A DNA stretch of 64,000 nt. Origin: Thermoleophilia bacterium. GTDB lineage: Bacteria > Actinomycetota > Thermoleophilia > Miltoncostaeales > Miltoncostaeaceae. This document shows, piece by piece, positions 1 through 64,000 of this stretch; the stretch's first letter is position 1, and the number at the start of each line of letters is the position of its first letter. The DNA is taken from the NCBI GenBank assembly GCA_028285405.1, contig JANQPH010000014.1:1-64000 (forward strand), read 5' to 3'. The notes under the pieces were generated by a model that saw nothing but the letters and a program-made list of their open reading frames with translations, made no database searches and was not told the DNA's origin. The translations under genes and the position numbers were made by a program.

Positions 1-14
1 GACCTCTGGTCGTC

Positions 15-136
15 GCCTCCATGTCTTCGGGGCTGGTTGGCCGACGCGCAGGCCGCAGCGCTTCGCCCTGAGGGCAATCTGTCCGTTAGGTGATTCCCCA
101 TTGGGCGTGCCCTCAGGGTGAAGTGACCGGCCGAAG
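15..136 (+). repeat. Dispersed repeat, module B, copy 1
   Basis: About 120 bases that recur in inverted orientation at 21935-22055. The two copies share the lead-in GGGGCTGGTTG, the block GACGCGCAGGCCGCAGC and the final GTGAAGTGACCGGCCGAAG almost unchanged. Inside lies an 11-base inverted repeat (CCCTGAGGGCA at 66-76, TGCCCTCAGGG at 108-118) enclosing a more variable 31-base loop. No convincing reading frame runs through it. It looks like a structured intergenic repeat; whether it is transcribed cannot be seen. Confidence 0.75.
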
Positions 137-329
137 TTTGGGGCACTCCGGTTGCAGTCTTCGACTTCGGCCGATCACCGGCGCACTCCTCACGGCACGA
201 CGATCAGACACCAGCCCTCCCGGCTGGATGGACTCGCGCCATCCGGGCGCGACTTGCCCTCATCGCGCGATTCGCGCGCCGAGTTGATCGTGCCGGGAGT
301 ATGCCGGCGCTGCGGCCTGCGCGGAGCTT

Positions 330-403
330 GTGAGCCGAACCCGAGAACGAGCGATGCCTCGCATGGCTCGGTCGCAGGTGTTCGGCGAGAGGACGTAGCG
401 GGG
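330..403 (+). repeat. Dispersed repeat, module A, copy 1
   Basis: A 74-base block beginning GTGAGCCGAACCCGAGAACG and ending TAGCGGGG. It recurs on the opposite strand at 22109-22182 with about eight differences. Its centre carries the near-palindrome CGATGC-N3-GCATGG. In this copy it lies about 190 bases after module B; in the second copy module A directly precedes module B. The rest of 1-513 shows no gene. Confidence 0.75.
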
Positions 404-417
404 TCTGGATGACCCCG
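399..417 (+). other. Hairpin following repeat module A
   Basis: CGGGGTC, a five-base loop, then GACCCCG form a 7-bp stem immediately after module A. The second copy of the module is also followed by a stem (CGGGGC/GCCCCG, minus strand 22112-22084) of different loop sequence. Conserving the structure but not the sequence suggests a folded element or an RNA 3' end. No U-tract follows, so a standard intrinsic terminator is not certain. Confidence 0.4.
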
Positions 418-513
418 ACCGTCCGGTTGGGCGACTGACCGCGCCTCGAGGGGCGCGGTTCGCGACTCCTTGCCGCGTTACAATGAGGATTCAAGTCTGA
501 TCAGGAGAGAGGC

Positions 514-702
514 ATGGCCAAGGCGAAACGGCAGCGTCGAAACAGCATCCGCACCATGCCCACCCATGAGTCGACCGAGGCGCTGGACGCCCTCGACCGA
601 CTCGATGAGCTCGAGCGAGAGGCACGCGCCCGTGCGGCTGAGGAGGCCGACGAGGCCGGCGACGGCGCGGAAGACACCGAGCCGGCGGAGCGCTCCTCCT
701 AG
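514..702 (+). CDS. Small charged hypothetical protein (62 aa)
   Basis: An ATG preceded by a good ribosome-binding site (AGGAGAG at 502-508) opens a 62-residue protein. The N-terminus is basic (KAKRQRRNS). The middle is a charged helix rich in Leu, Asp, Glu and Arg, and the tail is acidic. There is no membrane segment or recognisable domain. A TACAAT hexamer at 479-484 could be its -10 element. Its stop TAG lies within a CTAG shared with the convergent phoU gene. Function unknown; coding status rests on the RBS and codon use. Confidence 0.6.
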   Translation: MAKAKRQRRNSIRTMPTHESTEALDALDRLDELEREARARAAEEADEAGDGAEDTEPAERSS

Positions 703-1364
703 GAGACCGCCCGTGGCGCCGGGCGAGCTCGCTCGCCGGTGACCATGAACCGGACCCGGCCCCCGAGCTCGGAGCCGTTGTTGGCGACCCGCTCGAGATG
801 ACGCCCGACCAGCACCGCGGCGGCTGACCACGCGCGGCTCTCGGGCTCGTCGGGCGCTTCGGCGACGATCCCCAGCAGCTCGCCGAGCATCTCGCGAACC
901 CGTGCGGCCTGCTCGGATGCCTGCTCTCCGAGCTCGACGTCGCCCCTGGCGATCGCCTGGATCGCGTTCGCGAGTGCGTCGATCGCGCGGGCGCTCATGC
1001 GCCCGATCAGCGCCTGGGCGTGTGGGACCGCGCCCTCGGGCCGGACGGCCCGCGCCTGCTCTGCGATGGCCACCGCCAGATCGCCGACCCGCTCGAGGGC
1101 AACCGTGGCGATGAGCCCGACGTGCAGCAGCCGGCGCTCGGCCAGATCGGGATCGCCTTCGGTCTGGATCTCGAAGATGCGCGCGTCGAGGTCCGCGCAG
1201 CGATCATCGACGGCGTCGTCGTTGGTGATCACCCGCTCCGCGCCGTCCGCGTCCACGGCGTCCCATGCGGCGACGCCCGACTCGACCTGGCCGAGCACGA
1301 CGCTGGCCATCTCGAGCAGCCCGGTTCGAACCCCCTGCGGGCCCCCGTACGGATCAGCCACCAT
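699..1364 (-). CDS. phoU: PhoU-family phosphate signalling protein
   Basis: A 221-residue all-helical protein, the usual PhoU length, with two repeated three-helix bundles. Helical segments such as VALERVGDLAVAIAEQ and VLVGRHLERVANN match the conserved PhoU E/DxxxD-type metal-binding helices. PhoU links the Pst phosphate transporter to the PhoR sensor and represses the phosphate-starvation response. No pst or phoR gene is in view, so this is a stand-alone copy. The start is the ATG at 1364; longer readings run into the divergent riboswitch leader. The last four bases overlap the convergent small gene. Confidence 0.85.
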   Translation of the reverse strand: MVADPYGGPQGVRTGLLEMASVVLGQVESGVAAWDAVDADGAERVITNDDAVDDRCADLDARIFEIQTEGDPDLAERRLLHVGLIATVALERVGDLAVAIAEQARAVRPEGAVPHAQALIGRMSARAIDALANAIQAIARGDVELGEQASEQAARVREMLGELLGIVAEAPDEPESRAWSAAAVLVGRHLERVANNGSELGGRVRFMVTGERARPAPRAVS

Positions 1365-1479
1365 GCTCACCCACCATACCCCGCCGGTTCGCGCGGGTTG
1401 TCGCTCCACTGTCGCACTCTGCGCCGCGCTCGCTCGACCGCATCGACCGCTAGGCTCACCGCATCGCGGGCGGCGGTCG

Positions 1480-1640
1480 CCGCGAGGCGCTCGAGGGAAG
1501 CCGGTGAGATTCCGGCGCGGTCGCGCCACTGTGACCGGGAGCGGCGCCATTGGGCGAGAGCCCAGCCACTGGGGAGTCCCGGGAAGGCATGGCGCCGTGA
1601 CGAACGGGAGCCAGGAGACCTGCCGCCGCCCGGGACAGAT
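1480..1640 (+). ncRNA. Cobalamin riboswitch 1
   Basis: Shows the ordered conserved blocks of an adenosylcobalamin-type riboswitch: GGGAAGCCGGTG-ATTCCGGC near 1495, GCCACTGTGACC near 1525, AGCCACTGG at 1564, and the B12 box AGCCAGGAGACCTGCC at about 1609-1624. It precedes the DUF4430 lipoprotein and ECF genes by some 40 bases. With so short a platform and no clear U-tract, control is more likely at translation start than by termination (inference). High B12 should switch the operon off. Confidence 0.93.
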
Positions 1641-1702
1641 GGCGACCCTCGCGGAAGGGGAGCGCCCTGCGCACACGACAGCCCCCGCGCCGCCGCCTGG
1701 CG

Positions 1703-2587
1703 GTGCTCATCGCAATCGCCGTGGTCCTCGTCGCGGCGCTCGCCGGTGGCTGCTCGACGGTGGCACAGGACTCGCCGGGCTCAGAGGAGCCGGCCGGCCG
1801 GATCATCGCCACGGCTGACTTCGGCGACGAGCTCCTGCTCGAGCGACGCGTCCCACCGGACCAGTCCGTGATGCGTGCGCTCAGGGGCGCGACGGCGGTC
1901 GAGACGTCGTACGGCGGCGGCTTCGTCGCGGCGATGCTCGGTCGCGAGTCCGACCCGGCCGAGCAGCGGGACTGGTTCTACTGGGTCGATGGCGTGCTCG
2001 CCGATGTCGGCGCGCGCGACCGCGTGCTCGAGGACGGGGAGGAGGCGTGGTGGGACTACCGGGATTGGAGCGCACTGGCGGATGCGTGGGCCGTCGTCGG
2101 TCAGTGGCCCGCGCCGTTCGTGGCGGCCGGCGCGGAGGATCGCCAGGTCTTCGTCGACGAGCCGCTTCGGTCGACGCTCGCCGACGCGGGCGCTCGGCTG
2201 TCGAGCGATCCGAAGGCCAGGTTCCGCGTCCGAGTGGGCTCCGACACCGACCTCATGGGCGCTGATCCCGCGTGGGCTCGCGCGAGCCGGGATCCGGACG
2301 CCGCCGGCCTCACCGCCGCGATCGAGGACGGCCAGGTCACGGCGCTCGGGCCGGACGGGGAGCGGCGCGCTCCGGTCGCGGGCGCTCGCGCGCTCGCCGC
2401 CGCCGTACCGACCGGACTCGAGCCCAAGGACGGGGTACTGATGGTCGTCGCCGGGCTCGATCGCGATGTGGCCGAGCGTGCCGCAGCGGCGATCGCGCGC
2501 GACCCGGACGTGCTGGACCGGAGGTTCGCGCTCGTCTTCGACGGCGCGGGCCAGCCGATCGCAGGCCCCGGGGAGTCGCCGCGATGA
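1703..2587 (+). CDS. DUF4430-type lipoprotein, B12-regulated
   Basis: First gene behind riboswitch 1. It has a hydrophobic signal segment ending in the lipobox LAGGCS, so the mature protein should be a membrane-anchored lipoprotein. Residues about 35-120 look like a DUF4430 (transcobalamin C-terminal) domain, with the typical YWVDGV and WWDYRDW patterns. The C-terminal half is unassigned. Overlap with ecfT (ATGA) and the riboswitch make it the likely extracellular B12-capture partner of the ECF transporter. The canonical GTG at 1703 leaves a signal peptide without its basic n-region. An in-frame CTG at 1667, behind GGAAGGGGAG, would add LRTRQPPRRRLA and is probably the true start. Confidence 0.8.
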   Translation: MLIAIAVVLVAALAGGCSTVAQDSPGSEEPAGRIIATADFGDELLLERRVPPDQSVMRALRGATAVETSYGGGFVAAMLGRESDPAEQRDWFYWVDGVLADVGARDRVLEDGEEAWWDYRDWSALADAWAVVGQWPAPFVAAGAEDRQVFVDEPLRSTLADAGARLSSDPKARFRVRVGSDTDLMGADPAWARASRDPDAAGLTAAIEDGQVTALGPDGERRAPVAGARALAAAVPTGLEPKDGVLMVVAGLDRDVAERAAAAIARDPDVLDRRFALVFDGAGQPIAGPGESPR

Positions 2588-3429
2588 CGTCCAGGGCGCC
2601 GCTTCCCCTGCTTGCGCTCCTCGGGGCGACGATCGCGCTTGCGTTCCTGACGAGCCAGCCGCTGCTGATCCTGGCAATCGCGGCCGGCGCGCTGCTGCTC
2701 GCCGCCGCGGCCGGCCGGCGCACGGTCCCGATGCTCGTCGCCGGCGGGGTGTCGGCGATCGGGCTCGTGCTGCTGACGCCCATCCTCGGGGCCAACGGGA
2801 ACCTCATCGTCGCCGAGCTGCCGCGGATCCCGCTGCTCGACGGGGAGATCACGGCCGAGGAGCTCGCTGCCGGGGCCGTCCTCGGCCTTCGCCTGGTCGC
2901 CGTCACCGTGATGATCGGAGCCGTCCTGGTGCTCGCCGACCAGGATCGGATGCTGGCGCTCGCGATGCGGCTGGCGCCCAGATCGGCGCTGACCTGCGCG
3001 CTCGCTGCGCGCTCGCTCCCGACGTTGCGCCGCGACGCGACCGCGCTCACCGAGACCGCTCGTGCCAGGGGCGCGTCGCTGTCGACGGGCAGCTGGCTCC
3101 GGCGCGGCCGACACGCGGCACCGCTGGTGGTCCCGCTCGTGGGCTCGAGCCTGGAGCGATCGCTCGATGTCGCCGAGGCCATGTCGGCGCGCGGCTACGG
3201 CGCCGGGTCGCGGTCGAAGGTGGCCGAGCCGCCGCTCACGCGGAGGGACATCGTCATCCTCATCGCCGCGGCCGCGGTGCTGGGTGCCGGGATCGCGGCG
3301 ACGCTCCTCGGGGCGCTCGGGTTCGACTTCTACCCCACGCTCGACCCGGTTCTCGGCGGCGCGAGCGTGTCGATCGGACTGGCGATCATCGCCGCACTCG
3401 CCGCCGCCGCCTGGGCGGCCAGGAGATGA
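2584..3429 (+). CDS. ecfT: ECF transporter transmembrane T component
   Basis: A 281-residue integral membrane protein of the CbiQ/EcfT family, with several hydrophobic segments and the two Ala-Arg-Gly coupling motifs of EcfT (ARARGAS near residue 160, SARGYG near 201) that dock onto the two ATPase subunits. It starts at the ATG of an ATGA overlap with the lipoprotein gene and overlaps the ATPase gene the same way, so the four genes are translationally coupled. Riboswitch context argues for cobalamin or a precursor as substrate. The T component itself does not set specificity. Confidence 0.9.
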   Translation: MTSRAPLPLLALLGATIALAFLTSQPLLILAIAAGALLLAAAAGRRTVPMLVAGGVSAIGLVLLTPILGANGNLIVAELPRIPLLDGEITAEELAAGAVLGLRLVAVTVMIGAVLVLADQDRMLALAMRLAPRSALTCALAARSLPTLRRDATALTETARARGASLSTGSWLRRGRHAAPLVVPLVGSSLERSLDVAEAMSARGYGAGSRSKVAEPPLTRRDIVILIAAAAVLGAGIAATLLGALGFDFYPTLDPVLGGASVSIGLAIIAALAAAAWAARR

Positions 3430-4820
3430 GCGTGCTCGAGGCCCGAGCGCTCGCCTTCACCTACCCCGAGGCCCCCGCTCCAGCGCTCGGCCCGGTCGAT
3501 CTCCGCCTCGAGCCGGGGTCGCTCACCTTGCTCGGCGGATCGTCCGGGAGCGGCAAGACCACCCTGCTGCGCGCGCTCTCGGGTGCGATCCCGCATCTTC
3601 GTGCGGGGCACCTGTCCGGCACCGTGGAGCTCGACGGCGTGACCACGGTGGCGCTCGAGCCGGCTCGGCTCGCCCTCGAGGTCGGCAGGCTCTTCCAGGA
3701 CCCGGAGGCGCAGGCGGTGATGGCGACCGTCTGGCGCGATGTCGCGTTCGGACCCGAGAACGCCGGGCGCTCCCAGGCGCAGATCGTCGAGGACGTCGAA
3801 TGGGCGCTGGCGGCGGTCGGGGCCGAGCATCTCGCATCCAGGCGGGTCGACCAGCTCTCGTCCGGTGAGCGGCAGCGGGTGGCGATCGCCGGGCTGCTGG
3901 CGACCCATCCCAGGGTCCTGCTCATGGACGAGCCGCTGTCGCAGCTGGACCCCGCGGGAGCCTCCTCGCTGATCGCGCGGCTCTCCTCGCTGACCGAGTG
4001 CGGAATGGCGATCGTCGTGAGTGAGCATCGGGTCGGCGAGATCGCCGCGGTCGCCGATGAGCGGATCTCGCTCGACCTGGGCGGCGCGAGCGAGGACCGG
4101 CCCGTGGATGTGCCCGCGCCGACTCCGCGTTCGGGGGGAGCCGTCGCGGCGAGGACTCGAGGAATCGTCGCGGGGTACGGATCGGCCAGCGTGCTCTCCG
4201 GGTGTGACCTGACGCTGAGAGCGGGGACCGTCACCGCCCTTCACGGGCGAAACGGCTCGGGCAAGACGACGCTGCTGCGCGTCATCGCTGGCCTGCACCA
4301 ACCGTCGCGCGGCGCCGTCGAGATCGGTGGCCGCGACGTGACGGCCCAGCCGATCGAGCGACGTCTTCCGGCCGTCGGGTTTCTCGCTCAGGACCCCGGC
4401 CGGCACCTTCTGACCGAGTCGGTCGCCGACGAGGTCGAGCACGCGCTCCGGGTCCGAGGCGGATCGCGATCCGAGCGGCGACGCCGTTGCGAGCACGCGA
4501 TCACCGCGTGCGGCCTCGATGGATTCGAGCGGCGTCATCCGCACGACCTGTCGGTCGGGGAGCGCGAGCGGGTCGCGCTTGCGGCGACGCTGGCGCCGGC
4601 ACCCGACCTGCTGCTCTTGGACGAGCCGACGCGCGGAATGGACGAGCGGCACAAGCGCGACCTCGCGGCGCTCCTGCGCGAGGTCTCGGCTGCCGGAGCG
4701 GCCGTGCTCGTCGCCACGCACGACACGGTGTTTGCGAGCGCCGCCGCGGATCGCCACGTGGAGATGCGCGACGGGGGGCTCGAGCAGCACGCGCCCAGGT
4801 CCGCCGAGGTCGCCTCGTGA
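3426..4820 (+). CDS. ecfA: ECF transporter ATPase, two ABC domains fused
   Basis: A 464-residue protein holding two complete ABC ATPase domains in tandem, in place of separate EcfA1 and EcfA2. Domain 1 has Walker A GSSGSGKTT (about residue 39), signature LSSGE (about 143) and Walker B LLMDEP (about 165). Domain 2 has GRNGSGKTT (about 274), LSVGE (about 375) and LLLLDEP (about 395). Both look catalytically intact. It powers the membrane module made with the neighbouring T and S subunits. Start is the ATG in ATGA overlapping ecfT. Confidence 0.92.
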   Translation: MSVLEARALAFTYPEAPAPALGPVDLRLEPGSLTLLGGSSGSGKTTLLRALSGAIPHLRAGHLSGTVELDGVTTVALEPARLALEVGRLFQDPEAQAVMATVWRDVAFGPENAGRSQAQIVEDVEWALAAVGAEHLASRRVDQLSSGERQRVAIAGLLATHPRVLLMDEPLSQLDPAGASSLIARLSSLTECGMAIVVSEHRVGEIAAVADERISLDLGGASEDRPVDVPAPTPRSGGAVAARTRGIVAGYGSASVLSGCDLTLRAGTVTALHGRNGSGKTTLLRVIAGLHQPSRGAVEIGGRDVTAQPIERRLPAVGFLAQDPGRHLLTESVADEVEHALRVRGGSRSERRRRCEHAITACGLDGFERRHPHDLSVGERERVALAATLAPAPDLLLLDEPTRGMDERHKRDLAALLREVSAAGAAVLVATHDTVFASAAADRHVEMRDGGLEQHAPRSAEVAS

Positions 4821-5464
4821 GCCCGGCGCTGACGGTGGTCCTGGTCGCGCTCGTTGGCGCCGCGCTCGCGCTCGTCGTCCTCGAGCGCGGCTCGGGTGGC
4901 ACACAGCGGCTGGCTCTGGTGGCGTCGCTCGGCGCGGTCGCCGCGGCGGGGCGGGTGCTGTTCGCGCCGATCCCGAGCGTCCAGCCGGTCACGGTCATCT
5001 GCCTCGCGACGGGCGCCACGCTCGGGGCTCGCGCCGGGATCGCGGTGGGGGCGCTGGCGCCGCTGATCAGCAACGCGTTTCTCGGCCAGGGGCCGTGGAC
5101 GCCCGCTCAGATGGCGCTGTGGGCGGGCGTGGGCGCAAGCGGCGCGCTCCTCGGGCGGGCAGCCGCAAACCCGGTCGCGTTCGCCGCGGCGGCCGCGGCC
5201 TGGGGGATCACGTTCGGCTGGGCGATGAACGCGTGGTTCCTGGCGGTGTTCGGGCCGGAGCTGTCGATCGAGGCTCTACTCGTGACCGGCGCGCGCAGCC
5301 TGCCGTTCGACATTGCCCACCTCGTCGGCAACGTCGTCATCGCGCTCCTGGTCGGGCCCGCGCTGGTGCGCATGCTCGGCCGGTATGCGGCCCGTACCGG
5401 GATCGGGCCGGGCCGCATCCGGCTCCAGGGTGCCGGCACCGCGGTCGGCCGGGCGGTCAGGTAG
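4817..5464 (+). CDS. ECF transporter substrate-binding S component
   Basis: A 215-residue membrane protein of about six hydrophobic helices, sized like an ECF S component. It starts at a GTG overlapping the stop of the fused ATPase. The S component gives substrate specificity. Between two cobalamin riboswitches and next to DUF4430 proteins, the likely ligand is cobalamin or a corrinoid, a role resembling CbrT-type S components. Motifs such as PSVQPVT, ARAGIAVGALAPLISN and QGPWTPAQM fit the S-component fold (residues around the helix 3-4 region). Substrate is inferred from context, not from a ligand motif. Confidence 0.85.
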   Translation: MSPALTVVLVALVGAALALVVLERGSGGTQRLALVASLGAVAAAGRVLFAPIPSVQPVTVICLATGATLGARAGIAVGALAPLISNAFLGQGPWTPAQMALWAGVGASGALLGRAAANPVAFAAAAAAWGITFGWAMNAWFLAVFGPELSIEALLVTGARSLPFDIAHLVGNVVIALLVGPALVRMLGRYAARTGIGPGRIRLQGAGTAVGRAVR

Positions 5465-5485
5465 GCTCGCCGCACCCAATGGGTT

Positions 5486-5665
5486 GGTGGTCGCCCGAGA
5501 CGGGCGCCTCGAGGGAAGCCGGTGCGATTCCGGCGCGGTCCCGCCACTGTGACCCGCAAGCGACGTCGCTGGGCGCAAAGCCAGCCACTGAGGCACTCGC
5601 CTCGGGAAGGCGCATCGTCGCGTTTGAGCGGGAAGTCAGGAGACCTGCTTCCGACCCGGGCTGAC
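5486..5665 (+). ncRNA. Cobalamin riboswitch 2
   Basis: Second riboswitch of the same class. GGGAAGCCGGTGCGATTCCGG is at about 5513, GCCACTGTGACCC at 5542, AGCCACTGAGG at 5583, and the B12 box GTCAGGAGACCTGCTTCC at 5635-5652. The core is nearly identical to riboswitch 1, but peripheral stems differ. It stands between the ECF S gene and the secreted DUF4430 gene, so the two halves of the locus have separate B12-responsive leaders. The gene starts about 40 bases after the B12 box, again pointing to translational control. Confidence 0.94.
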
Positions 5666-5693
5666 AACGCGTCCTCCGAGGAGAGGTACCTCA

Positions 5694-7175
5694 GTGAGAA
5701 GAATTACGCGCCTCGCGCTGGCATCCGTCTGCGCGACCGGCCTTGCGGCGCCCGCCATCGCTTCTGCGATCGAGACCACGATCCGGGTCGAGGGCTCGAC
5801 GGCGACCACGATCCCTCAGTCGCCCCAGGACGTCGCGGCGTCCGGGAACACGCTGGTCACCGACACGATCGACGGTGACACGATCACCGTGCCGAGTCGA
5901 AGCGCCACGGCTCAGCTGGCGGCCGCGACCGGGAGTCGAGGCCTTGCCCATGGCTTCAGCATCTTCAACTTCGGGTCGGGCCCGACCTCGTTCGTCAACA
6001 CCATCGGCCCCGACGCGACCCCATCGGACTTCTCGAAGTTCTGGACCTTCAAGGTGAACCATGTGACCAGCTCCGTCGGGGCCGATGGCGCGCTGCTCTC
6101 GTCCGGGGACGAGGTGCTGTGGTTCTTCGGCCCGTCGGGGATCGACAGCGAGCTCGACGTCTCCGGCCCGTCGGCTCCGGTCGAGCAGGGCAAGCAGTTC
6201 ACGGTCAGCGTCAAGAGCTACGACGGTGCCGGCGCGTCCTCGCCCGCCTCCGGGGCAACGGTCAGCTACGCGGGGTCCGCGAGCACGACGAACAGTGCCG
6301 GCGTCGCCAGCCTCACCGCGACGGGCACCGGGACCCAGAGCATCGTGGCCACGGCGCCGAACGCGGTCCGGGACTCGGCGACGGTCTGCGGCTACCCCGC
6401 GGCCGACCCGACGGTCTGCGGTCTTGCCAAGCCGGAGGGCCCCGCCAGCGCGGCGCCGGCCCCGCGCGCCGTCTGCCGCTCGGTCGGCAGCTCGTCGTCG
6501 GGTGGCAGCACCGGCGGGACGTCTCGTCCGACGGATGCGACTTACCGGACCATCCAGTGGCACGCGCGGGTGACGATGCAGCGCGTTGCCGCCATGAACG
6601 CGTGGCTGGACGCCGGAATCGAGCCGGGCGACATCTGCGGCGGGACCTTCGGCCAGGCGCCGTTCGTCGCTGGCGTCACCCTCGCGGGCGGCGGGCCCAC
6701 CGACCAGGCGAGCGCGCCGAGCCCGCGACCGGTCGTGTTCGACCCGCCCGCGGCGCCGACGGCAGGCACGGGCGCGACGGCGAGCACGACCCTCGCGAAG
6801 ACCACGAGGCGGATCTCGATCGAGGCGCTGAAGCGCACCAACGCGCTCACCGCGCGCATCAGGGGCGGCCTCACCGGTGGTGACCTGCGGCCGGGGGCGA
6901 TCGGGGCTCGTCAGCTCGCGCCGGGAGCCCAGGTCCGCGCTGCCGCTCCGGGGGCCGCGGGCGCACCGGCGTCCGTCGCTCTCGCGACGAGCCCGACGCG
7001 GCCAGCGACGTTCACGCCCAGCCGTGCGTCGGCGACGGTGGACGCGCGCACCGCACGCGCGGGCCTCCTGCGTAGCAGTGACCTGTTCCAGGAGCTGCGC
7101 TCCGGCCTCGGCCCGGACGCGTTCGCCCCGTCCTCGGTCGGCACGGCGAGCCTGTCCGAGGGCGTTCGGCCGTGA
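5694..7175 (+). CDS. Secreted DUF4430 and Ig-like domain protein, B12-regulated
   Basis: A 493-residue exported protein. The GTG start follows GAGGAGAGG at 5679-5687. A Sec signal peptide covers about residues 1-25 and ends at AIASA. Residues about 27-150 resemble DUF4430 (FWTFKVNHV, SSGDEVLWFF), the beta domain that caps B12 in animal transcobalamin. Residues about 155-230 look like a bacterial Ig-like domain. A Pro/Ala-rich linker follows, and the C-terminal region carries a GGLTGGDLRPGAIGARQL pattern of the kind found in actinobacterial surface proteins. No transmembrane anchor is visible. Behind riboswitch 2, it is a candidate extracellular corrinoid binder. Confidence 0.82.
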   Translation: MRRITRLALASVCATGLAAPAIASAIETTIRVEGSTATTIPQSPQDVAASGNTLVTDTIDGDTITVPSRSATAQLAAATGSRGLAHGFSIFNFGSGPTSFVNTIGPDATPSDFSKFWTFKVNHVTSSVGADGALLSSGDEVLWFFGPSGIDSELDVSGPSAPVEQGKQFTVSVKSYDGAGASSPASGATVSYAGSASTTNSAGVASLTATGTGTQSIVATAPNAVRDSATVCGYPAADPTVCGLAKPEGPASAAPAPRAVCRSVGSSSSGGSTGGTSRPTDATYRTIQWHARVTMQRVAAMNAWLDAGIEPGDICGGTFGQAPFVAGVTLAGGGPTDQASAPSPRPVVFDPPAAPTAGTGATASTTLAKTTRRISIEALKRTNALTARIRGGLTGGDLRPGAIGARQLAPGAQVRAAAPGAAGAPASVALATSPTRPATFTPSRASATVDARTARAGLLRSSDLFQELRSGLGPDAFAPSSVGTASLSEGVRP

Positions 7176-8080
7176 CCGGCCGGAGTCGCCTGCGGGTACA
7201 GGGCCGACTCCTTGCGTTCGTCCTGTTGGCGTCGACATTTGCCGGCGCCAACGGTCTGGCCGGTGAGAGCGCGGCGCTCGGCGCCCCAACGGCGGCGGTC
7301 GACCGGGCGGCGGGCAAGAAAGCGGCGAGCTGGCTGGCGGGGCGCCCGACCGCGGCGATGTCGCCGGGTCTGCAGTCCGACGTGATCGTGGCGCTCGAGC
7401 GCGCCGGCGCGCGCCCGCGGGCGCTGCGGCCACGCGCGAACCGGCTCGCGCGGCTCGGCCCGGGGTACGCCACCACGGCGGGTGCGGCCGCCAAGGTCGC
7501 GCTGGCGGCTGACGCCGCCGGGCTCGATCCGGCGCGGCTGCGCGGCGTCGACTATCTGCGCCGGATCACCACCCGCTACCGCGGGGGCAGGTACGGCCGC
7601 TCGAGCTTCGACCAGGCGCTGTCGATGCTCGCGCTCGACGCTGCGGGGCGGCCGATTCCGCGAGCCACCCGGACCTTCCTGGCCTCGCGCCGAGGCTCGG
7701 GAGGATGGGGCTTCGACCTGCGTCGCGGCAGCAAGGACGAGGTCGACTCGACCGCGCTGATCGTCGTGGCGCTCCGTGCCGCCGGGGTGCCCGAGCGGGC
7801 GCCCGTGATCCGGGGGGCGATGGCGTGGCTCGCCAAGCAGCGCAACTCGGCAGGCGGCTATGCCGTCGCCGGCGGTGGCCGGCGGACCGGGGCCAACGCG
7901 ACGGCCCTCGTCATCCAGGCCGAGATCGCCGTCGGCCGCCGGCCGAACCGGAAGACCCTGGCCGCGCTCAGGCGTCTTCAGGCCGGCGACGGCTCGATCC
8001 GCTTCACCAGAGCCCAGGCCGGAGATCGCGGGATCGCGACGGCTGGGGCGGTCCCCGCCCTGATGGGTCGCCCCTACTAG
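7172..8080 (+). CDS. Secreted alpha/alpha-barrel (prenyltransferase/squalene-cyclase repeat) protein
   Basis: A 302-residue protein with an N-terminal signal segment (about residues 11-30), then repeats of the prenyltransferase/squalene-oxidase type: GSGGWGFD followed by DSTALIVVALRAAG, and SAGGYAV followed by NATALVIQAEIAVG. Human transcobalamin and intrinsic factor are built from exactly this alpha6/alpha6 barrel plus a DUF4430 domain. Here the barrel is a separate polypeptide overlapping the DUF4430 gene by GTGA. No terpene-cyclase acidic motif (DxDD) is seen, so a binding role is more likely than an enzyme. Assignment rests on repeats plus riboswitch context. Confidence 0.78.
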   Translation: MTGRSRLRVQGRLLAFVLLASTFAGANGLAGESAALGAPTAAVDRAAGKKAASWLAGRPTAAMSPGLQSDVIVALERAGARPRALRPRANRLARLGPGYATTAGAAAKVALAADAAGLDPARLRGVDYLRRITTRYRGGRYGRSSFDQALSMLALDAAGRPIPRATRTFLASRRGSGGWGFDLRRGSKDEVDSTALIVVALRAAGVPERAPVIRGAMAWLAKQRNSAGGYAVAGGGRRTGANATALVIQAEIAVGRRPNRKTLAALRRLQAGDGSIRFTRAQAGDRGIATAGAVPALMGRPY

Positions 8081-8104
8081 CGACACGCAACTAGCATCGT
8101 CCTG

Positions 8105-8923
8105 ATGCCTGGCGCGAGGGCACTCTCGGCCGAACCTCCCATGGCGCGCCCGGCCCCGCTCGGCGCGCTTGGGCGCGTGCTCTCGAACCCGACGGTCTTC
8201 GTCGTGGTCATGCTCGTGATCACGACCGCGGGGCTCGCGCTCGACCGGTACGCGAACCTCGGCCAGCAGATGCTCTTGAGCGTCGCCGCGTGGGGTTTCC
8301 TCGCCGTCGCCATGGTGCTCGCGAACCGAACCGAGCGCTTCCAGACGGTGGTCGTCGTGGTCATCGCGACTGCGGCCGAGGTGTTCGGCTCGCTGATCCT
8401 CGGCGCGTACGAGTACCGCCTCGAGAACCTGCCGCTGTTCGTGCCCGCGGGCCACGGGATCGTCTACCTGAGCGGACTCCGGCTCAGCCAGACGTCGTGG
8501 GTGCGGGCCCACCGGCGCTGGTTCATCGGTGCCGCCCTCGTCTTCCTGCTCGGATGGGCGACCCTCGGTCTGACCGTCCTCGATCGCCTCGATGTCGCCG
8601 GTGCGATCGGCGCGGTGATCCTGGCCGGGTTCTTGCTTCGCAGCCGCAACGCGGTGATCTACGCCGGCGTGTTCTTCTTCGTCGCGTTCCTCGAGATCTA
8701 CGGAACCGCGATCGGCACATGGCGGTGGGCCGAGACGATCCCCTGGATCGGGCTCCCGGACGGGAACCCGCCGAGCGGTGCGGCCGTCGGCTACGTGCTC
8801 TTCGACATCGTCGCCCTGTCGCTGGCGCCCCATCTGATGCGCGGCTGGGACCGAATGCGAGGCCGCACCGAGGACGGACGACCGTCACGAGAGCCCACCG
8901 AGGCGACGTCCGGCCCCGGCTGA
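8105..8923 (+). CDS. Multi-pass membrane protein of unknown function
   Basis: A 272-residue protein with about seven hydrophobic helices. It has conserved-looking loops such as AEVFGSLILGAYEYR, VPAGHGIVYLSG and IGTWRWAETIPWIGLP. The charged residues inside membrane segments suggest a small-molecule enzyme or transporter, but no family name can be given. It follows the B12 locus by 24 bases in the same direction without a riboswitch of its own, so it may be read from the same transcript; a role in B12 uptake is possible but unsupported. Confidence 0.7.
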   Translation: MPGARALSAEPPMARPAPLGALGRVLSNPTVFVVVMLVITTAGLALDRYANLGQQMLLSVAAWGFLAVAMVLANRTERFQTVVVVVIATAAEVFGSLILGAYEYRLENLPLFVPAGHGIVYLSGLRLSQTSWVRAHRRWFIGAALVFLLGWATLGLTVLDRLDVAGAIGAVILAGFLLRSRNAVIYAGVFFFVAFLEIYGTAIGTWRWAETIPWIGLPDGNPPSGAAVGYVLFDIVALSLAPHLMRGWDRMRGRTEDGRPSREPTEATSGPG

Positions 8924-8942
8924 GAGGACTAGCCTCGCAGGG

Positions 8943-10052
8943 GTGATCCTGAGGCTGCTCGGACTCGTGGCCCTCCTCGGCCTCCTCGTGCCGAGCATTG
9001 CGGCTGCGCATTCCGGGGCCGGGACGGCGGTGAACTACCGGACCGTGCCGGAGGGGCTCGTCGACGCGTCCGGGGAGCCGCTCGCGGGAGCCGAGATCGC
9101 GGTCCACGGAGGGGACGACCGCATCGAGCTCCGCTGGAACCGCCCGACCGAGATCATGGTGCTCGGCTACGCGGACGAGCCGTACCTGCGGATCGGGCCT
9201 GATGGCGCCTTCGAAAACGCCCGCTCACCCTCCGTGGAGTCCAACAGGGAGCGGTTCGGGACCGTCGTGGGCCGAGACTCCGTCGACGCATCCGCGACTC
9301 CGGAGTGGCGCCGGATCAGCTCGGATCCCGTCGCCGTCTGGCACGACCATCGCGCGCACTGGATGTCGCAGGGGGAGCCCCCCGCGAGGGTCGCCGCCGA
9401 GCCGGACGAGCGCCACGTGGTCCAGACCTACTCGATCCCCGTGCTCGTCGACGGCGAGGCGGCCTCGATCCCCGGTCAGCTCGACTACATCCCGCCCCCG
9501 AGCCCGTGGCCGCTGGTCGCGGCCATTCTCCTGCTCGCGCTGATCGGTGCGGGGGTCGTCCTGCGGGCGCCCACGGAGGTGGCGGTCTGGGTCGCGCGCG
9601 CCGTGGCGGCGGCCGGCGTCGGCGCCGGCGGCGCGCTGCTGGTGGCGGACGCCATCGGTGCGCCGTCCGATGGTCTCACCGCGGGAACCACCGAGGGGAT
9701 CCCGCCGTTCGTGCAAGCGGGTCTCTGGACCGCGCTCGTCGCCGCCGTCATCGTCGCGTGGCTACGCGCCGCTCGCCGTGGTCGGGCGGCGGAGTCGGTG
9801 GTCATGCTCGTGGGCACCCTCGTGCTCGCCGGAGTCGCGGGCCTCGGTCGGATCTCGTACCTCGACCACGCGGTGATCCCCGGTGAGCTCTCTGAGGGTG
9901 TCTCGAGGGCGCTCGTCGTCGTCTGCCTGGCCTCGCTCCCGATCCCGGCCGCGTGGGCGTGGCGGACCATCGGCTCGCTGCGGACGTACCGCGACGACGG
10001 GGGCGAGCCGCCCACCCCGGCGATCCCGTCGCGCGAGGCCGTCCAGGCCTAG
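8943..10052 (+). CDS. Exported protein with C-terminal membrane domain
   Basis: 369 residues starting at GTG. A signal peptide ends near residue 22 (SIAAAHSG). An extracytoplasmic region to about residue 175 has the His-rich motif WHDHRAHWM near residue 137. It is followed by five predicted transmembrane helices and a short cytoplasmic tail. The leading AAHSG and the His cluster recall copper-handling YcnI/CopC-like proteins, but the match is only suggestive. The stop codon overlaps that of the convergent protease gene within CTAG. Confidence 0.7.
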   Translation: MILRLLGLVALLGLLVPSIAAAHSGAGTAVNYRTVPEGLVDASGEPLAGAEIAVHGGDDRIELRWNRPTEIMVLGYADEPYLRIGPDGAFENARSPSVESNRERFGTVVGRDSVDASATPEWRRISSDPVAVWHDHRAHWMSQGEPPARVAAEPDERHVVQTYSIPVLVDGEAASIPGQLDYIPPPSPWPLVAAILLLALIGAGVVLRAPTEVAVWVARAVAAAGVGAGGALLVADAIGAPSDGLTAGTTEGIPPFVQAGLWTALVAAVIVAWLRAARRGRAAESVVMLVGTLVLAGVAGLGRISYLDHAVIPGELSEGVSRALVVVCLASLPIPAAWAWRTIGSLRTYRDDGGEPPTPAIPSREAVQA

Positions 10053-11203
10053 GCGCACGCACCGGCGTCGACCGGCGCCAGGTCGCGCCGGAGGGCGTCG
10101 GCGATCTCGCTCCTCGGAACTGCCGCGGTCGAATCCGAGCCGGGGGTGCCGCCGAAGATCATGGCGACCACCGCCCCGCGTCGGTCCACGATGGGTCCCC
10201 CGCTCGAGCCGGGACCGAGCGAGCCGCGGACCGTCACGATCGTCCGCAGTGTGGGGGCGGTGCTTCCCACGCCGGGAGCGAGCACCGCGCGGGGTGGTCC
10301 CGCCGTGCCGGGTGTCGCGGTCAGCGAGCCGCCGCCCGGGTAGCCGAGCAGCACGACCGGCGTCGTCGCGGCGCGCTGACCGACGAGACTCAGAGGCCGT
10401 TCCCCGAGGTCGTCGACCCGCAGCAGCGCGATGTCGTCGCGGCGGTCGATGTGCACGAGCGTTGCGTCGAGGCGCCGCCCGTCGGGCGTGAGGACGTCGG
10501 GACCGTCGACGCCGGCGACGACGTGCGCGTTGGTGGCGATGAGATCCGTGGCGGCCACCCACCCGGATCCCTGCAGCGGCACGCCACAGGCTCGCCCCCT
10601 GACCTGCACGACGCGATCCTGTGCCGCCGCCGCTCCGGGCTCGCGCAGCACCGACTCGTCCGGCGGAGGCAGCGCGGCGGGGGCGAGGGCGATGATCGGC
10701 CTGGGATCGAGGCGTGAGATCGCCGACATCAGCCGGTCCGGAGGCACCGCGGCGAGCGCGCGGCTGAGGATCGCCGAGCGCTGCACGTGCTCTCGGAAGG
10801 GGCTGTCGGCCTGGTCGCCTTGGGCGAACGCCGCGGCGGATGCGATGAGCCAGGCGAAGGCGAGCCCGACGAGTCCGCCGAGGACGAACCCTCCGCCCGC
10901 ATCGAGCGGTCGGGCGGGCCCGAACCGCGCCGCCTTGCGCAGTGGGGCCGCGAGCCGGAGCGCGATGGTCTGAGCGATCAGCGCGCCGACGACGGCCGCC
11001 GCCAGCGTGGCGAGCGGGATCCACTCCTGCACCCCGGCCGCCTCGAGCACGGACGGCGCTACCCGTGCACCGACGATCGCGCCGATCGCGAGGCCGCCGA
11101 ACGAGATCAGCTGCTCGGTCAGCCCGCGCTGCAGGCCGAGCGCGCACCAGAGGAGCACCCAGACGACGACCGCGAGGTCGACCAGCGAGAAGGGTCCGAT
11201 CAT
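10049..11203 (-). CDS. marP: MarP-like membrane serine protease (CvpA domain plus trypsin-like domain)
   Basis: 384 residues, close to mycobacterial MarP (about 397). Four N-terminal transmembrane helices of the CvpA/colicin V type (about residues 5-125) are followed by a periplasmic chymotrypsin-fold protease. The catalytic His is in ATNAHVV, Asp in RRDDIALLR and Ser in GPGSSGGPI. Two cysteines, one in GRACG before the protease core and one four residues from the stop region (AGACA), match the regulatory disulphide of MarP. Known MarP proteins protect cells against acid and oxidative stress by processing cell-wall hydrolases. Start ATG at 11203. Confidence 0.88.
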   Translation of the reverse strand: MIGPFSLVDLAVVVWVLLWCALGLQRGLTEQLISFGGLAIGAIVGARVAPSVLEAAGVQEWIPLATLAAAVVGALIAQTIALRLAAPLRKAARFGPARPLDAGGGFVLGGLVGLAFAWLIASAAAFAQGDQADSPFREHVQRSAILSRALAAVPPDRLMSAISRLDPRPIIALAPAALPPPDESVLREPGAAAAQDRVVQVRGRACGVPLQGSGWVAATDLIATNAHVVAGVDGPDVLTPDGRRLDATLVHIDRRDDIALLRVDDLGERPLSLVGQRAATTPVVLLGYPGGGSLTATPGTAGPPRAVLAPGVGSTAPTLRTIVTVRGSLGPGSSGGPIVDRRGAVVAMIFGGTPGSDSTAAVPRSEIADALRRDLAPVDAGACA

Positions 11204-11234
11204 CGCGTCACCCCCGGGGCGGACCGCATGTCGA

Positions 11235-12020
11235 TCAGGCCCGGTTGAGCGACCAGTCGTACTCCAGGAAGCCGACCTCGCTCGCGCCGCGAAGCTGCTC
11301 GGGCAGGTGCTGGCGTGTCCAGGGCAGGAGGCGCTGCGGGCGCAGGAGCGCCAGGAGCGTGCCCAGCTCGGAGGGGGGCTTGGTGATCGGCGCGAAGTCC
11401 CCACCGAACCACTGGAAGATGCGAGACAGGCGAACCCGCCGCGGGCCGTCCAGCGCCGCCCCTCGCGACTCGTCCGCGAGGTACTTGCGGCCGTTGCTCG
11501 CGAGCTCCGGCCACACGTTCGCGCCGGAGTAGACGGCGAGTGGGGGGCATCCCCGAGACGCGCAGTTCAGCCCGAAGTGGACGAGCGGATCGCCGAGCTT
11601 TCGCGCCTTGGCGTGCTCGATCACGTCAGCGGTCAGCTCGGTCCCCGCGACGCGGAATCGCTCCGCCCAGAACGCCCCCGGGATGTCGTTGATCCCACGC
11701 TTGGGTCGCCAGCGAACGATCAGCTCGAGGATGCAGGCGTTGTACGCGTTGATCCAGAACGCCGCGGCCTCGTCGCGGCCGAGCTGGTCCGGATCGGCGA
11801 CGGCGATCATCTCGAGGTACGCGGGGAGCTCCTTCGAGCCCGCGACCTCGTCGTAGTCGACCGACCAGCCGTCGGACGCGCGTGCCACGAGCGTCGCGAG
11901 CGGCTCGTGGTCGAACCGGCGGCTCGATCCGGCCGCCGGGCGCGGAGGGGGCGCGGCTCGGGGGCTCGCGAAGCGGGACCTGAGGGCGCCGAGCGGTGCC
12001 GGGGCTGGGGCGTCGGCCAT
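11235..12020 (-). CDS. DUF547 domain protein
   Basis: A 261-residue protein matching the DUF547 family. It shows the family pattern AAAFWINAYNACILE, then FGLNCASRGCPPL and a C-terminal FLEYDWSLN. No signal peptide is obvious; the N-terminus is Ala/Pro-rich. DUF547 proteins carry conserved Cys, Asn and Tyr residues that suggest a papain-like hydrolase, but no activity is established. It sits 31 bases upstream of the MarP-like gene on the same strand, so the two may be cotranscribed. Confidence 0.8.
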   Translation of the reverse strand: MADAPAPAPLGALRSRFASPRAAPPPRPAAGSSRRFDHEPLATLVARASDGWSVDYDEVAGSKELPAYLEMIAVADPDQLGRDEAAAFWINAYNACILELIVRWRPKRGINDIPGAFWAERFRVAGTELTADVIEHAKARKLGDPLVHFGLNCASRGCPPLAVYSGANVWPELASNGRKYLADESRGAALDGPRRVRLSRIFQWFGGDFAPITKPPSELGTLLALLRPQRLLPWTRQHLPEQLRGASEVGFLEYDWSLNRA

Positions 12021-12081
12021 CGAGATCGAGGGTAGCGACCGCGCTCGGCGTGCCCACGGGTCGCGGTCCGCGGGTCCCCGC

Positions 12082-14289
12082 TCAGCTGGCGGTGGGCAGC
12101 GGCACGCCGCTTCGAACGCTGAGGACGTCGACGAACGCGGTGTAGCTCGGCTTGAGGAGCCCGGGGATGGGCGCTCCTCCCCCCGGACCGGTTCGGGACA
12201 GCGTCGTCCAGTTGGACGGAATGTTGTCCGCAGGGTCGAAGTCGTGCGCGTAGGCGACGAGACCCGCCGGCCACCCCGCGCCGCCGCCGTTGTTGCCCTG
12301 GAAGTTGAACCAGATGACGCCCGCGACCCGGCCCGCGACGACCTGAGGAACGCTGAAGATGTCGCGCAGGTATTGCGCCTGCTCGGCCTCGGTCACCTCG
12401 GAGCCCGCCGGACGGGCGGACGAGGCCTGCGTGCTGTAGCCGGCTTCCGTGACGATGATGGGTAGGCCGGGCTTCCACGCGTCGAGCCGGCACGTGATCT
12501 CGTAGAGCGACTGCCAGCTCGGGTAGGGGACGACACCGATCTGGTTGTCGCAGTCGGCGCTGATCTGGTCCTGGCCGCGGTCGAGCAGCGGCTCGTCCGC
12601 GGGATAGAGGTGTTGGCTGAAGGCGTCGGCATCGATGTCCGTCGGGTGGTCGATGAGCGCCTGCAGGAACGTGCGCGCGTCGCCGCCGGAGCCCAGCCCT
12701 CCGACCAGCACGAACACGTTCGGGTCGACGGCCTTGGCCGCGTCGGTCACGGCCTCGGCGAGGACCGCGTACTCCGCGGGGGTGATCTTGGTGATCGTGC
12801 CGAGATCGTCGCGCCGCAGGAACGCGATCTTGTTCGGCTCGTTCCAGGCCTCGAGGTACTCGATCCTCGGCCGTCCGACGCCGTTGTACCGGGTGAGGAG
12901 GGCCGTGACGAAGGCGGCGACATCGGCCGTGAACGGGCCCCAGGCGCCGGGCGCGAGTGGGACGTGTGGATTCACGGGAGTCCCCGAGGGTGGACCCTGG
13001 GGCGCCAGCCAGTCGGGAACGTCGTAGAACGAGACGATCGGCATGATTCCAAGATCAGCGTACTTCTGGAGGATCTGGTCGGTCCGCACCCAGTCGTAGG
13101 CCGGGTCGTTCGGATCGGTTGGCCCATGTCCGGGCGCGTTCGGCTCGGTCGGGGCGATGTCGCCCCAGAAGAGGTCGACGCGCGCGACGGTCTGGCCGGC
13201 GGCCGCCTGTGCGTCCTGGCGTGCCGCGAGCTCCCCGAGCGGGCGTACCGGCAAGCGGTCGTCCTGGGATCCGACGGCCGGTCCTCGTCCCAGGGGGCCG
13301 AACGGCGGGGAGCACGCGGCGCCGGCCGCTCCGGCGGCCGTGACGCACGAGCGCACCAGCGCCTCGGCTGACGCGACGAGCGGTGTCAGCTGGCTCGTGG
13401 TCGCTCCGGGGATGGTGACCCAGCTGGCGCCGCCGTCGGTCGAGCGTTGCCATCGGTACGAGAGCTCCAGGGGGTTGTTGGTCCAGGCACCCGAGGTGCT
13501 CGTGAGGAGCTGGCCGATGCCCGCAATTCCGGTGACCATCGGCAGGGAGGTGTTCGTCGGCACGGGTGCGCTCGGCGCTTGCGCCTGGCTCGACGTCTGC
13601 GGCTGGCTCGGCTGCTGTGACTGGGGCTCGGCCGGTGGCTGGGGCGTGGGGGGCGCATCGCCGAGGCGGACGACCCGCGCGGGGCTCCACCACCACTTTC
13701 CGAACGCTCGCAGCCGAGCGCGCAGCCGGTGTCCGACCAGCTCGTCCGTGAGTGCGAGCCTTCGGGTCGTGACCGGCCGACTCGTGTCGGTCCGAAGCAG
13801 CTGCCACTTGCCGCCGGGGGCGCGCGTGAACCAGCGAACGGGCCCGGACTTGGTCGAGAGGAGGGTGAGCGAGTGGTCGGCTTGGCCGAGGCCGTCGAGG
13901 CGAAGGCGCGGGCCGACTCGCAGAGGCGGGCTCGAGACCCAGCGACCGTCGAGGCGGGCCTGCCCCCGGACGAATCGGCCCTGCAGCCGCTTGGGCACGA
14001 CCAGCAAGATCCGCGTGGCGCCACGGCGGGTGCGGAGTGTGCGCCACGGCCCGCGCCCGGTTCGGGTCTGCCAGCGCGCGGTCGACCTCGGTCCCCAGCG
14101 GGCGATCAGGCGGGATCCGACCACCGAGTTACCCGAGAGCCGAACACGCGATCGGGCGTCGAGCGTCTGGGCGTGCTCACCCGCGGTCGGGTTCGGGGCC
14201 GGTATCGGGGCCGCCGAGGCCCCGGCGACGCCGAAGGCCGCCACGACCAGCGCCGCAGCGAGCCCCCAAGCGAGCGACGTCGTTCGCAC
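12082..14289 (-). CDS. Secreted glycoside hydrolase (clan A-like TIM barrel) with N-terminal Ig-like regions
   Basis: 735 residues from a GTG at 14289. The signal peptide covers about residues 1-28 (ending GASAAP). Residues about 45-175 are a basic, Trp-rich Ig-like region. A Pro/Gln linker follows, then another Ig-like repeat (GAWTNNPLELSYRWQRS) near residues 200-280. From about residue 300 a TIM barrel has the acid/base signature WNEPN and a later Glu in VTEAGYST, the spacing expected of GH5/GH39-like retaining enzymes. It probably acts on extracellular polysaccharide; the substrate cannot be told. It is read away from the tRNA-Gln gene, and longer starts would run into its promoter. Confidence 0.8.
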   Translation of the reverse strand: MRTTSLAWGLAAALVVAAFGVAGASAAPIPAPNPTAGEHAQTLDARSRVRLSGNSVVGSRLIARWGPRSTARWQTRTGRGPWRTLRTRRGATRILLVVPKRLQGRFVRGQARLDGRWVSSPPLRVGPRLRLDGLGQADHSLTLLSTKSGPVRWFTRAPGGKWQLLRTDTSRPVTTRRLALTDELVGHRLRARLRAFGKWWWSPARVVRLGDAPPTPQPPAEPQSQQPSQPQTSSQAQAPSAPVPTNTSLPMVTGIAGIGQLLTSTSGAWTNNPLELSYRWQRSTDGGASWVTIPGATTSQLTPLVASAEALVRSCVTAAGAAGAACSPPFGPLGRGPAVGSQDDRLPVRPLGELAARQDAQAAAGQTVARVDLFWGDIAPTEPNAPGHGPTDPNDPAYDWVRTDQILQKYADLGIMPIVSFYDVPDWLAPQGPPSGTPVNPHVPLAPGAWGPFTADVAAFVTALLTRYNGVGRPRIEYLEAWNEPNKIAFLRRDDLGTITKITPAEYAVLAEAVTDAAKAVDPNVFVLVGGLGSGGDARTFLQALIDHPTDIDADAFSQHLYPADEPLLDRGQDQISADCDNQIGVVPYPSWQSLYEITCRLDAWKPGLPIIVTEAGYSTQASSARPAGSEVTEAEQAQYLRDIFSVPQVVAGRVAGVIWFNFQGNNGGGAGWPAGLVAYAHDFDPADNIPSNWTTLSRTGPGGGAPIPGLLKPSYTAFVDVLSVRSGVPLPTAS

Positions 14290-14328
14290 TCCACACGCGC
14301 GGCGGCAGGGGTTGGCCACGGGCGCGGT

Positions 14329-14334
14329 TATACT
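14329..14334 (+). promoter_or_regulatory. Probable -10 element for tRNA-Gln
   Basis: TATACT lies 28 bases before the mature tRNA 5' end, a sensible distance for a short leader. No good -35 is seen at 17-base spacing. It is one of few AT-rich hexamers in this GC-rich intergenic stretch. Confidence 0.45.
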
Positions 14335-14361
14335 CGAAATCGCGCCCGGACCCAGGTCCAA

Positions 14362-14435
14362 TGGGGCGTAGCCAAGCGGTAAGGCAACGGGTTTTGGTCC
14401 CGTGATCGGGGGTTCGAATCCTCCCGCCCCAACCA
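14362..14435 (+). tRNA. tRNA-Gln (UUG anticodon)
   Basis: Folds as a full cloverleaf. The acceptor stem TGGGGCG pairs with CGCCCCA. The anticodon stem ACGGG/CCCGT encloses loop TTTTGGT with anticodon TTG, and the T-arm contains GGTTCGAATCC. Discriminator A at 14432 is followed by an encoded CCA (14433-14435). TTG reads CAA and, by wobble, CAG. It lies 26 bases before glmU. Confidence 0.97.
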
Positions 14436-14461
14436 GTCAACCGATCGGGAGCGACCCCGCG

Positions 14462-15858
14462 GTGAGCATCGGCGCAGTCGTCCTCGCAGCAGGCCAAGGG
14501 ACACGCATGAAGTCCCGGCGAGCCAAGGTGCTCCACGAGGTGGCCGGCCGGCCGATGCTGGCGTGGGTGCTCGCCGCGGTTGCAGGGGCCGATGTCAGCC
14601 ACACGGTCGTGGTCGTCGGTCACGGAGCCGAGGGCGTGTCGGCGATCCTCCCCGACGGCGTCGACACGGCCGTGCAGGAGGAGCAGCTCGGCACGGGGCA
14701 CGCGACCCAGATCGGCCTGTCCGCGCTCGACCCGGGTGTCACGACCGTGCTCGTGCTCTGCGGGGACGCGCCGCTGGTGGACTCGGACGTGATCGCCGCG
14801 CTGCTGCTGTCGCACACCGAGGCGGGACGGGCCGCGACCATGGTCACGACCGTGCTCGGCGACCCCGGCGGCTACGGTCGGGTCGTCCGGGGACCCGACG
14901 GAGAGGTCGCGCGTGTCGTCGAGGCGAAGGACGCGACGCCGGAGGAGCTGGCCGTCACCGAGATCAACACGGGCGTCTTCGCCTTCGATCGCGCGGAGCT
15001 CGAGTCCGCGCTCGGCCGGGTCGGTCGGGACAACGCGCAGGGCGAGGCGTACCTGCCCGACACGCTCGGGCTGGTGGAGGGCGCGGTCGGCGCGGTCATC
15101 GCCGCGCCGGAGGTCGCGCTCGGGATCAACGACCGGACCGATCTGGCCGCGTGCGAGGCCGTGCTGCAGGATCGGATGCGCGGCGCCCTGATGCGGGCCG
15201 GGGTCACGATGCCGGATCCCTCGGCGGTCTACCTGGAGCCCGGCGTCGAGGTCGGGATGGACTCGGTGCTCCTGCCCGGCACCCACCTGCGCGGCTCGAC
15301 ATCGGTCGGGGTCGGCTGCCAGATCGGCCCAGGGACGACGCTGGAGAACACGGTGGTGGGCGACGGCGCGCGCGTCGTCTCCTCGCACGCCTACGACGCC
15401 GAGGTCGGCGCCGACTGCGAGGTGGGGCCGTTTGCGTACCTGCGCCCCGGGGCTCGGCTCGAGCGCGGCGCGAAGGCCGGCACGTTCGTGGAGATGAAGA
15501 ACGCGGTGATCGGGGCTGGCGCGAAGGTGCCGCACCTCTCCTACGTGGGCGACGCCGACGTCGGGGAGCGCTCCAACATCGGGGCCGGCAACATCACCGC
15601 CAACTACGACGGGTTCCGAAAGCACCGCACGGTGATCGGCGCCCGGGTCAAGACCGGATCCGACTGCGTCTTCGTCGCTCCGGTCGAGATCGGCGACGAC
15701 GCGATGACCGGGGCGGGCTCGATCATCACTGACGACGTCCCGGCCGGTGCGCTCGGCATTGCCAGAGAGCGCCAGAGCGTGATCGAGGGGTTCACGGCCA
15801 AGGCGAGCGCGCGCGCGCAAGCGGCGGCACGCGAAAGCGACGAGGGAGGCACCCACTC

Positions 15859-15862
<4 letters not shown>
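14462..15862 (+). CDS. glmU: Bifunctional UDP-GlcNAc pyrophosphorylase / GlcN-1-P acetyltransferase
   Basis: 466 residues. It makes UDP-N-acetylglucosamine for peptidoglycan and glycan synthesis. The N-terminal nucleotidyltransferase opens with LAAGQGTRMKS at about residue 8. The C-terminal left-handed beta-helix acetyltransferase carries YVGDADVG, SNIGAGNITANYDG and the catalytic His region near residue 357. The GTG at 14462 gives the family's usual N-terminus; readings beginning earlier would start inside the tRNA. The stop overlaps the prs start (GTGA), so UDP-GlcNAc and PRPP synthesis are coupled, an arrangement common in Gram-positive bacteria. Confidence 0.97.
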
Positions 15863-16860
<998 letters not shown>

Positions 16861-16873
16861 CGGGGCGGGCCGG

Positions 16874-17176
16874 GTGGCCGACGAGCACGCGCCACCGCCC
16901 CCGCCGCCGGGGCTCGCCAAGTGGCTCCGGCGCGGCGCGGCCATCGGGCTCATCGACGTGCACCCCGACGACCAGATCCCCGGACGTGTCGCCTACCGGC
17001 TGACGGCGCGGACCTCGTGGAAGACCGCCGGTCCGCGCAAGCTCGCCGAGCGCGTCCTGGTCGACGCCGGGCGGGCGCAGCCGGATCGGTTCACGGTCTT
17101 CCACGACGAGGAGGGCGCGTTGTGGTTCGTCGACGAGACCGGCGTCGTCTCTGATGCCGACGGCGACGCCGGGTAG
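16874..17176 (+). CDS. Small hypothetical protein (100 aa)
   Basis: 100 residues from GTG, 13 bases after prs. The N-terminus is Pro-rich (APPPPPPG). The rest is a small alpha/beta protein with GLAKWLRRG, TSWKTAGPRKLAERVL and a hydrophobic end region FTVFHDEEGALWFVDE. No known domain is recognised and no signal peptide is present. Codon use resembles its neighbours, and it fits between prs and rplY without overlap. Function unknown. Confidence 0.6.
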   Translation: MADEHAPPPPPPGLAKWLRRGAAIGLIDVHPDDQIPGRVAYRLTARTSWKTAGPRKLAERVLVDAGRAQPDRFTVFHDEEGALWFVDETGVVSDADGDAG

Positions 17177-17222
17177 CGCGCCCGCGCCGCCCCACGGCTG
17201 GCCGCCCGCCCCTCGCCTCAGG

Positions 17223-17254
17223 TAAACTCGTCCGTCGGCCCGCGTGGCGGGCCG
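17223..17254 (+). promoter_or_regulatory. rplY promoter -10 and leader hairpin
   Basis: TAAACT at 17223-17228 is a plausible -10. It is followed at 17236-17254 by a perfect 8-bp hairpin (CGGCCCGC, loop GTG, GCGGGCCG) and a pyrimidine-rich TCCTTCATCTTC stretch, all upstream of the rplY start. The stem could act as a leader attenuator or autoregulatory site; neither is proven by sequence. Confidence 0.4.
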
Positions 17255-17280
17255 TCCTTCATCTTCGGCAGACAGGCGAC

Positions 17281-17967
17281 ATGGCAGACCACGATCAACT
17301 CACGGCAGAGCGCCGCACGGAGCGCGGCAACGGACCCACGCGGCGGCTTCGTCGCTCCGGCTTCGTGCCGGGGATCCTCTACCAGCGGGGTGAGAACTCG
17401 ATCTCCGTCGCGTTCGGGGCGCGCGAGCTGCGCCGCGTCCTCCAGTCGAGCGGGTACACGGGCGTCGTCGACCTCGAGATCGACGGCGAGAAGGCCCGTC
17501 CCGCGGTGCTGCGTGACGTCCAGGTCGAGCCCACCCGCGACGCGGTGCTCCACGTCGACTTCCAAGAGGTCGACCTGACGGTCGAGATCGAGGCGTCGGT
17601 CCCGCTGCGTCTGGTCGAGACCCCGATCGGCGTCCGCGAGGAGGGCGGTGTCCTCGACCAGCCCGTGTTCGAGGTCCAGGTGCGCGCGCTGCCGGACTCG
17701 ATCCCCGAGGCCATCGAGCACGACGTCAGCGAGCTCAACATCGGAGACACCCTCACCCTGGGCGACCTCTCGGCACCGACCGGGGTCGAGATCCTCGGCG
17801 AGCCCGAGACGCCGCTCGCGTCGGTGACCGTGCCGACCGCCGAGGAGCCGGAGCCCGTGGAGGGAGAGCTTCTCGAGGGCGAGGCCGCGGAGGGCGAGCA
17901 GGCTCCCGAGGCCGAGGCGTCCGAGGAGGGCGCGGGCGAGTCCGACGAGGGCGGGTCCGAAGAGTAA
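17281..17967 (+). CDS. rplY: 50S ribosomal protein bL25, long CTC type
   Basis: 228 residues, the long CTC form: an N-terminal 5S-rRNA-binding domain (about residues 5-95, with RRLRRSGFVPGILYQ), a C-terminal TL5-type beta domain (about 97-185), and an acidic Glu-rich tail. It binds 5S rRNA in the large subunit and is stress-induced in some bacteria. It is followed directly, with no gap, by pth, another translation gene, as in many Gram-positive genomes. Confidence 0.95.
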   Translation: MADHDQLTAERRTERGNGPTRRLRRSGFVPGILYQRGENSISVAFGARELRRVLQSSGYTGVVDLEIDGEKARPAVLRDVQVEPTRDAVLHVDFQEVDLTVEIEASVPLRLVETPIGVREEGGVLDQPVFEVQVRALPDSIPEAIEHDVSELNIGDTLTLGDLSAPTGVEILGEPETPLASVTVPTAEEPEPVEGELLEGEAAEGEQAPEAEASEEGAGESDEGGSEE

Positions 17968-18633
17968 GTGGCGACGCCGGCGCAGGATCGCGTACGGCTC
18001 GTCGTCGGCCTCGGCAATCCCGGTGCGCGCTACGCGCGCACTCGCCACAACGTCGGCCAGGACGTGGTCGGCGATCTCGCCGGCCGCCTCGGCGCGGGCA
18101 AGCGCAAGCGCCGCTTCGCCGGTGAGCTGGTCGAGGCGAGCGGGCCGTCGGGTCCGGTGACCCTCCTGGTCCCGCAGACCTACATGAACGAGAGCGGTCG
18201 CTGTGTCGGGCCCGCGGCCGGGAGCCTCGGTGTGCGCCCGGAGGAGGTCCTGGTGATCCACGACGAGATCGACATCCCCTTCGGCGAGGTCCGAGGAAAG
18301 GTCGGCGGCGGCACCGCGGGCCACAACGGGCTGCGATCGGTCGAGACGGGTCTCGGCTCGCGGGCGTTCCAGCGCATTCGCGTCGGCGTCGGTCGCCCCG
18401 GGGCCGACTGGCGCGGAACCGAGGCCGATTGGGTGCTGGCGCGGTTCTCCGAGGACGCCGGCTCCGTGGACGCGCTCCGCGCCGCCGCGCTCGAGATGGC
18501 CGAGGCCGTTCTGGGCGACGGGATGGCAGCCGCGATCGAGCGGTTCCACGCTCGGCCCGCCGGGACCCGCTCCCGTGAGCGCGTGGCCCGCCGGGACCCG
18601 GCGTCGCCGGCGGACGGGGGCGCTGGAGAGTGA
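17968..18633 (+). CDS. pth: Peptidyl-tRNA hydrolase
   Basis: 221 residues. It releases tRNA from dropped-off peptidyl-tRNA. Active-site elements are all present: Asn in GLGNPG (residue about 15), catalytic His in RHNVG (about 27), Asn in TYMNESG (about 73), Asp in HDEIDIPFG (about 98), and Asn in GHNGLRS (about 118). A basic 30-residue extension after residue 190 is longer than E. coli Pth. GTG start abuts the rplY stop; its own stop overlaps mfd. Confidence 0.96.
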   Translation: MATPAQDRVRLVVGLGNPGARYARTRHNVGQDVVGDLAGRLGAGKRKRRFAGELVEASGPSGPVTLLVPQTYMNESGRCVGPAAGSLGVRPEEVLVIHDEIDIPFGEVRGKVGGGTAGHNGLRSVETGLGSRAFQRIRVGVGRPGADWRGTEADWVLARFSEDAGSVDALRAAALEMAEAVLGDGMAAAIERFHARPAGTRSRERVARRDPASPADGGAGE

Positions 18634-21600
18634 GCGACCGGACCGGCGAGCTCGACCGCCTGCTCCTGGCAGAGCCGGCGCTCGGATCCGTCGCGGATGC
18701 GCTCGCGAGCGGCCAGACACCGGACGAGCTCGTCCTCGCGCGCCCGGCGTGGCCGTGGGCCCTGTCGGCGCTCGTTCGCGCGGGCGGGCGCCCGCTGGTG
18801 GCGATCACGCCGGGTGACGACGAGGCGCGCGACCTGGCCGAGCACCTGTCGGCGCTGCTCGGGCGCGCCGCGGTGGGGCTGTGGCCAACCCGGGGCATGC
18901 CGACCGGCGGCGCGGTTGGGCCCTCGCCGCACCTCGTGGGCCAGCGGGCCCGGGCACGCAGCCTCGCGGGTCGACCGGGGCATGTCGTGGTCGTCGGCGC
19001 GTCGGCGCTCGCCGAGCGCGTCCCCGCCGGAACCCCGACCGGCCTCGGTCTGCACGTGGGCGAGCGGGTCGACCTGGACGGACTGCTGCGTGATCTCGTC
19101 GCGCTCGGCTACGAGCGTGTGGAGCAGGTCGAGGAGCGGGGCGAGTTCGCCGTCCGGGGCGGAATCGTCGACCTCTATCCGACGACCGCGGACCTGCCCG
19201 CGCGAGTCGAGTTGTTCGACGACGAGATCGAGAGCCTCCGCGCGTTCTCGCCGTTCACGCAGCGGACCGTCAGGCCGGTCGACCGGCTAGTCGCCTGGCC
19301 CGCGAGCGAGGACACCGACACGGCCGAGGCGGCGCTGCGGGACGAGGGGGTGTTCGCCTCGGCGCTCGTCCGGCTTGCGCCGGGCGAGCACGGTCCGGCG
19401 CTGCGGGCGGCCGAGGAGCGACTCGAGGACGAGGAGCGGGCCGGGGAGCTGGTGCCGTCGGATCAGGTGCTGGCCGAGCTCGACGCCAGGGGCGGGGTGC
19501 GCGTGGTGCTTCCGGCGGGCTCGCGACGGCCCGCCTTCGACGCCACCGAGGCTCGCTTTGCGGTGCGCGGTCAGGCCGAAGGGGAGGCCGAGCTGGCTCG
19601 ACTCGCCCGCGGGGGCCAGCGGGTGCTCGTCGCCTTCCGACGCCGCGGCGATCGAGATCGCCTGCTCTCCCGCCTGAAGCGCATCGAGGCGGTTCCGCTC
19701 GAGCCCGGGGTGCTGCCCGCGGTGGGGGAGATCGGCTTCGCCGTGCTGGACGTCGAGCGGGGAATGCTGTCGCGCGAGCTCGAGCTGGCGATCGTGCCCG
19801 AGCCGGCGGTGTTCCGGCGGAGGCGTCCGCGGGGCGCGCGCGGCCTCGGCGTCGGCCGGCAGGTCGCCAGCGTCATGGACCTCAAGGTCGGCGAGTTCGT
19901 CGTCCACGAGGACCACGGCATCGGGCGGCTCGACGGGTTCGAGACGCGCACCGTCGCCGGAGTCACGCGCGACTATCTCCTCCTCGTCTTCGCGGGCGCG
20001 GATCGCGTGTTCGTCCCGCACGACCAGCTGCCGAAGGTCTCGCGCTACGTCGGCGCCGACGGCGCCGAGCCGTCCCTCTCCAAGCTCGGCGGGAAGGCGT
20101 GGGAGAAGATCAAGGCGCGGGCGCGCGAGTCCGTCCGAGAGATGGCCGGCGAGCTGCTCTCGCTCTACGAGGCCCGGGCGACCGCCGAGGGGCACGCGTT
20201 CCCTCCGGAGGACGATCTGACGCGCGACATGGAGCGCCGGTTCCCGCACCAGGAGACGCCGGACCAGCTGCGCGCGATCGACGAGGTCATGGAGGACATG
20301 GAGCGACCTCGACCGATGGATCGACTGATCTGCGGGGACGTCGGCTTCGGCAAGACCGAGGTCGCGATGCGTGCGGCCTTTCGCTCGGCGGCTGCCGGCA
20401 AGCAGGTGCTGGTGCTCGCGCCGACGACGATCCTCGCCCAGCAGCATCTGGCCACCTTCCGGGAGCGCTTCGAGGGCTTTCCGGTCTCGGTCCAGATGGT
20501 CAATCGCTTCCGGTCCCAGGGCGAGATCCGAGAGGTCCTGTCGGGGTTCGCGAGCGGCCAGGTCGACGTCCTGATCGGCACCCACCGGCTGCTCTCGATG
20601 GACGTGCAGCCGAAGGATCTGGGGCTCGTGATCGTCGACGAGGAGCAGCGATTCGGCGTCGCCCAGAAGGAGGCCCTGCGCCAGATGCGGCTGCGGGTGG
20701 ACGTGCTCTCGATGAGCGCGACTCCGATCCCGCGGACGCTCCAGATGTCGCTGTCGGGGCTGCGGGACATCAGCGTGATCGAGACCCCGCCCAAGGGCCG
20801 AAAGCCGATCGCGACGCACGTCGGTGAGTGGGACGACGCGCTCGTCACCGAAGCGCTCGAGCGGGAGGCGGCACGTGGCGGTCAGGCGTTCGTGCTCCAC
20901 AACCGCGTCGAGACGATCGACGACGCCGTCGAGCGCATCCGCGGACTGGCTCCCGACATGCGCGTGCGGCCGGCGCACGGCCAGATGCCCGAGCAGGAGC
21001 TCGAGGACGTCATGCTCGCGTTCATCCGGGGCGAGGCCGACGTGCTCGTCGCGACCAGCATCATCGAGGCCGGGCTCGACATCCCGCAGGCGAACACGCT
21101 CGTCGTCGAGCGGGCCGACCAGCTGGGACTGAGCCAGCTCTACCAGATCCGCGGGAGGGTCGGGCGCCGCGACACGACCGCCCACGCCTACCTGCTGTAC
21201 CCCGACGAGGCGTCGCTGACGCGGGAGGCGGCAGCCCGTCTGCGGGCGATGGCGGACTACACCGAGCTGGGCTCGGGTTTGCGTGTCGCGATGCGCGACC
21301 TCGAGATCCGTGGCGCCGGCAACCTGCTGGGCGATGAGCAGAGCGGGCACGTCGCCGCGGTCGGCTTCGAGATGTACGTCGACATGCTGAGCGAGGCCAT
21401 CGCGGCCGGGCAGGGGCGGGCCCCCGATCGCGAGGTCCGGATCGAGATCCCGGCCTCCGCGTTCGTGCCGGCCGACTACGTCGGCCTCGAGGCCGTGCGG
21501 ATCGACGTCCACCGCCGTATCGCGCGGGCGGTCGACGAGGAGGCTGTCGTCGGCCTCCGCGAGGAGCTCGAGGATCGCTTCGGCCCGGTTCCGGGGCCGG

Positions 21601-21899
21601 TCGACGCCCTGCTGTCGCTCGCGCGCAGCCGAATCGGGCTGCGGGCCGTCGGCGCGGGTGTGGCAACCGCCCGGGGCTCCCGCGTACAGGTCGCTCCGGT
21701 CGCGCTCACGACGGACGAGCTCAAGCTGGTGCGCGAGCGGATTCCGCGAGCCATGTACGAGTCGCGCGATCGCACGGTGACCGCGCCGGCCGGGTCGATC
21801 CCGAGCGAGCGCCTGGTCGCGCTGGAGGAGCTCGCGAGCGCGCTGGCCGCGGCGCGGGAGACCACCGGTGAGCGGAGCGCGGCCTCCCCGGCCACCTAG
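18630..21899 (+). CDS. mfd: Transcription-repair coupling factor
   Basis: 1089 residues. It removes RNA polymerase stalled at DNA lesions and recruits UvrA. The N-terminal UvrB-like region is somewhat short compared with E. coli (1148 aa). The CarD-like RNA polymerase-binding domain spans about residues 415-480 (VGEFVVHEDHGIGR). The RecG-like translocase has Walker A GDVGFGKTEVA near 570 and DEEQ near 669. SATPIPRT, the QIRGRVGR helicase motif VI and the C-terminal TRCF domain follow. Starts at GTG overlapping pth by four bases. Confidence 0.96.
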   Translation: MSDRTGELDRLLLAEPALGSVADALASGQTPDELVLARPAWPWALSALVRAGGRPLVAITPGDDEARDLAEHLSALLGRAAVGLWPTRGMPTGGAVGPSPHLVGQRARARSLAGRPGHVVVVGASALAERVPAGTPTGLGLHVGERVDLDGLLRDLVALGYERVEQVEERGEFAVRGGIVDLYPTTADLPARVELFDDEIESLRAFSPFTQRTVRPVDRLVAWPASEDTDTAEAALRDEGVFASALVRLAPGEHGPALRAAEERLEDEERAGELVPSDQVLAELDARGGVRVVLPAGSRRPAFDATEARFAVRGQAEGEAELARLARGGQRVLVAFRRRGDRDRLLSRLKRIEAVPLEPGVLPAVGEIGFAVLDVERGMLSRELELAIVPEPAVFRRRRPRGARGLGVGRQVASVMDLKVGEFVVHEDHGIGRLDGFETRTVAGVTRDYLLLVFAGADRVFVPHDQLPKVSRYVGADGAEPSLSKLGGKAWEKIKARARESVREMAGELLSLYEARATAEGHAFPPEDDLTRDMERRFPHQETPDQLRAIDEVMEDMERPRPMDRLICGDVGFGKTEVAMRAAFRSAAAGKQVLVLAPTTILAQQHLATFRERFEGFPVSVQMVNRFRSQGEIREVLSGFASGQVDVLIGTHRLLSMDVQPKDLGLVIVDEEQRFGVAQKEALRQMRLRVDVLSMSATPIPRTLQMSLSGLRDISVIETPPKGRKPIATHVGEWDDALVTEALEREAARGGQAFVLHNRVETIDDAVERIRGLAPDMRVRPAHGQMPEQELEDVMLAFIRGEADVLVATSIIEAGLDIPQANTLVVERADQLGLSQLYQIRGRVGRRDTTAHAYLLYPDEASLTREAAARLRAMADYTELGSGLRVAMRDLEIRGAGNLLGDEQSGHVAAVGFEMYVDMLSEAIAAGQGRAPDREVRIEIPASAFVPADYVGLEAVRIDVHRRIARAVDEEAVVGLREELEDRFGPVPGPVDALLSLARSRIGLRAVGAGVATARGSRVQVAPVALTTDELKLVRERIPRAMYESRDRTVTAPAGSIPSERLVALEELASALAAARETTGERSAASPAT

Positions 21900-21934
21900 G
21901 CGACGAGGGCCGTTCTGGGTCGGGTCATCTCGAG

Positions 21935-22055
21935 CTTCGGCCGGTCACTTCACCCTGAGGGCACGCCCAATCGGCATCACCAAGTGAACGGATTGCCCTC
22001 AGGGTGACGTGCTGCGGCCTGCGCGTCGGGCAACCAGCCCCGGAGGCACAGTGGC
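21935..22055 (-). repeat. Dispersed repeat, module B, copy 2
   Basis: Reverse-strand copy of the block at 15-136, with both conserved ends and the 11-base inverted repeat intact (CCCTGAGGGCA/TGCCCTCAGGG, here 21953-21963 and 21994-22004), while the loop differs. It begins about 36 bases after the mfd stop. A separate perfect stem, GACGAGC-AA-GCTCGTC at 22055-22070, links modules A and B. Confidence 0.75.
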
Positions 22056-22108
22056 GACGAGCAAGCTCGTCAGTGGCGATGGGCCGGGGCTCTGTGCCCT
22101 CCTTGCGG

Positions 22109-22182
22109 CCCCGCTGCGTCCTCTCGCTGAACACCTGCGACCGACCGATGCAGGGCATCGCTCGTTCTCGGATTCAGCTCAC
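22109..22182 (-). repeat. Dispersed repeat, module A, copy 2
   Basis: Reverse-strand copy of 330-403, same length with about eight base differences. Its first bases (GTGAGC, read on the minus strand) include the TGA stop of the phosphotransferase gene, so the repeat begins exactly at the end of that gene. A 6-bp stem (CGGGGC/GCCCCG) follows at 22112-22084. The near-palindrome is here CGATGC-CCT-GCATCG, a perfect 6-bp stem. Confidence 0.75.
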
Positions 22183-23312
22183 AGGGTGTCGATCATGTCC
22201 TCGATGGCCTCGAGCGTCTCGTCCGGAACGACCTGCTCGTCCTCGACGCCCTGCAGCGCTCCCCGCACGACGAGCCTGCCGTGCACGAGCAGCAGCCACG
22301 AGGCGGACAGCACCCCGTAGAGGATCTTGTAGTACGGGTAGTTGACCATCGGCTGCCCGAGCAGATCCTGGTAGCGGGTGACGGTCTCGCGCTCCGACGG
22401 AATGCCGGGCAGCCGGTCACCGGCGAGCCGCTGCTCCTGCTCGTCGGTCCAGACCAGGGCGGCGAGGTCCAGGGCCGGATCACCGATGCTGATCGACTCC
22501 CAGTCGAGCATGGCGGTGCAGTCCGGTCCGTCGAAGAGGAAGTTCGACAGGTGCGGGTCGAGCCAGACGAGCGACTCCTCGCCCACCGGTTCCGGGGCGT
22601 TGCGCTCGAGCCAGTCGAGCGCGGCCGCGAGCCGTGCGCCGTCGCGGCCCGCTCCGTGGGTGTCGATCACCGATCCGATGCGGTCGATGAGCGCGTCGGT
22701 CAGCGGGGACTCCGAGTCGGGCAGTCCCTCGGCCAGGAAGCCGAAGCCGCCCTCCCGCCAGTCGATTCGGTGCAGGTCGCGCAGGTGCGAGAGGACCTGA
22801 TCCCACAGCGCGGCCTGGACGTCGGGCCCGGCCTCACGCAGCCAGCCGGCCCGATGGTAGGGCGGGTCGTCGGTCGTCGAGCGGCCCCGGACCAGCTGCA
22901 TGACGTAGAAGTCGTCGCCGAGCACCGGGTCGTCGAACCCGGTCCAGGCGGGCTCCGGGACCGGCAGCCCAGCCCTTCGGAGCAGCGCCTGCGCTCGGTA
23001 CTCGCGGACGATCCGGTCGTGCGCCGGCGCGTCCCGGTCGGGGAGGCGCAGCACGACCGACGCCGACGGGTTCCCGGCGCCCGACCAGCTCACCCGCGCT
23101 CGGAAGGTGACGTGGCTCATCCCGGCGCCCTGCACTCGCGACAGCTCGGGCACGCGCACGCCGTCGGCGAAGAAGAGTCGATGTGACATGAAGTCCTCGA
23201 AGGCGACACGCACCGTGTCGAGGTCGTAGTCGTCCGCACGGTGTGGCGCCGTCAGGGGGCGACCGTGCAGCTCGGGCCGCGTGTCGGCGCGCTTGTGAAA
23301 GAGGACGGCCAC
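22179..23312 (-). CDS. Aminoglycoside phosphotransferase-family kinase
   Basis: 377 residues with an APH-type kinase fold. It has the nucleotide-binding strand ASVVLRLP (about residue 88), the catalytic loop WLDPHLSNFLFDG in which Asp sits in DPHLSN, and the metal-binding Asp in AMLDWESISIGDPALDLA. These are the loops of the ACAD10/fructosamine-kinase-like group acting on small hydroxyl compounds, not of a proven drug-resistance enzyme. The substrate is unknown. Start is GTG at 23312; the divergent region to 23465 holds no other gene. The stop lies in repeat module A. Confidence 0.82.
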   Translation of the reverse strand: MAVLFHKRADTRPELHGRPLTAPHRADDYDLDTVRVAFEDFMSHRLFFADGVRVPELSRVQGAGMSHVTFRARVSWSGAGNPSASVVLRLPDRDAPAHDRIVREYRAQALLRRAGLPVPEPAWTGFDDPVLGDDFYVMQLVRGRSTTDDPPYHRAGWLREAGPDVQAALWDQVLSHLRDLHRIDWREGGFGFLAEGLPDSESPLTDALIDRIGSVIDTHGAGRDGARLAAALDWLERNAPEPVGEESLVWLDPHLSNFLFDGPDCTAMLDWESISIGDPALDLAALVWTDEQEQRLAGDRLPGIPSERETVTRYQDLLGQPMVNYPYYKILYGVLSASWLLLVHGRLVVRGALQGVEDEQVVPDETLEAIEDMIDTL

Positions 23313-23465
23313 GTCAGAGCCCTCGACGATCGGTGCGCCGAGCCCGACCGGCCCGGGCGCGAACGGGAACAGCCTGCCATGCGGACCGACGTCGCCGAGC
23401 AGCGTGTGGCAGGACGTGACGCAGAAGCGGAGCCAACAGAACCTCTGGTGCTACCATCGCGCGCC

Positions 23466-24542
23466 GTGAGGCGAAGGCGCAAGATCGTCAGATCGGCCGC
23501 GCTCGTCGCGGTTGGCGCCGGTCTCTCGGTGGCGCTGGCCGCGTGTGGCGGGAGCGACTCCTCGAACCTGCCGGACGGGGTGGTCGCCCAGGTCGGTCCC
23601 GCGCAGATCACGCAGGATCAGCTCGACTCCGCCGTCGAGCAGCAGGTGGCCCAAGCCCAGGCGCAGGGGCAGAGCCTCCCGGCGGAGGACTCGGACGAGT
23701 TCGTCGCCGTCCAGCAGCTGGCGCTGCAGGATCTCGTGACCCAGGACGTCGTCGCGTTCGAGGCCCGCAAGTGCGGACCGCCGTGCAAGGTGACCGACGC
23801 CGAGGTCGCGGAGGAGCTCGACGAGATCAAGCAGGCGAACTTCAACGGCTCGGACGAGGAGTTCAACGAGTTCCTCGAGGAGTCGAACCTGACGCTCGCC
23901 GAGGCTCGCGATCTGGTGCGAGGCACGCAGCAGCAGGAGAAGCTCTTCAACTTCATCACCCGCGGCGTCCGCTTCACCGATGCCGACGCGCGCACGTTCT
24001 ACGACGAGAACGAGGCGCAGTTCCAGACTCCCGCGGGTCGGGTGGCGAGCCACATCCTCGTCGAGACCGAGGAAGAGGCGAACGAGATCCGCGGCGAGGT
24101 GACGACCGAGAGCTTCGCCGAGATCGCGCGGGAGGAGTCCACGGACGAGGGGTCCGCCCAGCAGGGCGGCAGCCTCGGCGCGATCCAGCGCGGGCAGCTG
24201 GTCCCGGAGTTCGAGGAGGTCGCGTTCGAGCTCGAGGACGGTGAGATCAGCGATCCGGTCGAGACCCAGTTCGGCTGGCACATCATCACCGTGGAGCTGA
24301 CCCCCGCGAGCACGACGAGCTTCGCCGAGGCACGCGACGGCATCGTCCAGCAGCAGCTCCAGGTCGAGCGTCAGGCGACCTGGACCGAGTGGCGCGACGG
24401 CGTGATCGAGGAGTGGGAGGGCCGGACGGTGTACGCCGACTCGGATCTCGCTCCGCCCGAGGAGCCCGAGGTTCCCGTGGGCGTCCCGCCGGCAGGCGGT
24501 GCCGGAACGCCGCAGGCGCCACCGCCGACGCCGGCCCCCTGA
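23466..24542 (+). CDS. SurA/PpiC-like peptidyl-prolyl isomerase lipoprotein
   Basis: 358 residues. The N-terminus MRRRRK, a hydrophobic stretch and the lipobox ALAAC define a lipoprotein (Cys near residue 24). A SurA-like N-terminal helical region follows. The parvulin domain spans about residues 190-285 (ASHILVETEEEA, GGSLGAIQRGQLVPEFEEVAF, TQFGWHIITVE). The C-terminus is Pro-rich. It should assist folding of exported proteins at the outer face of the membrane, like PrsA. Start is the GTG at 23466. Two cysteines in KCGPPCK are unusual. The gene ends in a CTGA junction with mazG. Confidence 0.88.
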   Translation: MRRRRKIVRSAALVAVGAGLSVALAACGGSDSSNLPDGVVAQVGPAQITQDQLDSAVEQQVAQAQAQGQSLPAEDSDEFVAVQQLALQDLVTQDVVAFEARKCGPPCKVTDAEVAEELDEIKQANFNGSDEEFNEFLEESNLTLAEARDLVRGTQQQEKLFNFITRGVRFTDADARTFYDENEAQFQTPAGRVASHILVETEEEANEIRGEVTTESFAEIAREESTDEGSAQQGGSLGAIQRGQLVPEFEEVAFELEDGEISDPVETQFGWHIITVELTPASTTSFAEARDGIVQQQLQVERQATWTEWRDGVIEEWEGRTVYADSDLAPPEEPEVPVGVPPAGGAGTPQAPPPTPAP

Positions 24543-25582
24543 GCCGACCGGAGACCCTCCTCCTCGTCGCGATCGGCCCGGGTGCGCCCGACGCGGTCCC
24601 CGCGAACGCCCTCTCGAGGCTCGCCGGCACACCGGACCTCGTCGCCACGGCTGACGCTGCCGCATCGCTCGCCGACCACGGGCTCTCCGCCCGAGTCGTG
24701 ACCGAGCCGCCGACCGGCGGGGTGTTCGTCGCGACGGACCCGGAGGCCCACGCCCTGGCGCGACGCCGACCGGATGCCGAGACGATTCCGGATCGCGAGG
24801 TGCTCCGCGGACGGGCGATCGCCGCTCGCGTCGCCGAGCTGGCGCACGTCGGCGCGACGCTGCGCCGCGAGTGCCCCTGGGATCGCGAGCAGACCGCCGA
24901 GACGATCGTGCCGCACACCGTCGAGGAGGCGTTCGAGGTCGCCGAGGCGGTTGCCGAGGGGGACGACGAGCGGATGGCCGACGAGGTCGGTGACCTGCTC
25001 TTCCAGTCGGTGTTCCTCGCCGCCCTGCTGGAGGAGCGCGCCCCGGTCGATTTGGGCACGATCGCCAAGGGCCAGGCCGACAAGCTCGTTCGCCGCCACC
25101 CACACGTCTACGGCGACGAGGCCGCCAGATCCGCAGGGGCCGTCGTCGATCTCTGGGAGCGCACGAAGCGCGAGGAGCGGGCCGAGCAGGGCATCTTCCA
25201 CGACCTGCCGCCCGGGCTTCCGGCGCTCGCGTACGCCACCAAGGCCCAGAAGCGCGCCGGTGCGGTCGGCTTCACCGACGAGTCGGTCGACACCGCCCTG
25301 GTGCGGCTGCGCGAGGAGGTCGGCGAGCTCGAGGACGATCCGTCCGAGCGGGAGCTCGGCGACGTGATCTTCGCCGCGATCGCGGTCGCCCGGGCGATCG
25401 GGGCCGACGGAGAGATCGCGGTGCGGGCGGCGGCGAGTCGGTTCCGATGGCGGGTGGAGCGCGCCGCGCAGCTCGCGTCGGAGTCCGGTGTCGAGTTCGT
25501 CGGCGCGGGGCTCGACGAGCAGCTGCGCTGGTACCGGCGCGCCCACGAGGAGGATCGCGGCCGCTCCGCGGGCGGCGGGTAG
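24539..25582 (+). CDS. mazG: MazG-family nucleoside triphosphate pyrophosphohydrolase
   Basis: About 347 residues. Two MazG all-alpha NTP-PPase domains are present. The first, about residues 100-215, contains CPWDREQT, the EEAFEVAEA metal-binding helix and ADEVGDLLF. The second, about 245-315, contains REEVGELEDD and LGDVIFA. The first 90 residues look like a shortened tetrapyrrole-methylase-like domain. MazG removes aberrant or damaged NTPs. No ATG, GTG or TTG lies at the right place; a CTG at 24539, overlapping the previous stop as CTGA, keeps the N-terminus intact and is the proposed start. The next canonical GTG would delete about 55 residues. Confidence 0.88.
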   Translation: MSRPETLLLVAIGPGAPDAVPANALSRLAGTPDLVATADAAASLADHGLSARVVTEPPTGGVFVATDPEAHALARRRPDAETIPDREVLRGRAIAARVAELAHVGATLRRECPWDREQTAETIVPHTVEEAFEVAEAVAEGDDERMADEVGDLLFQSVFLAALLEERAPVDLGTIAKGQADKLVRRHPHVYGDEAARSAGAVVDLWERTKREERAEQGIFHDLPPGLPALAYATKAQKRAGAVGFTDESVDTALVRLREEVGELEDDPSERELGDVIFAAIAVARAIGADGEIAVRAAASRFRWRVERAAQLASESGVEFVGAGLDEQLRWYRRAHEEDRGRSAGGG

Positions 25583-26893
<1,311 letters not shown>

Positions 26894-26983
26894 ACGCGGG
26901 CGTGGGAGGACTGCGCATCCGCGGATCGAAGGGCCCTCACCACCGGACGCCCCCCGGACCGTTCTCGCACGGAGAGGCCCGCC

Positions 26984-27328
26984 ACGACCCGCACAGCCCG
27001 CATCTTCCTGGCCGGCCTGCTCACCGCCGTCGCCCTCGCGTACATCGGTCCGGTGCGCGGCTACATGGAGCAGCGCGGTGAGCTCGCGCGGGAGACCGCC
27101 AAGCTCGAGGAGCTCGAGCAGACCCGCGAGCGCTTCACCCGCGACCTGCGCGCGCTCGGGCAGGAGCGCATCCTCGAGCGCCGCGCGCGCGAGCTCGGTC
27201 TCGTGCGCCCGGGTGAGCGAGCGTTCATCGTCCGGGGGCTGGACGAGGTCGAGGCGGCGGCCGAAGCCGAGCGTGAGCGAGACTCCGGGGATGGTGGCAT
27301 CTTCGGCTGGCTCCCCGACCTCATCTGA
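26984..27328 (+). CDS. ftsB: Septum formation initiator FtsB/DivIC
   Basis: A small single-pass division protein: a transmembrane segment (IFLAGLLTAVALAYIGP), a coiled coil (LARETAKLEELEQTRERFTRDLRALG) and the RARELGLVRPGERAFIV C-terminal motif. The frame is open from the eno stop, but its first ATG, GTG or TTG is the GTG at 27053, which lies after the membrane segment. A strong RBS (GGAGAGG, 26971-26977) precedes an ACG at 26984, which would restore the whole membrane helix; this unusual start is proposed but unproven. FtsB joins FtsL and FtsQ to activate septal wall synthesis. Confidence 0.82.
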   Translation, partial: TTRTARIFLAGLLTAVALAYIGPVRGYMEQRGELARETAKLEELEQTRERFTRDLRALGQERILERRARELGLVRPGERAFIVRGLDEVEAAAEAERERDSGDGGIFGWLPDLI

Positions 27329-27767
27329 TCGTCTCGCCGTCGCGGCGCTCCTCGGCCGGGAGCCGGCGAGTGACTTCCGGGTCGCGGTCCGCTGTGCCGA
27401 CGGCGCGCCGGCCGTCATCGAGAACGGGCCGGTCGATCGAGCGGGGCGACCGTTTCCGACCCGCTACTGGCTGATCTGCCCCGAGCTGGTCACCGCCGTC
27501 AGCCGTCTCGAGGCGGCCGGTGGCGTCAAGCGGCTCGAGGAGGATCCCGCCGGCGCCGCCGCGCTCGTCCTCGCCCATCGTCGCCACCGGGCTCTCACGG
27601 GTCGAGGGGTTGGCGGCAACGCGTCGCTCGTTCGCGCGAAATGTCTGCACGCCCACCTGGCCTTCGCGCTGGCGGAGGGTGGCAGCGCCGTCGGCGACTG
27701 GATCTCGGAGCGCATCGAGCCGACCCACGGCCACGACCGGGTCTCGTCGATCGAGGCGGGACCGTGA
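27291..27767 (+). CDS. DUF501 family protein
   Basis: 158 residues from an ATG that overlaps the end of ftsB by 38 bases. Contains DUF501 hallmarks: LLGREPASDFRVAVRC, PTRYWLICPELVTAVSRLEAAGGVKRLE, and VGGNASLVRAKCLHAHLAFALA with a conserved Cys-His pair. This family sits after enolase and ftsB in many Actinobacteria and precedes exopolyphosphatase in some; its activity is unknown. The stop overlaps the next gene (GTGA). Confidence 0.88.
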   Translation: MVASSAGSPTSSDRLAVAALLGREPASDFRVAVRCADGAPAVIENGPVDRAGRPFPTRYWLICPELVTAVSRLEAAGGVKRLEEDPAGAAALVLAHRRHRALTGRGVGGNASLVRAKCLHAHLAFALAEGGSAVGDWISERIEPTHGHDRVSSIEAGP

Positions 27768-28084
27768 GCGATCAGGATCCCCGGGTGGCCGCTGCGGCCT
27801 TCGCCTGGAGCGAGGGCCGGGCCCGCCTGGCCGAAGGCGGCGCCGACGACGCCGCACGCCGGCGCATCGTCGAGGCCGTGCGCGACGAGCTGCGACGGCG
27901 GGTCGGCACGACCTTCACGCTGCTGCAGCTGGTGGCCGAATACGACCACGCCCAGTCGTGGTACCTCGACCTGGCACAGCGCGTTGCGCCCAGGCAGCCC
28001 AGCGCCTGGGATCCGGCGGTCGCGCTCGATGCGGCGTTCGGGCTCCACGCCCGCCAGGCCGGCGACGGCGGTTGGGCTCCGTGA
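27764..28084 (+). CDS. Hypothetical protein (106 aa)
   Basis: 106 residues from GTG, coupled to DUF501 and to the next gene by 4-base overlaps. Mostly helical, with RRIVEAVRDELRRRVGTTFTLLQLVAEYDHAQSWYLD in pieces and a conserved-looking AWDPAVALDAAFGLHAR. No signal peptide or membrane helix. No family is recognised; the tight coupling suggests it works with its neighbours near the division/eno cluster. Confidence 0.7.
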   Translation: MSDQDPRVAAAAFAWSEGRARLAEGGADDAARRRIVEAVRDELRRRVGTTFTLLQLVAEYDHAQSWYLDLAQRVAPRQPSAWDPAVALDAAFGLHARQAGDGGWAP

Positions 28085-28311
28085 GCAGCGAGCGACCAGA
28101 TGGGGGCGCCCGCCGCTCGCGCCCGCCGGCCCGCCGCGACAAGCGCCGAACGGTCGGGGTCGGGCTGCTCGTCGCCTGCGTCGTCGCGGCGTTCCTGATC
28201 GGCGCGGGGATCGGCTACGTGATCCGCGGCGCACCCTCGAGCGGGGACAGCGTGACCGTCGAGCGCGAGGTCCCGGTCGTCACGGTGACCGTCGAGTCTC
28301 CGTCCCAATAG
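28081..28311 (+). CDS. Small single-pass membrane protein (76 aa)
   Basis: 76 residues from GTG. The N-terminus is strongly basic and Arg/Pro-rich (SRPPARRDKRR). One transmembrane helix (GVGLLVACVVAAFLIGAGIGYVI) and a short outer tail of Val/Thr-rich sequence follow. The orientation is N-in by the positive-inside rule. Its 3' end overlaps the convergent 336-residue gene by 32 bases. Function unknown. Confidence 0.65.
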   Translation: MSSERPDGGARRSRPPARRDKRRTVGVGLLVACVVAAFLIGAGIGYVIRGAPSSGDSVTVEREVPVVTVTVESPSQ

Positions 28312-29290
28312 GGGCGGTCCACAGGGACGCCAGCTCGGGATCATCGGTCTCTCCGCGCTCGATCAGCGCGTGGATCTCGGGCAGCGCCTCGCGGCGCAGG
28401 TAGACGTGGCGCTGCCCCACGCTGGGCTTCTCGCCGAGCAGGCCGGCCCTGATCAGCGCCTCTCCGACCTCGATCGCCTCGTGTCGCGCGTCGGCCGGCG
28501 CGCCGCGGTAGATGTGATCGAACGCGGTGTGGTGACCGACGCCGACCTTCTTCATGCCCAGGAGTCGGCGGAGGACCCGACGTGCCTGGCGACGGCGAGG
28601 ACAGGGGTCGTCGTCGATGCGAAGGCTGGGTCCGCTCGGCGCCTCGGGCTCGTCGACGACGGGCTCGGCCCCGAGCAGCGAGGCCACCAGCTCCGGGCCG
28701 TAGCCGGCGACCTCCTCGTGGGGGATGCCCAGCTCCGTGAGGGCGGCGGCGGCGCGGATCGGGTGGACGCCGGCGCTCCACGCGAGCTTGGCGATCGGTG
28801 TGTCGTACGCCTCCTCGGCTCGTCCGAGCGGGAGCGCCGGGCCTTCGACCACCAGGTCCTCGGGAAGGGGGGCGAGCGAGACGCGTGCCGGGGCCTCGTG
28901 GATCTCTCGCTGGGCCTCGGCCGCGAGCTCTGGATCCAGGCCCGCGTCCACGATGCCGGCGAAGCCACGCCAGTCGAGCACCGAGAGCCGGCGCGGGTCC
29001 GCTCCGCTCCAGACTGCCGCCGTGACGGTCGCGGTCAGGACGTTGGCCGGCCCCTTCGGGCGAAAGGCCTCGGCATCGGTCGCCCGGACCGGCGTCAGGA
29101 GAACCGGCGCGCCGCTCGAGGTCGAGCCGAGCCAGAGCCACAGGACGTACGCCCGGTTGTGGAGCTCCCGTCCGGACGCTGCGAGCGTCTCCTGGACGGC
29201 GCCCGCAGGATCGCCCGAGAGCCACTCCGGCGTCTCACGGGCGACGTCGGCGAGCGCGCGATCGAGATCGGCGAGGCGGATCGATGCCAT
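28280..29290 (-). CDS. Hypothetical protein (336 aa)
   Basis: 336 residues from ATG, soluble, no signal peptide. The N-terminal third contains HNRAYVLWLWLGSTSSGAPVLLTPVRA. The middle is acidic; the C-terminal part is basic and helix-rich (RRRQARRVLRRLLGMKKVGVGHHTAFDHIYRG). The C-terminal basic helices could bind nucleic acid, but no family is recognised. It lies 42 bases downstream of the recombinase-like gene on the same strand, so it is probably in the same transcript and under the same palindromic control region. Confidence 0.65.
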   Translation of the reverse strand: MASIRLADLDRALADVARETPEWLSGDPAGAVQETLAASGRELHNRAYVLWLWLGSTSSGAPVLLTPVRATDAEAFRPKGPANVLTATVTAAVWSGADPRRLSVLDWRGFAGIVDAGLDPELAAEAQREIHEAPARVSLAPLPEDLVVEGPALPLGRAEEAYDTPIAKLAWSAGVHPIRAAAALTELGIPHEEVAGYGPELVASLLGAEPVVDEPEAPSGPSLRIDDDPCPRRRQARRVLRRLLGMKKVGVGHHTAFDHIYRGAPADARHEAIEVGEALIRAGLLGEKPSVGQRHVYLRREALPEIHALIERGETDDPELASLWTAPIGTETRRSP

Positions 29291-29332
29291 GCCGACACCG
29301 TAGCTGGGCGCCCCGTGGCGGCCCTTCGGGCG

Positions 29333-30001
29333 TCAGCGACCGGCCGGCTCGCGCTCGAGGTCGGCCACCTCGGGCTCGGGCGGGTCCTCGTCTCGCAGCA
29401 CCGCGCGAAGCGACGTCGGGCGCCACTCCCTGCCACCGCGGGGCGTGGGCACGCCGTCGCGGTTGAGCTCGTCGCAGATCGCCTGCAGCGTCATCCCGGA
29501 CGAGCGCATCGTCCTGATTCGCGTCGCGACCTCTGGTGGTGTCGACGACGGCCGGCCGGCCCGTCGCGCGGCGCGCGCCCGGCGAGCCTGGCCACCGATC
29601 CCGAGCGGCACCCAGGTCGCGGCGGTGGCGAGGATCTGGGTGGCCAGGCGACCGGACTCCTCGGCCGAGTCGAGGCCCTCCTCGAGGGCGACGAGCGAGT
29701 AGCCGCCCGCCACGGCGTCGCGCGCCAGCTGTGCGAGGTCGGGAAGCGAATACGTCAGCCGGTCGAGCTGGGACACGACCAGCGCGTCGGCGCCGCCGTC
29801 CTCGCAGGCGGCGATCGCCGCGCGCAGTCCCGGCCGCCTCGTCGTCCGGCCGCTCCGTCGATCCGAGTGGATCGCGACCACGTCCCAGTCGCGCTCGTCG
29901 GCCGCTCGGGCGAGCAGCTCGCGCTGGTGGTCCAGGCCGGGGCGCTCATCCGCTGGCTCGCGGGGCGCGACCCGCAGATACCCGACGACGCGCCGGCTCA
30001 T
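29333..30001 (-). CDS. Serine recombinase-like protein lacking the catalytic serine
   Basis: 222 residues. The N-terminal resolvase domain aligns well with serine recombinases: GYLRV at residues 7-11, [16 protein letters not shown], and the SQLDRL strand with D80 and R81. In the family the motif is RVS, with Ser as the nucleophile that attacks DNA. Here residue 12 is Ala, the position of resolvase Arg71 is Tyr84, and the Arg-rich start of helix E is replaced by [10 protein letters not shown]. The C-terminus is a recombinase-type helix-turn-helix ([21 protein letters not shown]). It should bind DNA without recombining it. Divergent from ino1 with a resolvase-site-like palindrome between them. 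Confidence 0.82.
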
Positions 30002-30011
30002 GACCGAGGAC

Positions 30012-30038
30012 TGTACACTAATTGGCAATTGGTGTACA
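30012..30038. promoter_or_regulatory. 27-bp palindromic operator in the recombinase-like/ino1 intergenic region
   Basis: TGTACACTAATTG, central G, CAATTGGTGTACA: 12 of 13 positions are symmetric. The pattern TGT...AATT...AATT...ACA and the length resemble site I of Tn3/gamma-delta res (28 bp). The arms also fit divergent promoters: TGTACA, 17 bases, TACAAA toward ino1; TTGTAC, 18 bases, TACAGT toward the recombinase-like gene. A dimer bound here would block both. Confidence 0.75.
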
Positions 30039-30125
30039 AACACCGAAGCCGGCCGAGGGCGCCGGCTCGAATGGCCTCCGGCGCCACGCGCTCGGCAGGC
30101 TCACCCCCGAAGGAGGAAGTGCATC

Positions 30126-31283
30126 GTGAGCGACACGGTCAACGTCGCCGTGATCGGCGTCGGCAATTGCGCGTCGTCCCTGGTCCAAGGCGTTCAGTAC
30201 TACAAGGACGCCAGCCCCGAGGACTTCGTGCCCGGGCTCATGCACGTGGACCTCGGCGGCTACCACGTGAGGGACATCAACTTCACGGCCGCCTTCGACA
30301 TCGATGCGCGCAAGGTGGGCAAGGACCTGGGCGAGGCGATCTGGGCCAAGCCCAACAACACCATTCGCTTCGCGGACGTCGAGCCGCTCGGCGTGACGGT
30401 CCAGCGCGGGATGACCCACGACGGCCTCGGCAAGTACCTCTCCGAGGTGATCGAGAAGGCGCCGGGCGAGACGGCCGACATCGTCGGGATCCTCCGGGAC
30501 ACCAAGACCGACGTGGTCGTGAGCTATCTGCCCGTCGGCTCGGAGGAGGCGACCAAGTGGTACGTCGAGCAGATCCTCCGCGCGGGCTGCGCGTTCGTGA
30601 ACTGCGTCCCGGTCTTCATCGGGCGCGAGCGCTACTGGCAGCGCCGGTTCGCCGAGCGGGGGCTTCCGATCGTCGGTGACGACATCAAGAGCCAGGTCGG
30701 CGCGACGATCGTCCACCGCGAGCTCGCGCATCTCATGCGCGCGCGGGGGGTGCAGATGGCGCACACGAGCCAGCTCAACTTCGGGGGCAACACCGACTTC
30801 CTGAACATGCTGGAGCGCGAGCGTCTCGCCTCGAAGAAGATCTCGAAGACGAACGCCGTGACGTCGGTGCTCGACCAGGACGTCGCCGCCGAGGACGTGC
30901 ACATCGGCCCCTCGGACCACGTGCCGTGGCTCACGGACCGCAAGTGGGCGCACATCCGGCTCGAGGGATCCGGCTTCGGCGACGTTCCGATGTCGATCGA
31001 GCTGAAGCTCGAGGTGTGGGACTCGCCCAACTCGGCTGGGATCGTCATCGATGCCGTCCGGTGCGCCAAGCTCGCGCTCGATCGCGGCGTCGCCGGCACG
31101 CTCGAGGGCCCGTCCGCCTACTTCATGAAGAGCCCGCCGGTCCAGCACCCGGACCACGACGCCCGTGAGCTGACCGAGGCGTTCATCACGGGGCGTGGTG
31201 AAGACGCGGTGCGCTCGCTCACCGGCGGCGCTGTGGTCGGTCTCGGGAGCGCGGAGGGCCAGGAGACGCTGGCCCGCAGCTAG
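30126..31283 (+). CDS. ino1: Inositol-3-phosphate synthase
   Basis: 385 residues. It converts glucose 6-phosphate to 1D-myo-inositol 3-phosphate using NAD, the first step toward mycothiol, phosphatidylinositol and inositol solutes. The N-terminal NAD site is [16 protein letters not shown]. Core motifs [29 protein letters not shown]-like [21 protein letters not shown] and LNFGGNTDF are those of short bacterial Ino1. Start is GTG after a strong RBS (AAGGAGGAA, 30110-30118). Transcription probably comes from the palindrome-embedded promoter some 80 bases upstream. Confidence 0.95.
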
Positions 31284-31292
31284 CTCGCGATG

Positions 31293-31324
31293 CCACCCCC
31301 GGCGCCCGTGGGCGCCGGGGGTGG
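31293..31324. terminator. Strong hairpin between convergent ino1 and rpoZ
   Basis: CCACCCCCGGCGCC, loop CGTG, GGCGCCGGGGGTGG: a perfect 14-bp stem between the ends of two converging genes. There is no long U-tract on either strand, but the stem is strong and placed to stop transcription from both sides. Confidence 0.7.
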
Positions 31325-31330
31325 GGCAGA

Positions 31331-31870
31331 TCAGTCCTCTTCGTCCTCGTCGTCAGCCTCGACGTCCTCGAGGTCGTCCCCGCCGAGCTCGACGACGTCA
31401 CCGCTCTCGCCGGCCGCGGCGTCATCGTCACCGGCGGCCTCCGGAGTGGCGTCGCCTTCTGCGGCGGCGGCCGGGGTCTCGGAGTCGCCTTCCTCGTCCT
31501 CGAGCACCTGGGCGAGCGCCGGGCTGAGGTCGCCGCCCTCGGCGTCGTCCCCCTCGTCCAGCCCCTCGATCAGGAGGGGGTCCGTCTCGAGTCCCAGCTC
31601 GTCGGCGTCGGCATCCTCGCCGAGTCCTTCAGGGTCCCAGCGAACGCGCACCTCGCCGTCGAGGATCTCGGCCTCCGACAGCGCGACGGGGTCTCGGGTG
31701 ACGAGCTCACCCGGAGCAGGCGGCGGCGCCGATTCGGCGCGCAGCTCGGCCGGGTCGGCGGTGAGCCAGAGCGTGATTTGTCGCGCGCGCTTGGCAACCG
31801 CATGGACAAGCGCATATCGCGATCCGTCGACATGCTCGAGCGATTGGTCGAGTCGACGTCCGTACAGCAT
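31331..31870 (-). CDS. rpoZ: RNA polymerase omega subunit with long acidic tail
   Basis: 179 residues. Residues about 1-60 match omega: LDQSLEHVDGSRYALVHAVAKRARQI contains the SRY-LV-AKRARQ core that clamps the beta' subunit. Most omegas are 70-110 residues; here about 110 further residues are overwhelmingly Asp and Glu, with low complexity. Start ATG follows GGGGAGG. The gene is divergent from csrA and away from its usual place after gmk. The core assignment is firm; the tail's role is unknown. Confidence 0.82.
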   Translation of the reverse strand: MLYGRRLDQSLEHVDGSRYALVHAVAKRARQITLWLTADPAELRAESAPPPAPGELVTRDPVALSEAEILDGEVRVRWDPEGLGEDADADELGLETDPLLIEGLDEGDDAEGGDLSPALAQVLEDEEGDSETPAAAAEGDATPEAAGDDDAAAGESGDVVELGGDDLEDVEADDEDEED

Positions 31871-31886
31871 TCAGCCTCCCCAGGCG

Positions 31887-31915
31887 TCTATGGCGGGGTC
31901 GAGCCCAAACGTCAA
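31887..31915 (-). promoter_or_regulatory. Probable rpoZ promoter
   Basis: On the minus strand TTGACG (31915-31910) and CATAGA (31892-31887) are separated by 17 bases, with the -10 about 17 bases before the ATG. This is one of the clearer sigma-70-type promoter matches in the window. A leader this short leaves little room for more than the RBS. Confidence 0.5.
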
Positions 31916-31981
31916 TACTAGCTCGGAACAATCTTGGCGTTCAGCGATGACGGCAACTCATGCCCGGAGGCGTGTCCGCGA

Positions 31982-32224
31982 ATGCTGGTCCTGACCCGGA
32001 AGGCCAACCAGAGCATCATGATCGGAGACTCGATCGAGATCTCCGTTCTCTCCGTCTTCGGGGAGAAGGTGCGCCTCGGCATCGAGGCCCCGAAAGAGGT
32101 TCCGATCTTCCGGACCGAGGTGTTCCGAGAGATTCGTGCGCAGGGTCCGATGGACGACGAGAGCCGGCAGGCGCTCGACGCGGCGCTCGGCCTCGTGGCG
32201 GACGGCGAGTCCGACGACACCTGA
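31982..32224 (+). CDS. csrA: CsrA carbon storage regulator / translational repressor
   Basis: 80 residues. Typical CsrA: MLVLTRKANQSIMIGD, then IEISVLSVFGEKVRLGIEAPKEVPIFRTEVF, with the RNA-contacting Arg/Leu near the N-terminus (L4, R6) and the Arg in the C-terminal beta strand. An acidic helix extends the C-terminus. CsrA dimers bind GGA-containing hairpins at ribosome-binding sites; in Gram-positives it is usually linked to flagellin control through FliW. No fliW or flagellar gene is in the window. The ATG at 31982 gives the standard N-terminus. Confidence 0.93.
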   Translation: MLVLTRKANQSIMIGDSIEISVLSVFGEKVRLGIEAPKEVPIFRTEVFREIRAQGPMDDESRQALDAALGLVADGESDDT

Positions 32225-32285
32225 GCGCCGAGCATCGCCGCCAGGGCGGCAAGCGCGGCTGACCGGTCGATAGCATCCCCCGCTC

Positions 32286-33209
32286 GTGCGGACGACGACC
32301 GACGACCAGATCGCGGCGCTCTACTCGCGCCCCCCCGAGGAGTTCGTCACCGCCCGCGACGAGCTCGTTCGTCAGCTGCGAGCCGCCGGTGACAAGGAGG
32401 GGGCCGATCGCGTGCGCGGGTTGCGCAGGCCGAGCCCGGCGCTGTGGGCGGTGAACCAGCTGGCGGTGTCGGAGCCGGGCGCGTTCGCCGCGCTGCTGCA
32501 GGCCGCCGAGGGGCTTCGCTCGGCGCAGGGGCGGCTCCTGGCCGGTGAGGCCCATGTCGAGCTGAACCGCTCGGCGCAGGCCCATCGAGACGCGGTCGCG
32601 GAGCTCGCCGAGGCGGGCCGCCGGCTGCTCGAGAACGAAGGCCGATCCGCGTCGCCGGCGATGGTCGAGCGGATCCGCAGGACGCTTCACAGCGCCTCGC
32701 TCCTGGAGGAGGCCCGCGGGCTCCTCGAGGAGGGCCGGCTGACCGGTGAGGTGCCCGTGACCGGCTTCGGCCTGGAGACCGAGTCGCACGAGCGGGTCGA
32801 GCCACGCAGGCGCCGCGCCGAGAGCTCGGCGGAGGCCGAGCGTCGGCGCCACGAGCGCGCCCAGGCGCGACGCTCCGCCCAACAGGCCCTCGAGGACGCC
32901 GAGCGGCGGCGGGAGACCGCCCAGCAGCGCCTGCGCGAGACGCGCGCGGCGGTCGAGCGAACCGAGGTCGAGCATTCCTCGGCAGAGCGCGCGCTCGCCG
33001 CGGCGCAGGACGCGACCACCCGCGCACGCGAGGCTCTGGCGGCCGCGACCCACGGTGAGGACCGCGCCGTGAGCCTGGCCCGGGCCGCGGCCGCGCGCGC
33101 CCAGCGGGCCCGTGAGGAGGAGAGCGAGGCGCTCGCGGCGGTCGAGAGGGCCCAGGGCGAGGTCGAGCTCGCGCGCACCCACGTACGGGCCCTCCCGGAC
33201 CCCGGCTAG
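32286..33209 (+). CDS. Coiled-coil hypothetical protein
   Basis: 307 residues from GTG. Residues about 1-150 are a helical domain with RVRGLRRPSPALWAVNQLA, a motif I have no name for. From about residue 170 to the end runs a long Arg/Glu/Ala coiled coil (AEAERRRHERAQARRSAQQ and similar). No signal or membrane segment. A cytoplasmic structural or nucleic-acid-associated role is possible but not shown. Situated between csrA and a CBS gene in the same direction. Confidence 0.75.
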   Translation: MRTTTDDQIAALYSRPPEEFVTARDELVRQLRAAGDKEGADRVRGLRRPSPALWAVNQLAVSEPGAFAALLQAAEGLRSAQGRLLAGEAHVELNRSAQAHRDAVAELAEAGRRLLENEGRSASPAMVERIRRTLHSASLLEEARGLLEEGRLTGEVPVTGFGLETESHERVEPRRRRAESSAEAERRRHERAQARRSAQQALEDAERRRETAQQRLRETRAAVERTEVEHSSAERALAAAQDATTRAREALAAATHGEDRAVSLARAAAARAQRAREEESEALAAVERAQGEVELARTHVRALPDPG

Positions 33210-33427
33210 CGCAGCGACGCCTCGGCGGGCGGGAAGCCGGGGTCTCGGCGGGGCGAGGTCGTTGCCGTCACCGAGCACGGAGGGCGCGCTCCGATGCCGA
33301 CGCGGTCGGTCGTCTCGGGACCGTCGATCGGCGCGAGGCACCGAAGAAGACCACCGCTGGTCCTTGCCACCACCCCTGGGCGATGGCATCCTGTTGTTCG
33401 CAACAATCGTCACAAAGGAGAGCGGGC

Positions 33428-33847
33428 ATGCGGGTCGGCGAAGCCATGACACCGGTCAGCGTGATCGTCGGGCCTGCGCACACGCTCCGCCAGGCGGCCG
33501 AGAAGATGGTCGCGATGCGAACCGGGGCGGCGGTCGTGCTCGATCCGAGCATGCCGGGCCCGGCCGTGATCACGGAGCGTGACCTGCTTCGGGCGCTTGG
33601 CGACGGGCTCGATCCGGCGACAGAGCTCGTCGAGGATCACATGCGCGGCACGCTCGTGACCGCGTCGCCCGGCTGGCCGATCGAGCAGGCGGCCAGCCTG
33701 ATGATCCGCCAGAACATCCGTCACGTGATCGTCTTCGACGTCGGCGAGCTCGTCGGCGTGCTCTCGATGCGCGACATCCTCAGGCGAGGCGCGATCGACC
33801 TCAGTGGCTCCGCCGCGCCGGCCGACGCGACCGTGGGCGCGGCCTAG
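33428..33847 (+). CDS. CBS-domain pair protein
   Basis: 139 residues: two CBS domains (about 6-60 and 70-130) and nothing else, with signatures MRTGAAVVLDP, VITERDLLRALG, IRHVIVFDVGELVGVLSMRDIL. Such stand-alone pairs sense adenosine nucleotides or bind a partner enzyme or channel. ATG start is preceded by AAAGGAGAG. Just upstream is a small hairpin, TGTTG-TTCG-CAACA at 33392-33405, in a 218-base gap that holds no gene. Confidence 0.88.
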   Translation: MRVGEAMTPVSVIVGPAHTLRQAAEKMVAMRTGAAVVLDPSMPGPAVITERDLLRALGDGLDPATELVEDHMRGTLVTASPGWPIEQAASLMIRQNIRHVIVFDVGELVGVLSMRDILRRGAIDLSGSAAPADATVGAA

Positions 33848-33865
33848 GCCGGATCGCCGCCGGCC
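33847..33865. terminator. Possible bidirectional terminator stem
   Basis: GGCCGG, seven-base loop, CCGGCC between the convergent CBS and RsbW-like genes. The 6-bp stem is short and no U-tract is seen, so this is weak. Confidence 0.3.
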
Positions 33866-33870
33866 GCTCC

Positions 33871-34305
33871 TCAGGCGCCGATCGGTGGCTCGCTGCTCAG
33901 CTCGATCCTGACGGTGGTGCCGTCTGCCGAGCGCCGCACGTCGACGTGATCGGCCAGCTGGCTCACGATCCAGAGACCCCGGCCGTGGTCCTTGTCGGCT
34001 CGCGGGGGACGGTTCGGGACGTCGAGGCGAGCGAGCCCGGATCCGCCGTCTGAGACCTCGATCACGAGCCGGCCGTCCGCCCACGCCGTGACGACGACGG
34101 GGGGCGAGCCGTGCTCCTGGGCATTGGCGACGAGTTCCTCGACGGCGAGCACCACGTCGGCCGATCGATCGCCCAGGCCGTGCTCGGACGCGAGCTCGGC
34201 GACGTCGCCGCGAAGCGCCGCGAGATCCTCGGGGTCCTGCGACAGCGTGACCCGGAGCGTCGCGGCTGATTCCGCCCACTCTCGCGCATGACTCGGGGCA
34301 GTCAT
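33871..34305 (-). CDS. RsbW-like anti-sigma factor / serine-protein kinase
   Basis: 144 residues with a GHKL ATPase fold of the HATPase_c_2 type: the N-box VEELVANAQEHG, the G1 box VSDGGSGL and the G2 region KDHGRGLWIVSQLAD. Proteins like this bind and hold a sigma-B-family factor and phosphorylate an anti-anti-sigma partner. No sigma factor or STAS partner is adjacent, so the target is unknown. Start is the ATG at 34305. Confidence 0.85.
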   Translation of the reverse strand: MTAPSHAREWAESAATLRVTLSQDPEDLAALRGDVAELASEHGLGDRSADVVLAVEELVANAQEHGSPPVVVTAWADGRLVIEVSDGGSGLARLDVPNRPPRADKDHGRGLWIVSQLADHVDVRRSADGTTVRIELSSEPPIGA

Positions 34306-34472
34306 GGCGCGAGAGCCTACGGCCGCCCGAGGACGGGGCCAACCCGACGGTTCCGCCTCGTCTGCCGGCACTACACCCCGAGGACATGCCTCGTGCGGCG
34401 TTCGGGTGCGCCAGAACCCCATCACGATCGAGATCGAGACATGCGCCGGTGAGCGAGATAGGATCCCGCGCG

Positions 34473-35498
34473 ATGGCAGGACGCCACGTTTTTGGACCCT
34501 TGGCCGGCACCGTCGCTGCGGCAGCTCTGACGCTTGGCGCCGTCGGCGCGGCCGGCGCTGTCGAGGTTCCGGCTCCGGTCGACGGCGCGCAGGCGCAGGC
34601 CGGACCCCAGCCGGGGCGCATCGCCGACGGCGTGCGGATCCGCGGCATCGACATCGGTGGGCTGACCCGCAACGAGGCGGTCGACAAGCTGCTGGTCGAG
34701 GTCGTCAAGCCCGCCAGCCGCAGGGTTCCGGTCCGCGCGGGCAAGACCCGTTTCGCGGTGAACCCGCGATCCGCGGGGCTCACCATCAACGTGCGCTACG
34801 CCGTGCGCGCCGCCTACAACTTCGGCCGGTCGCGGGCGGTGCCCGGCGGCGGCGTGAACGTGCCGCTGCCGATCCGGGTGAACGAGAAGCGCATCGAGGC
34901 CATCGTCCGAGTGCGCGCCGGAAAGTACGACCGCGCCGCCCGGGATGCGACGATCCGCTTTCGGGGCGCGAAGCCGATCTTCAGGAAGGCCCGCAACGGC
35001 CGCGAGATCGATCAGGAGCGCGCCGTCGATCAGCTGACGAAGGGCCTGCTCAAGCGGCGCTCGTCGATCGTCTTCCCCACGAGGAGCGTCAGGCCGGATC
35101 AGCGGGTCGCGCCGCCGACCGTGCTCGTGAACCGCAACACGTTCCAGCTGACGCTGTTCGCGAACGGCAAGCGGCGCAACTTCCGCGTCGCGGTCGGGCA
35201 GCCGGCGTATCCGACCCCGTCCGGCACCTACACCGTCGTCTCCAAGATCCAGAACCCGACCTGGTTCCCGCCCAACTCCACGTGGGCGGCCGGCATCGCT
35301 CCGGTGCCGCCGGGCCCGTCGAACCCGCTCGGGACCCGGTGGATGGGCTTCGATCGCAACCTGATCGGGATTCACGGGACCCCGAATCCGGGATCGCTCG
35401 GAAGCAGGGCGTCCCACGGGTGCATCCGCATGTCGATCCCCGAGGCCGAGTGGCTGTACGACCGGCTCGGCGTGGGATCGAGGGTGGTGGTCGTCTAG
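34473..35498 (+). CDS. L,D-transpeptidase (YkuD) with N-terminal peptidoglycan-binding-like domain
   Basis: 341 residues. Signal peptide or signal anchor at about 5-32. Residues about 45-200 resemble the VanW-associated PG-binding domain seen in actinobacterial Ldt proteins (IRGIDIGGLTRNEAVDKL). The YkuD catalytic domain spans about 215-341, with HGTPNPGSLGSRASHGCIRM holding catalytic His and Cys. It forms 3-3 crosslinks in peptidoglycan. ATG at 34473 chosen; an in-frame GTG at 34449 is possible. Confidence 0.92.
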   Translation: MAGRHVFGPLAGTVAAAALTLGAVGAAGAVEVPAPVDGAQAQAGPQPGRIADGVRIRGIDIGGLTRNEAVDKLLVEVVKPASRRVPVRAGKTRFAVNPRSAGLTINVRYAVRAAYNFGRSRAVPGGGVNVPLPIRVNEKRIEAIVRVRAGKYDRAARDATIRFRGAKPIFRKARNGREIDQERAVDQLTKGLLKRRSSIVFPTRSVRPDQRVAPPTVLVNRNTFQLTLFANGKRRNFRVAVGQPAYPTPSGTYTVVSKIQNPTWFPPNSTWAAGIAPVPPGPSNPLGTRWMGFDRNLIGIHGTPNPGSLGSRASHGCIRMSIPEAEWLYDRLGVGSRVVVV

Positions 35499-35548
35499 CG
35501 CCCCGGCGCGGCTCGTGCCTTCGCTCGGGCCGGATCCTGCGTGACGAC

Positions 35549-36148
35549 CTAGCTCTCGGCGAAGTCCGCGAGCCGCTCGACGGCGTCCTCGAGCACCTCG
35601 TCCGACACGTCGCCACGCGCGGTGACGATCAGCGCGTTCGGGCCGACGGCCAGCCCGAGCACGCGCTCCTGTGGCTCGTCGCCCTCCGCGCGGGCGCCGC
35701 GGCTGCCGTTGAGGCCCGACGGGGTCCAGGCTCGCCCGTCGTCGCGATCGAGCACCGGCTCACTCGCCGCGCTGGTGACGGTGAGGGCCGCCCCGTGGGA
35801 CGAGAAGACCCCGACGACGGCGGTCAGCTCACGCTCGTCGCCGTCCCAGGTCCGGATCGCCGCGTCGCGGAACCCCGAGCTCTCGATCGCCTCCGCGTCA
35901 CCGCCGAGGGCGCGCGCCAGGCCGGGGGCGCCGACCTCCTCCGCGCGCTCGGCGAACTCGAACCCGTCGGGGGTGGGCAGTCCGTCGATCGCCTCGACCG
36001 GAACCACGGCGTCGCCACCGGCGTCGGCGGGCCCGGCCGGGCCGCAGCCGCTCGCCAGGGCCACACCCAGCGCGAGTGCCGCTCCGACCGTCGAGAGACG
36101 TGCCGCGATGGGCGTTCTCCCCGTCACGCCGGACGGCCGCTGCAGCAT
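35549..36148 (-). CDS. Hypothetical lipoprotein (199 aa)
   Basis: 199 residues. Basic N-terminus, hydrophobic stretch and lipobox LASGC near residue 35 indicate a lipoprotein. The mature part has an acidic beginning and alternating strands (ELTAVVGVFSSHGAALTVT, LGLAVGPNALIVTARGDV) ending in a helix. No family is recognised. Convergent with the L,D-transpeptidase gene, 50 bases between stops with no clear terminator. Confidence 0.7.
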   Translation of the reverse strand: MLQRPSGVTGRTPIAARLSTVGAALALGVALASGCGPAGPADAGGDAVVPVEAIDGLPTPDGFEFAERAEEVGAPGLARALGGDAEAIESSGFRDAAIRTWDGDERELTAVVGVFSSHGAALTVTSAASEPVLDRDDGRAWTPSGLNGSRGARAEGDEPQERVLGLAVGPNALIVTARGDVSDEVLEDAVERLADFAES

Positions 36149-36247
36149 CGACGCTCGCCCTCCACCCCGGCCGGATCGACGCAGGGGCCGGGCCTTTCAG
36201 CCTCCGCCCTTAACTGGCTCTCAACGGGTCGACCCACGACACCCGAC

Positions 36248-36253
36248 TATAAT
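36248..36253 (+). promoter_or_regulatory. htpX promoter -10 (TATAAT)
   Basis: A perfect TATAAT, rare in this GC-rich sequence, 55 bases before the htpX start. The -35 region at 17-base spacing (CGGGTC) is poor, so an activator or an alternative sigma factor may help. Confidence 0.6.
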
Positions 36254-36308
36254 TTCCATTGTCAGGATGGGCCGCGGATCGCGGGTCCGTCCTCCCGAAG
36301 GAGTGGCG

Positions 36309-37190
36309 ATGAACATGTCCGCGTACAAGACGGGCAACCAGTTCAAGACATTCATCTTCCTCGCGGGCCTGACGGCGCTCATGCTGGGCCTCGGGTACCT
36401 CGTCGGCGGCACGGGTGGCCTGGTCGTCTTCCTCGGGCTGTCGGTGCTGCTCAACCTGGCGATGTACTGGTGGAGCGGGCCGATGGCGCTGAAGATGAGC
36501 CGGGCGCGGAGGGTCAGCGAGGAGGAGGCGCCGGAGCTGCACCGGATGGTCGAGAGCCTCGCCCAGCGGGCGGGAATCCCGAAGCCGACGGTGCACGTCG
36601 TGCCGTCGCCTCAGCCCAACGCGTTCGCGACAGGGCGCAATCCCGAGCATGCCGCCGTGGCGGTGACCGAGGGGATCCAGCAGTCGCTCTCGCCGCGCGA
36701 GCTCGAAGGTGTGCTCGCGCACGAGCTGGCGCACATTCGCAACCGCGACATCCTCATCGCGAGCATCGCGGCGATGGTGGCCGGGGCGATCTCGTACATC
36801 GCCTACTTCATCCTGTTCTTCGGTGACGACGACGGGCCGCTCGGACTCATCGGCTCCCTGGCGATGTTCATCCTCGCGCCGCTCGCGGCCGGCATCATGC
36901 AGATGGCGATCTCGCGGCAGCGCGAGTACGTCGCCGACGCCACGGGGGCCGAGATCCTCGGCGATCCCCTCCCGCTCGCGGACGCGCTCGGCAAGCTGCA
37001 GCGCGGGGCCGAGGCCCAGCCGATGCAGGTCAACCAGGCGGCGGCGCCCCTCTACATCGTGAACCCGCTGGCCGGGTCGCGCGGTCGCAACCTCAGCAAC
37101 CTGTTCTCCACGCACCCGCCGATGGACGAGCGCATCTTGCGGCTGCGCCGGATGGCCGGCATCCGGGATACTGCGTTGGCGGCGTTCTGA
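36309..37190 (+). CDS. htpX: HtpX membrane zinc metalloprotease
   Basis: 293 residues. Two N-terminal transmembrane helices (about 15-60), the M48 zinc motif HELAH at about residue 139, two more hydrophobic segments (about 155-210), and the third zinc ligand Glu in QREYVADATGAE near 205. It degrades misfolded membrane proteins under envelope stress. ATG at 36309 follows GAAGGAGTGGC. The small gene at 37214 follows 23 bases later. Confidence 0.95.
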   Translation: MNMSAYKTGNQFKTFIFLAGLTALMLGLGYLVGGTGGLVVFLGLSVLLNLAMYWWSGPMALKMSRARRVSEEEAPELHRMVESLAQRAGIPKPTVHVVPSPQPNAFATGRNPEHAAVAVTEGIQQSLSPRELEGVLAHELAHIRNRDILIASIAAMVAGAISYIAYFILFFGDDDGPLGLIGSLAMFILAPLAAGIMQMAISRQREYVADATGAEILGDPLPLADALGKLQRGAEAQPMQVNQAAAPLYIVNPLAGSRGRNLSNLFSTHPPMDERILRLRRMAGIRDTALAAF

Positions 37191-37213
37191 CAGACGACAC
37201 ACGGGGAGCGTGA

Positions 37214-37468
37214 ATGGGACTTCGGGATCAGGTCGACAAGCTCGTCAGCGACAGCGGCGCGAAGCACAAGCGGCTGGTCGAGTACGTCGTTCGTCAGCTG
37301 GGCGCGGGTCGCTCGCTCCACACGGTCCTCGAGGACCCGTATGTGACGAACCGGCTCGGCCTGGTCGATCGCCGCGCGCTCCTGGAGGAGCCCGAGGTGA
37401 TCGAGGCGGCGTCGGAGGAGACGCTGTCGCAGATGCGCGAGCACCTCGAGGCGATCGCCGACGACTGA
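37214..37468 (+). CDS. Small hypothetical protein (84 aa)
   Basis: 84 residues from ATG behind GGGGAG. Helical and charged: LRDQVDKLVSDSG, KHKRLVEYVVRQLGAGRSL, VTNRLGLVDRRALLEEPEV. The pattern suggests a small soluble helix bundle. Probably cotranscribed with htpX. No family recognised. Confidence 0.7.
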   Translation: MGLRDQVDKLVSDSGAKHKRLVEYVVRQLGAGRSLHTVLEDPYVTNRLGLVDRRALLEEPEVIEAASEETLSQMREHLEAIADD

Positions 37469-37589
37469 GCTCGAGCCGCACGCGAGTCGGCACCGCGTCG
37501 GGTGAGCCACACGGTGCCGCCTCCCAGCGGAGCTTGTGTGAGACTCGACTAATATCCACTACGGGACGCCTGCGAGGGACGACTGACAC

Positions 37590-37613
37590 GGCCGGCGAGG
37601 TTTCTCGCCGGCC
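37590..37613 (+). terminator. Intrinsic terminator after the htpX transcript
   Basis: GGCCGGCGAG, loop GTTT, CTCGCCGGCC: a perfect 10-bp stem followed by TGTTGTGTTTCT, a T-rich run. It closes the htpX unit before the sensor kinase. An ACTAATAT sequence 40 bases upstream (TAATAT at 37550-37555) could be a -10. Confidence 0.75.
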
Positions 37614-37655
37614 TGTTGTGTTTCTCGGGCCCCCGAAGCGGCGCCGGAGGAAGGC

Positions 37656-39119
37656 GTGCGGGAGTTCTTCGAGCAAAACGAAACCCTGATCCTGTTCGCC
37701 CAGGGTCTCGTGTTCTTTTCGCTTGCGTTCGCGCTGTGGCTGCAGCGCCGACGCGCGACCCGGCTCAACCTGACGGCGTCGCTGATCTGGCTCGCGTCGT
37801 TCGCGTTCGTCCAGGCGCTCGCCGTCTGGGGCTTCGTCTTCGTCCCGATCCAGGCCACGTACGTCGACGCCGGGCTGACCGACTGGCTGGTCGTCCTGCG
37901 CGGCCTCGTGCAGGTCGCCGCCCTGCTGCTGCTCGTCCAGTTCGGCCTGCGCCTGCTGGACCTCGGGCCCGCGCTTCGCACTGCGGTGACCGCCGGAAGC
38001 GTCGCGGTCGCCGGAGTCGTGATCGGCGGCGCATCAGCGATGGCGGGCGCATACGGCTGGACGGCGCTCGAGTGGGAGGCCGCGACGAACGCGCTCGGCG
38101 CGTACTCGCTGCTGGTTCCCGGAGCCGTCCTGTCGGCGGTCGGGCTGTGGCGGCAGCGCCGAGAGCTGTCCGAGGCCGGTATGACCGCGATCCGGCCGTG
38201 GGTCGCCGCGGCCGCGGGCGTGCTCGCCGTGTACGCGCTCTTTCCGGGTCTCCTGGTCGGGCGAGCACCGTGGGGACCTCCGGGCGCCGCGAGCTCGGAG
38301 GGCTGGCTCGCCGCCACGGGGGTGCCCGTCGCGGCGATCGGCGCCCTCACCGGCTTGGCGCTTTGCGTGATCGCGGTGAAACTGGTCGAGATCTTCGACG
38401 TCGAGGCCAAGCAGCGTGAGGAAGAGCTCGAGCTCGCCCGCGCGCTCGCGGAGGAGCGCAGCCGGTTCGGCCGGGACCTCCACGACGGCACCATCCAGTC
38501 GATCTACGCCGCGGGCCTCCAGCTCGAGTCGCTGGCGCTCGGGACGGTCGACGAGGAGACCAGGGACGGCGTCAGGCAGGTCGTCGGCCAGCTCAACTCG
38601 GTCACCGACGGCATCCGTCGCTACATCCGTGACCTGTCGTCGGTGTCGGCGAGCCCGGCGGATCTCGCAGCCGGACTCGAGGCGTTGACCAAGGAGTACG
38701 CGACCGAGGCCGGCCTCGACGTCCGGTTCCGCGCATCGGGCATCACGGCGTCGGGCCCGCTCCCGGACGAGGCTGGCGCACACCTGTCGCAGGTGCTGCG
38801 CGAGGCGCTGTCGAACGCGACCCGCCATGCGGACGCGTGCGCGATCGATGTCGGCCTCGCATTCGCGCCGGACGAGATGGAGTTGCTGATCGCCGACGAC
38901 GGCTGCGGAATCGACGACCGGTGCTCGCGGAGCGAGAACGGTGGATACGGACTGCGCAACATGAGCGAACGGGCTCGCCGCCTCGGCGGCCGGCTGACCG
39001 TGCACACCGGGCCCGATGGGGGCACGCTGGTCGCGGTGTCGGTACCGCTCGACAGCGAGGAGCCCGCGATCGACGAGACAGATGCGCCGCCCGTCGGCGC
39101 CGAGGAGGTTTCAACGTGA
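37656..39119 (+). CDS. Membrane sensor histidine kinase, NarL-partner type
   Basis: 487 residues. Seven or eight N-terminal transmembrane helices (about 10-245) form the sensory part with no large extracellular domain. A short coiled coil leads to the HisKA_3 phosphoacceptor (FGRDLHDGTIQSIYAAG, His near residue 276). The HATPase has NATRHAD, ADDGCGID and GGYGLRNMSERA. The signal sensed is unknown; with this architecture it is likely in or near the membrane. Its stop overlaps the response regulator start (GTGA), so the two are a pair. Confidence 0.9.
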   Translation: MREFFEQNETLILFAQGLVFFSLAFALWLQRRRATRLNLTASLIWLASFAFVQALAVWGFVFVPIQATYVDAGLTDWLVVLRGLVQVAALLLLVQFGLRLLDLGPALRTAVTAGSVAVAGVVIGGASAMAGAYGWTALEWEAATNALGAYSLLVPGAVLSAVGLWRQRRELSEAGMTAIRPWVAAAAGVLAVYALFPGLLVGRAPWGPPGAASSEGWLAATGVPVAAIGALTGLALCVIAVKLVEIFDVEAKQREEELELARALAEERSRFGRDLHDGTIQSIYAAGLQLESLALGTVDEETRDGVRQVVGQLNSVTDGIRRYIRDLSSVSASPADLAAGLEALTKEYATEAGLDVRFRASGITASGPLPDEAGAHLSQVLREALSNATRHADACAIDVGLAFAPDEMELLIADDGCGIDDRCSRSENGGYGLRNMSERARRLGGRLTVHTGPDGGTLVAVSVPLDSEEPAIDETDAPPVGAEEVST

Positions 39120-39790
39120 CGACAACGCCCAACGTGATTCGAGTCCTGATCGTCGACGACCACGAGGTGGTGAGGATCGGGATGCGCTCGCTATTGGCGC
39201 ACGCGGCGGGCTTTCGGGTCGTCGGCGAGGCCTCGACGGCGGCCGAGGGGATCTCGCTCACCGAGCGGGCTCGTCCCGATGTCGTCCTGATGGACGTTCG
39301 ACTGCCGGACCAGAGCGGTGTCGAGGCCTGCCGCAAGATCAAGGAGAACCACCCGGACACGCGCGTGGTGATGCTCACGTCCTACAGCGACGAGGAGGCC
39401 ATCGTCGGAGCCGTCATGGCCGGGGCGAGCGGGTATCTCCTCAAGCAGGCTGACGCCGAGAAGCTGACCGAGGCGATCCGCGAGGCGGCGGCGGGCGACT
39501 CGACCCTCGACCCGCGGGCGGCAGGAACCCTCCTGAACCAGTTCCGCGAGCTCTCGGCCAAGCAGGCCGAGGCCGAGCTGGCCGGACTCACCGAGCGGGA
39601 GCGGGCCATGCTCGCCCTCATCGCCGAGGGATACACCAACCGCGCGATCGGCGAGGTCCTCCACCTCTCGGAGAAGACGGTCCGCAACCACGTCAGCCAG
39701 CTCCTGCGAAAGCTCGGCTTCCAGCGTCGCTCCCAGGCCGCCGCATGGGCTGGTCAGCGACGGCTCGAGCTGCCGCGTCTGCCGCTCTAG
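39116..39790 (+). CDS. LuxR/NarL-family response regulator
   Basis: 224 residues. The receiver domain (about 8-125) has the acidic pair VDDH, phosphoacceptor Asp in VLMDVRLPD (about residue 61) and Lys in YLLKQ. The C-terminal LuxR-type HTH (about 155-215) has LTERERAMLALIAEGYTNRAI and SEKTVRNHVSQLLRKL. It is the transcriptional output of the adjacent kinase. GAGGAGG lies 8 bases before the GTG start. The stop shares CTAG with the convergent HAD gene. Confidence 0.93.
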   Translation: MTTTPNVIRVLIVDDHEVVRIGMRSLLAHAAGFRVVGEASTAAEGISLTERARPDVVLMDVRLPDQSGVEACRKIKENHPDTRVVMLTSYSDEEAIVGAVMAGASGYLLKQADAEKLTEAIREAAAGDSTLDPRAAGTLLNQFRELSAKQAEAELAGLTERERAMLALIAEGYTNRAIGEVLHLSEKTVRNHVSQLLRKLGFQRRSQAAAWAGQRRLELPRLPL

Positions 39791-40527
39791 CGCTCCCGGC
39801 CGCGCGCGACTGCCGGGCCGAGGCGAAGCGGCCAGCCCTCGACGCCGAGCACTCGGGGCAGATCGGCGACCGAGGCGAGCGCCTCGGCTCCGATGGCCGT
39901 GAACGCCTCGGCGTCACTGGTCCCGCTCAGCACGCCGACGCGTCTCGATACTCCGAGCTGTGCCGCATCGACGAGGTCGGCCGGCTCGTCGGAGACCATC
40001 GCGGCCCGCGTCGGCGCTACGTCGAGCGCGCTCAGGGCGGCCTCGATCTGGCGGGTCTTGGTCATGTAGCCGGCCAGGACGGTGCCGTTCCCGCTCGACG
40101 ACGGTGGCGAGCCCACGGACTCACTGGTGACGACGATGTCGACGAGGCTGCCGAGGCCCACCTCGTTCAGCTCGGCGCGGACCACGTCGGCCGGAGTCGG
40201 CCGTGCCGTCGCGATCGCGATGCGGGCTCCGAGGCGGCCGCACGCGCGCAGGGCGTCCGAGGCGCCGGCGAAGGGTGGGCTGGCGGGGGTGTTCTCGGTG
40301 AAGGCCGCGTACCACTCCGCGAGCACGACCTCCGCCCGTTCGCGCTCGAGGCCGAGGGTCGCCTCCAGTGTTCGATCGTCGATCTCCGCACGGAGCTCGG
40401 CCGGCGAGAGCACCCGCAGGCCGAACTCGGTCGCGACCTTCACATAGGCGCCGTAGAGGCGGAGGCGACTCTCGACCAGCGTGCCATCGAGGTCGAAGAC
40501 CCACGCCTCGGTGGCCGGCGCGCTCAC
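39787..40527 (-). CDS. HAD-superfamily hydrolase
   Basis: 246 residues, HAD subfamily I. It has the nucleophile motif FDLDGTLVES at about residue 11, motif II IATAR and the acidic motif IV VSDEPADLVDA. It is like phosphoglycolate phosphatase or related small-molecule phosphatases; the substrate cannot be told. Starts at GTG overlapping the stop of the upstream regulator gene on the same strand, so the pair is coupled. Confidence 0.85.
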   Translation of the reverse strand: MSAPATEAWVFDLDGTLVESRLRLYGAYVKVATEFGLRVLSPAELRAEIDDRTLEATLGLERERAEVVLAEWYAAFTENTPASPPFAGASDALRACGRLGARIAIATARPTPADVVRAELNEVGLGSLVDIVVTSESVGSPPSSSGNGTVLAGYMTKTRQIEAALSALDVAPTRAAMVSDEPADLVDAAQLGVSRRVGVLSGTSDAEAFTAIGAEALASVADLPRVLGVEGWPLRLGPAVARGRER

Positions 40528-40856
40528 TCCTGCAGCCCGACGATGCTCGCCAGCACCGCGCCGAGGCTCGTCTCGGACTCGAGCGGGTGGCGAAGCCGCC
40601 GATCGAAGCGCACGCGGTACCGGTTTCGACGCCCGGCTCGCGTCCGCTCCAGGTAGCCGCCCTCCACGAGCTCGCTGACGATGCGCTGGGCCGCCCGCTC
40701 GGTGATGCCGACCGCGATGGCGATGTCGCGCAGCCGAATCGTGGGATCGCGCGCGATGCAGACGACGACGTGCGCGTGGTTGCTCAGGAACGTCCAGGTG
40801 ACGTCAGGGTCGCCATCGATGCTCTGCGAGCTCGACGTCGCTGGTTCTTGCGCCAT
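40524..40856 (-). CDS. Small winged-helix transcriptional regulator
   Basis: 110 residues. Winged-helix features of the MarR/ArsR kind: WTFLSNHAHVVVCIARDPTIRLRDIAIAVGITERAAQRIVSELVEGGYLERTRAGRRNRYRV, the recognition helix being ITERAAQRIVSEL. The ATG at 40856 is preceded by GGAGG at the right distance, so it is preferred to an earlier in-frame start. It is coupled to the HAD gene. A short inverted repeat upstream may be its own operator. Confidence 0.82.
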   Translation of the reverse strand: MAQEPATSSSQSIDGDPDVTWTFLSNHAHVVVCIARDPTIRLRDIAIAVGITERAAQRIVSELVEGGYLERTRAGRRNRYRVRFDRRLRHPLESETSLGAVLASIVGLQE

Positions 40857-40897
40857 GCGGCTCACCTCCGCAGGACCCGACACAGGCAGCGCGATTT

Positions 40898-40915
40898 CAC
40901 GATATCGAGTTCGTG
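40898..40915. promoter_or_regulatory. Possible operator upstream of the winged-helix gene
   Basis: CACGA-N8-TCGTG, 42 bases before the regulator start. Such spacing fits a winged-helix dimer, but arms of only five bases make it tentative. The rest of 40857-41119 shows no gene. Confidence 0.3.
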
Positions 40916-41119
40916 CGACGGCAATCGCACGGCGCAGGACGATCCGGCGCCGCGGCCCGAGATCGGCATCCGCAAGAGGAGTCCGACCTCCGGGCTAGAA
41001 TCCGCTCCCTGTCAGGGCCGCGATTCGTCCGATCGATCACGGCTCGCGACGCGTCGTCCGACGTGGCGCCCACGGCCGGGCGACGACAGCCGTAGGCGCG
41101 TGAACAGCGAAGGGCAGTC

Positions 41120-41920
41120 GTGATGTCGGGAACGCGAACAATTGCGCTCGCGAACCAGAAGGGCGGAGTCGCCAAGACCACGTCGACGCTGAACCTCGGG
41201 GTCGCGCTCGCCGAGCTGGGCCGGCGCGTGCTCCTCGTCGACCTCGACCCGCAGAGCAACCTGTCGATGAGCCAGGGCGTCGACATCGACGCGCTCGAGT
41301 GCACGATGTACGACGTGCTCGTGGCCGGCGCGCCGCTCGACGACCTGATCGAGCGCCGCGAGGTCGATCTGGCCCCAGCGGGTATCGAGCTGGCCGGTGC
41401 CGAGCTGGCACTGTCGGCCACGTTCGGGCGCGAGAAGGCCCTGGAGCGGGCGCTCGCACCGGTTCGGGACCGGTACGACTACGTGCTGCTGGACACGCCC
41501 CCGTCGCTCGGACTGCTCACGATCAACGCGATGGTGGCGGCCGATGGCGTGATCGTGCCCGTGCAGTGCGAATACCTGTCGTTGCGGGGGTTGGCCCAGC
41601 TGCGCGAGACCCTCACCCAGGTGCGGGAGCACCTCAACCCGCACGCGCGCATCATCGGCATCCTGCCGACCATGTATGACTCCCGCACAGTGCACTGTCG
41701 CGAGGCGCTGTCGCTCCTGGAAGAGAACTTCGGCGATCTCGTGTTCCGCACTCGTGTTGGCAAGACGATTCGCTTCGCGGAGGCGCCCGTGCAGGGAACC
41801 AGCATCATCGGGTACGAGCCGGACGGGCAGGCGAGTCGCTGGTATCGCCAGCTTGCCGCCGAGGTGATCGCCGCCGGCGAGCCTGCGGCCGCGCCCGACG
41901 CGGCAGCGGTGTCGGCGTGA
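41120..41920 (+). CDS. ParA/Soj-family ATPase (no ParB partner adjacent)
   Basis: 266 residues. Deviant Walker A KGGVAKTT at about residue 14, VDLDPQSNLS, Walker B-like VLLDTPPSLG and the C-terminal RVGKTIRFAEAPVQG: a full Soj-type ATPase that dimerises on DNA or a surface. A parB gene would normally follow; instead it overlaps ftsZ by GTGA. This suggests it positions division machinery or another cargo, as MipZ- or PldP-like relatives do. GTG at 41120 or ATG at 41123 are both possible starts. Confidence 0.92.
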   Translation: MMSGTRTIALANQKGGVAKTTSTLNLGVALAELGRRVLLVDLDPQSNLSMSQGVDIDALECTMYDVLVAGAPLDDLIERREVDLAPAGIELAGAELALSATFGREKALERALAPVRDRYDYVLLDTPPSLGLLTINAMVAADGVIVPVQCEYLSLRGLAQLRETLTQVREHLNPHARIIGILPTMYDSRTVHCREALSLLEENFGDLVFRTRVGKTIRFAEAPVQGTSIIGYEPDGQASRWYRQLAAEVIAAGEPAAAPDAAAVSA

Positions 41921-43149
41921 GCTCCCGCGGGAACCGGCCGAGCATGCGAGAAGGACCGCTCACCGAGCTGTTTCGTCGCACCGACATCGAGGCCGAGGAG
42001 GAGAGCGACGACCGCCCGCTTCCGGCGACGATCGACGATCCGCGGCTGGACGGCCAGGACGGCCCGGGATACGTCGCGGTGATCCGGGTCGTCGGCATCG
42101 GGGGAGGCGGGTGCAACGCCGTCAACCGCATGGTCGAGGCGGGGATCAGCGGCGTCGAGTTCATCGCCGTCAACACGGATCGCCAGGCACTCGAGACCAG
42201 CGACGCCGACGTGAAGATCGCGATCGGCTCGGAGCTGACCCGCGGCCTCGGGACCGGCGGTGACGACGCGCGGGGCGACGCCGCGGCCCGTGAGAGCGAG
42301 GAAGCGATCCGAGACGCGCTTCGCGGAAGCGATCTCGTCTTCATCGCCGCTGGCGAGGGCGGCGGAACCGGAACCGGGGCGGCCCCGGTCCTGGCGAAGA
42401 TCGCTCGAGAGCTCGGTGCGCTGACCGTCGCCGTCGTGACGAGGCCGTTCGCGTTCGAGGGCGGTCCGCGGGTGAGCGCCGCCGATCGCGGCGTCGAGAA
42501 CCTCAAGGAGACGGCGGACACCGTCATCGTCATCCCCAACGACCGGCTGATGAACGTCCTCCAGCGGGGGACGAGCATCGTCGACGCCTTCCGCGTCTGC
42601 GACGACCTGCTGCGCCAGGGCGTCCAGGGGATCTGCGACCTGATCACCCAGCCCGGCTTGATCAACCTCGACTTCGCCGACGTTCGGACCATCGTGCAGG
42701 GCGCGGGTGGGGCGCTGCTCGGCATCGGCTATGCGAGCGGTGGCAACCGCGCCGCCGAGGCTGCGCACTCGGCGATCACCTCGCCGCTGCTCGAGACGCC
42801 GATCGACGGCGCCAAGGGCATCCTGCTCGGTGTCACCGGCGGCCCCGACCTGTCGCTCGTCGAGGTGAGCGAGGCGGCGCAGGTGGTCTCCGACGCGGCC
42901 GACCCGGACGCGAACATCATCTTCGGGGCGACGATCGATCACGGTCTCGAGGGCCAGGTCTGGGTGACCGTGGTGGCCACCGGCTTCAGCGGCAACCGCG
43001 CAGTGTCCGATGGCGCGGCCGACAGCGCGCCCGAGCCCGGCTCACCCGAGCCTCCGGACTTCGTCATGAGCCCGGGTGGTCGGCGCGCCCGCTCGTCCGC
43101 GTTCTCGGCGGTCGCAAGCGACGCCGGTGGTGCGTCTGCCGTCCGCTGA
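41917..43149 (+). CDS. ftsZ: Cell division GTPase FtsZ
   Basis: 410 residues. An N-terminal extension of about 45 acidic residues precedes the tubulin-fold GTPase (VVGIGGGGCNAVNRM at about 60). The tubulin signature GGGTGTG is at about 148 and the T7 catalytic loop NLDFADVR at about 251. The linker and tail are short, ending after EPPDFVMSPGGRR and so without an obvious canonical tail peptide. All key GTP residues are present. It forms the Z ring. Here it lies outside a dcw cluster, behind parA; the window does not show whether another ftsZ exists. Confidence 0.92.
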   Translation: MSSRGNRPSMREGPLTELFRRTDIEAEEESDDRPLPATIDDPRLDGQDGPGYVAVIRVVGIGGGGCNAVNRMVEAGISGVEFIAVNTDRQALETSDADVKIAIGSELTRGLGTGGDDARGDAAARESEEAIRDALRGSDLVFIAAGEGGGTGTGAAPVLAKIARELGALTVAVVTRPFAFEGGPRVSAADRGVENLKETADTVIVIPNDRLMNVLQRGTSIVDAFRVCDDLLRQGVQGICDLITQPGLINLDFADVRTIVQGAGGALLGIGYASGGNRAAEAAHSAITSPLLETPIDGAKGILLGVTGGPDLSLVEVSEAAQVVSDAADPDANIIFGATIDHGLEGQVWVTVVATGFSGNRAVSDGAADSAPEPGSPEPPDFVMSPGGRRARSSAFSAVASDAGGASAVR

Positions 43150-44647
43150 CGGTGAGCTCTGCGGCGTCGTCGCCGCAGGCCACCCGCTGACGGCGGAGGT
43201 CGGGGCCAGCATCCTCGCTGCGGGGGGCAACGCGGTGGATGCCGCGTGCGCCGCCGCCTTCGCCGCCGCGGTGGCCGAGAGCCCGTTGACCGGGCCCGGC
43301 GCCGGTGGGTTCATGCTCGTGCAGCCGCCGAGCGAGCCGGCGACGCTGCTCGACTTCTTCGTCGCGGTCCCCGGGCTCGGCGCCGACGGGCGCGCGCTCG
43401 ATCCGGCGTCGCTCGACTCGTTCACGGTTCCATTCGGGGGCGCCGAGCAGGTGTTCCACATCGGGCCGTCCTCGGTCGCCGTTCCGGGGATGCTGGCCGG
43501 GCTCGTCGATGCGCAGGAGCGATTCGGGCGGCTGGCGCTCTCGGAGCTCGTCGCGCCGGCGGTGCGTGCCGCGCGGGAGGGAGTCGCGATCTCCGCGGCG
43601 GCCGCGTATCTGCACGACATCCTCCGCGACATGCTCACGTGGGAGGCGGCGGGGGCGGACGTCTACGCGCCCGACGGGAGCTTTCTGGTCGAGGGCGACG
43701 TCCTGCGCGCGCCGGCGCTCGCCGACACCCTCGAGGAGGTTGGCGAGCGCGGTGACGTGGGGCGGGCCGGCGGCGTCGTCGGAGATGCGGTGCTCGCGCT
43801 GTCGAGCCGTGGCGCGCTGGTGACCGCGGACGACCTCGGCAGCTACCGCGTGGTCGAGCGGGTTCCGCTCGAGGTCGACTACCGGGGGTTCACGCTGCTC
43901 ACGAACCCCCCGCCGTCGCTCGGTGGGCCGCTGATCGGGCACGCGCTCGAGGCGATCGCCGACCAAGCGCCGGCGGCATCCGACCCGACGCACTATCGCG
44001 CCGCCGTTCGCGGGGCCGAGGCGGCGGACGCCCGCCGACGCGACGACGGACCGCCTCGCCGCGCGCCGGCCGGCTCGACGACGCACATCAGCGTCATCGA
44101 TCCCGACGGGGGAGCCGTCAGCCTCTCGAGCTCCAACGGCTCCAGCAGCGGCGTGATGGCGCCAGGGACGGGTGTGCTGCTCAACAACATGCTCGGCGAG
44201 CAGGACCTGAACCCCGGCGGATTCGGTCGCGGGACGCCGGGCGAGCGGATGCCATCGATGATGGCCCCGACGCTGCTGGTGCGCGACGGGGAGCCGGTTG
44301 CCGCGCTCGGCTCGGCCGGATCGAACCGACTCCGCTCGGCGATCCTGCAGGTCCTCCTCGGCGTCGTGGACGCCGGCCTGTCCCCGCGCGAGGCGGTCGA
44401 GCGGCCCCGGGTGCACCTCGAGCGAGTCGGCCACCACGTCGACGTCGAGGCCGGGGTGCCCGATGTCGCGCTGGACCCCCTCGTCACCGATGGCTACGAG
44501 CTGCGACGATGGAGCGGACGGAACCTCTTCTTCGGGGGGGTTGCGCTCGCGACGCGCGGCTCGAGCGGTCTGGACGCGGCCGGCGATCCTCGCCGGGGAG
44601 GCGCGGCGTTCGGGGTGACCGGCGCCGGCGATGTCGTGGGACTCTGA
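43130..44647 (+). CDS. ggt: Gamma-glutamyltransferase family protein
   Basis: About 505 residues of the Ntn-hydrolase GGT family. The N-terminal part has HPLTAEVGASILAAGGNAVDAACAAAF and GPGAGGFMLV. The predicted autocleavage nucleophile is Thr in GSTTHISVID, followed by SLSSSNGSSSG and PSMMAPTLLV. The GGT small-subunit elements are intact. No signal peptide is seen, unusual for GGT, which is normally exported; an intracellular role or different substrate is possible. It overlaps the end of ftsZ by 20 bases; GTG at 43127 or 43130 are alternatives. Confidence 0.85.
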   Translation: MRLPSADGELCGVVAAGHPLTAEVGASILAAGGNAVDAACAAAFAAAVAESPLTGPGAGGFMLVQPPSEPATLLDFFVAVPGLGADGRALDPASLDSFTVPFGGAEQVFHIGPSSVAVPGMLAGLVDAQERFGRLALSELVAPAVRAAREGVAISAAAAYLHDILRDMLTWEAAGADVYAPDGSFLVEGDVLRAPALADTLEEVGERGDVGRAGGVVGDAVLALSSRGALVTADDLGSYRVVERVPLEVDYRGFTLLTNPPPSLGGPLIGHALEAIADQAPAASDPTHYRAAVRGAEAADARRRDDGPPRRAPAGSTTHISVIDPDGGAVSLSSSNGSSSGVMAPGTGVLLNNMLGEQDLNPGGFGRGTPGERMPSMMAPTLLVRDGEPVAALGSAGSNRLRSAILQVLLGVVDAGLSPREAVERPRVHLERVGHHVDVEAGVPDVALDPLVTDGYELRRWSGRNLFFGGVALATRGSSGLDAAGDPRRGGAAFGVTGAGDVVGL

Positions 44648-44670
44648 GGACTCGAGGCCGAGGGGTGCGG

Positions 44671-44973
44671 ATGAGCGGTCGAACGGTGGATGTGGACGGC
44701 GTCGAGTACCTGCTCGAGCCGCAGTCGGTGCGCACCTCGCTCGGCGAGTCCTCGCCGATGCTCTGGGGGTTCGAGGTGAACGTCACCACGGGGGGCGAGG
44801 TGGTGGGCGTCAAGACGTGCTTCGTCGGGAGGGTCAGCATCCACTCCCGCGCGCCGGAGTACGTCGACGGCCCGATGGAGAAGCTCGTCCCGGTGCTCCA
44901 CGACCTGGCGCTCGAGAAGGTCGAGGCCCGCCTCAAGGAGGGCGCGCCCGGCAACGAGATCGTCTTCGCCTGA
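44671..44973 (+). CDS. Hypothetical protein (100 aa)
   Basis: 100 residues from ATG, 23 bases after the ggt-like gene. A small alpha/beta protein: VDVDGVEYLLEPQSVRTSLG, WGFEVNVTTGGEVVGVKTCFVGRVSIHSR, and a C-terminal helix. No signal peptide. Family unknown. No gene is seen in 44974-45069. Confidence 0.65.
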   Translation: MSGRTVDVDGVEYLLEPQSVRTSLGESSPMLWGFEVNVTTGGEVVGVKTCFVGRVSIHSRAPEYVDGPMEKLVPVLHDLALEKVEARLKEGAPGNEIVFA

Positions 44974-45069
44974 GCCACCCCGCCCTCGCTGCGGCCGCGA
45001 AAGAGCCCGTGAGCCGGTCCGTCAGCGAACCACACGAGCAGTCGATCGGCATGCCCCCGCGGGGCTGAG

Positions 45070-45396
45070 TCAGGACGCCAGGACGCTCCCGACCCCGCGC
45101 GGGCCCGCGCGCAACATGGCCGCCGCCCGGCGAGCGTCCTGTGCTCGCTGCGTCGCCCGACGAGCATCGATGTCGCTCCCGTGTCGACGGGCGGACGCCG
45201 CCTCGCGCTCGGCGACCAGCGCCATCTGGTCGAGGCGCTCGGCCATGCGGGCGTTTCGGCCGGTCCGGCGACGATGCGGCCTCGCTCCACCCTCGATCCC
45301 GAACAGGCGCATCTGATCGTCGGCACGCGGCGGCGCCTCAAGCGCCTCAACCCGCTCGGCTGGCCGGATGCCGCGGGCCGCGGCCAGCGCCGCCAC
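45070..45396 (-). CDS. Small Arg/Ala-rich hypothetical protein behind an SOS-like box
   Basis: 108 residues from GTG. Helical and basic: ARGIRPAERVEALEAPP, RLFGIEGGARPHRRRTGRNARMAERLDQM, and an Arg/Ala-rich C-terminal helix. Codon third positions are GC-rich in this frame. A competing plus-strand reading at 45181-45405 is judged a shadow. An actinobacterial LexA-type box lies 24 bases upstream, so the gene may be DNA-damage inducible. Function unknown. Confidence 0.55.
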   Translation of the reverse strand: MAALAAARGIRPAERVEALEAPPRADDQMRLFGIEGGARPHRRRTGRNARMAERLDQMALVAEREAASARRHGSDIDARRATQRAQDARRAAAMLRAGPRGVGSVLAS

Positions 45397-45419
45397 CTCG
45401 GGTGAGTCTGCTCTGTTCG

Positions 45420-45433
45420 CGAACGCATGTTCG
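45420..45433. promoter_or_regulatory. LexA/SOS-box-like operator
   Basis: CGAAC-GCAT-GTTCG matches the actinobacterial/Bacillus SOS consensus CGAAC-N4-GTTCG exactly. It stands in the only sizeable gap here, 24 bases before the minus-strand small gene and over its likely promoter. No plus-strand gene begins downstream. Confidence 0.7.
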
Positions 45434-45538
45434 TAGTGTGGCAGGGGGGTCGGACGGAGTCCCCCGACCGAGATGCTCGACGGTGGCGGCGGGCGCGGAG
45501 TCGTCGATGCGCGCTCGCCGGGAGGGCTCGGCGCAGCG

Positions 45539-46414
45539 TCAGTCGGGGTCGGGCGGCGGCGCCATCACGCGCGCGGGCGCCCCGTCGACCGAGACCTCGG
45601 CGCCGACGTCCGCCGCGGATCGCAGGACGGCCAGCGCCATCCACTCGCCCGAGCCCGTCCTCGCGACGGTTCCCAGCGCACCCACCTCGCCTCCCTCGAG
45701 CGAGACCGGTGCGCGCTCTGGCGTCGGGCCCTCGAGGAGGAGCGCGCGCAGTCGGCGATTGACCTTCCCACGGTGCTCGACCCGTGCGACGGTCTCCTGG
45801 CCGAGGTAGCAGCCCTTGGCGAACGAGACCGCCAGATGCTCCAGGCCGAGCTCCTGGACGAGCGCGGACTCCTCGAAGTCGCGACCCGGCATCGGGGTGA
45901 GGGTGTGGATGCGCAGGGCGTCCAGCTCGGCGGGCGGGGACGGCTCGCGGCCGGCGCCGGCGAGCGTGGCGGCCGCGTCCGAGACCACGAGCTCCCTCGT
46001 GCCCGGAGGCCAGCCGACGACGTCGAGCTCCGCGGGCACGTCCGGCGATCCGGGGTCGTCTCCCGCGACGACGAGCGTGTCGACGGGCTCCGGCCCCAGG
46101 ATCTCGATGGCCTCGGAGAAGTGGTATCGCTCCAGGTCGTCGAGCATCCGGTCTCCGTCGCCCGGCTGCACCATCAGCGAGTAGACCGACGGGGCGTCCC
46201 TTCGCACCCGAACGAGCGTCCGGACCCGGCCCTTCGAGTCGAGCAGCAGCGATCGCTGCGAATCGCCCTCGGCGAGCTCCCCGACATCGTTCGTCAAGAG
46301 GCCGTTGAGGAACGACGCGGCGTCCTCGCCCTCGACCCACAGGAGCTCGGCCCGCTGGGGCACGGCCAGTCCGGCACGGGGCGCCAGGCCCGCGTCTGGT
46401 CTCGCCGAGCTCAC
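45539..46414 (-). CDS. ygfZ: YgfZ/GcvT-family folate-binding protein
   Basis: 291 residues. The GcvT-like fold carries the YgfZ signature KGCYLGQE (about residue 198) with the conserved Cys. Other features are AELLWVEGEDAASFLNGLLTNDV at the N-terminus and a C-terminal barrel. YgfZ/Iba57 proteins use folate in assembling or repairing certain iron-sulfur proteins. Starts at GTG overlapping the stop of the Lon-domain gene, with which it is coupled. Confidence 0.9.
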   Translation of the reverse strand: MSSARPDAGLAPRAGLAVPQRAELLWVEGEDAASFLNGLLTNDVGELAEGDSQRSLLLDSKGRVRTLVRVRRDAPSVYSLMVQPGDGDRMLDDLERYHFSEAIEILGPEPVDTLVVAGDDPGSPDVPAELDVVGWPPGTRELVVSDAAATLAGAGREPSPPAELDALRIHTLTPMPGRDFEESALVQELGLEHLAVSFAKGCYLGQETVARVEHRGKVNRRLRALLLEGPTPERAPVSLEGGEVGALGTVARTGSGEWMALAVLRSAADVGAEVSVDGAPARVMAPPPDPD

Positions 46415-47031
46415 GACGGGGTGCTCACCTTGCCGTTGCGCTGGGCGCGCTGCGCCGCCTCGCGCGCATGGTCGGCGGCGCGATCGACGCCCTGGAGCAG
46501 GTCGATCAGCTCGCGCAGCCGCGCCGGCTCGTCGCGGAGCTCGAGCAGCCGCTGCTTGCGTTCGGCCGGGATCTCGATGGCGCCGGCGATGGCGTAGGAC
46601 AGCGGCGTCTCGGGCGGGGCGCCGGTCTCCCGGTCCGGGCCGGCCAGTGAGGCGAACAGGTCGCGAGCTCGATCCACGAGCTCGTCGGGCACCTCGCCCT
46701 CCTCGTCGATGAGGGGCTCGACCACCGCGGTCTCGTAGCCGGGCCCGCCTCGGACGGCCGCGTCGGTGATCCGCACGGGCACCAGCCCACGCAGCACGAT
46801 GTTGATGCGTCCGTCGGGCAGCCGTCTCAGCATCGTCTCGATCTGTCCGGCGCACCCGACGCTCGCGCGGGTCCCGCCCGAGCTCAGGAGGATCACCAGC
46901 GGCTTGCCGTCCAGGACGCAGTCGGCAAAGAGCTCGCGGTAGCGCGGCTCGAACAGGTGGAGGGGGACCGCCTCTCCGGGCAGCAGCACCATCTCGAGGG
47001 GGAAGATCCCGAGCTCGTCGCGTTCGCGCAC
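46411..47031 (-). CDS. Stand-alone LON N-terminal (substrate-binding) domain protein
   Basis: 206 residues containing the N-terminal domain of Lon without ATPase or protease: LGIFPLEMVLLPGEAVPLHLFEPRYRELF, LRGLVPVRI and a C-terminal helical region. Such proteins are common in Actinobacteria; role unknown, perhaps binding unfolded proteins. Starts at GTG. The divergent hisC-like gene begins 91 bases away. Confidence 0.9.
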   Translation of the reverse strand: MRERDELGIFPLEMVLLPGEAVPLHLFEPRYRELFADCVLDGKPLVILLSSGGTRASVGCAGQIETMLRRLPDGRINIVLRGLVPVRITDAAVRGGPGYETAVVEPLIDEEGEVPDELVDRARDLFASLAGPDRETGAPPETPLSYAIAGAIEIPAERKQRLLELRDEPARLRELIDLLQGVDRAADHAREAAQRAQRNGKVSTPS

Positions 47032-47121
47032 CGGTCAGATCGTAGCTTCGGGTCCGATCGGTCCACATGCCACGCGGACGATGGCGCGCCGATCTGCGGG
47101 ACCGAATAACGTGGGGCAGCC

Positions 47122-48249
47122 ATGGCCACCGAGCAGTCAGAGCCGCGACCCCCGGTCCGGAGCGTCCTCGACCGCCTCGCCGCCTACCAGCCCGGCCGCC
47201 CGGCGGAGGCGGACGCCGCCGAGCGCGGCGTCGCCGACGTGATCAAGCTCGCCTCGAACGAGGGGCCGTACCCGCCGTTCCCCGAGGCGCTCGATGCGAT
47301 GGCGAAGGCCGCGGCGGGGGCGCACACCTATCCGGACGCCAGCGCGAGCGCGCTTCGCGACGAGCTGGGCCGTCGGCTGGGCCTCGATCCGGGCATGGTG
47401 ATGCTCGGCAGCGGCATCGACGGCCTGATCGGGACCGTGGTGACGGCGTTCCTAGAGCCCGGCGCGGAGCTTGCGATGTGCTGGCCGTCGTTCGTGTCGT
47501 GGCCCCTTCGGGCCCAGCTGGCTGGCGCGGCCGTCGTGCGCGCGCCGCTGCGAGACGACGGCGTGTTCGACCTGGGCGCGCTTCGGGCGCTCGTGGGCCC
47601 CCGGACCCGGCTGGCCGTGGTCGTGAGCCCCAACAACCCGACCGGCGGGGCGGTCTCGCACGACGACCTCGTCGCGTTCCACGCGGACCTGCCGGCGACG
47701 ACCACGATGGTGATCGACGAGGCCTACTTCGAGTTCCTTCCGGACGGCGGCCACGACGGCCTCGACATCCTGCGCGACGGCGGACGGGTCGTCGTCATGC
47801 GGACCTTCAGCAAGGCCTTCGGGCTCGCCGGCCTGCGGGTCGGCTACCTCCTGGCGCCCCACTCGCTGATCGCGGAGCTCGGGAAGGTCCGTCCGGCGTT
47901 CGACATCAACTCCGTCGCACAGGCCGCCGCGCTGGCGAGCCTGCGCAGCGCCGACGCGCACCTCGACGAGCGGCTCGCGGAGATCGCGCGGGCGCGGGAG
48001 GCCCTCGTCGCGGGCCTCGACGGGCTGGGGCTGCAGACGCTTCCGAGCGTGGCGAACTTCGTGCTCGTCGACTTCGGGACCGAGGAGCGGGCCCGGGCGG
48101 TCAACGAGGCGCTGCTCGACCGCGGCGTGATCGTTCGCCCCGCCGCGGCGTTCGGGGCCCCGTCGTCGCTGCGGATCAGCGTCGGGCTCGAGCGCGAGGT
48201 CGAGCGAGCCCTCGCGGCGCTGCGCGAGGTCCTCGCCGCAGACGACTAG
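47122..48249 (+). CDS. hisC: Histidinol-phosphate/aromatic aminotransferase family
   Basis: 375 residues, PLP fold type I class II. The substrate-entry motif is KLASNEGPYPPFP, followed by the PLP ring contact SPNNPTGG, DEAYFEF and the PLP-Lys in FSKAFGLAGLRVGY (about residue 233). The C-terminal Arg is in SSLRISVG. It most likely converts imidazole-acetol phosphate to histidinol phosphate, though close relatives use aromatic amino acids. It is not in a his operon here. Stop shared with pepA in CTAG. Confidence 0.88.
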   Translation: MATEQSEPRPPVRSVLDRLAAYQPGRPAEADAAERGVADVIKLASNEGPYPPFPEALDAMAKAAAGAHTYPDASASALRDELGRRLGLDPGMVMLGSGIDGLIGTVVTAFLEPGAELAMCWPSFVSWPLRAQLAGAAVVRAPLRDDGVFDLGALRALVGPRTRLAVVVSPNNPTGGAVSHDDLVAFHADLPATTTMVIDEAYFEFLPDGGHDGLDILRDGGRVVVMRTFSKAFGLAGLRVGYLLAPHSLIAELGKVRPAFDINSVAQAAALASLRSADAHLDERLAEIARAREALVAGLDGLGLQTLPSVANFVLVDFGTEERARAVNEALLDRGVIVRPAAAFGAPSSLRISVGLEREVERALAALREVLAADD

Positions 48250-49697
48250 GCGGGCTCGGCGAGCCCCTCGGCGAGCGCGAGCAGGAGCCCGACCCCGAAG
48301 CCCGTCGCGCCTCCATCGCCCATCGCGGTGCCGGCGACGTCGAGGTGGCACCACGGCGTCTCGTCGACGAACTCCTTCAGGAACTCGGCGGCGTAGACGG
48401 GGCCCGCCTGCCGCTTGTTCGAGGCGTTCGCGAGGTCAGCGACCTTGCTCTCGACGAGGTGGTGATACCGCTCGTGCATCGGCATCGGCCAGACGAGGTC
48501 GCCCGAGCGCTCTCCCGCCGCGCGGACCGTCTCGGTCCAGCCTCCGTCGTTCCCGAACAGGCCGGCGTAGACGTCCCCGATCGCGACGACGATCGCCCCG
48601 GTCAGGGTGGCGAGATCGACCATGCGGGTCGCGCCTTGGCGCACCGCATACGCCAACGCATCGGCGAGGATCAGGCGTCCCTCGGCGTCGGTGTTGATGA
48701 TCTCGACGGTGCGCCCGTTCAGGGCGGTGATCACGTCGCCCGGCTTGATGGCGGTGCCGCTCGGCATGTTCTCGGTGGCCGGGACGACGGTCAGCAGGCG
48801 CACCGGGAGCCCGAGCCGGGCCACGAGGCCCGTCGCCGCCAGCGCGGCCGCGCCTCCGGCCATGTCCATCTTCATTTCCTCCATCCCGCCGGACGGCTTG
48901 ATGGAGATGCCACCGGTGTCGAACGTGACCGCCTTGCCGACGAACGTGAGCAGCTCGTGGGGCCGGGTGGGCGCCTCGGGCTCGTAGCGGAGGACGATCA
49001 GCCGCGGCGGCTCCTGCGAGCCCTGGGCGACGGCACGAAGGGCACCGGCACCCAATCGCTCGAGCCTGGAGGCGCCGAGCGCCGAGGCCTTCAGGCCCGG
49101 GATCTCCTTGGCCATGTCGCGTGCCTGCTCGGCGAGCAGCTTGGGGGTGAGGTGGTTCGAGGGGGCGTTCCCGAGGTCCCGAGCGAGCGCGACGGCTTCG
49201 GCGATCGAGGTCGCGCGCTCGAGCCCGGCCTTGGTGCCGGCGCCGTTCAGGACCACCGTCTCGAGCGCCCGCTTGCTCGCGGGCTCGCTCTTGAAGCGAC
49301 GGTCGCTGTAGGAGCCGCGCCAGACCCCTTCGGCGATCTCGGCCGCCTGCTGCTCGCTGGCGCCGGCGGCCGCGACCACGACGCGCCCCGCCCCGAGGCC
49401 CGACGCGCGTCGCCCGGCCGCGACTCCCGCGCGGCGCCACGCGTCGGGCTCGTCGGCGCCGGTCGACACCACGAGCGCTCGGGGCGCCTCGAGGCCGCCG
49501 GTCGAGTGCATGAGCACCGCCGAGCCGGGCTCCTTGCCGAGCTCCTCGTCGGCGATCGCGCGCGCCACGGCTCCACCCAGCGCGGTGTCGAGCGCGGCGG
49601 CCGGTCCGGTGAGCGGGTTCGCCGGAGAGGTCGGGACGACGAGCAGGTCGGCCTTCGCCGCGAGCGGGTCGCCGGTCTTGACGAGGCGTGTGCGCAT
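48246..49697 (-). CDS. pepA: Leucyl aminopeptidase (M17)
   Basis: 483 residues. Hexameric cytosolic aminopeptidase. The N-terminal macro-like domain covers about residues 1-160. The C-terminal catalytic domain has the zinc-binding GKAVTFDTGGISIKPS with conserved Lys and Asp, MKMDMAGGAA, and the signature NTDAEGRL. It removes N-terminal residues during peptide turnover. ATG at 49697 chosen; longer readings would cross the divergent enoyl-CoA hydratase start. Confidence 0.95.
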   Translation of the reverse strand: MRTRLVKTGDPLAAKADLLVVPTSPANPLTGPAAALDTALGGAVARAIADEELGKEPGSAVLMHSTGGLEAPRALVVSTGADEPDAWRRAGVAAGRRASGLGAGRVVVAAAGASEQQAAEIAEGVWRGSYSDRRFKSEPASKRALETVVLNGAGTKAGLERATSIAEAVALARDLGNAPSNHLTPKLLAEQARDMAKEIPGLKASALGASRLERLGAGALRAVAQGSQEPPRLIVLRYEPEAPTRPHELLTFVGKAVTFDTGGISIKPSGGMEEMKMDMAGGAAALAATGLVARLGLPVRLLTVVPATENMPSGTAIKPGDVITALNGRTVEIINTDAEGRLILADALAYAVRQGATRMVDLATLTGAIVVAIGDVYAGLFGNDGGWTETVRAAGERSGDLVWPMPMHERYHHLVESKVADLANASNKRQAGPVYAAEFLKEFVDETPWCHLDVAGTAMGDGGATGFGVGLLLALAEGLAEPA

Positions 49698-49749
49698 GGG
49701 GCCCTCCAGATGGCCGTTCAGCCGGGACGATCCGGGGATATCCTGCCGC

Positions 49750-50547
49750 ATGGCGAACGCCCGGGAGGCGAACATGCTGGTCGAGACCTCGCGCCACGAT
49801 CGTGTCCTCGTCGCGACGCTGAACCGCACCGACGCGCTGAACGCCATCTCTGCGCAGGTCCTCGCCGACCTCGACGCGGTTCTGACCGACGCCGAGTCGG
49901 ACGCCGGGATCGGCGCGCTGGTCCTGACCGGCGCCGGCGGGAAGGCGTTCGCCGCCGGGGCGGATATCTCGGAGTTCCGGGGCGCCACCGCCGTTGAGGC
50001 CCGAGCGATCGCCGCTCGCGGCCAGACGCTGACGCGGCGCCTCGAGCGGTCCCGGCTGCCGGTCATCGCGGCCATCAACGGCTACGCGCTCGGTGGGGGA
50101 TGTGAGATCGCCCTGGCCTGCGACATCCGGCTCGCCGCCGAGTCGGCCCGCCTCGGTCAGCCCGAGGTCACGCTGGGCATCGTGCCCGGGTGGGGAGGCT
50201 CGCAGCGGCTTCCGGCGATCGTGGGTGCCGGGGTCGCCAGGGAGATGATCCTCACCGGGCGCCACGTCGGCGCGCAGGAGGCGCTTCGGATCGGCCTGGT
50301 CAACGCGCTGCACCCGAGCGAGCGCCTGCTCGAGGAGGCGATCGAGCTCGGCAACAGGATCGCGGCGCTCCCGCCCCTGGCCGTCGCGTGGGCGAAGGAG
50401 CTCACGGTCGCGGCGACGGCCGGGGACCTGGACGCTCGCCTCGAGCGCGAGCGGGACGTGTTCGCGCTCACGTTCGCGACCGAGGACCACGTCGAGGGCG
50501 TCAGCGCGTTCCTGGAGAAGCGACCGGGCGAGTTCCGCGGACGCTAG
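49750..50547 (+). CDS. Enoyl-CoA hydratase/isomerase family
   Basis: 265 residues, crotonase fold. The oxyanion-hole segment is [12 protein letters not shown], the catalytic-Glu helix is [13 protein letters not shown] and the second Glu is in [19 protein letters not shown]. Both catalytic Glu residues are present, so hydration of short-chain enoyl-CoA is likely. ATG at 49750; a second ATG at 49774 also fits. Divergent from pepA with 52 bases between. Confidence 0.9.
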
Positions 50548-50633
50548 GCGCGGGCCGACGGGTGGGCGCGCTGTGCCTCCTTGCCGGCTGCGCTACCCTC
50601 CGCGAGGCAACCACTCCGATCGAGGCACGGCAG

Positions 50634-50855
50634 ATGAAGACCGACATCCACCCCGAGTACGTCGAGTCGCAGGTCACATGCTCCTGCGGCAATCAGTTCA
50701 CGACGCGCTCGACGCTGCCGCAGATCAAGGTCGAGATCTGCAACGTCTGCCACCCGTTCTACACCGGCCGCCAGAAGCTCGTGGACACCGGTGGCCGTGT
50801 CGAGCGGTTCCAGCGCAAGCTGGCGCGCCGCAAGAAGGCGGCCGACGCCCGCTGA
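50634..50855 (+). CDS. rpmE: 50S ribosomal protein bL31, zinc-binding form
   Basis: 73 residues with the four zinc cysteines of C+ L31 (TCSCGN and EICNVCHPF). The N-terminal MKTDIHPEY and the basic tail KLARRKKA are typical. The zinc form is used when zinc is plentiful; paralogues without Cys replace it in starvation. It opens the rpmE-prfA-prmC-glyA translation cluster. Confidence 0.97.
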
Positions 50856-50902
50856 TCGGCCGGCCCGCACGCGCGGGCGACGGCGGGGTCAGGTGGTGAG
50901 CG

Positions 50903-51985
50903 GTGGCTGACGCCGGCATCGATCGGCTCGTCCAGCAGGTCGAGCGGACGCGGGTCGAGCTCGAGCAGGCGCTCGCCGACCCCGAGCTGACCGGCGATCA
51001 GGTGCGCTACGCGGAGGTCGGCCGTCGCTACGCGGTGCTCTCGGACGCCTTCGGGCTGGCCGCGACGTATCGGGACGCTCAGGCCCGCGCCGAGGAGGCC
51101 CGGGAGCTGCTCGACGAAGCCGACGATCCCGAGGTCCGCGACCTGCTGCGCGAGGCCGAGGCGGAGCTCGAGCAGATCCCCCCGAGACTGCGCGACGCGA
51201 TGCTCGAGCCGGACCCGGATGACGACCGCGACACGATCGTCGAGATCCGTGCGGCGGCCGGCGGTGACGAGGCCGCGCTGTTCGCTCGGGACCTGCTCGA
51301 GGTCTACGTCAAGTACGCCGAGTCCCAGGGCCTGCGTGCCGAGCTGCTCGGGACGAGCCCCAGCGACGCCGGGGGCTTCAAGGAGGTGACGTTCGCGGTG
51401 AAGGGCACGGGGGCGTTCGCCCGGTTCAAGCACGAGGGCGGCGTGCACCGCGTCCAGCGCGTCCCCGAGACCGAGAGCCAGGGCCGCATCCACACGTCGA
51501 CCGTGACGGTGGCGGTGGTGCCGGAGGTTCAGGACGTCGAGGTGCAGGTGGATCAGAACGACCTCAAGATCGACGTCTACCGCTCCAGCGGCCCGGGCGG
51601 CCAGAGCGTGAACACGACCGACTCGGCCGTCCGGATCACCCACCTCCCGACCGGGATCGTCGTCTCCATGCAGGACGAGAAAAGCCAGCTCCAGAACCGC
51701 GAGCGCGCGATGCGCGTGCTGCGGGCCCGGCTGCACGAGCGAGCCAAGGCCGAGCAGGATGCCGAGCTGAGCGAGACCCGCCGGGCGCAGCTCGGATCGG
51801 GGGATCGCTCGGAAAAGGTGCGGACGTACAACTACCCTCAGAACCGCGTGACCGATCACCGCGTCGAGAAGTCGGCATCGCTGCGCGAGCAGGTCCTCGT
51901 CGGGAACCTCACCGAGTTCACCGACGCGCTCGCCGCAGAGGAGCGACGGCTGCAGCTCGAGCGGCAGGCGGGCGGGGCGCAATGA
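50903..51985 (+). CDS. prfA: Peptide chain release factor 1
   Basis: 360 residues. Catalytic GGQ in SSGPGGQSVNTTDSAVRITH. RF1-type elements RVPETESQGRIHTSTVTV and the C-terminal KVRTYNYPQNRVTDHR mark RF1 over RF2. It terminates at UAA and UAG. GTG start. The following gene starts inside its stop (ATGA). Confidence 0.96.
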   Translation: MADAGIDRLVQQVERTRVELEQALADPELTGDQVRYAEVGRRYAVLSDAFGLAATYRDAQARAEEARELLDEADDPEVRDLLREAEAELEQIPPRLRDAMLEPDPDDDRDTIVEIRAAAGGDEAALFARDLLEVYVKYAESQGLRAELLGTSPSDAGGFKEVTFAVKGTGAFARFKHEGGVHRVQRVPETESQGRIHTSTVTVAVVPEVQDVEVQVDQNDLKIDVYRSSGPGGQSVNTTDSAVRITHLPTGIVVSMQDEKSQLQNRERAMRVLRARLHERAKAEQDAELSETRRAQLGSGDRSEKVRTYNYPQNRVTDHRVEKSASLREQVLVGNLTEFTDALAAEERRLQLERQAGGAQ

Positions 51986-52632
51986 GGCTCGACCCGGAGC
52001 TGCTTCGCGTCGAGTTCGTCGGCGTCACGGTCCGCCACGACGCCCACGAGCTGGCGCGGGACGAGGTGGCCGCGTTCTTCTCTGCGATCTCGGACCGATA
52101 CGGCTTCGATCGGCTCGAGCTGCTCGGCGAAGGTGGGGTCAGCATGTCGGGCGACGGGGGCGCCGAGCTGGTGCTTCGAGGCGACCAGACGACCTCGTGC
52201 AGCGTCACCGGGCTCGGCTACCTGGAGGGACGAGAGCGGGTCGGCGACGCGCTCGCCGAGGCGCTCGAGCGGTTCGGGACCAACGAGATCTCGATCGAGG
52301 ACCTCACGCTCGTCGCCACCTGGGACCTCGACGGCCCCGACGCCGCCAGGCGCCTGCTCGCCGACGGGCTGCTGTCGGCGGGCGGAACGGAGCTGCTCGA
52401 GGACGGCGACGCGTCGGTCGGCATCCGGGTGTGGCGGCGGCTGGGGGCCGGGACGCTCGAGTGCTCGATCGAGCCCGTGCACGCCGAGCCGTCCAAGCTC
52501 TACGTGCGGTTGGTCTACGCGGAGCCCGAGCCGGTCGCCGATGTCGCGGGGCTGCTGGAGCGCGCGGACGAGGTGCGGGAGTTCCTGCACGGCCCGCTCA
52601 CCGAGTTCGTCTGCGACAGGGCGCCCTCATAG
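51982..52632 (+). CDS. Hypothetical protein between prfA and prmC
   Basis: 216 residues from ATG overlapping prfA. Alternating strands and helices (LRVEFVGVTVRHDAHELARDEV, IEDLTLVATWDLDGPDAARRLL, LYVRLVYAEPEPVADVAGLLERADEV). No signal or membrane helix. It is coupled on both sides, to prfA by ATGA and to prmC by ATAG, suggesting a role in or regulation with translation termination. Family not recognised. Confidence 0.75.
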   Translation: MRLDPELLRVEFVGVTVRHDAHELARDEVAAFFSAISDRYGFDRLELLGEGGVSMSGDGGAELVLRGDQTTSCSVTGLGYLEGRERVGDALAEALERFGTNEISIEDLTLVATWDLDGPDAARRLLADGLLSAGGTELLEDGDASVGIRVWRRLGAGTLECSIEPVHAEPSKLYVRLVYAEPEPVADVAGLLERADEVREFLHGPLTEFVCDRAPS

Positions 52633-53519
52633 GGAGCGCCGGCGCCCCCTCGAGCGGGGCAGCGGAGCTCCTCACGCTCGGTGAGGCGGCCCGCCGGGCC
52701 CGCTCCTATCTGGCCGACCGGGGATCCGAGTCGTCGCGCCTCGACGCGGATCTGCTCGCGGCGCATGCGCTCGGGATCGAGCGCATCCTCGTCTACGCCC
52801 AGCACGACCGGCCGCTCACCGAGCCCGAGCGGGCGACCTTCCGCGAGCTGCTGCGCAGGCGCGGAGCGGGCGAGCCGATGGCGTACATCCTCGGCCGGAG
52901 GGCATTTCGGCGGGTCGAGCTCGAGGTCGGTCCCGGGGTGCTCGTGCCGCGGCCCGAGACCGAGCTGCTCGTCGAGTGGGCGCTGGAGCTGACCGGAGCG
53001 GGCGATCGCGTGCTCGACTGGGGCACGGGGAGCGGCGCGATCGCGCTCGCCCTCGCCGACGAAGGAGACAGCCTTCGGGTCAGCGGGGTCGAGGTCTCGG
53101 GCGCCGCGCTCGAGTACGCCAGCACGAACGCCGAGCGACTGGGGCTCGAGGTGGAGCTGCTGCGGTCCGACGGGACGGCGGCGGTCGACGGGAGGAGCTT
53201 CGACCTGGTGGTGGCGAACCCGCCATACGTGAGGAGCGGCGACCTGGCGTCGCTCGGGCCCGAGCTCGGGTTCGAGCCAGCCGACGCGCTGGTGGCCGGC
53301 GAGACGGGCCTCGAGGTCCACGCGCGGGTCGTGGCGGACGCCGCGAGCGCGCTGGTGGCCGGGGGCTGGCTGCTCCTCGAGATCGGCTCCGAGCAGGCCG
53401 CCGACGTCGTTGAGCTGCTCGGCGACGCCGGGTTCGTCGACATCGCCGTCAGGCGGGACCTCGCCGGGCACGATCGGGCCGTCGGCGCGCGCACGGGATC
53501 GGATGGTCCGGCCGCGTGA
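52629..53519 (+). CDS. prmC: Release factor glutamine methyltransferase
   Basis: About 296 residues. The N-terminal helical domain (TLGEAARRARSYLADRG, EPMAYILGRRAF) and SAM methyltransferase domain (LDWGTGSGAIALALA) are followed by the catalytic NPPY in VVANPPYVRS. It methylates the Gln of the GGQ loop in RF1 and RF2. The N-terminal domain lies upstream of any ATG, GTG or TTG. The nearest candidates are an ATA at 52629, overlapping the previous stop as ATAG, or a CTG at 52611. The next ATG would delete about 85 residues. Confidence 0.9.
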   Translation: MGSAGAPSSGAAELLTLGEAARRARSYLADRGSESSRLDADLLAAHALGIERILVYAQHDRPLTEPERATFRELLRRRGAGEPMAYILGRRAFRRVELEVGPGVLVPRPETELLVEWALELTGAGDRVLDWGTGSGAIALALADEGDSLRVSGVEVSGAALEYASTNAERLGLEVELLRSDGTAAVDGRSFDLVVANPPYVRSGDLASLGPELGFEPADALVAGETGLEVHARVVADAASALVAGGWLLLEIGSEQAADVVELLGDAGFVDIAVRRDLAGHDRAVGARTGSDGPAA

Positions 53520-53582
53520 GTTCCCGTGGCTCGCGGGTGTAGCGTTGAGGGCGTGACACGTGTCAGCCACCGGAGGCCGTGA

Positions 53583-54884
53583 GTGAGCTTCAGCGAGGAC
53601 GAGAGCTATCTCTCGAAGGACGTCGCGGACGTCGACCCCGACATCGCCCGCATTCTCGGTGCGGAGCTCGAGCGCCAGTCGGAGACGCTCGAGATGATCG
53701 CCAGCGAGAACTTCACGAGCCAGGCCGTGCTGCAGGCCGTCGGCTCGGTGCTCACCAACAAGTACGCGGAGGGCCTTCCGGGCAAGCGCTACTACGGCGG
53801 CTGTGAGGTCGTCGACCAGGCGGAGCAGCTCGCGATCGACCGGGCCAAGCAGGTCTTCGGCGCCGTCCACGCCAGCGTGCAGCCGCATTCGGGCGCAACG
53901 GCGAACGAGGCCGCCTACATGGCCCTGCTGAAGCCCGGGGACCGCGTGCTGGCGATGGCGCTCGACCACGGCGGCCATCTGACCCACGGGCTCAAGGTCA
54001 ACTTCTCGGGGCGCACGTACGAGTTCCACCACTACGGCGTCTCCCGTGAGACCGGGCGAATCGACATGGACGAGGTCCGGGAGCGGGCGAAGGAGGTCCA
54101 GCCCGCGCTGATCGTCGCCGGCGCCTCCGCCTACCCCCGCATCATCGACTTCCCTGCGTTCCGGCAGATCGCGGACGAGGTCGGCGCCAGGTTCATGGTG
54201 GACATGGCCCACATCGCCGGCCTGGTGGCGGCCGAGGTGCACCCGTCTCCGGTGCCGTTCGCCGATGTCGTCACCACGACGACCCACAAGACCCTCGGCG
54301 GCCCGCGCGCGGGCCTGGTCGTCACGCGCGACGAGGAGGTCGGCGCGGCCGTGGACCGGGCGATCTTCCCGGGTCTCCAGGGTGGGCCGCTCATGCACAC
54401 GATCGCCGCCAAGGCCGTCTGTCTCGGCCACGCGATGACCGACGAGTTCCGGGAGCGCCAGGCGAGGACGGTCACGAACACCCAGGCGCTCGCCCAAGGG
54501 CTCAGCGAGGGCGGGATCGCCATGGTCAGCGGAGGCAGCGACAACCATCTCGTCCTGGTCGATCTGAGCGACACCGACCTGACCGGAAAGGACGGCGAGG
54601 AGCGGCTCGATCGGGCCGGGATCACCGTCAACAAGAATGGGGTCCCGTTCGACGAGCGACCGCCGACCGTCACGTCGGGCCTCCGGATCGGGACTCCCGC
54701 GCTCACGACCCGCGGCCTCGGCGCGGACGAGATGCGTGAGATCGCCGCGATCATCGTCTCCGCGCTGCAGTCGACGGTGAGCGACGACGAGATGGCGGAG
54801 CTGCGTGCCCGCTCCGGCGCCATCGGCGACAGGTTTCCGCTCTATCCCCGGCTCGAGACGGGCTCAGCGGTCGGCGCCGCCTGA
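53583..54884 (+). CDS. glyA: Serine hydroxymethyltransferase
   Basis: 433 residues. It interconverts serine and glycine with tetrahydrofolate, feeding one-carbon metabolism. PLP-Lys is in [16 protein letters not shown] (about residue 237). Also present are [33 protein letters not shown] and [14 protein letters not shown] start at 53583. Follows prmC after 63 bases. Confidence 0.97.
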
Positions 54885-54914
54885 GCGACTCGCCAGACCG
54901 ACAGGAGGGAACCG

Positions 54915-55247
54915 ATGGCGACTGAACCACCCGGGGCTGGCTCCGAAGGCTCCGACGAGCCGGCCAGCGCGGTCGGGAGCGGGACCCACTCCCCGTCCGA
55001 TCTGTTCACGCGGTACGACGAGGAGAAGGACGTCTACCACTGCTCCTACGGCATCCCCTCGCCGGCGCTCACGATCTGGGACCAAGAGCGCGAGGTGATG
55101 GTCCGGCTCGATCGGGACACCAAGCAGGTGGTCGGCTTCTCGATCCCCGAGTTCCAGAAGTGGATCGAGAGGTACGGGAACGAGGACGGCAGCTTCGAGA
55201 TCGATCTGCCGGACACGTATCCCGTCGAGGATCCCGACGCGGCCTGA
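54915..55247 (+). CDS. Small DUF2283-like hypothetical protein (110 aa)
   Basis: 110 residues from ATG behind a strong AGGAGGGAACC. The disordered N-terminus is followed by a small beta-rich domain (LFTRYDEEKDVYHCSYG, LTIWDQEREVMVRLDRDTKQVVGFSIPEFQKWI) that resembles DUF2283 in layout, with a valine-rich centre. The match is by pattern only. Between glyA and an SDR gene. Confidence 0.65.
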   Translation: MATEPPGAGSEGSDEPASAVGSGTHSPSDLFTRYDEEKDVYHCSYGIPSPALTIWDQEREVMVRLDRDTKQVVGFSIPEFQKWIERYGNEDGSFEIDLPDTYPVEDPDAA

Positions 55248-55311
55248 GATCGCGCTCGAGCGGGGCGGGCGCGACGAGGCCGGCTCGGTCGGTGTGCGCC
55301 GGCTTGATCAC

Positions 55312-56145
55312 ATGACCAGGCCGGTCGCGGTCGTCACCGGCGCGTCCTCCGGGATCGGAGAGGCGTATGCGCGCGATCTCGCGGCAAAGGGGCGTGACCT
55401 GCTGCTCGTCGCGCGCCGCCGGGAGCGGCTCGAGTCGCTCGCGGCCGAGCTGCACGAGCTCCATGGGGTAGGCGTTCGCGTCGCGCCGTGCGACCTGGCC
55501 GATCGCGCCGGCCGCGCGGCGGCCATGGCCCAGATCGACGATCTGGGCCGCGCGCCCGAGGTGCTGGTGCTGAACGCCGGCTTCACCTCCTACGGCGCGT
55601 TCGCGGACCTGACGGCGGCTCGCGAGGCCGACATGGTCGAGCTGAACTGCCTCGGGGTGCTGGAGCTCATGCGGCACGCGCTTCCCGCGATGCGCACGGC
55701 CGGGCGCGGGGCGGTGGTGGTCGTCAGCTCGGCGGCCGCATGGCAGCCGATGCCCTACATGGCGACCTACGCGGCGACGAAGTCATTCGAGCTCACGCTC
55801 GCCGAGGGGGTGCGCGAGGAGCTGCGCGGGACCGGGGTGTGCGTCGTGGCCGTGCTGCCGGGTCCGGTTCCGACCGAGTTCGGCGCGTCCGGCGGTGTGC
55901 CTGGCGGAGCGGGGGACGGTCTTCCGTACCGACGCCCGGAGGACGTCGTCGCGGCGACCTGGCGCGCGCTGGCTCGTGGGCGGGGCAGGGTGTCGGTCGG
56001 ACCGCTTGCGGTCGCGGCGCGGCTGGCTGCTGTCATCGTTCCCCGTGGCCTCGTCCTGGCGGCCACCGGGATCGCCGGGCGACGCACGCTGCGCCGCGCG
56101 GAGGCCCATGCCCGCAGGTCTTCTGCCAGCAGGGCACGACCGTAG
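55312..56145 (+). CDS. Short-chain dehydrogenase/reductase
   Basis: 277 residues. SDR features: nucleotide loop TGASSGIG at about residue 10, ARRRERL (NADP-like Arg), CDLADRAG, NAG, and the catalytic Tyr and Lys in TYAATKSF. The C-terminus is basic with a hydrophobic stretch, perhaps membrane-associated. Similar to DltE/YqjQ-type SDRs; substrate unknown. ATG at 55312; GTG at 55294 is possible. Confidence 0.9.
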   Translation: MTRPVAVVTGASSGIGEAYARDLAAKGRDLLLVARRRERLESLAAELHELHGVGVRVAPCDLADRAGRAAAMAQIDDLGRAPEVLVLNAGFTSYGAFADLTAAREADMVELNCLGVLELMRHALPAMRTAGRGAVVVVSSAAAWQPMPYMATYAATKSFELTLAEGVREELRGTGVCVVAVLPGPVPTEFGASGGVPGGAGDGLPYRRPEDVVAATWRALARGRGRVSVGPLAVAARLAAVIVPRGLVLAATGIAGRRTLRRAEAHARRSSASRARP

Positions 56146-56159
56146 TATCAGGGGGAGTC

Positions 56160-57305
56160 GTGGACACGACCCTGCTTCCGGCCCTCGCGGCGCTCGTTGC
56201 CGCGATCCTCGTCCTCGCGCTGACGCCGGCGACGTCGCTGCTGGCCCGGCGCGTTGGAGCTGTCGACGAGCCGTCGGACCGGCGGATCCACATCCGCCCG
56301 ACCCCTCGTCTGGGCGGCATCGCCCTGCTGATCGGGTTCCTGGTCCCGGTCATCATGTTCGCGCCGGGGAGCACGCAGACGAACGCACTTCTCGTCGGGG
56401 CGACGCTGATCGCCCTGCTCGGGGTCGTCGACGACATCTGGGGGCTCTCGCCGGCGGTGAAGCTCGGAGGGCAGGTCGCGTGCGCGGCGATCCCCGTCTC
56501 AGCCGGCCTCACGATCGACCATTGGACCATTCCGCTGCTGGGCGTGGGCGACTTCGGTCCCGCTCAATACCCCGTCACGATCATCTGGTTCGTCGCGATC
56601 GTGAACATGATCAACTTCATCGACGGGATGGACGGGCTCGCGGCGGGCATCGCCGGCATCGGGGCGACGACGTTCGCGATCCTGGCCGCCTCGCTCGGGC
56701 GCCCCGACGCGGCGATCATGGCGGCGGCGCTCGCTGGGGCGTGCGCCGCCTTCCTGGTGTTCAACTTCCACCCGGCGAAGGTGTTCATGGGCGACACCGG
56801 CTCGATGCTGCTCGGTTTCGTCATCGCGGGCGTCGCGGTGAGCGGCGTCATGAAGAGCGCCGCCGCGATCGCCGTCGTGGCGCCGCTGATCGTGCTCGCG
56901 ATCCCGATCATGGACACCTCGTTCGTGGTGCTGAAGCGGCTGAAGCACGGGCTGCCCATCTACTCGGCCGACCGCAGCCACTTCCACCATCGCTTCTTCA
57001 CGATCGGCTGGTCGCAGCGCCAGACGGTGCTCGCGCTCTACGGATGGTGCTCGCTGATGGCCGCCGTCGCGCTCGTGATCCATTTCGTGCCGTACCGGGA
57101 CCCGTCCGGAGGGGTGGATCCGCTCGGGGTCCTGGCCCTCTCGGCGACGGCGCTCCTGGCGCTTGCCGCGAGCGTCTACCTCATCGCGGTGCTCGAGATC
57201 CTGAAGTGGCGCAGCACGCCGGTGATCACGCTCGTCCGGGGCCGCGGAGCGCGATCCGACGAGCAGTCGGAGGCCAGTTCCGACGGTCGAAAGGTCCTGC
57301 GGTGA
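56160..57305 (+). CDS. wecA: UDP-GlcNAc/undecaprenyl-phosphate GlcNAc-1-P transferase
   Basis: 381 residues, a polytopic enzyme of the MraY/WecA/TagO superfamily with about ten or eleven helices. Key loops: DEPSDRRIHIRPTPRLGG, the DDIWGL and IDGMDGLAAG Asp motifs, FNFHPAKVFMGDTGSM, and the His-rich DRSHFHHRFF of WecA-type enzymes. It starts a cell-wall or surface polymer by placing a sugar phosphate on undecaprenyl phosphate. GTG at 56160 follows GGGGGAG. Confidence 0.92.
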   Translation: MDTTLLPALAALVAAILVLALTPATSLLARRVGAVDEPSDRRIHIRPTPRLGGIALLIGFLVPVIMFAPGSTQTNALLVGATLIALLGVVDDIWGLSPAVKLGGQVACAAIPVSAGLTIDHWTIPLLGVGDFGPAQYPVTIIWFVAIVNMINFIDGMDGLAAGIAGIGATTFAILAASLGRPDAAIMAAALAGACAAFLVFNFHPAKVFMGDTGSMLLGFVIAGVAVSGVMKSAAAIAVVAPLIVLAIPIMDTSFVVLKRLKHGLPIYSADRSHFHHRFFTIGWSQRQTVLALYGWCSLMAAVALVIHFVPYRDPSGGVDPLGVLALSATALLALAASVYLIAVLEILKWRSTPVITLVRGRGARSDEQSEASSDGRKVLR

Positions 57306-57345
57306 TGACGATCGTCCCCGCGGGCTCGTAACGGGGGCGGGGGCC

Positions 57346-57375
57346 CGGACACCGGCCGATGGGCGGGCGTATACT
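57346..57375 (+). promoter_or_regulatory. Probable ATP synthase operon promoter
   Basis: CGGACA (57346-57351) and TATACT (57370-57375) are separated by 18 bases, with the -10 a strong match. About 100 bases of leader follow before atpI, with no conserved RNA motif recognised. Confidence 0.5.
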
Positions 57376-57476
57376 CCGCCGCGCCCGAGGGCGGTCGCCC
57401 TCGAGACGTTGGAATGCGCGGAACCGGAGGGCGCAATAACCCGCCTTCGAACTGAATCGCCGCATGGACGGCGCCG

Positions 57477-57895
57477 GTGACCGCCACGACGATGGATCCT
57501 CGTGAAGAGGGCCGGCTCGCCGTGGTGGCATCGCTGCTGGGCTTCGCGGGACTGCTCTTGGCGCTGCCGGTCGTCCTACTCGCTGGAGTGGGCATCGGCG
57601 GATGGCTGCTCGGCTGCGGGCTCTGGCTCGCCAACTGGGCGACGGCTCTGCTCACGACCCGGGTCTCGTTCCGCATCTCGCCGCCGGCGGCGGTGGGGGT
57701 CTCCGGGATCTCGTTCATCGCACGGGCCTGGTTCATCGCCATCATCCTCTTCGTGGTCGCGATCCGCTTCTCCGAGGTGACGGCTCTGACGGCGGCGGGC
57801 GTGTTCCTCGCGGCGTTCACCCTCGACCTCGGTGGCCGGGCGCTCCAGTACGGCCTCAGCCAGCAGCGGCAACAGCTTCCCGGGCAGCCAGCCGA

Positions 57896-57899
<4 letters not shown>
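57477..57899 (+). CDS. atpI: ATP synthase subunit I-like protein
   Basis: 140 residues with four hydrophobic segments, in the AtpI position before atpB. AtpI proteins assist assembly of the c ring or magnesium supply. The sequence is weakly conserved in this family, so position is the main evidence. GTG at 57477 or the ATG five codons later. The stop overlaps atpB by GTGA. Confidence 0.8.
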
Positions 57900-59168
<1,269 letters not shown>

Positions 59169-59181
59169 GCAGAGCCGAGCG

Positions 59182-59733
59182 ATGAACACTCCGCTGAACG
59201 AGGTCGAGCCGGTCGCGGCGAACGTGCTGCTCGAGCCGAGCCCAGGTCTCATGATCTGGACGCTCGTCACGTTTGGCATCGTCCTGTGGGTACTCAGCCG
59301 CTACGCGCTCGGACCGATCCGGGACCAGATCGAGAAGCGGCGTACCGAGATCGCGCAGAGCATCGACGAGGCCGAGGCCAGTCGGGACGAGGCGCTCTCG
59401 TTGCTCGAGGAGTACAAGGCGCGACTCGTCGAGGCCCGCAAGGAATCCGAGGTGCTGCGCGAGCAGGGCCGCAAGGAGGGTGAGCGAGAGGGTCGCGAGC
59501 TGGTCTCCCAAGCTCAGGCGCAGCGCGAGCGGATGCTCGAGGACGCCGACACCCAGCTCGACGCGCAGACCCGGGCGGCTGCGAGCGCCCTCCGGTCCGA
59601 GGTGGTGGATCTGGCGATGCTGGCGGCCGAGAAGGTCTCCCAGAAGTCACTGGACGACGAGGACCACCGCCGGCTGATCCAGGAGGCGATCGAGCAGGCC
59701 GACCTGTCCTCGCTGAAGCGAGAGGACTCCTAG
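59182..59733 (+). CDS. atpF: F0F1 ATP synthase subunit b
   Basis: 183 residues. One N-terminal transmembrane helix (about 25-45, GLMIWTLVTFGIVLWVLSRY) then a long charged coiled coil forming the peripheral stalk. Nothing unusual beyond a long N-terminal segment before the membrane helix. Confidence 0.95.
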   Translation: MNTPLNEVEPVAANVLLEPSPGLMIWTLVTFGIVLWVLSRYALGPIRDQIEKRRTEIAQSIDEAEASRDEALSLLEEYKARLVEARKESEVLREQGRKEGEREGRELVSQAQAQRERMLEDADTQLDAQTRAAASALRSEVVDLAMLAAEKVSQKSLDDEDHRRLIQEAIEQADLSSLKREDS

Positions 59734-59736
59734 TAC

Positions 59737-60285
59737 GTGAGCGTCGCCTCGACATACGCCGAGGCCCTCTACGAGGGCGCGCTCGACCAGCAGGCCGTCC
59801 CCGCGGTCAGCACCGACCTCGATGCGCTCGTCCAGGCCGTTGGGGGCACCCCCGAGCTCTGGAACGCCCTCACCAACCCGGAGATCGACGGCGCGAAGCG
59901 CAAGGCCGCCGCCGCGGCGGTCCTCGTCGACGCGCACCCGATCGTCGGCAACTTCGTCCAGGTCCTGATCGACCGGGGTCGCATCGAGGCGCTCGAGGAG
60001 ATCGTCGCGGCGTACCGTCACCGTGTGCACCTCGCGGAGGGCAGGTTGTCGGTGACCGTCACCAGCGCGATCCCGCTCGACGACGGTCTTCGCGACGCGC
60101 TCACGACACGGCTCCGCAACGAGACGGGACTCGAGGTCGAGATGATCGAGCGCGTCGACCCCGAGATCGTCGGCGGGCTGGTGATCGACGCCGGCGGGAC
60201 CGTGCTCGACGCGTCCGTGCGGCGCGGCCTGTCCGACCTGCGACGCGACCTCGTCGCCGCCCCGATCGACGCCGCGACCGGCTGA
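59737..60285 (+). CDS. atpH: F0F1 ATP synthase subunit delta
   Basis: 182 residues. The helical N-terminal domain ([36 protein letters not shown]) and the C-terminal beta domain ([38 protein letters not shown], in pieces) match OSCP/delta, which caps the catalytic head. GTG start, four bases after atpF. Confidence 0.95.
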
Positions 60286-60331
60286 TCGGCTCCGACCCCT
60301 TCCTCACGACGACCACGAAAGGCACCCGCAG

Positions 60332-64000
<3,669 letters not shown>

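What the first reader, a model, noticed from the sequence alone, without database searches (positions are those of the whole stretch)
1480..8080. B12 acquisition locus: ECF transporter with a transcobalamin-like binder split into separate proteins
Seen: two cobalamin riboswitches lead adjacent gene sets: lipoprotein with DUF4430 pattern, ecfT, fused ecfAA and an S component; then a secreted DUF4430 plus Ig-like protein and a secreted alpha/alpha-barrel protein. Known: animal transcobalamin and intrinsic factor are an alpha6/alpha6 barrel joined to a DUF4430-type domain. Inference: here barrel and cap are separate polypeptides that may clamp B12 together outside the cell and hand it to the lipoprotein and ECF complex, without a BtuF-type binding protein.
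Basis: partly seen in the sequence, partly recalled or inferred. Interest (0 to 1): 0.82.

Follow-up and report, generated by a model that had tools for sequence, protein, structure and literature searches.

The report
Vitamin B12 importer with split catcher
An actinobacterium that apparently cannot make vitamin B12 seems to catch it outside the cell with two separate proteins resembling the two halves of the animal B12 carrier, and to pass it to a dedicated membrane pump; relatives fuse one of those halves directly onto the pump.

Summary
Two full cobalamin riboswitches, the only two in the genome, head adjacent gene sets: DUF4430 lipoprotein–EcfT–EcfAA–S component, then secreted DUF4430 protein–secreted alpha/alpha toroid. 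The S component belongs to the CbrT (cobalamin) family: 6fnp, E=1.2e-26. The DUF4430 profile's best solved relatives are transcobalamins. The toroid folds confidently as an alpha6/alpha6 barrel but is at least as close to terpene cyclases, whose catalytic motif is incomplete here. The genome has MetH and methylmalonyl-CoA mutase but no CbiC or CobS, so it must import B12. Toroid and DUF4430 recur beside this S component in 51 and 55 of 61 S-baited loci from Actinobacteria, Firmicutes and others, often behind B12 riboswitches. Fusions link the parts: DUF4430+toroid (known) and, apparently undescribed, S component+toroid in many Thermoleophilia. Burroughs et al. 2007 predicted the DUF4430/toroid/CbiOQ scavenging system, so this is a new variant, not a new kind. 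B12 binding and hand-over remain untested. 'No BtuF' holds for the locus, not the genome.

The parts
1457..1641 (+). Cobalamin riboswitch 1, leader of the lipoprotein-ECF operon
   Evidence: RF00174, 83.5 bits, model 1-189/189
1703..2587 (+). Lipoprotein with a transcobalamin-cap-like domain (DUF4430); start codon uncertain
   Evidence: PF14478 41.1 bits, residues 54-119; hydrophobic segment followed by an LAGGC lipobox-like motif
2584..3429 (+). EcfT (CbiQ-type) transmembrane coupling subunit
   Evidence: PF02361 48.7 bits; ATGA overlap with the lipoprotein gene
3426..4820 (+). EcfAA: two ECF ATPase domains in one chain
   Evidence: PF00005 two stretches, 195.6 bits; TIGR01166 cbiO 295.5 bits; ATGA overlap
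4817..5464 (+). S component, CbrT (cobalamin) family
   Evidence: Family profile A1 vs PDB: 6fnp_A (CbrT) E=1.2e-26, next chain E=0.048; GTGA overlap
5471..5666 (+). Cobalamin riboswitch 2, leader of the DUF4430-toroid pair
   Evidence: RF00174, 101 bits, model 1-189/189
5694..7175 (+). Secreted DUF4430 (transcobalamin cap-like) protein with an Ig-like beta region and a long Ala/Pro-rich C-terminal part
   Evidence: PF14478 28.9 bits; family profile top PDB hits transcobalamin-2 E=2.8e-5 and transcobalamin-1 E=1.3e-4; fold hits 3u7z, 5no0, 5np4; signal peptide by sequence
7172..8080 (+). Secreted alpha/alpha toroid (alpha6/alpha6 barrel) protein
   Evidence: AF2 pLDDT 88.6, pTM 0.84, 12 helices; toroid fold matches; GTGA overlap with the DUF4430 gene

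Best explanation
This is a B12 (cobalamin) acquisition locus: an ECF-CbrT-type importer with an extracytoplasmic catcher made of transcobalamin-like parts. When B12 is scarce, both riboswitches allow expression. The secreted toroid and the secreted DUF4430 protein form a two-polypeptide clamp, with B12 held between barrel and beta-grasp cap as in transcobalamin. The clamp, possibly helped by the DUF4430 lipoprotein at the membrane, delivers B12 to the CbrT-like S component, and EcfT/EcfAA drives import for MetH and methylmalonyl-CoA mutase. Shown here: gene content, homologies, riboswitch sites, auxotrophy by gene content, conserved linkage, and fusions. Inferred: B12 binding by toroid and cap, their joint clamp, the role of the lipoprotein, and the hand-over.
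For: Riboswitches. S component is CbrT family. DUF4430 profile matches the transcobalamin cap in sequence and fold. Genome has MetH (2029 bits) and methylmalonyl-CoA mutase (1238 bits) and a PduO-type adenosyltransferase, but no CbiC or CobS. With the S component as independent bait, 61 loci with enough flank: toroid in 51, DUF4430 in 55, EcfT in 56, EcfA in 61. Cobalamin riboswitch in 20 of 22 single-operon Thermoleophilia loci; the two exceptions are cut by contig ends. DUF4430 gene directly upstream of the toroid gene in 23 of 28 other family loci, in another frame in 22. DUF4430+toroid fused in one chain: L131 and 37 of the 61 loci. S component+toroid fused in one chain: 8 of 20 unselected class loci, 18 of 20 chosen for long frames, and named locus L210. 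Genomes with DUF4430 carry CbiC less often: 6/65 against 20/54, Fisher p=3e-4, not corrected for kinship.
Against: No binding or transport data exist. By sequence and fold the toroid is at least as close to terpene cyclases (TM about 0.66) as to intrinsic factor or transcobalamin (TM 0.50-0.54). One Asp of the DXDD region remains in most toroids. CbrT of L. delbrueckii transports B12 in liposomes without such proteins (PMC5997447), so the catcher may be accessory. A few S-component loci lack a toroid nearby, and G027 keeps the S component but lacks the DUF4430-toroid unit.
Confidence: 0.75

Rival explanations
1. Same B12 importer, but toroid and cap do not clamp B12 together: one of them alone binds corrinoid as a buffer or storage protein, and the S component takes up free B12 unaided.
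For: CbrT alone binds B12 with high affinity and ECF-CbrT transports without a soluble binder (PMC5997447). In G018 toroid and DUF4430 genes lie on different contigs. Some loci carry DUF4430 but no toroid nearby (L202, L204, L169).
Against: DUF4430+toroid fusions in many Firmicutes and one Thermoleophilia, and S component+toroid fusions, argue for joint action.
Confidence: 0.15
2. The toroid is an extracellular or membrane-side enzyme (terpene cyclase-like or cobamide-modifying) that happens to be co-regulated by B12.
For: Best sequence and fold matches of the toroid are squalene-hopene cyclase and MstE; 16 of 64 family toroids keep the full DXDD motif.
Against: The window toroid reads EVDST at that site, and the motif is incomplete in 48 of 64; the chain is secreted and stands alone or is fused to DUF4430 or to the S component, unlike cyclases.
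Confidence: 0.05
3. The ECF transporter imports cobalt (CbiMNQO-like) rather than B12.
For: CbiQ and CbiO are the nearest family names for T and A, and cobalamin riboswitches can control cobalt transporters (PMC2667541).
Against: The S component is CbrT-like with no CbiM match; the genome lacks CbiC and CobS, so imported cobalt could not become B12; transcobalamin-type caps flank the transporter.
Confidence: 0.03

Closest known systems
Bacterial transcobalamin-like SLBB (DUF4430) + alpha/alpha toroid proteins in CbiO/CbiQ operons (Burroughs et al. 2007, PMC1796856)
   Same: Same domains, same kind of operon, same B12-scavenging prediction; a second SLBB protein in the operon was also noted there.
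   Different: That paper names low-GC Gram-positives, planctomycetes and euryarchaea, has no mention of riboswitches, and describes toroid fused to SLBB. Here toroid and cap are separate, translationally coupled genes, and relatives fuse the toroid to the S component.
ECF-CbrT of Lactobacillus delbrueckii (PDB 6FNP, PMC5997447)
   Same: S component of the same family (E=1.2e-26), with EcfT and two EcfA domains.
   Different: Dedicated rather than shared ECF module, EcfA pair fused in one chain, operon under a B12 riboswitch, and extracytoplasmic DUF4430 and toroid partners.
Animal transcobalamin, intrinsic factor, haptocorrin
   Same: Cap homologous to DUF4430 by sequence and fold; toroid of the same fold class.
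   Different: Animal proteins are one chain, toroid then cap; here two chains in the order cap gene, toroid gene, with an added Ig-like region. Homology of the toroids was not resolved by sequence.
NCBIfam NF053823, SCO2321 family membrane protein
   Same: Toroid region matches at 40.9 bits, E=1.2e-10.
   Different: Far below that family's cut-off (300 bits); function unnamed; its gene neighbourhood was not examined here.

Membership tests
ECF-type cobalamin importer (CbrT family) | S component homologous to CbrT | tested here: met
   Profile A1: 6fnp_A E=1.2e-26, 96.9 bits, over 169 residues
ECF-type cobalamin importer (CbrT family) | EcfT plus two EcfA ATPase domains | tested here: met
   CbiQ 48.7 bits; ABC_tran twice in one chain
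ECF-type cobalamin importer (CbrT family) | ATP-dependent B12 uptake | not testable with these tools
   Needs a transport assay
Transcobalamin/intrinsic factor-like B12 binder | Beta-grasp cap of the transcobalamin type | tested here: met
   Sequence profile hits 5no0, 4kki, 2bb5; Foldseek 5no0/5np4 with TM 0.67 by target length
Transcobalamin/intrinsic factor-like B12 binder | Alpha6/alpha6 toroid | tested here: met
   AF2 12 helices, pLDDT 88.6; matches 3kq4, 2pmv, 2v3n at TM 0.50-0.54, but terpene cyclases at up to 0.66
Transcobalamin/intrinsic factor-like B12 binder | Both domains in one polypeptide | tested here: not met
   Separate genes 5694-7175 and 7172-8080 in different frames; same in relatives
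Transcobalamin/intrinsic factor-like B12 binder | Corrinoid binding | not testable with these tools
   No ligand docking or assay available
Bacterial SLBB/toroid B12-scavenging system (Burroughs 2007) | Secreted SLBB/DUF4430 proteins with CbiO/CbiQ in an organism lacking B12 synthesis | tested here: met
Class II terpene cyclase | Intact DXDD catalytic motif | tested here: not met
   EVDST in the window toroid
Cobalt ECF transporter CbiMNQO | CbiM-type S component | tested here: not met
   No Pfam match for the S component at E<=1; best solved relative is CbrT
BtuFCD | PF01497 binding protein with FecCD permease at the locus | tested here: not met
   None among the locus genes; such a set exists elsewhere in the genome, without a riboswitch

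The most novel reading that the evidence does not exclude
A class of ECF transporters, so far described as working without soluble binding proteins, uses a dedicated extracytoplasmic transcobalamin-type clamp: split into two secreted chains in this family, and with the toroid built onto the S component through an extra transmembrane helix in sister families, placing the catcher directly over the translocating subunit.
Probability: 0.55. Interest if true: 0.78.

Novelty: new variant of a known kind. Interest (0 to 1): 0.62.

Why it matters
If right, it explains how B12-auxotrophic bacteria of the Gram-positive type concentrate a scarce cofactor, adds an external binding stage to ECF transport, and supplies living intermediates (cap alone, split pair, fused pair, pump-fused toroid) for the proposed bacterial origin of animal B12 carriers. 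The S component-toroid fusion gives a single protein in which hand-over from catcher to translocator could be studied directly.

Tried and rejected
Toroid profile against PDB sequences to place it nearer transcobalamin than terpene cyclases: inconclusive, since squalene-hopene cyclase repeats dominate. A profile of fused toroid+DUF4430 proteins did not recover the transcobalamin toroid either, only its cap at E=0.03-0.4. Cobalt transport was rejected (S component CbrT-like, no CbiC or CobS). Frameshift or assembly error as the cause of the split was rejected: the same split, in different frames and in many cases with overlapping stop and start, is seen in 22 other loci. Absence of BtuF-like proteins from the genome was rejected. 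Literature searches in the open library found no experimental study of DUF4430/toroid proteins in bacterial B12 uptake; subscription papers were not searchable.

Full report
Observation. The two cobalamin riboswitches are real and complete and are the only ones in the genome. The first heads lipoprotein (DUF4430), EcfT, EcfAA and an S component; the second heads a secreted DUF4430 protein and a secreted toroid. Neighbouring genes overlap by four bases at four junctions, so each set looks like one translationally coupled operon. Exactly two DUF4430 proteins were found in the genome, both here.

Substrate. The S component has no Pfam match by itself, but the profile of its Thermoleophilia family hits CbrT of L. 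delbrueckii (6fnp) at E=1.2e-26, while the next solved chain is at 0.048. CbrT is an experimentally proven cobalamin and cobinamide S component (PMC5997447). The genome encodes MetH, methylmalonyl-CoA mutase and a cobalamin adenosyltransferase, plus CarH-like regulators, but has no CbiC and no CobS: it needs cobalamin and apparently can neither make it nor complete it. Across 119 genomes (own plus relatives), those with DUF4430 carry CbiC in 6 of 65 cases, those without in 20 of 54 (Fisher p=3e-4, kinship not corrected). Cobalt import is therefore unlikely.

Cap. A profile of DUF4430 domains from this system retrieves, among all PDB chains, transcobalamin-2 and transcobalamin-1 and one bacterial DUF4430 structure. 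The model of the secreted protein (pLDDT 79) gives the same proteins as best fold matches. This is a tested relationship, not a recollection.

Toroid. The 7172 product is predicted with confidence as an alpha6/alpha6 toroid. Fold comparison puts squalene-hopene cyclase and MstE first (TM to 0.66), with intrinsic factor and transcobalamin further down (TM 0.50-0.54) among prenyltransferases and alpha-2-macroglobulin. Fold alone cannot decide. The class II cyclase motif DXDD is complete in 16 of 64 family toroids, all of them separate toroids next to the S component in non-actinobacterial loci; the window reads EVDST. Enzymatic activity is thus unlikely for the window protein but not excluded for those 16.

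Conservation. In the window's family, 23 of 28 other toroid loci have the DUF4430 gene directly upstream, in another frame in 22; three of the other five are cut by contig ends. G027 (95% complete) keeps the S component and the lipoprotein but shows neither toroid nor second DUF4430 protein, as expected if these two form one module. In other Thermoleophilia families the genes mostly sit in one operon: riboswitch, DUF4430 protein, lipoprotein, EcfT, EcfAA, S component, toroid, with the riboswitch found in 20 of 22 loci scanned and the other two truncated. A search of 84,980 species genomes with the S component as bait gave loci from Thermoleophilia, Desulfotomaculum-like bacteria, Moorella, Paenibacillus, Bacillus, Clostridium, lactobacilli, Armatimonadetes, Chloroflexi and DHVE2 archaea; of 61 with enough flank, 55 hold DUF4430 and 51 a toroid. 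Six of seven further named loci scanned, five of them Firmicutes, also carry cobalamin riboswitches.

Fusions. DUF4430 and toroid occur in one chain in 37 of those 61 loci and in Thermoleophilia G109 (L131). S component and toroid occur in one open frame in 8 of 20 class operons fetched without regard to frame length, in 18 of 20 further genomes chosen because the S frame was long (a biased sample), and in L210. In many of these a further hydrophobic helix lies between the S component and the toroid (for example L123 residues 238-256). If the S component ends inside the cell, as known ones do (general knowledge), this helix puts the toroid outside. I found no description of such a fusion in the open literature searched.

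Mechanism. The toroid is fused to the cap in some lineages and to the translocating subunit in others. The simplest reading is that cap, toroid and S component act in sequence on the same ligand, B12. How the secreted pair stays at the cell in the window organism is unknown: neither has a recognisable anchor. The lipoprotein, a second cap-like domain at the membrane, may dock the pair. These last steps are inference.

BtuF. No PF01497 protein is at the locus, but the genome has two: one next to a FecCD-type permease and an ATPase, one without a transporter beside it in the ORFs listed. Neither is behind a cobalamin riboswitch. So this locus is the riboswitch-controlled B12 importer, but a second route cannot be excluded.

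Prior knowledge. Burroughs et al. (2007) already defined the domain (SLBB), noted toroid fusions, CbiO/CbiQ operons and lack of B12 synthesis, and proposed B12 scavenging. New here: direct tie to the CbrT family and to B12 riboswitches, the conserved split pair in a Thermoleophilia family, and the S component-toroid fusion. Hence a new variant of a known, experimentally untested kind.

Noticed in passing
window 8105-8923 (+): A polytopic membrane protein without a significant Pfam match is adjacent to the riboswitch-DUF4430-toroid unit in the window and, on the opposite strand, in seven other loci of the family (L095, L097, L099, L106, L108, L110, L113). Role unknown.
   Followed up: partly
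L139 8276-10576, L141 8282-10549: In related loci a cobalamin riboswitch directly heads EcfAA and the S component; no EcfT or DUF4430 gene was found nearby.
   Followed up: partly
L130 11418-11806: Two cobalamin riboswitches back to back in G108, one heading the DUF4430/toroid/ECF operon, the other a divergent gene with a weak toroid match.
   Followed up: no
L221 2615-5736 (genome contig C10): A PF01497 binding protein, FecCD-type permease and ATPase set without riboswitch; substrate (heme, siderophore or B12) unresolved.
   Followed up: partly
L223 3236-4132 and L224 3-1247: Two proteins related to CarH, a B12-dependent repressor family, in the same apparently B12-auxotrophic genome.
   Followed up: no
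L104 4137-5304: In G009 a cobalamin riboswitch heads a toroid gene followed by the DUF4430 lipoprotein gene, a reshuffled order.
   Followed up: no
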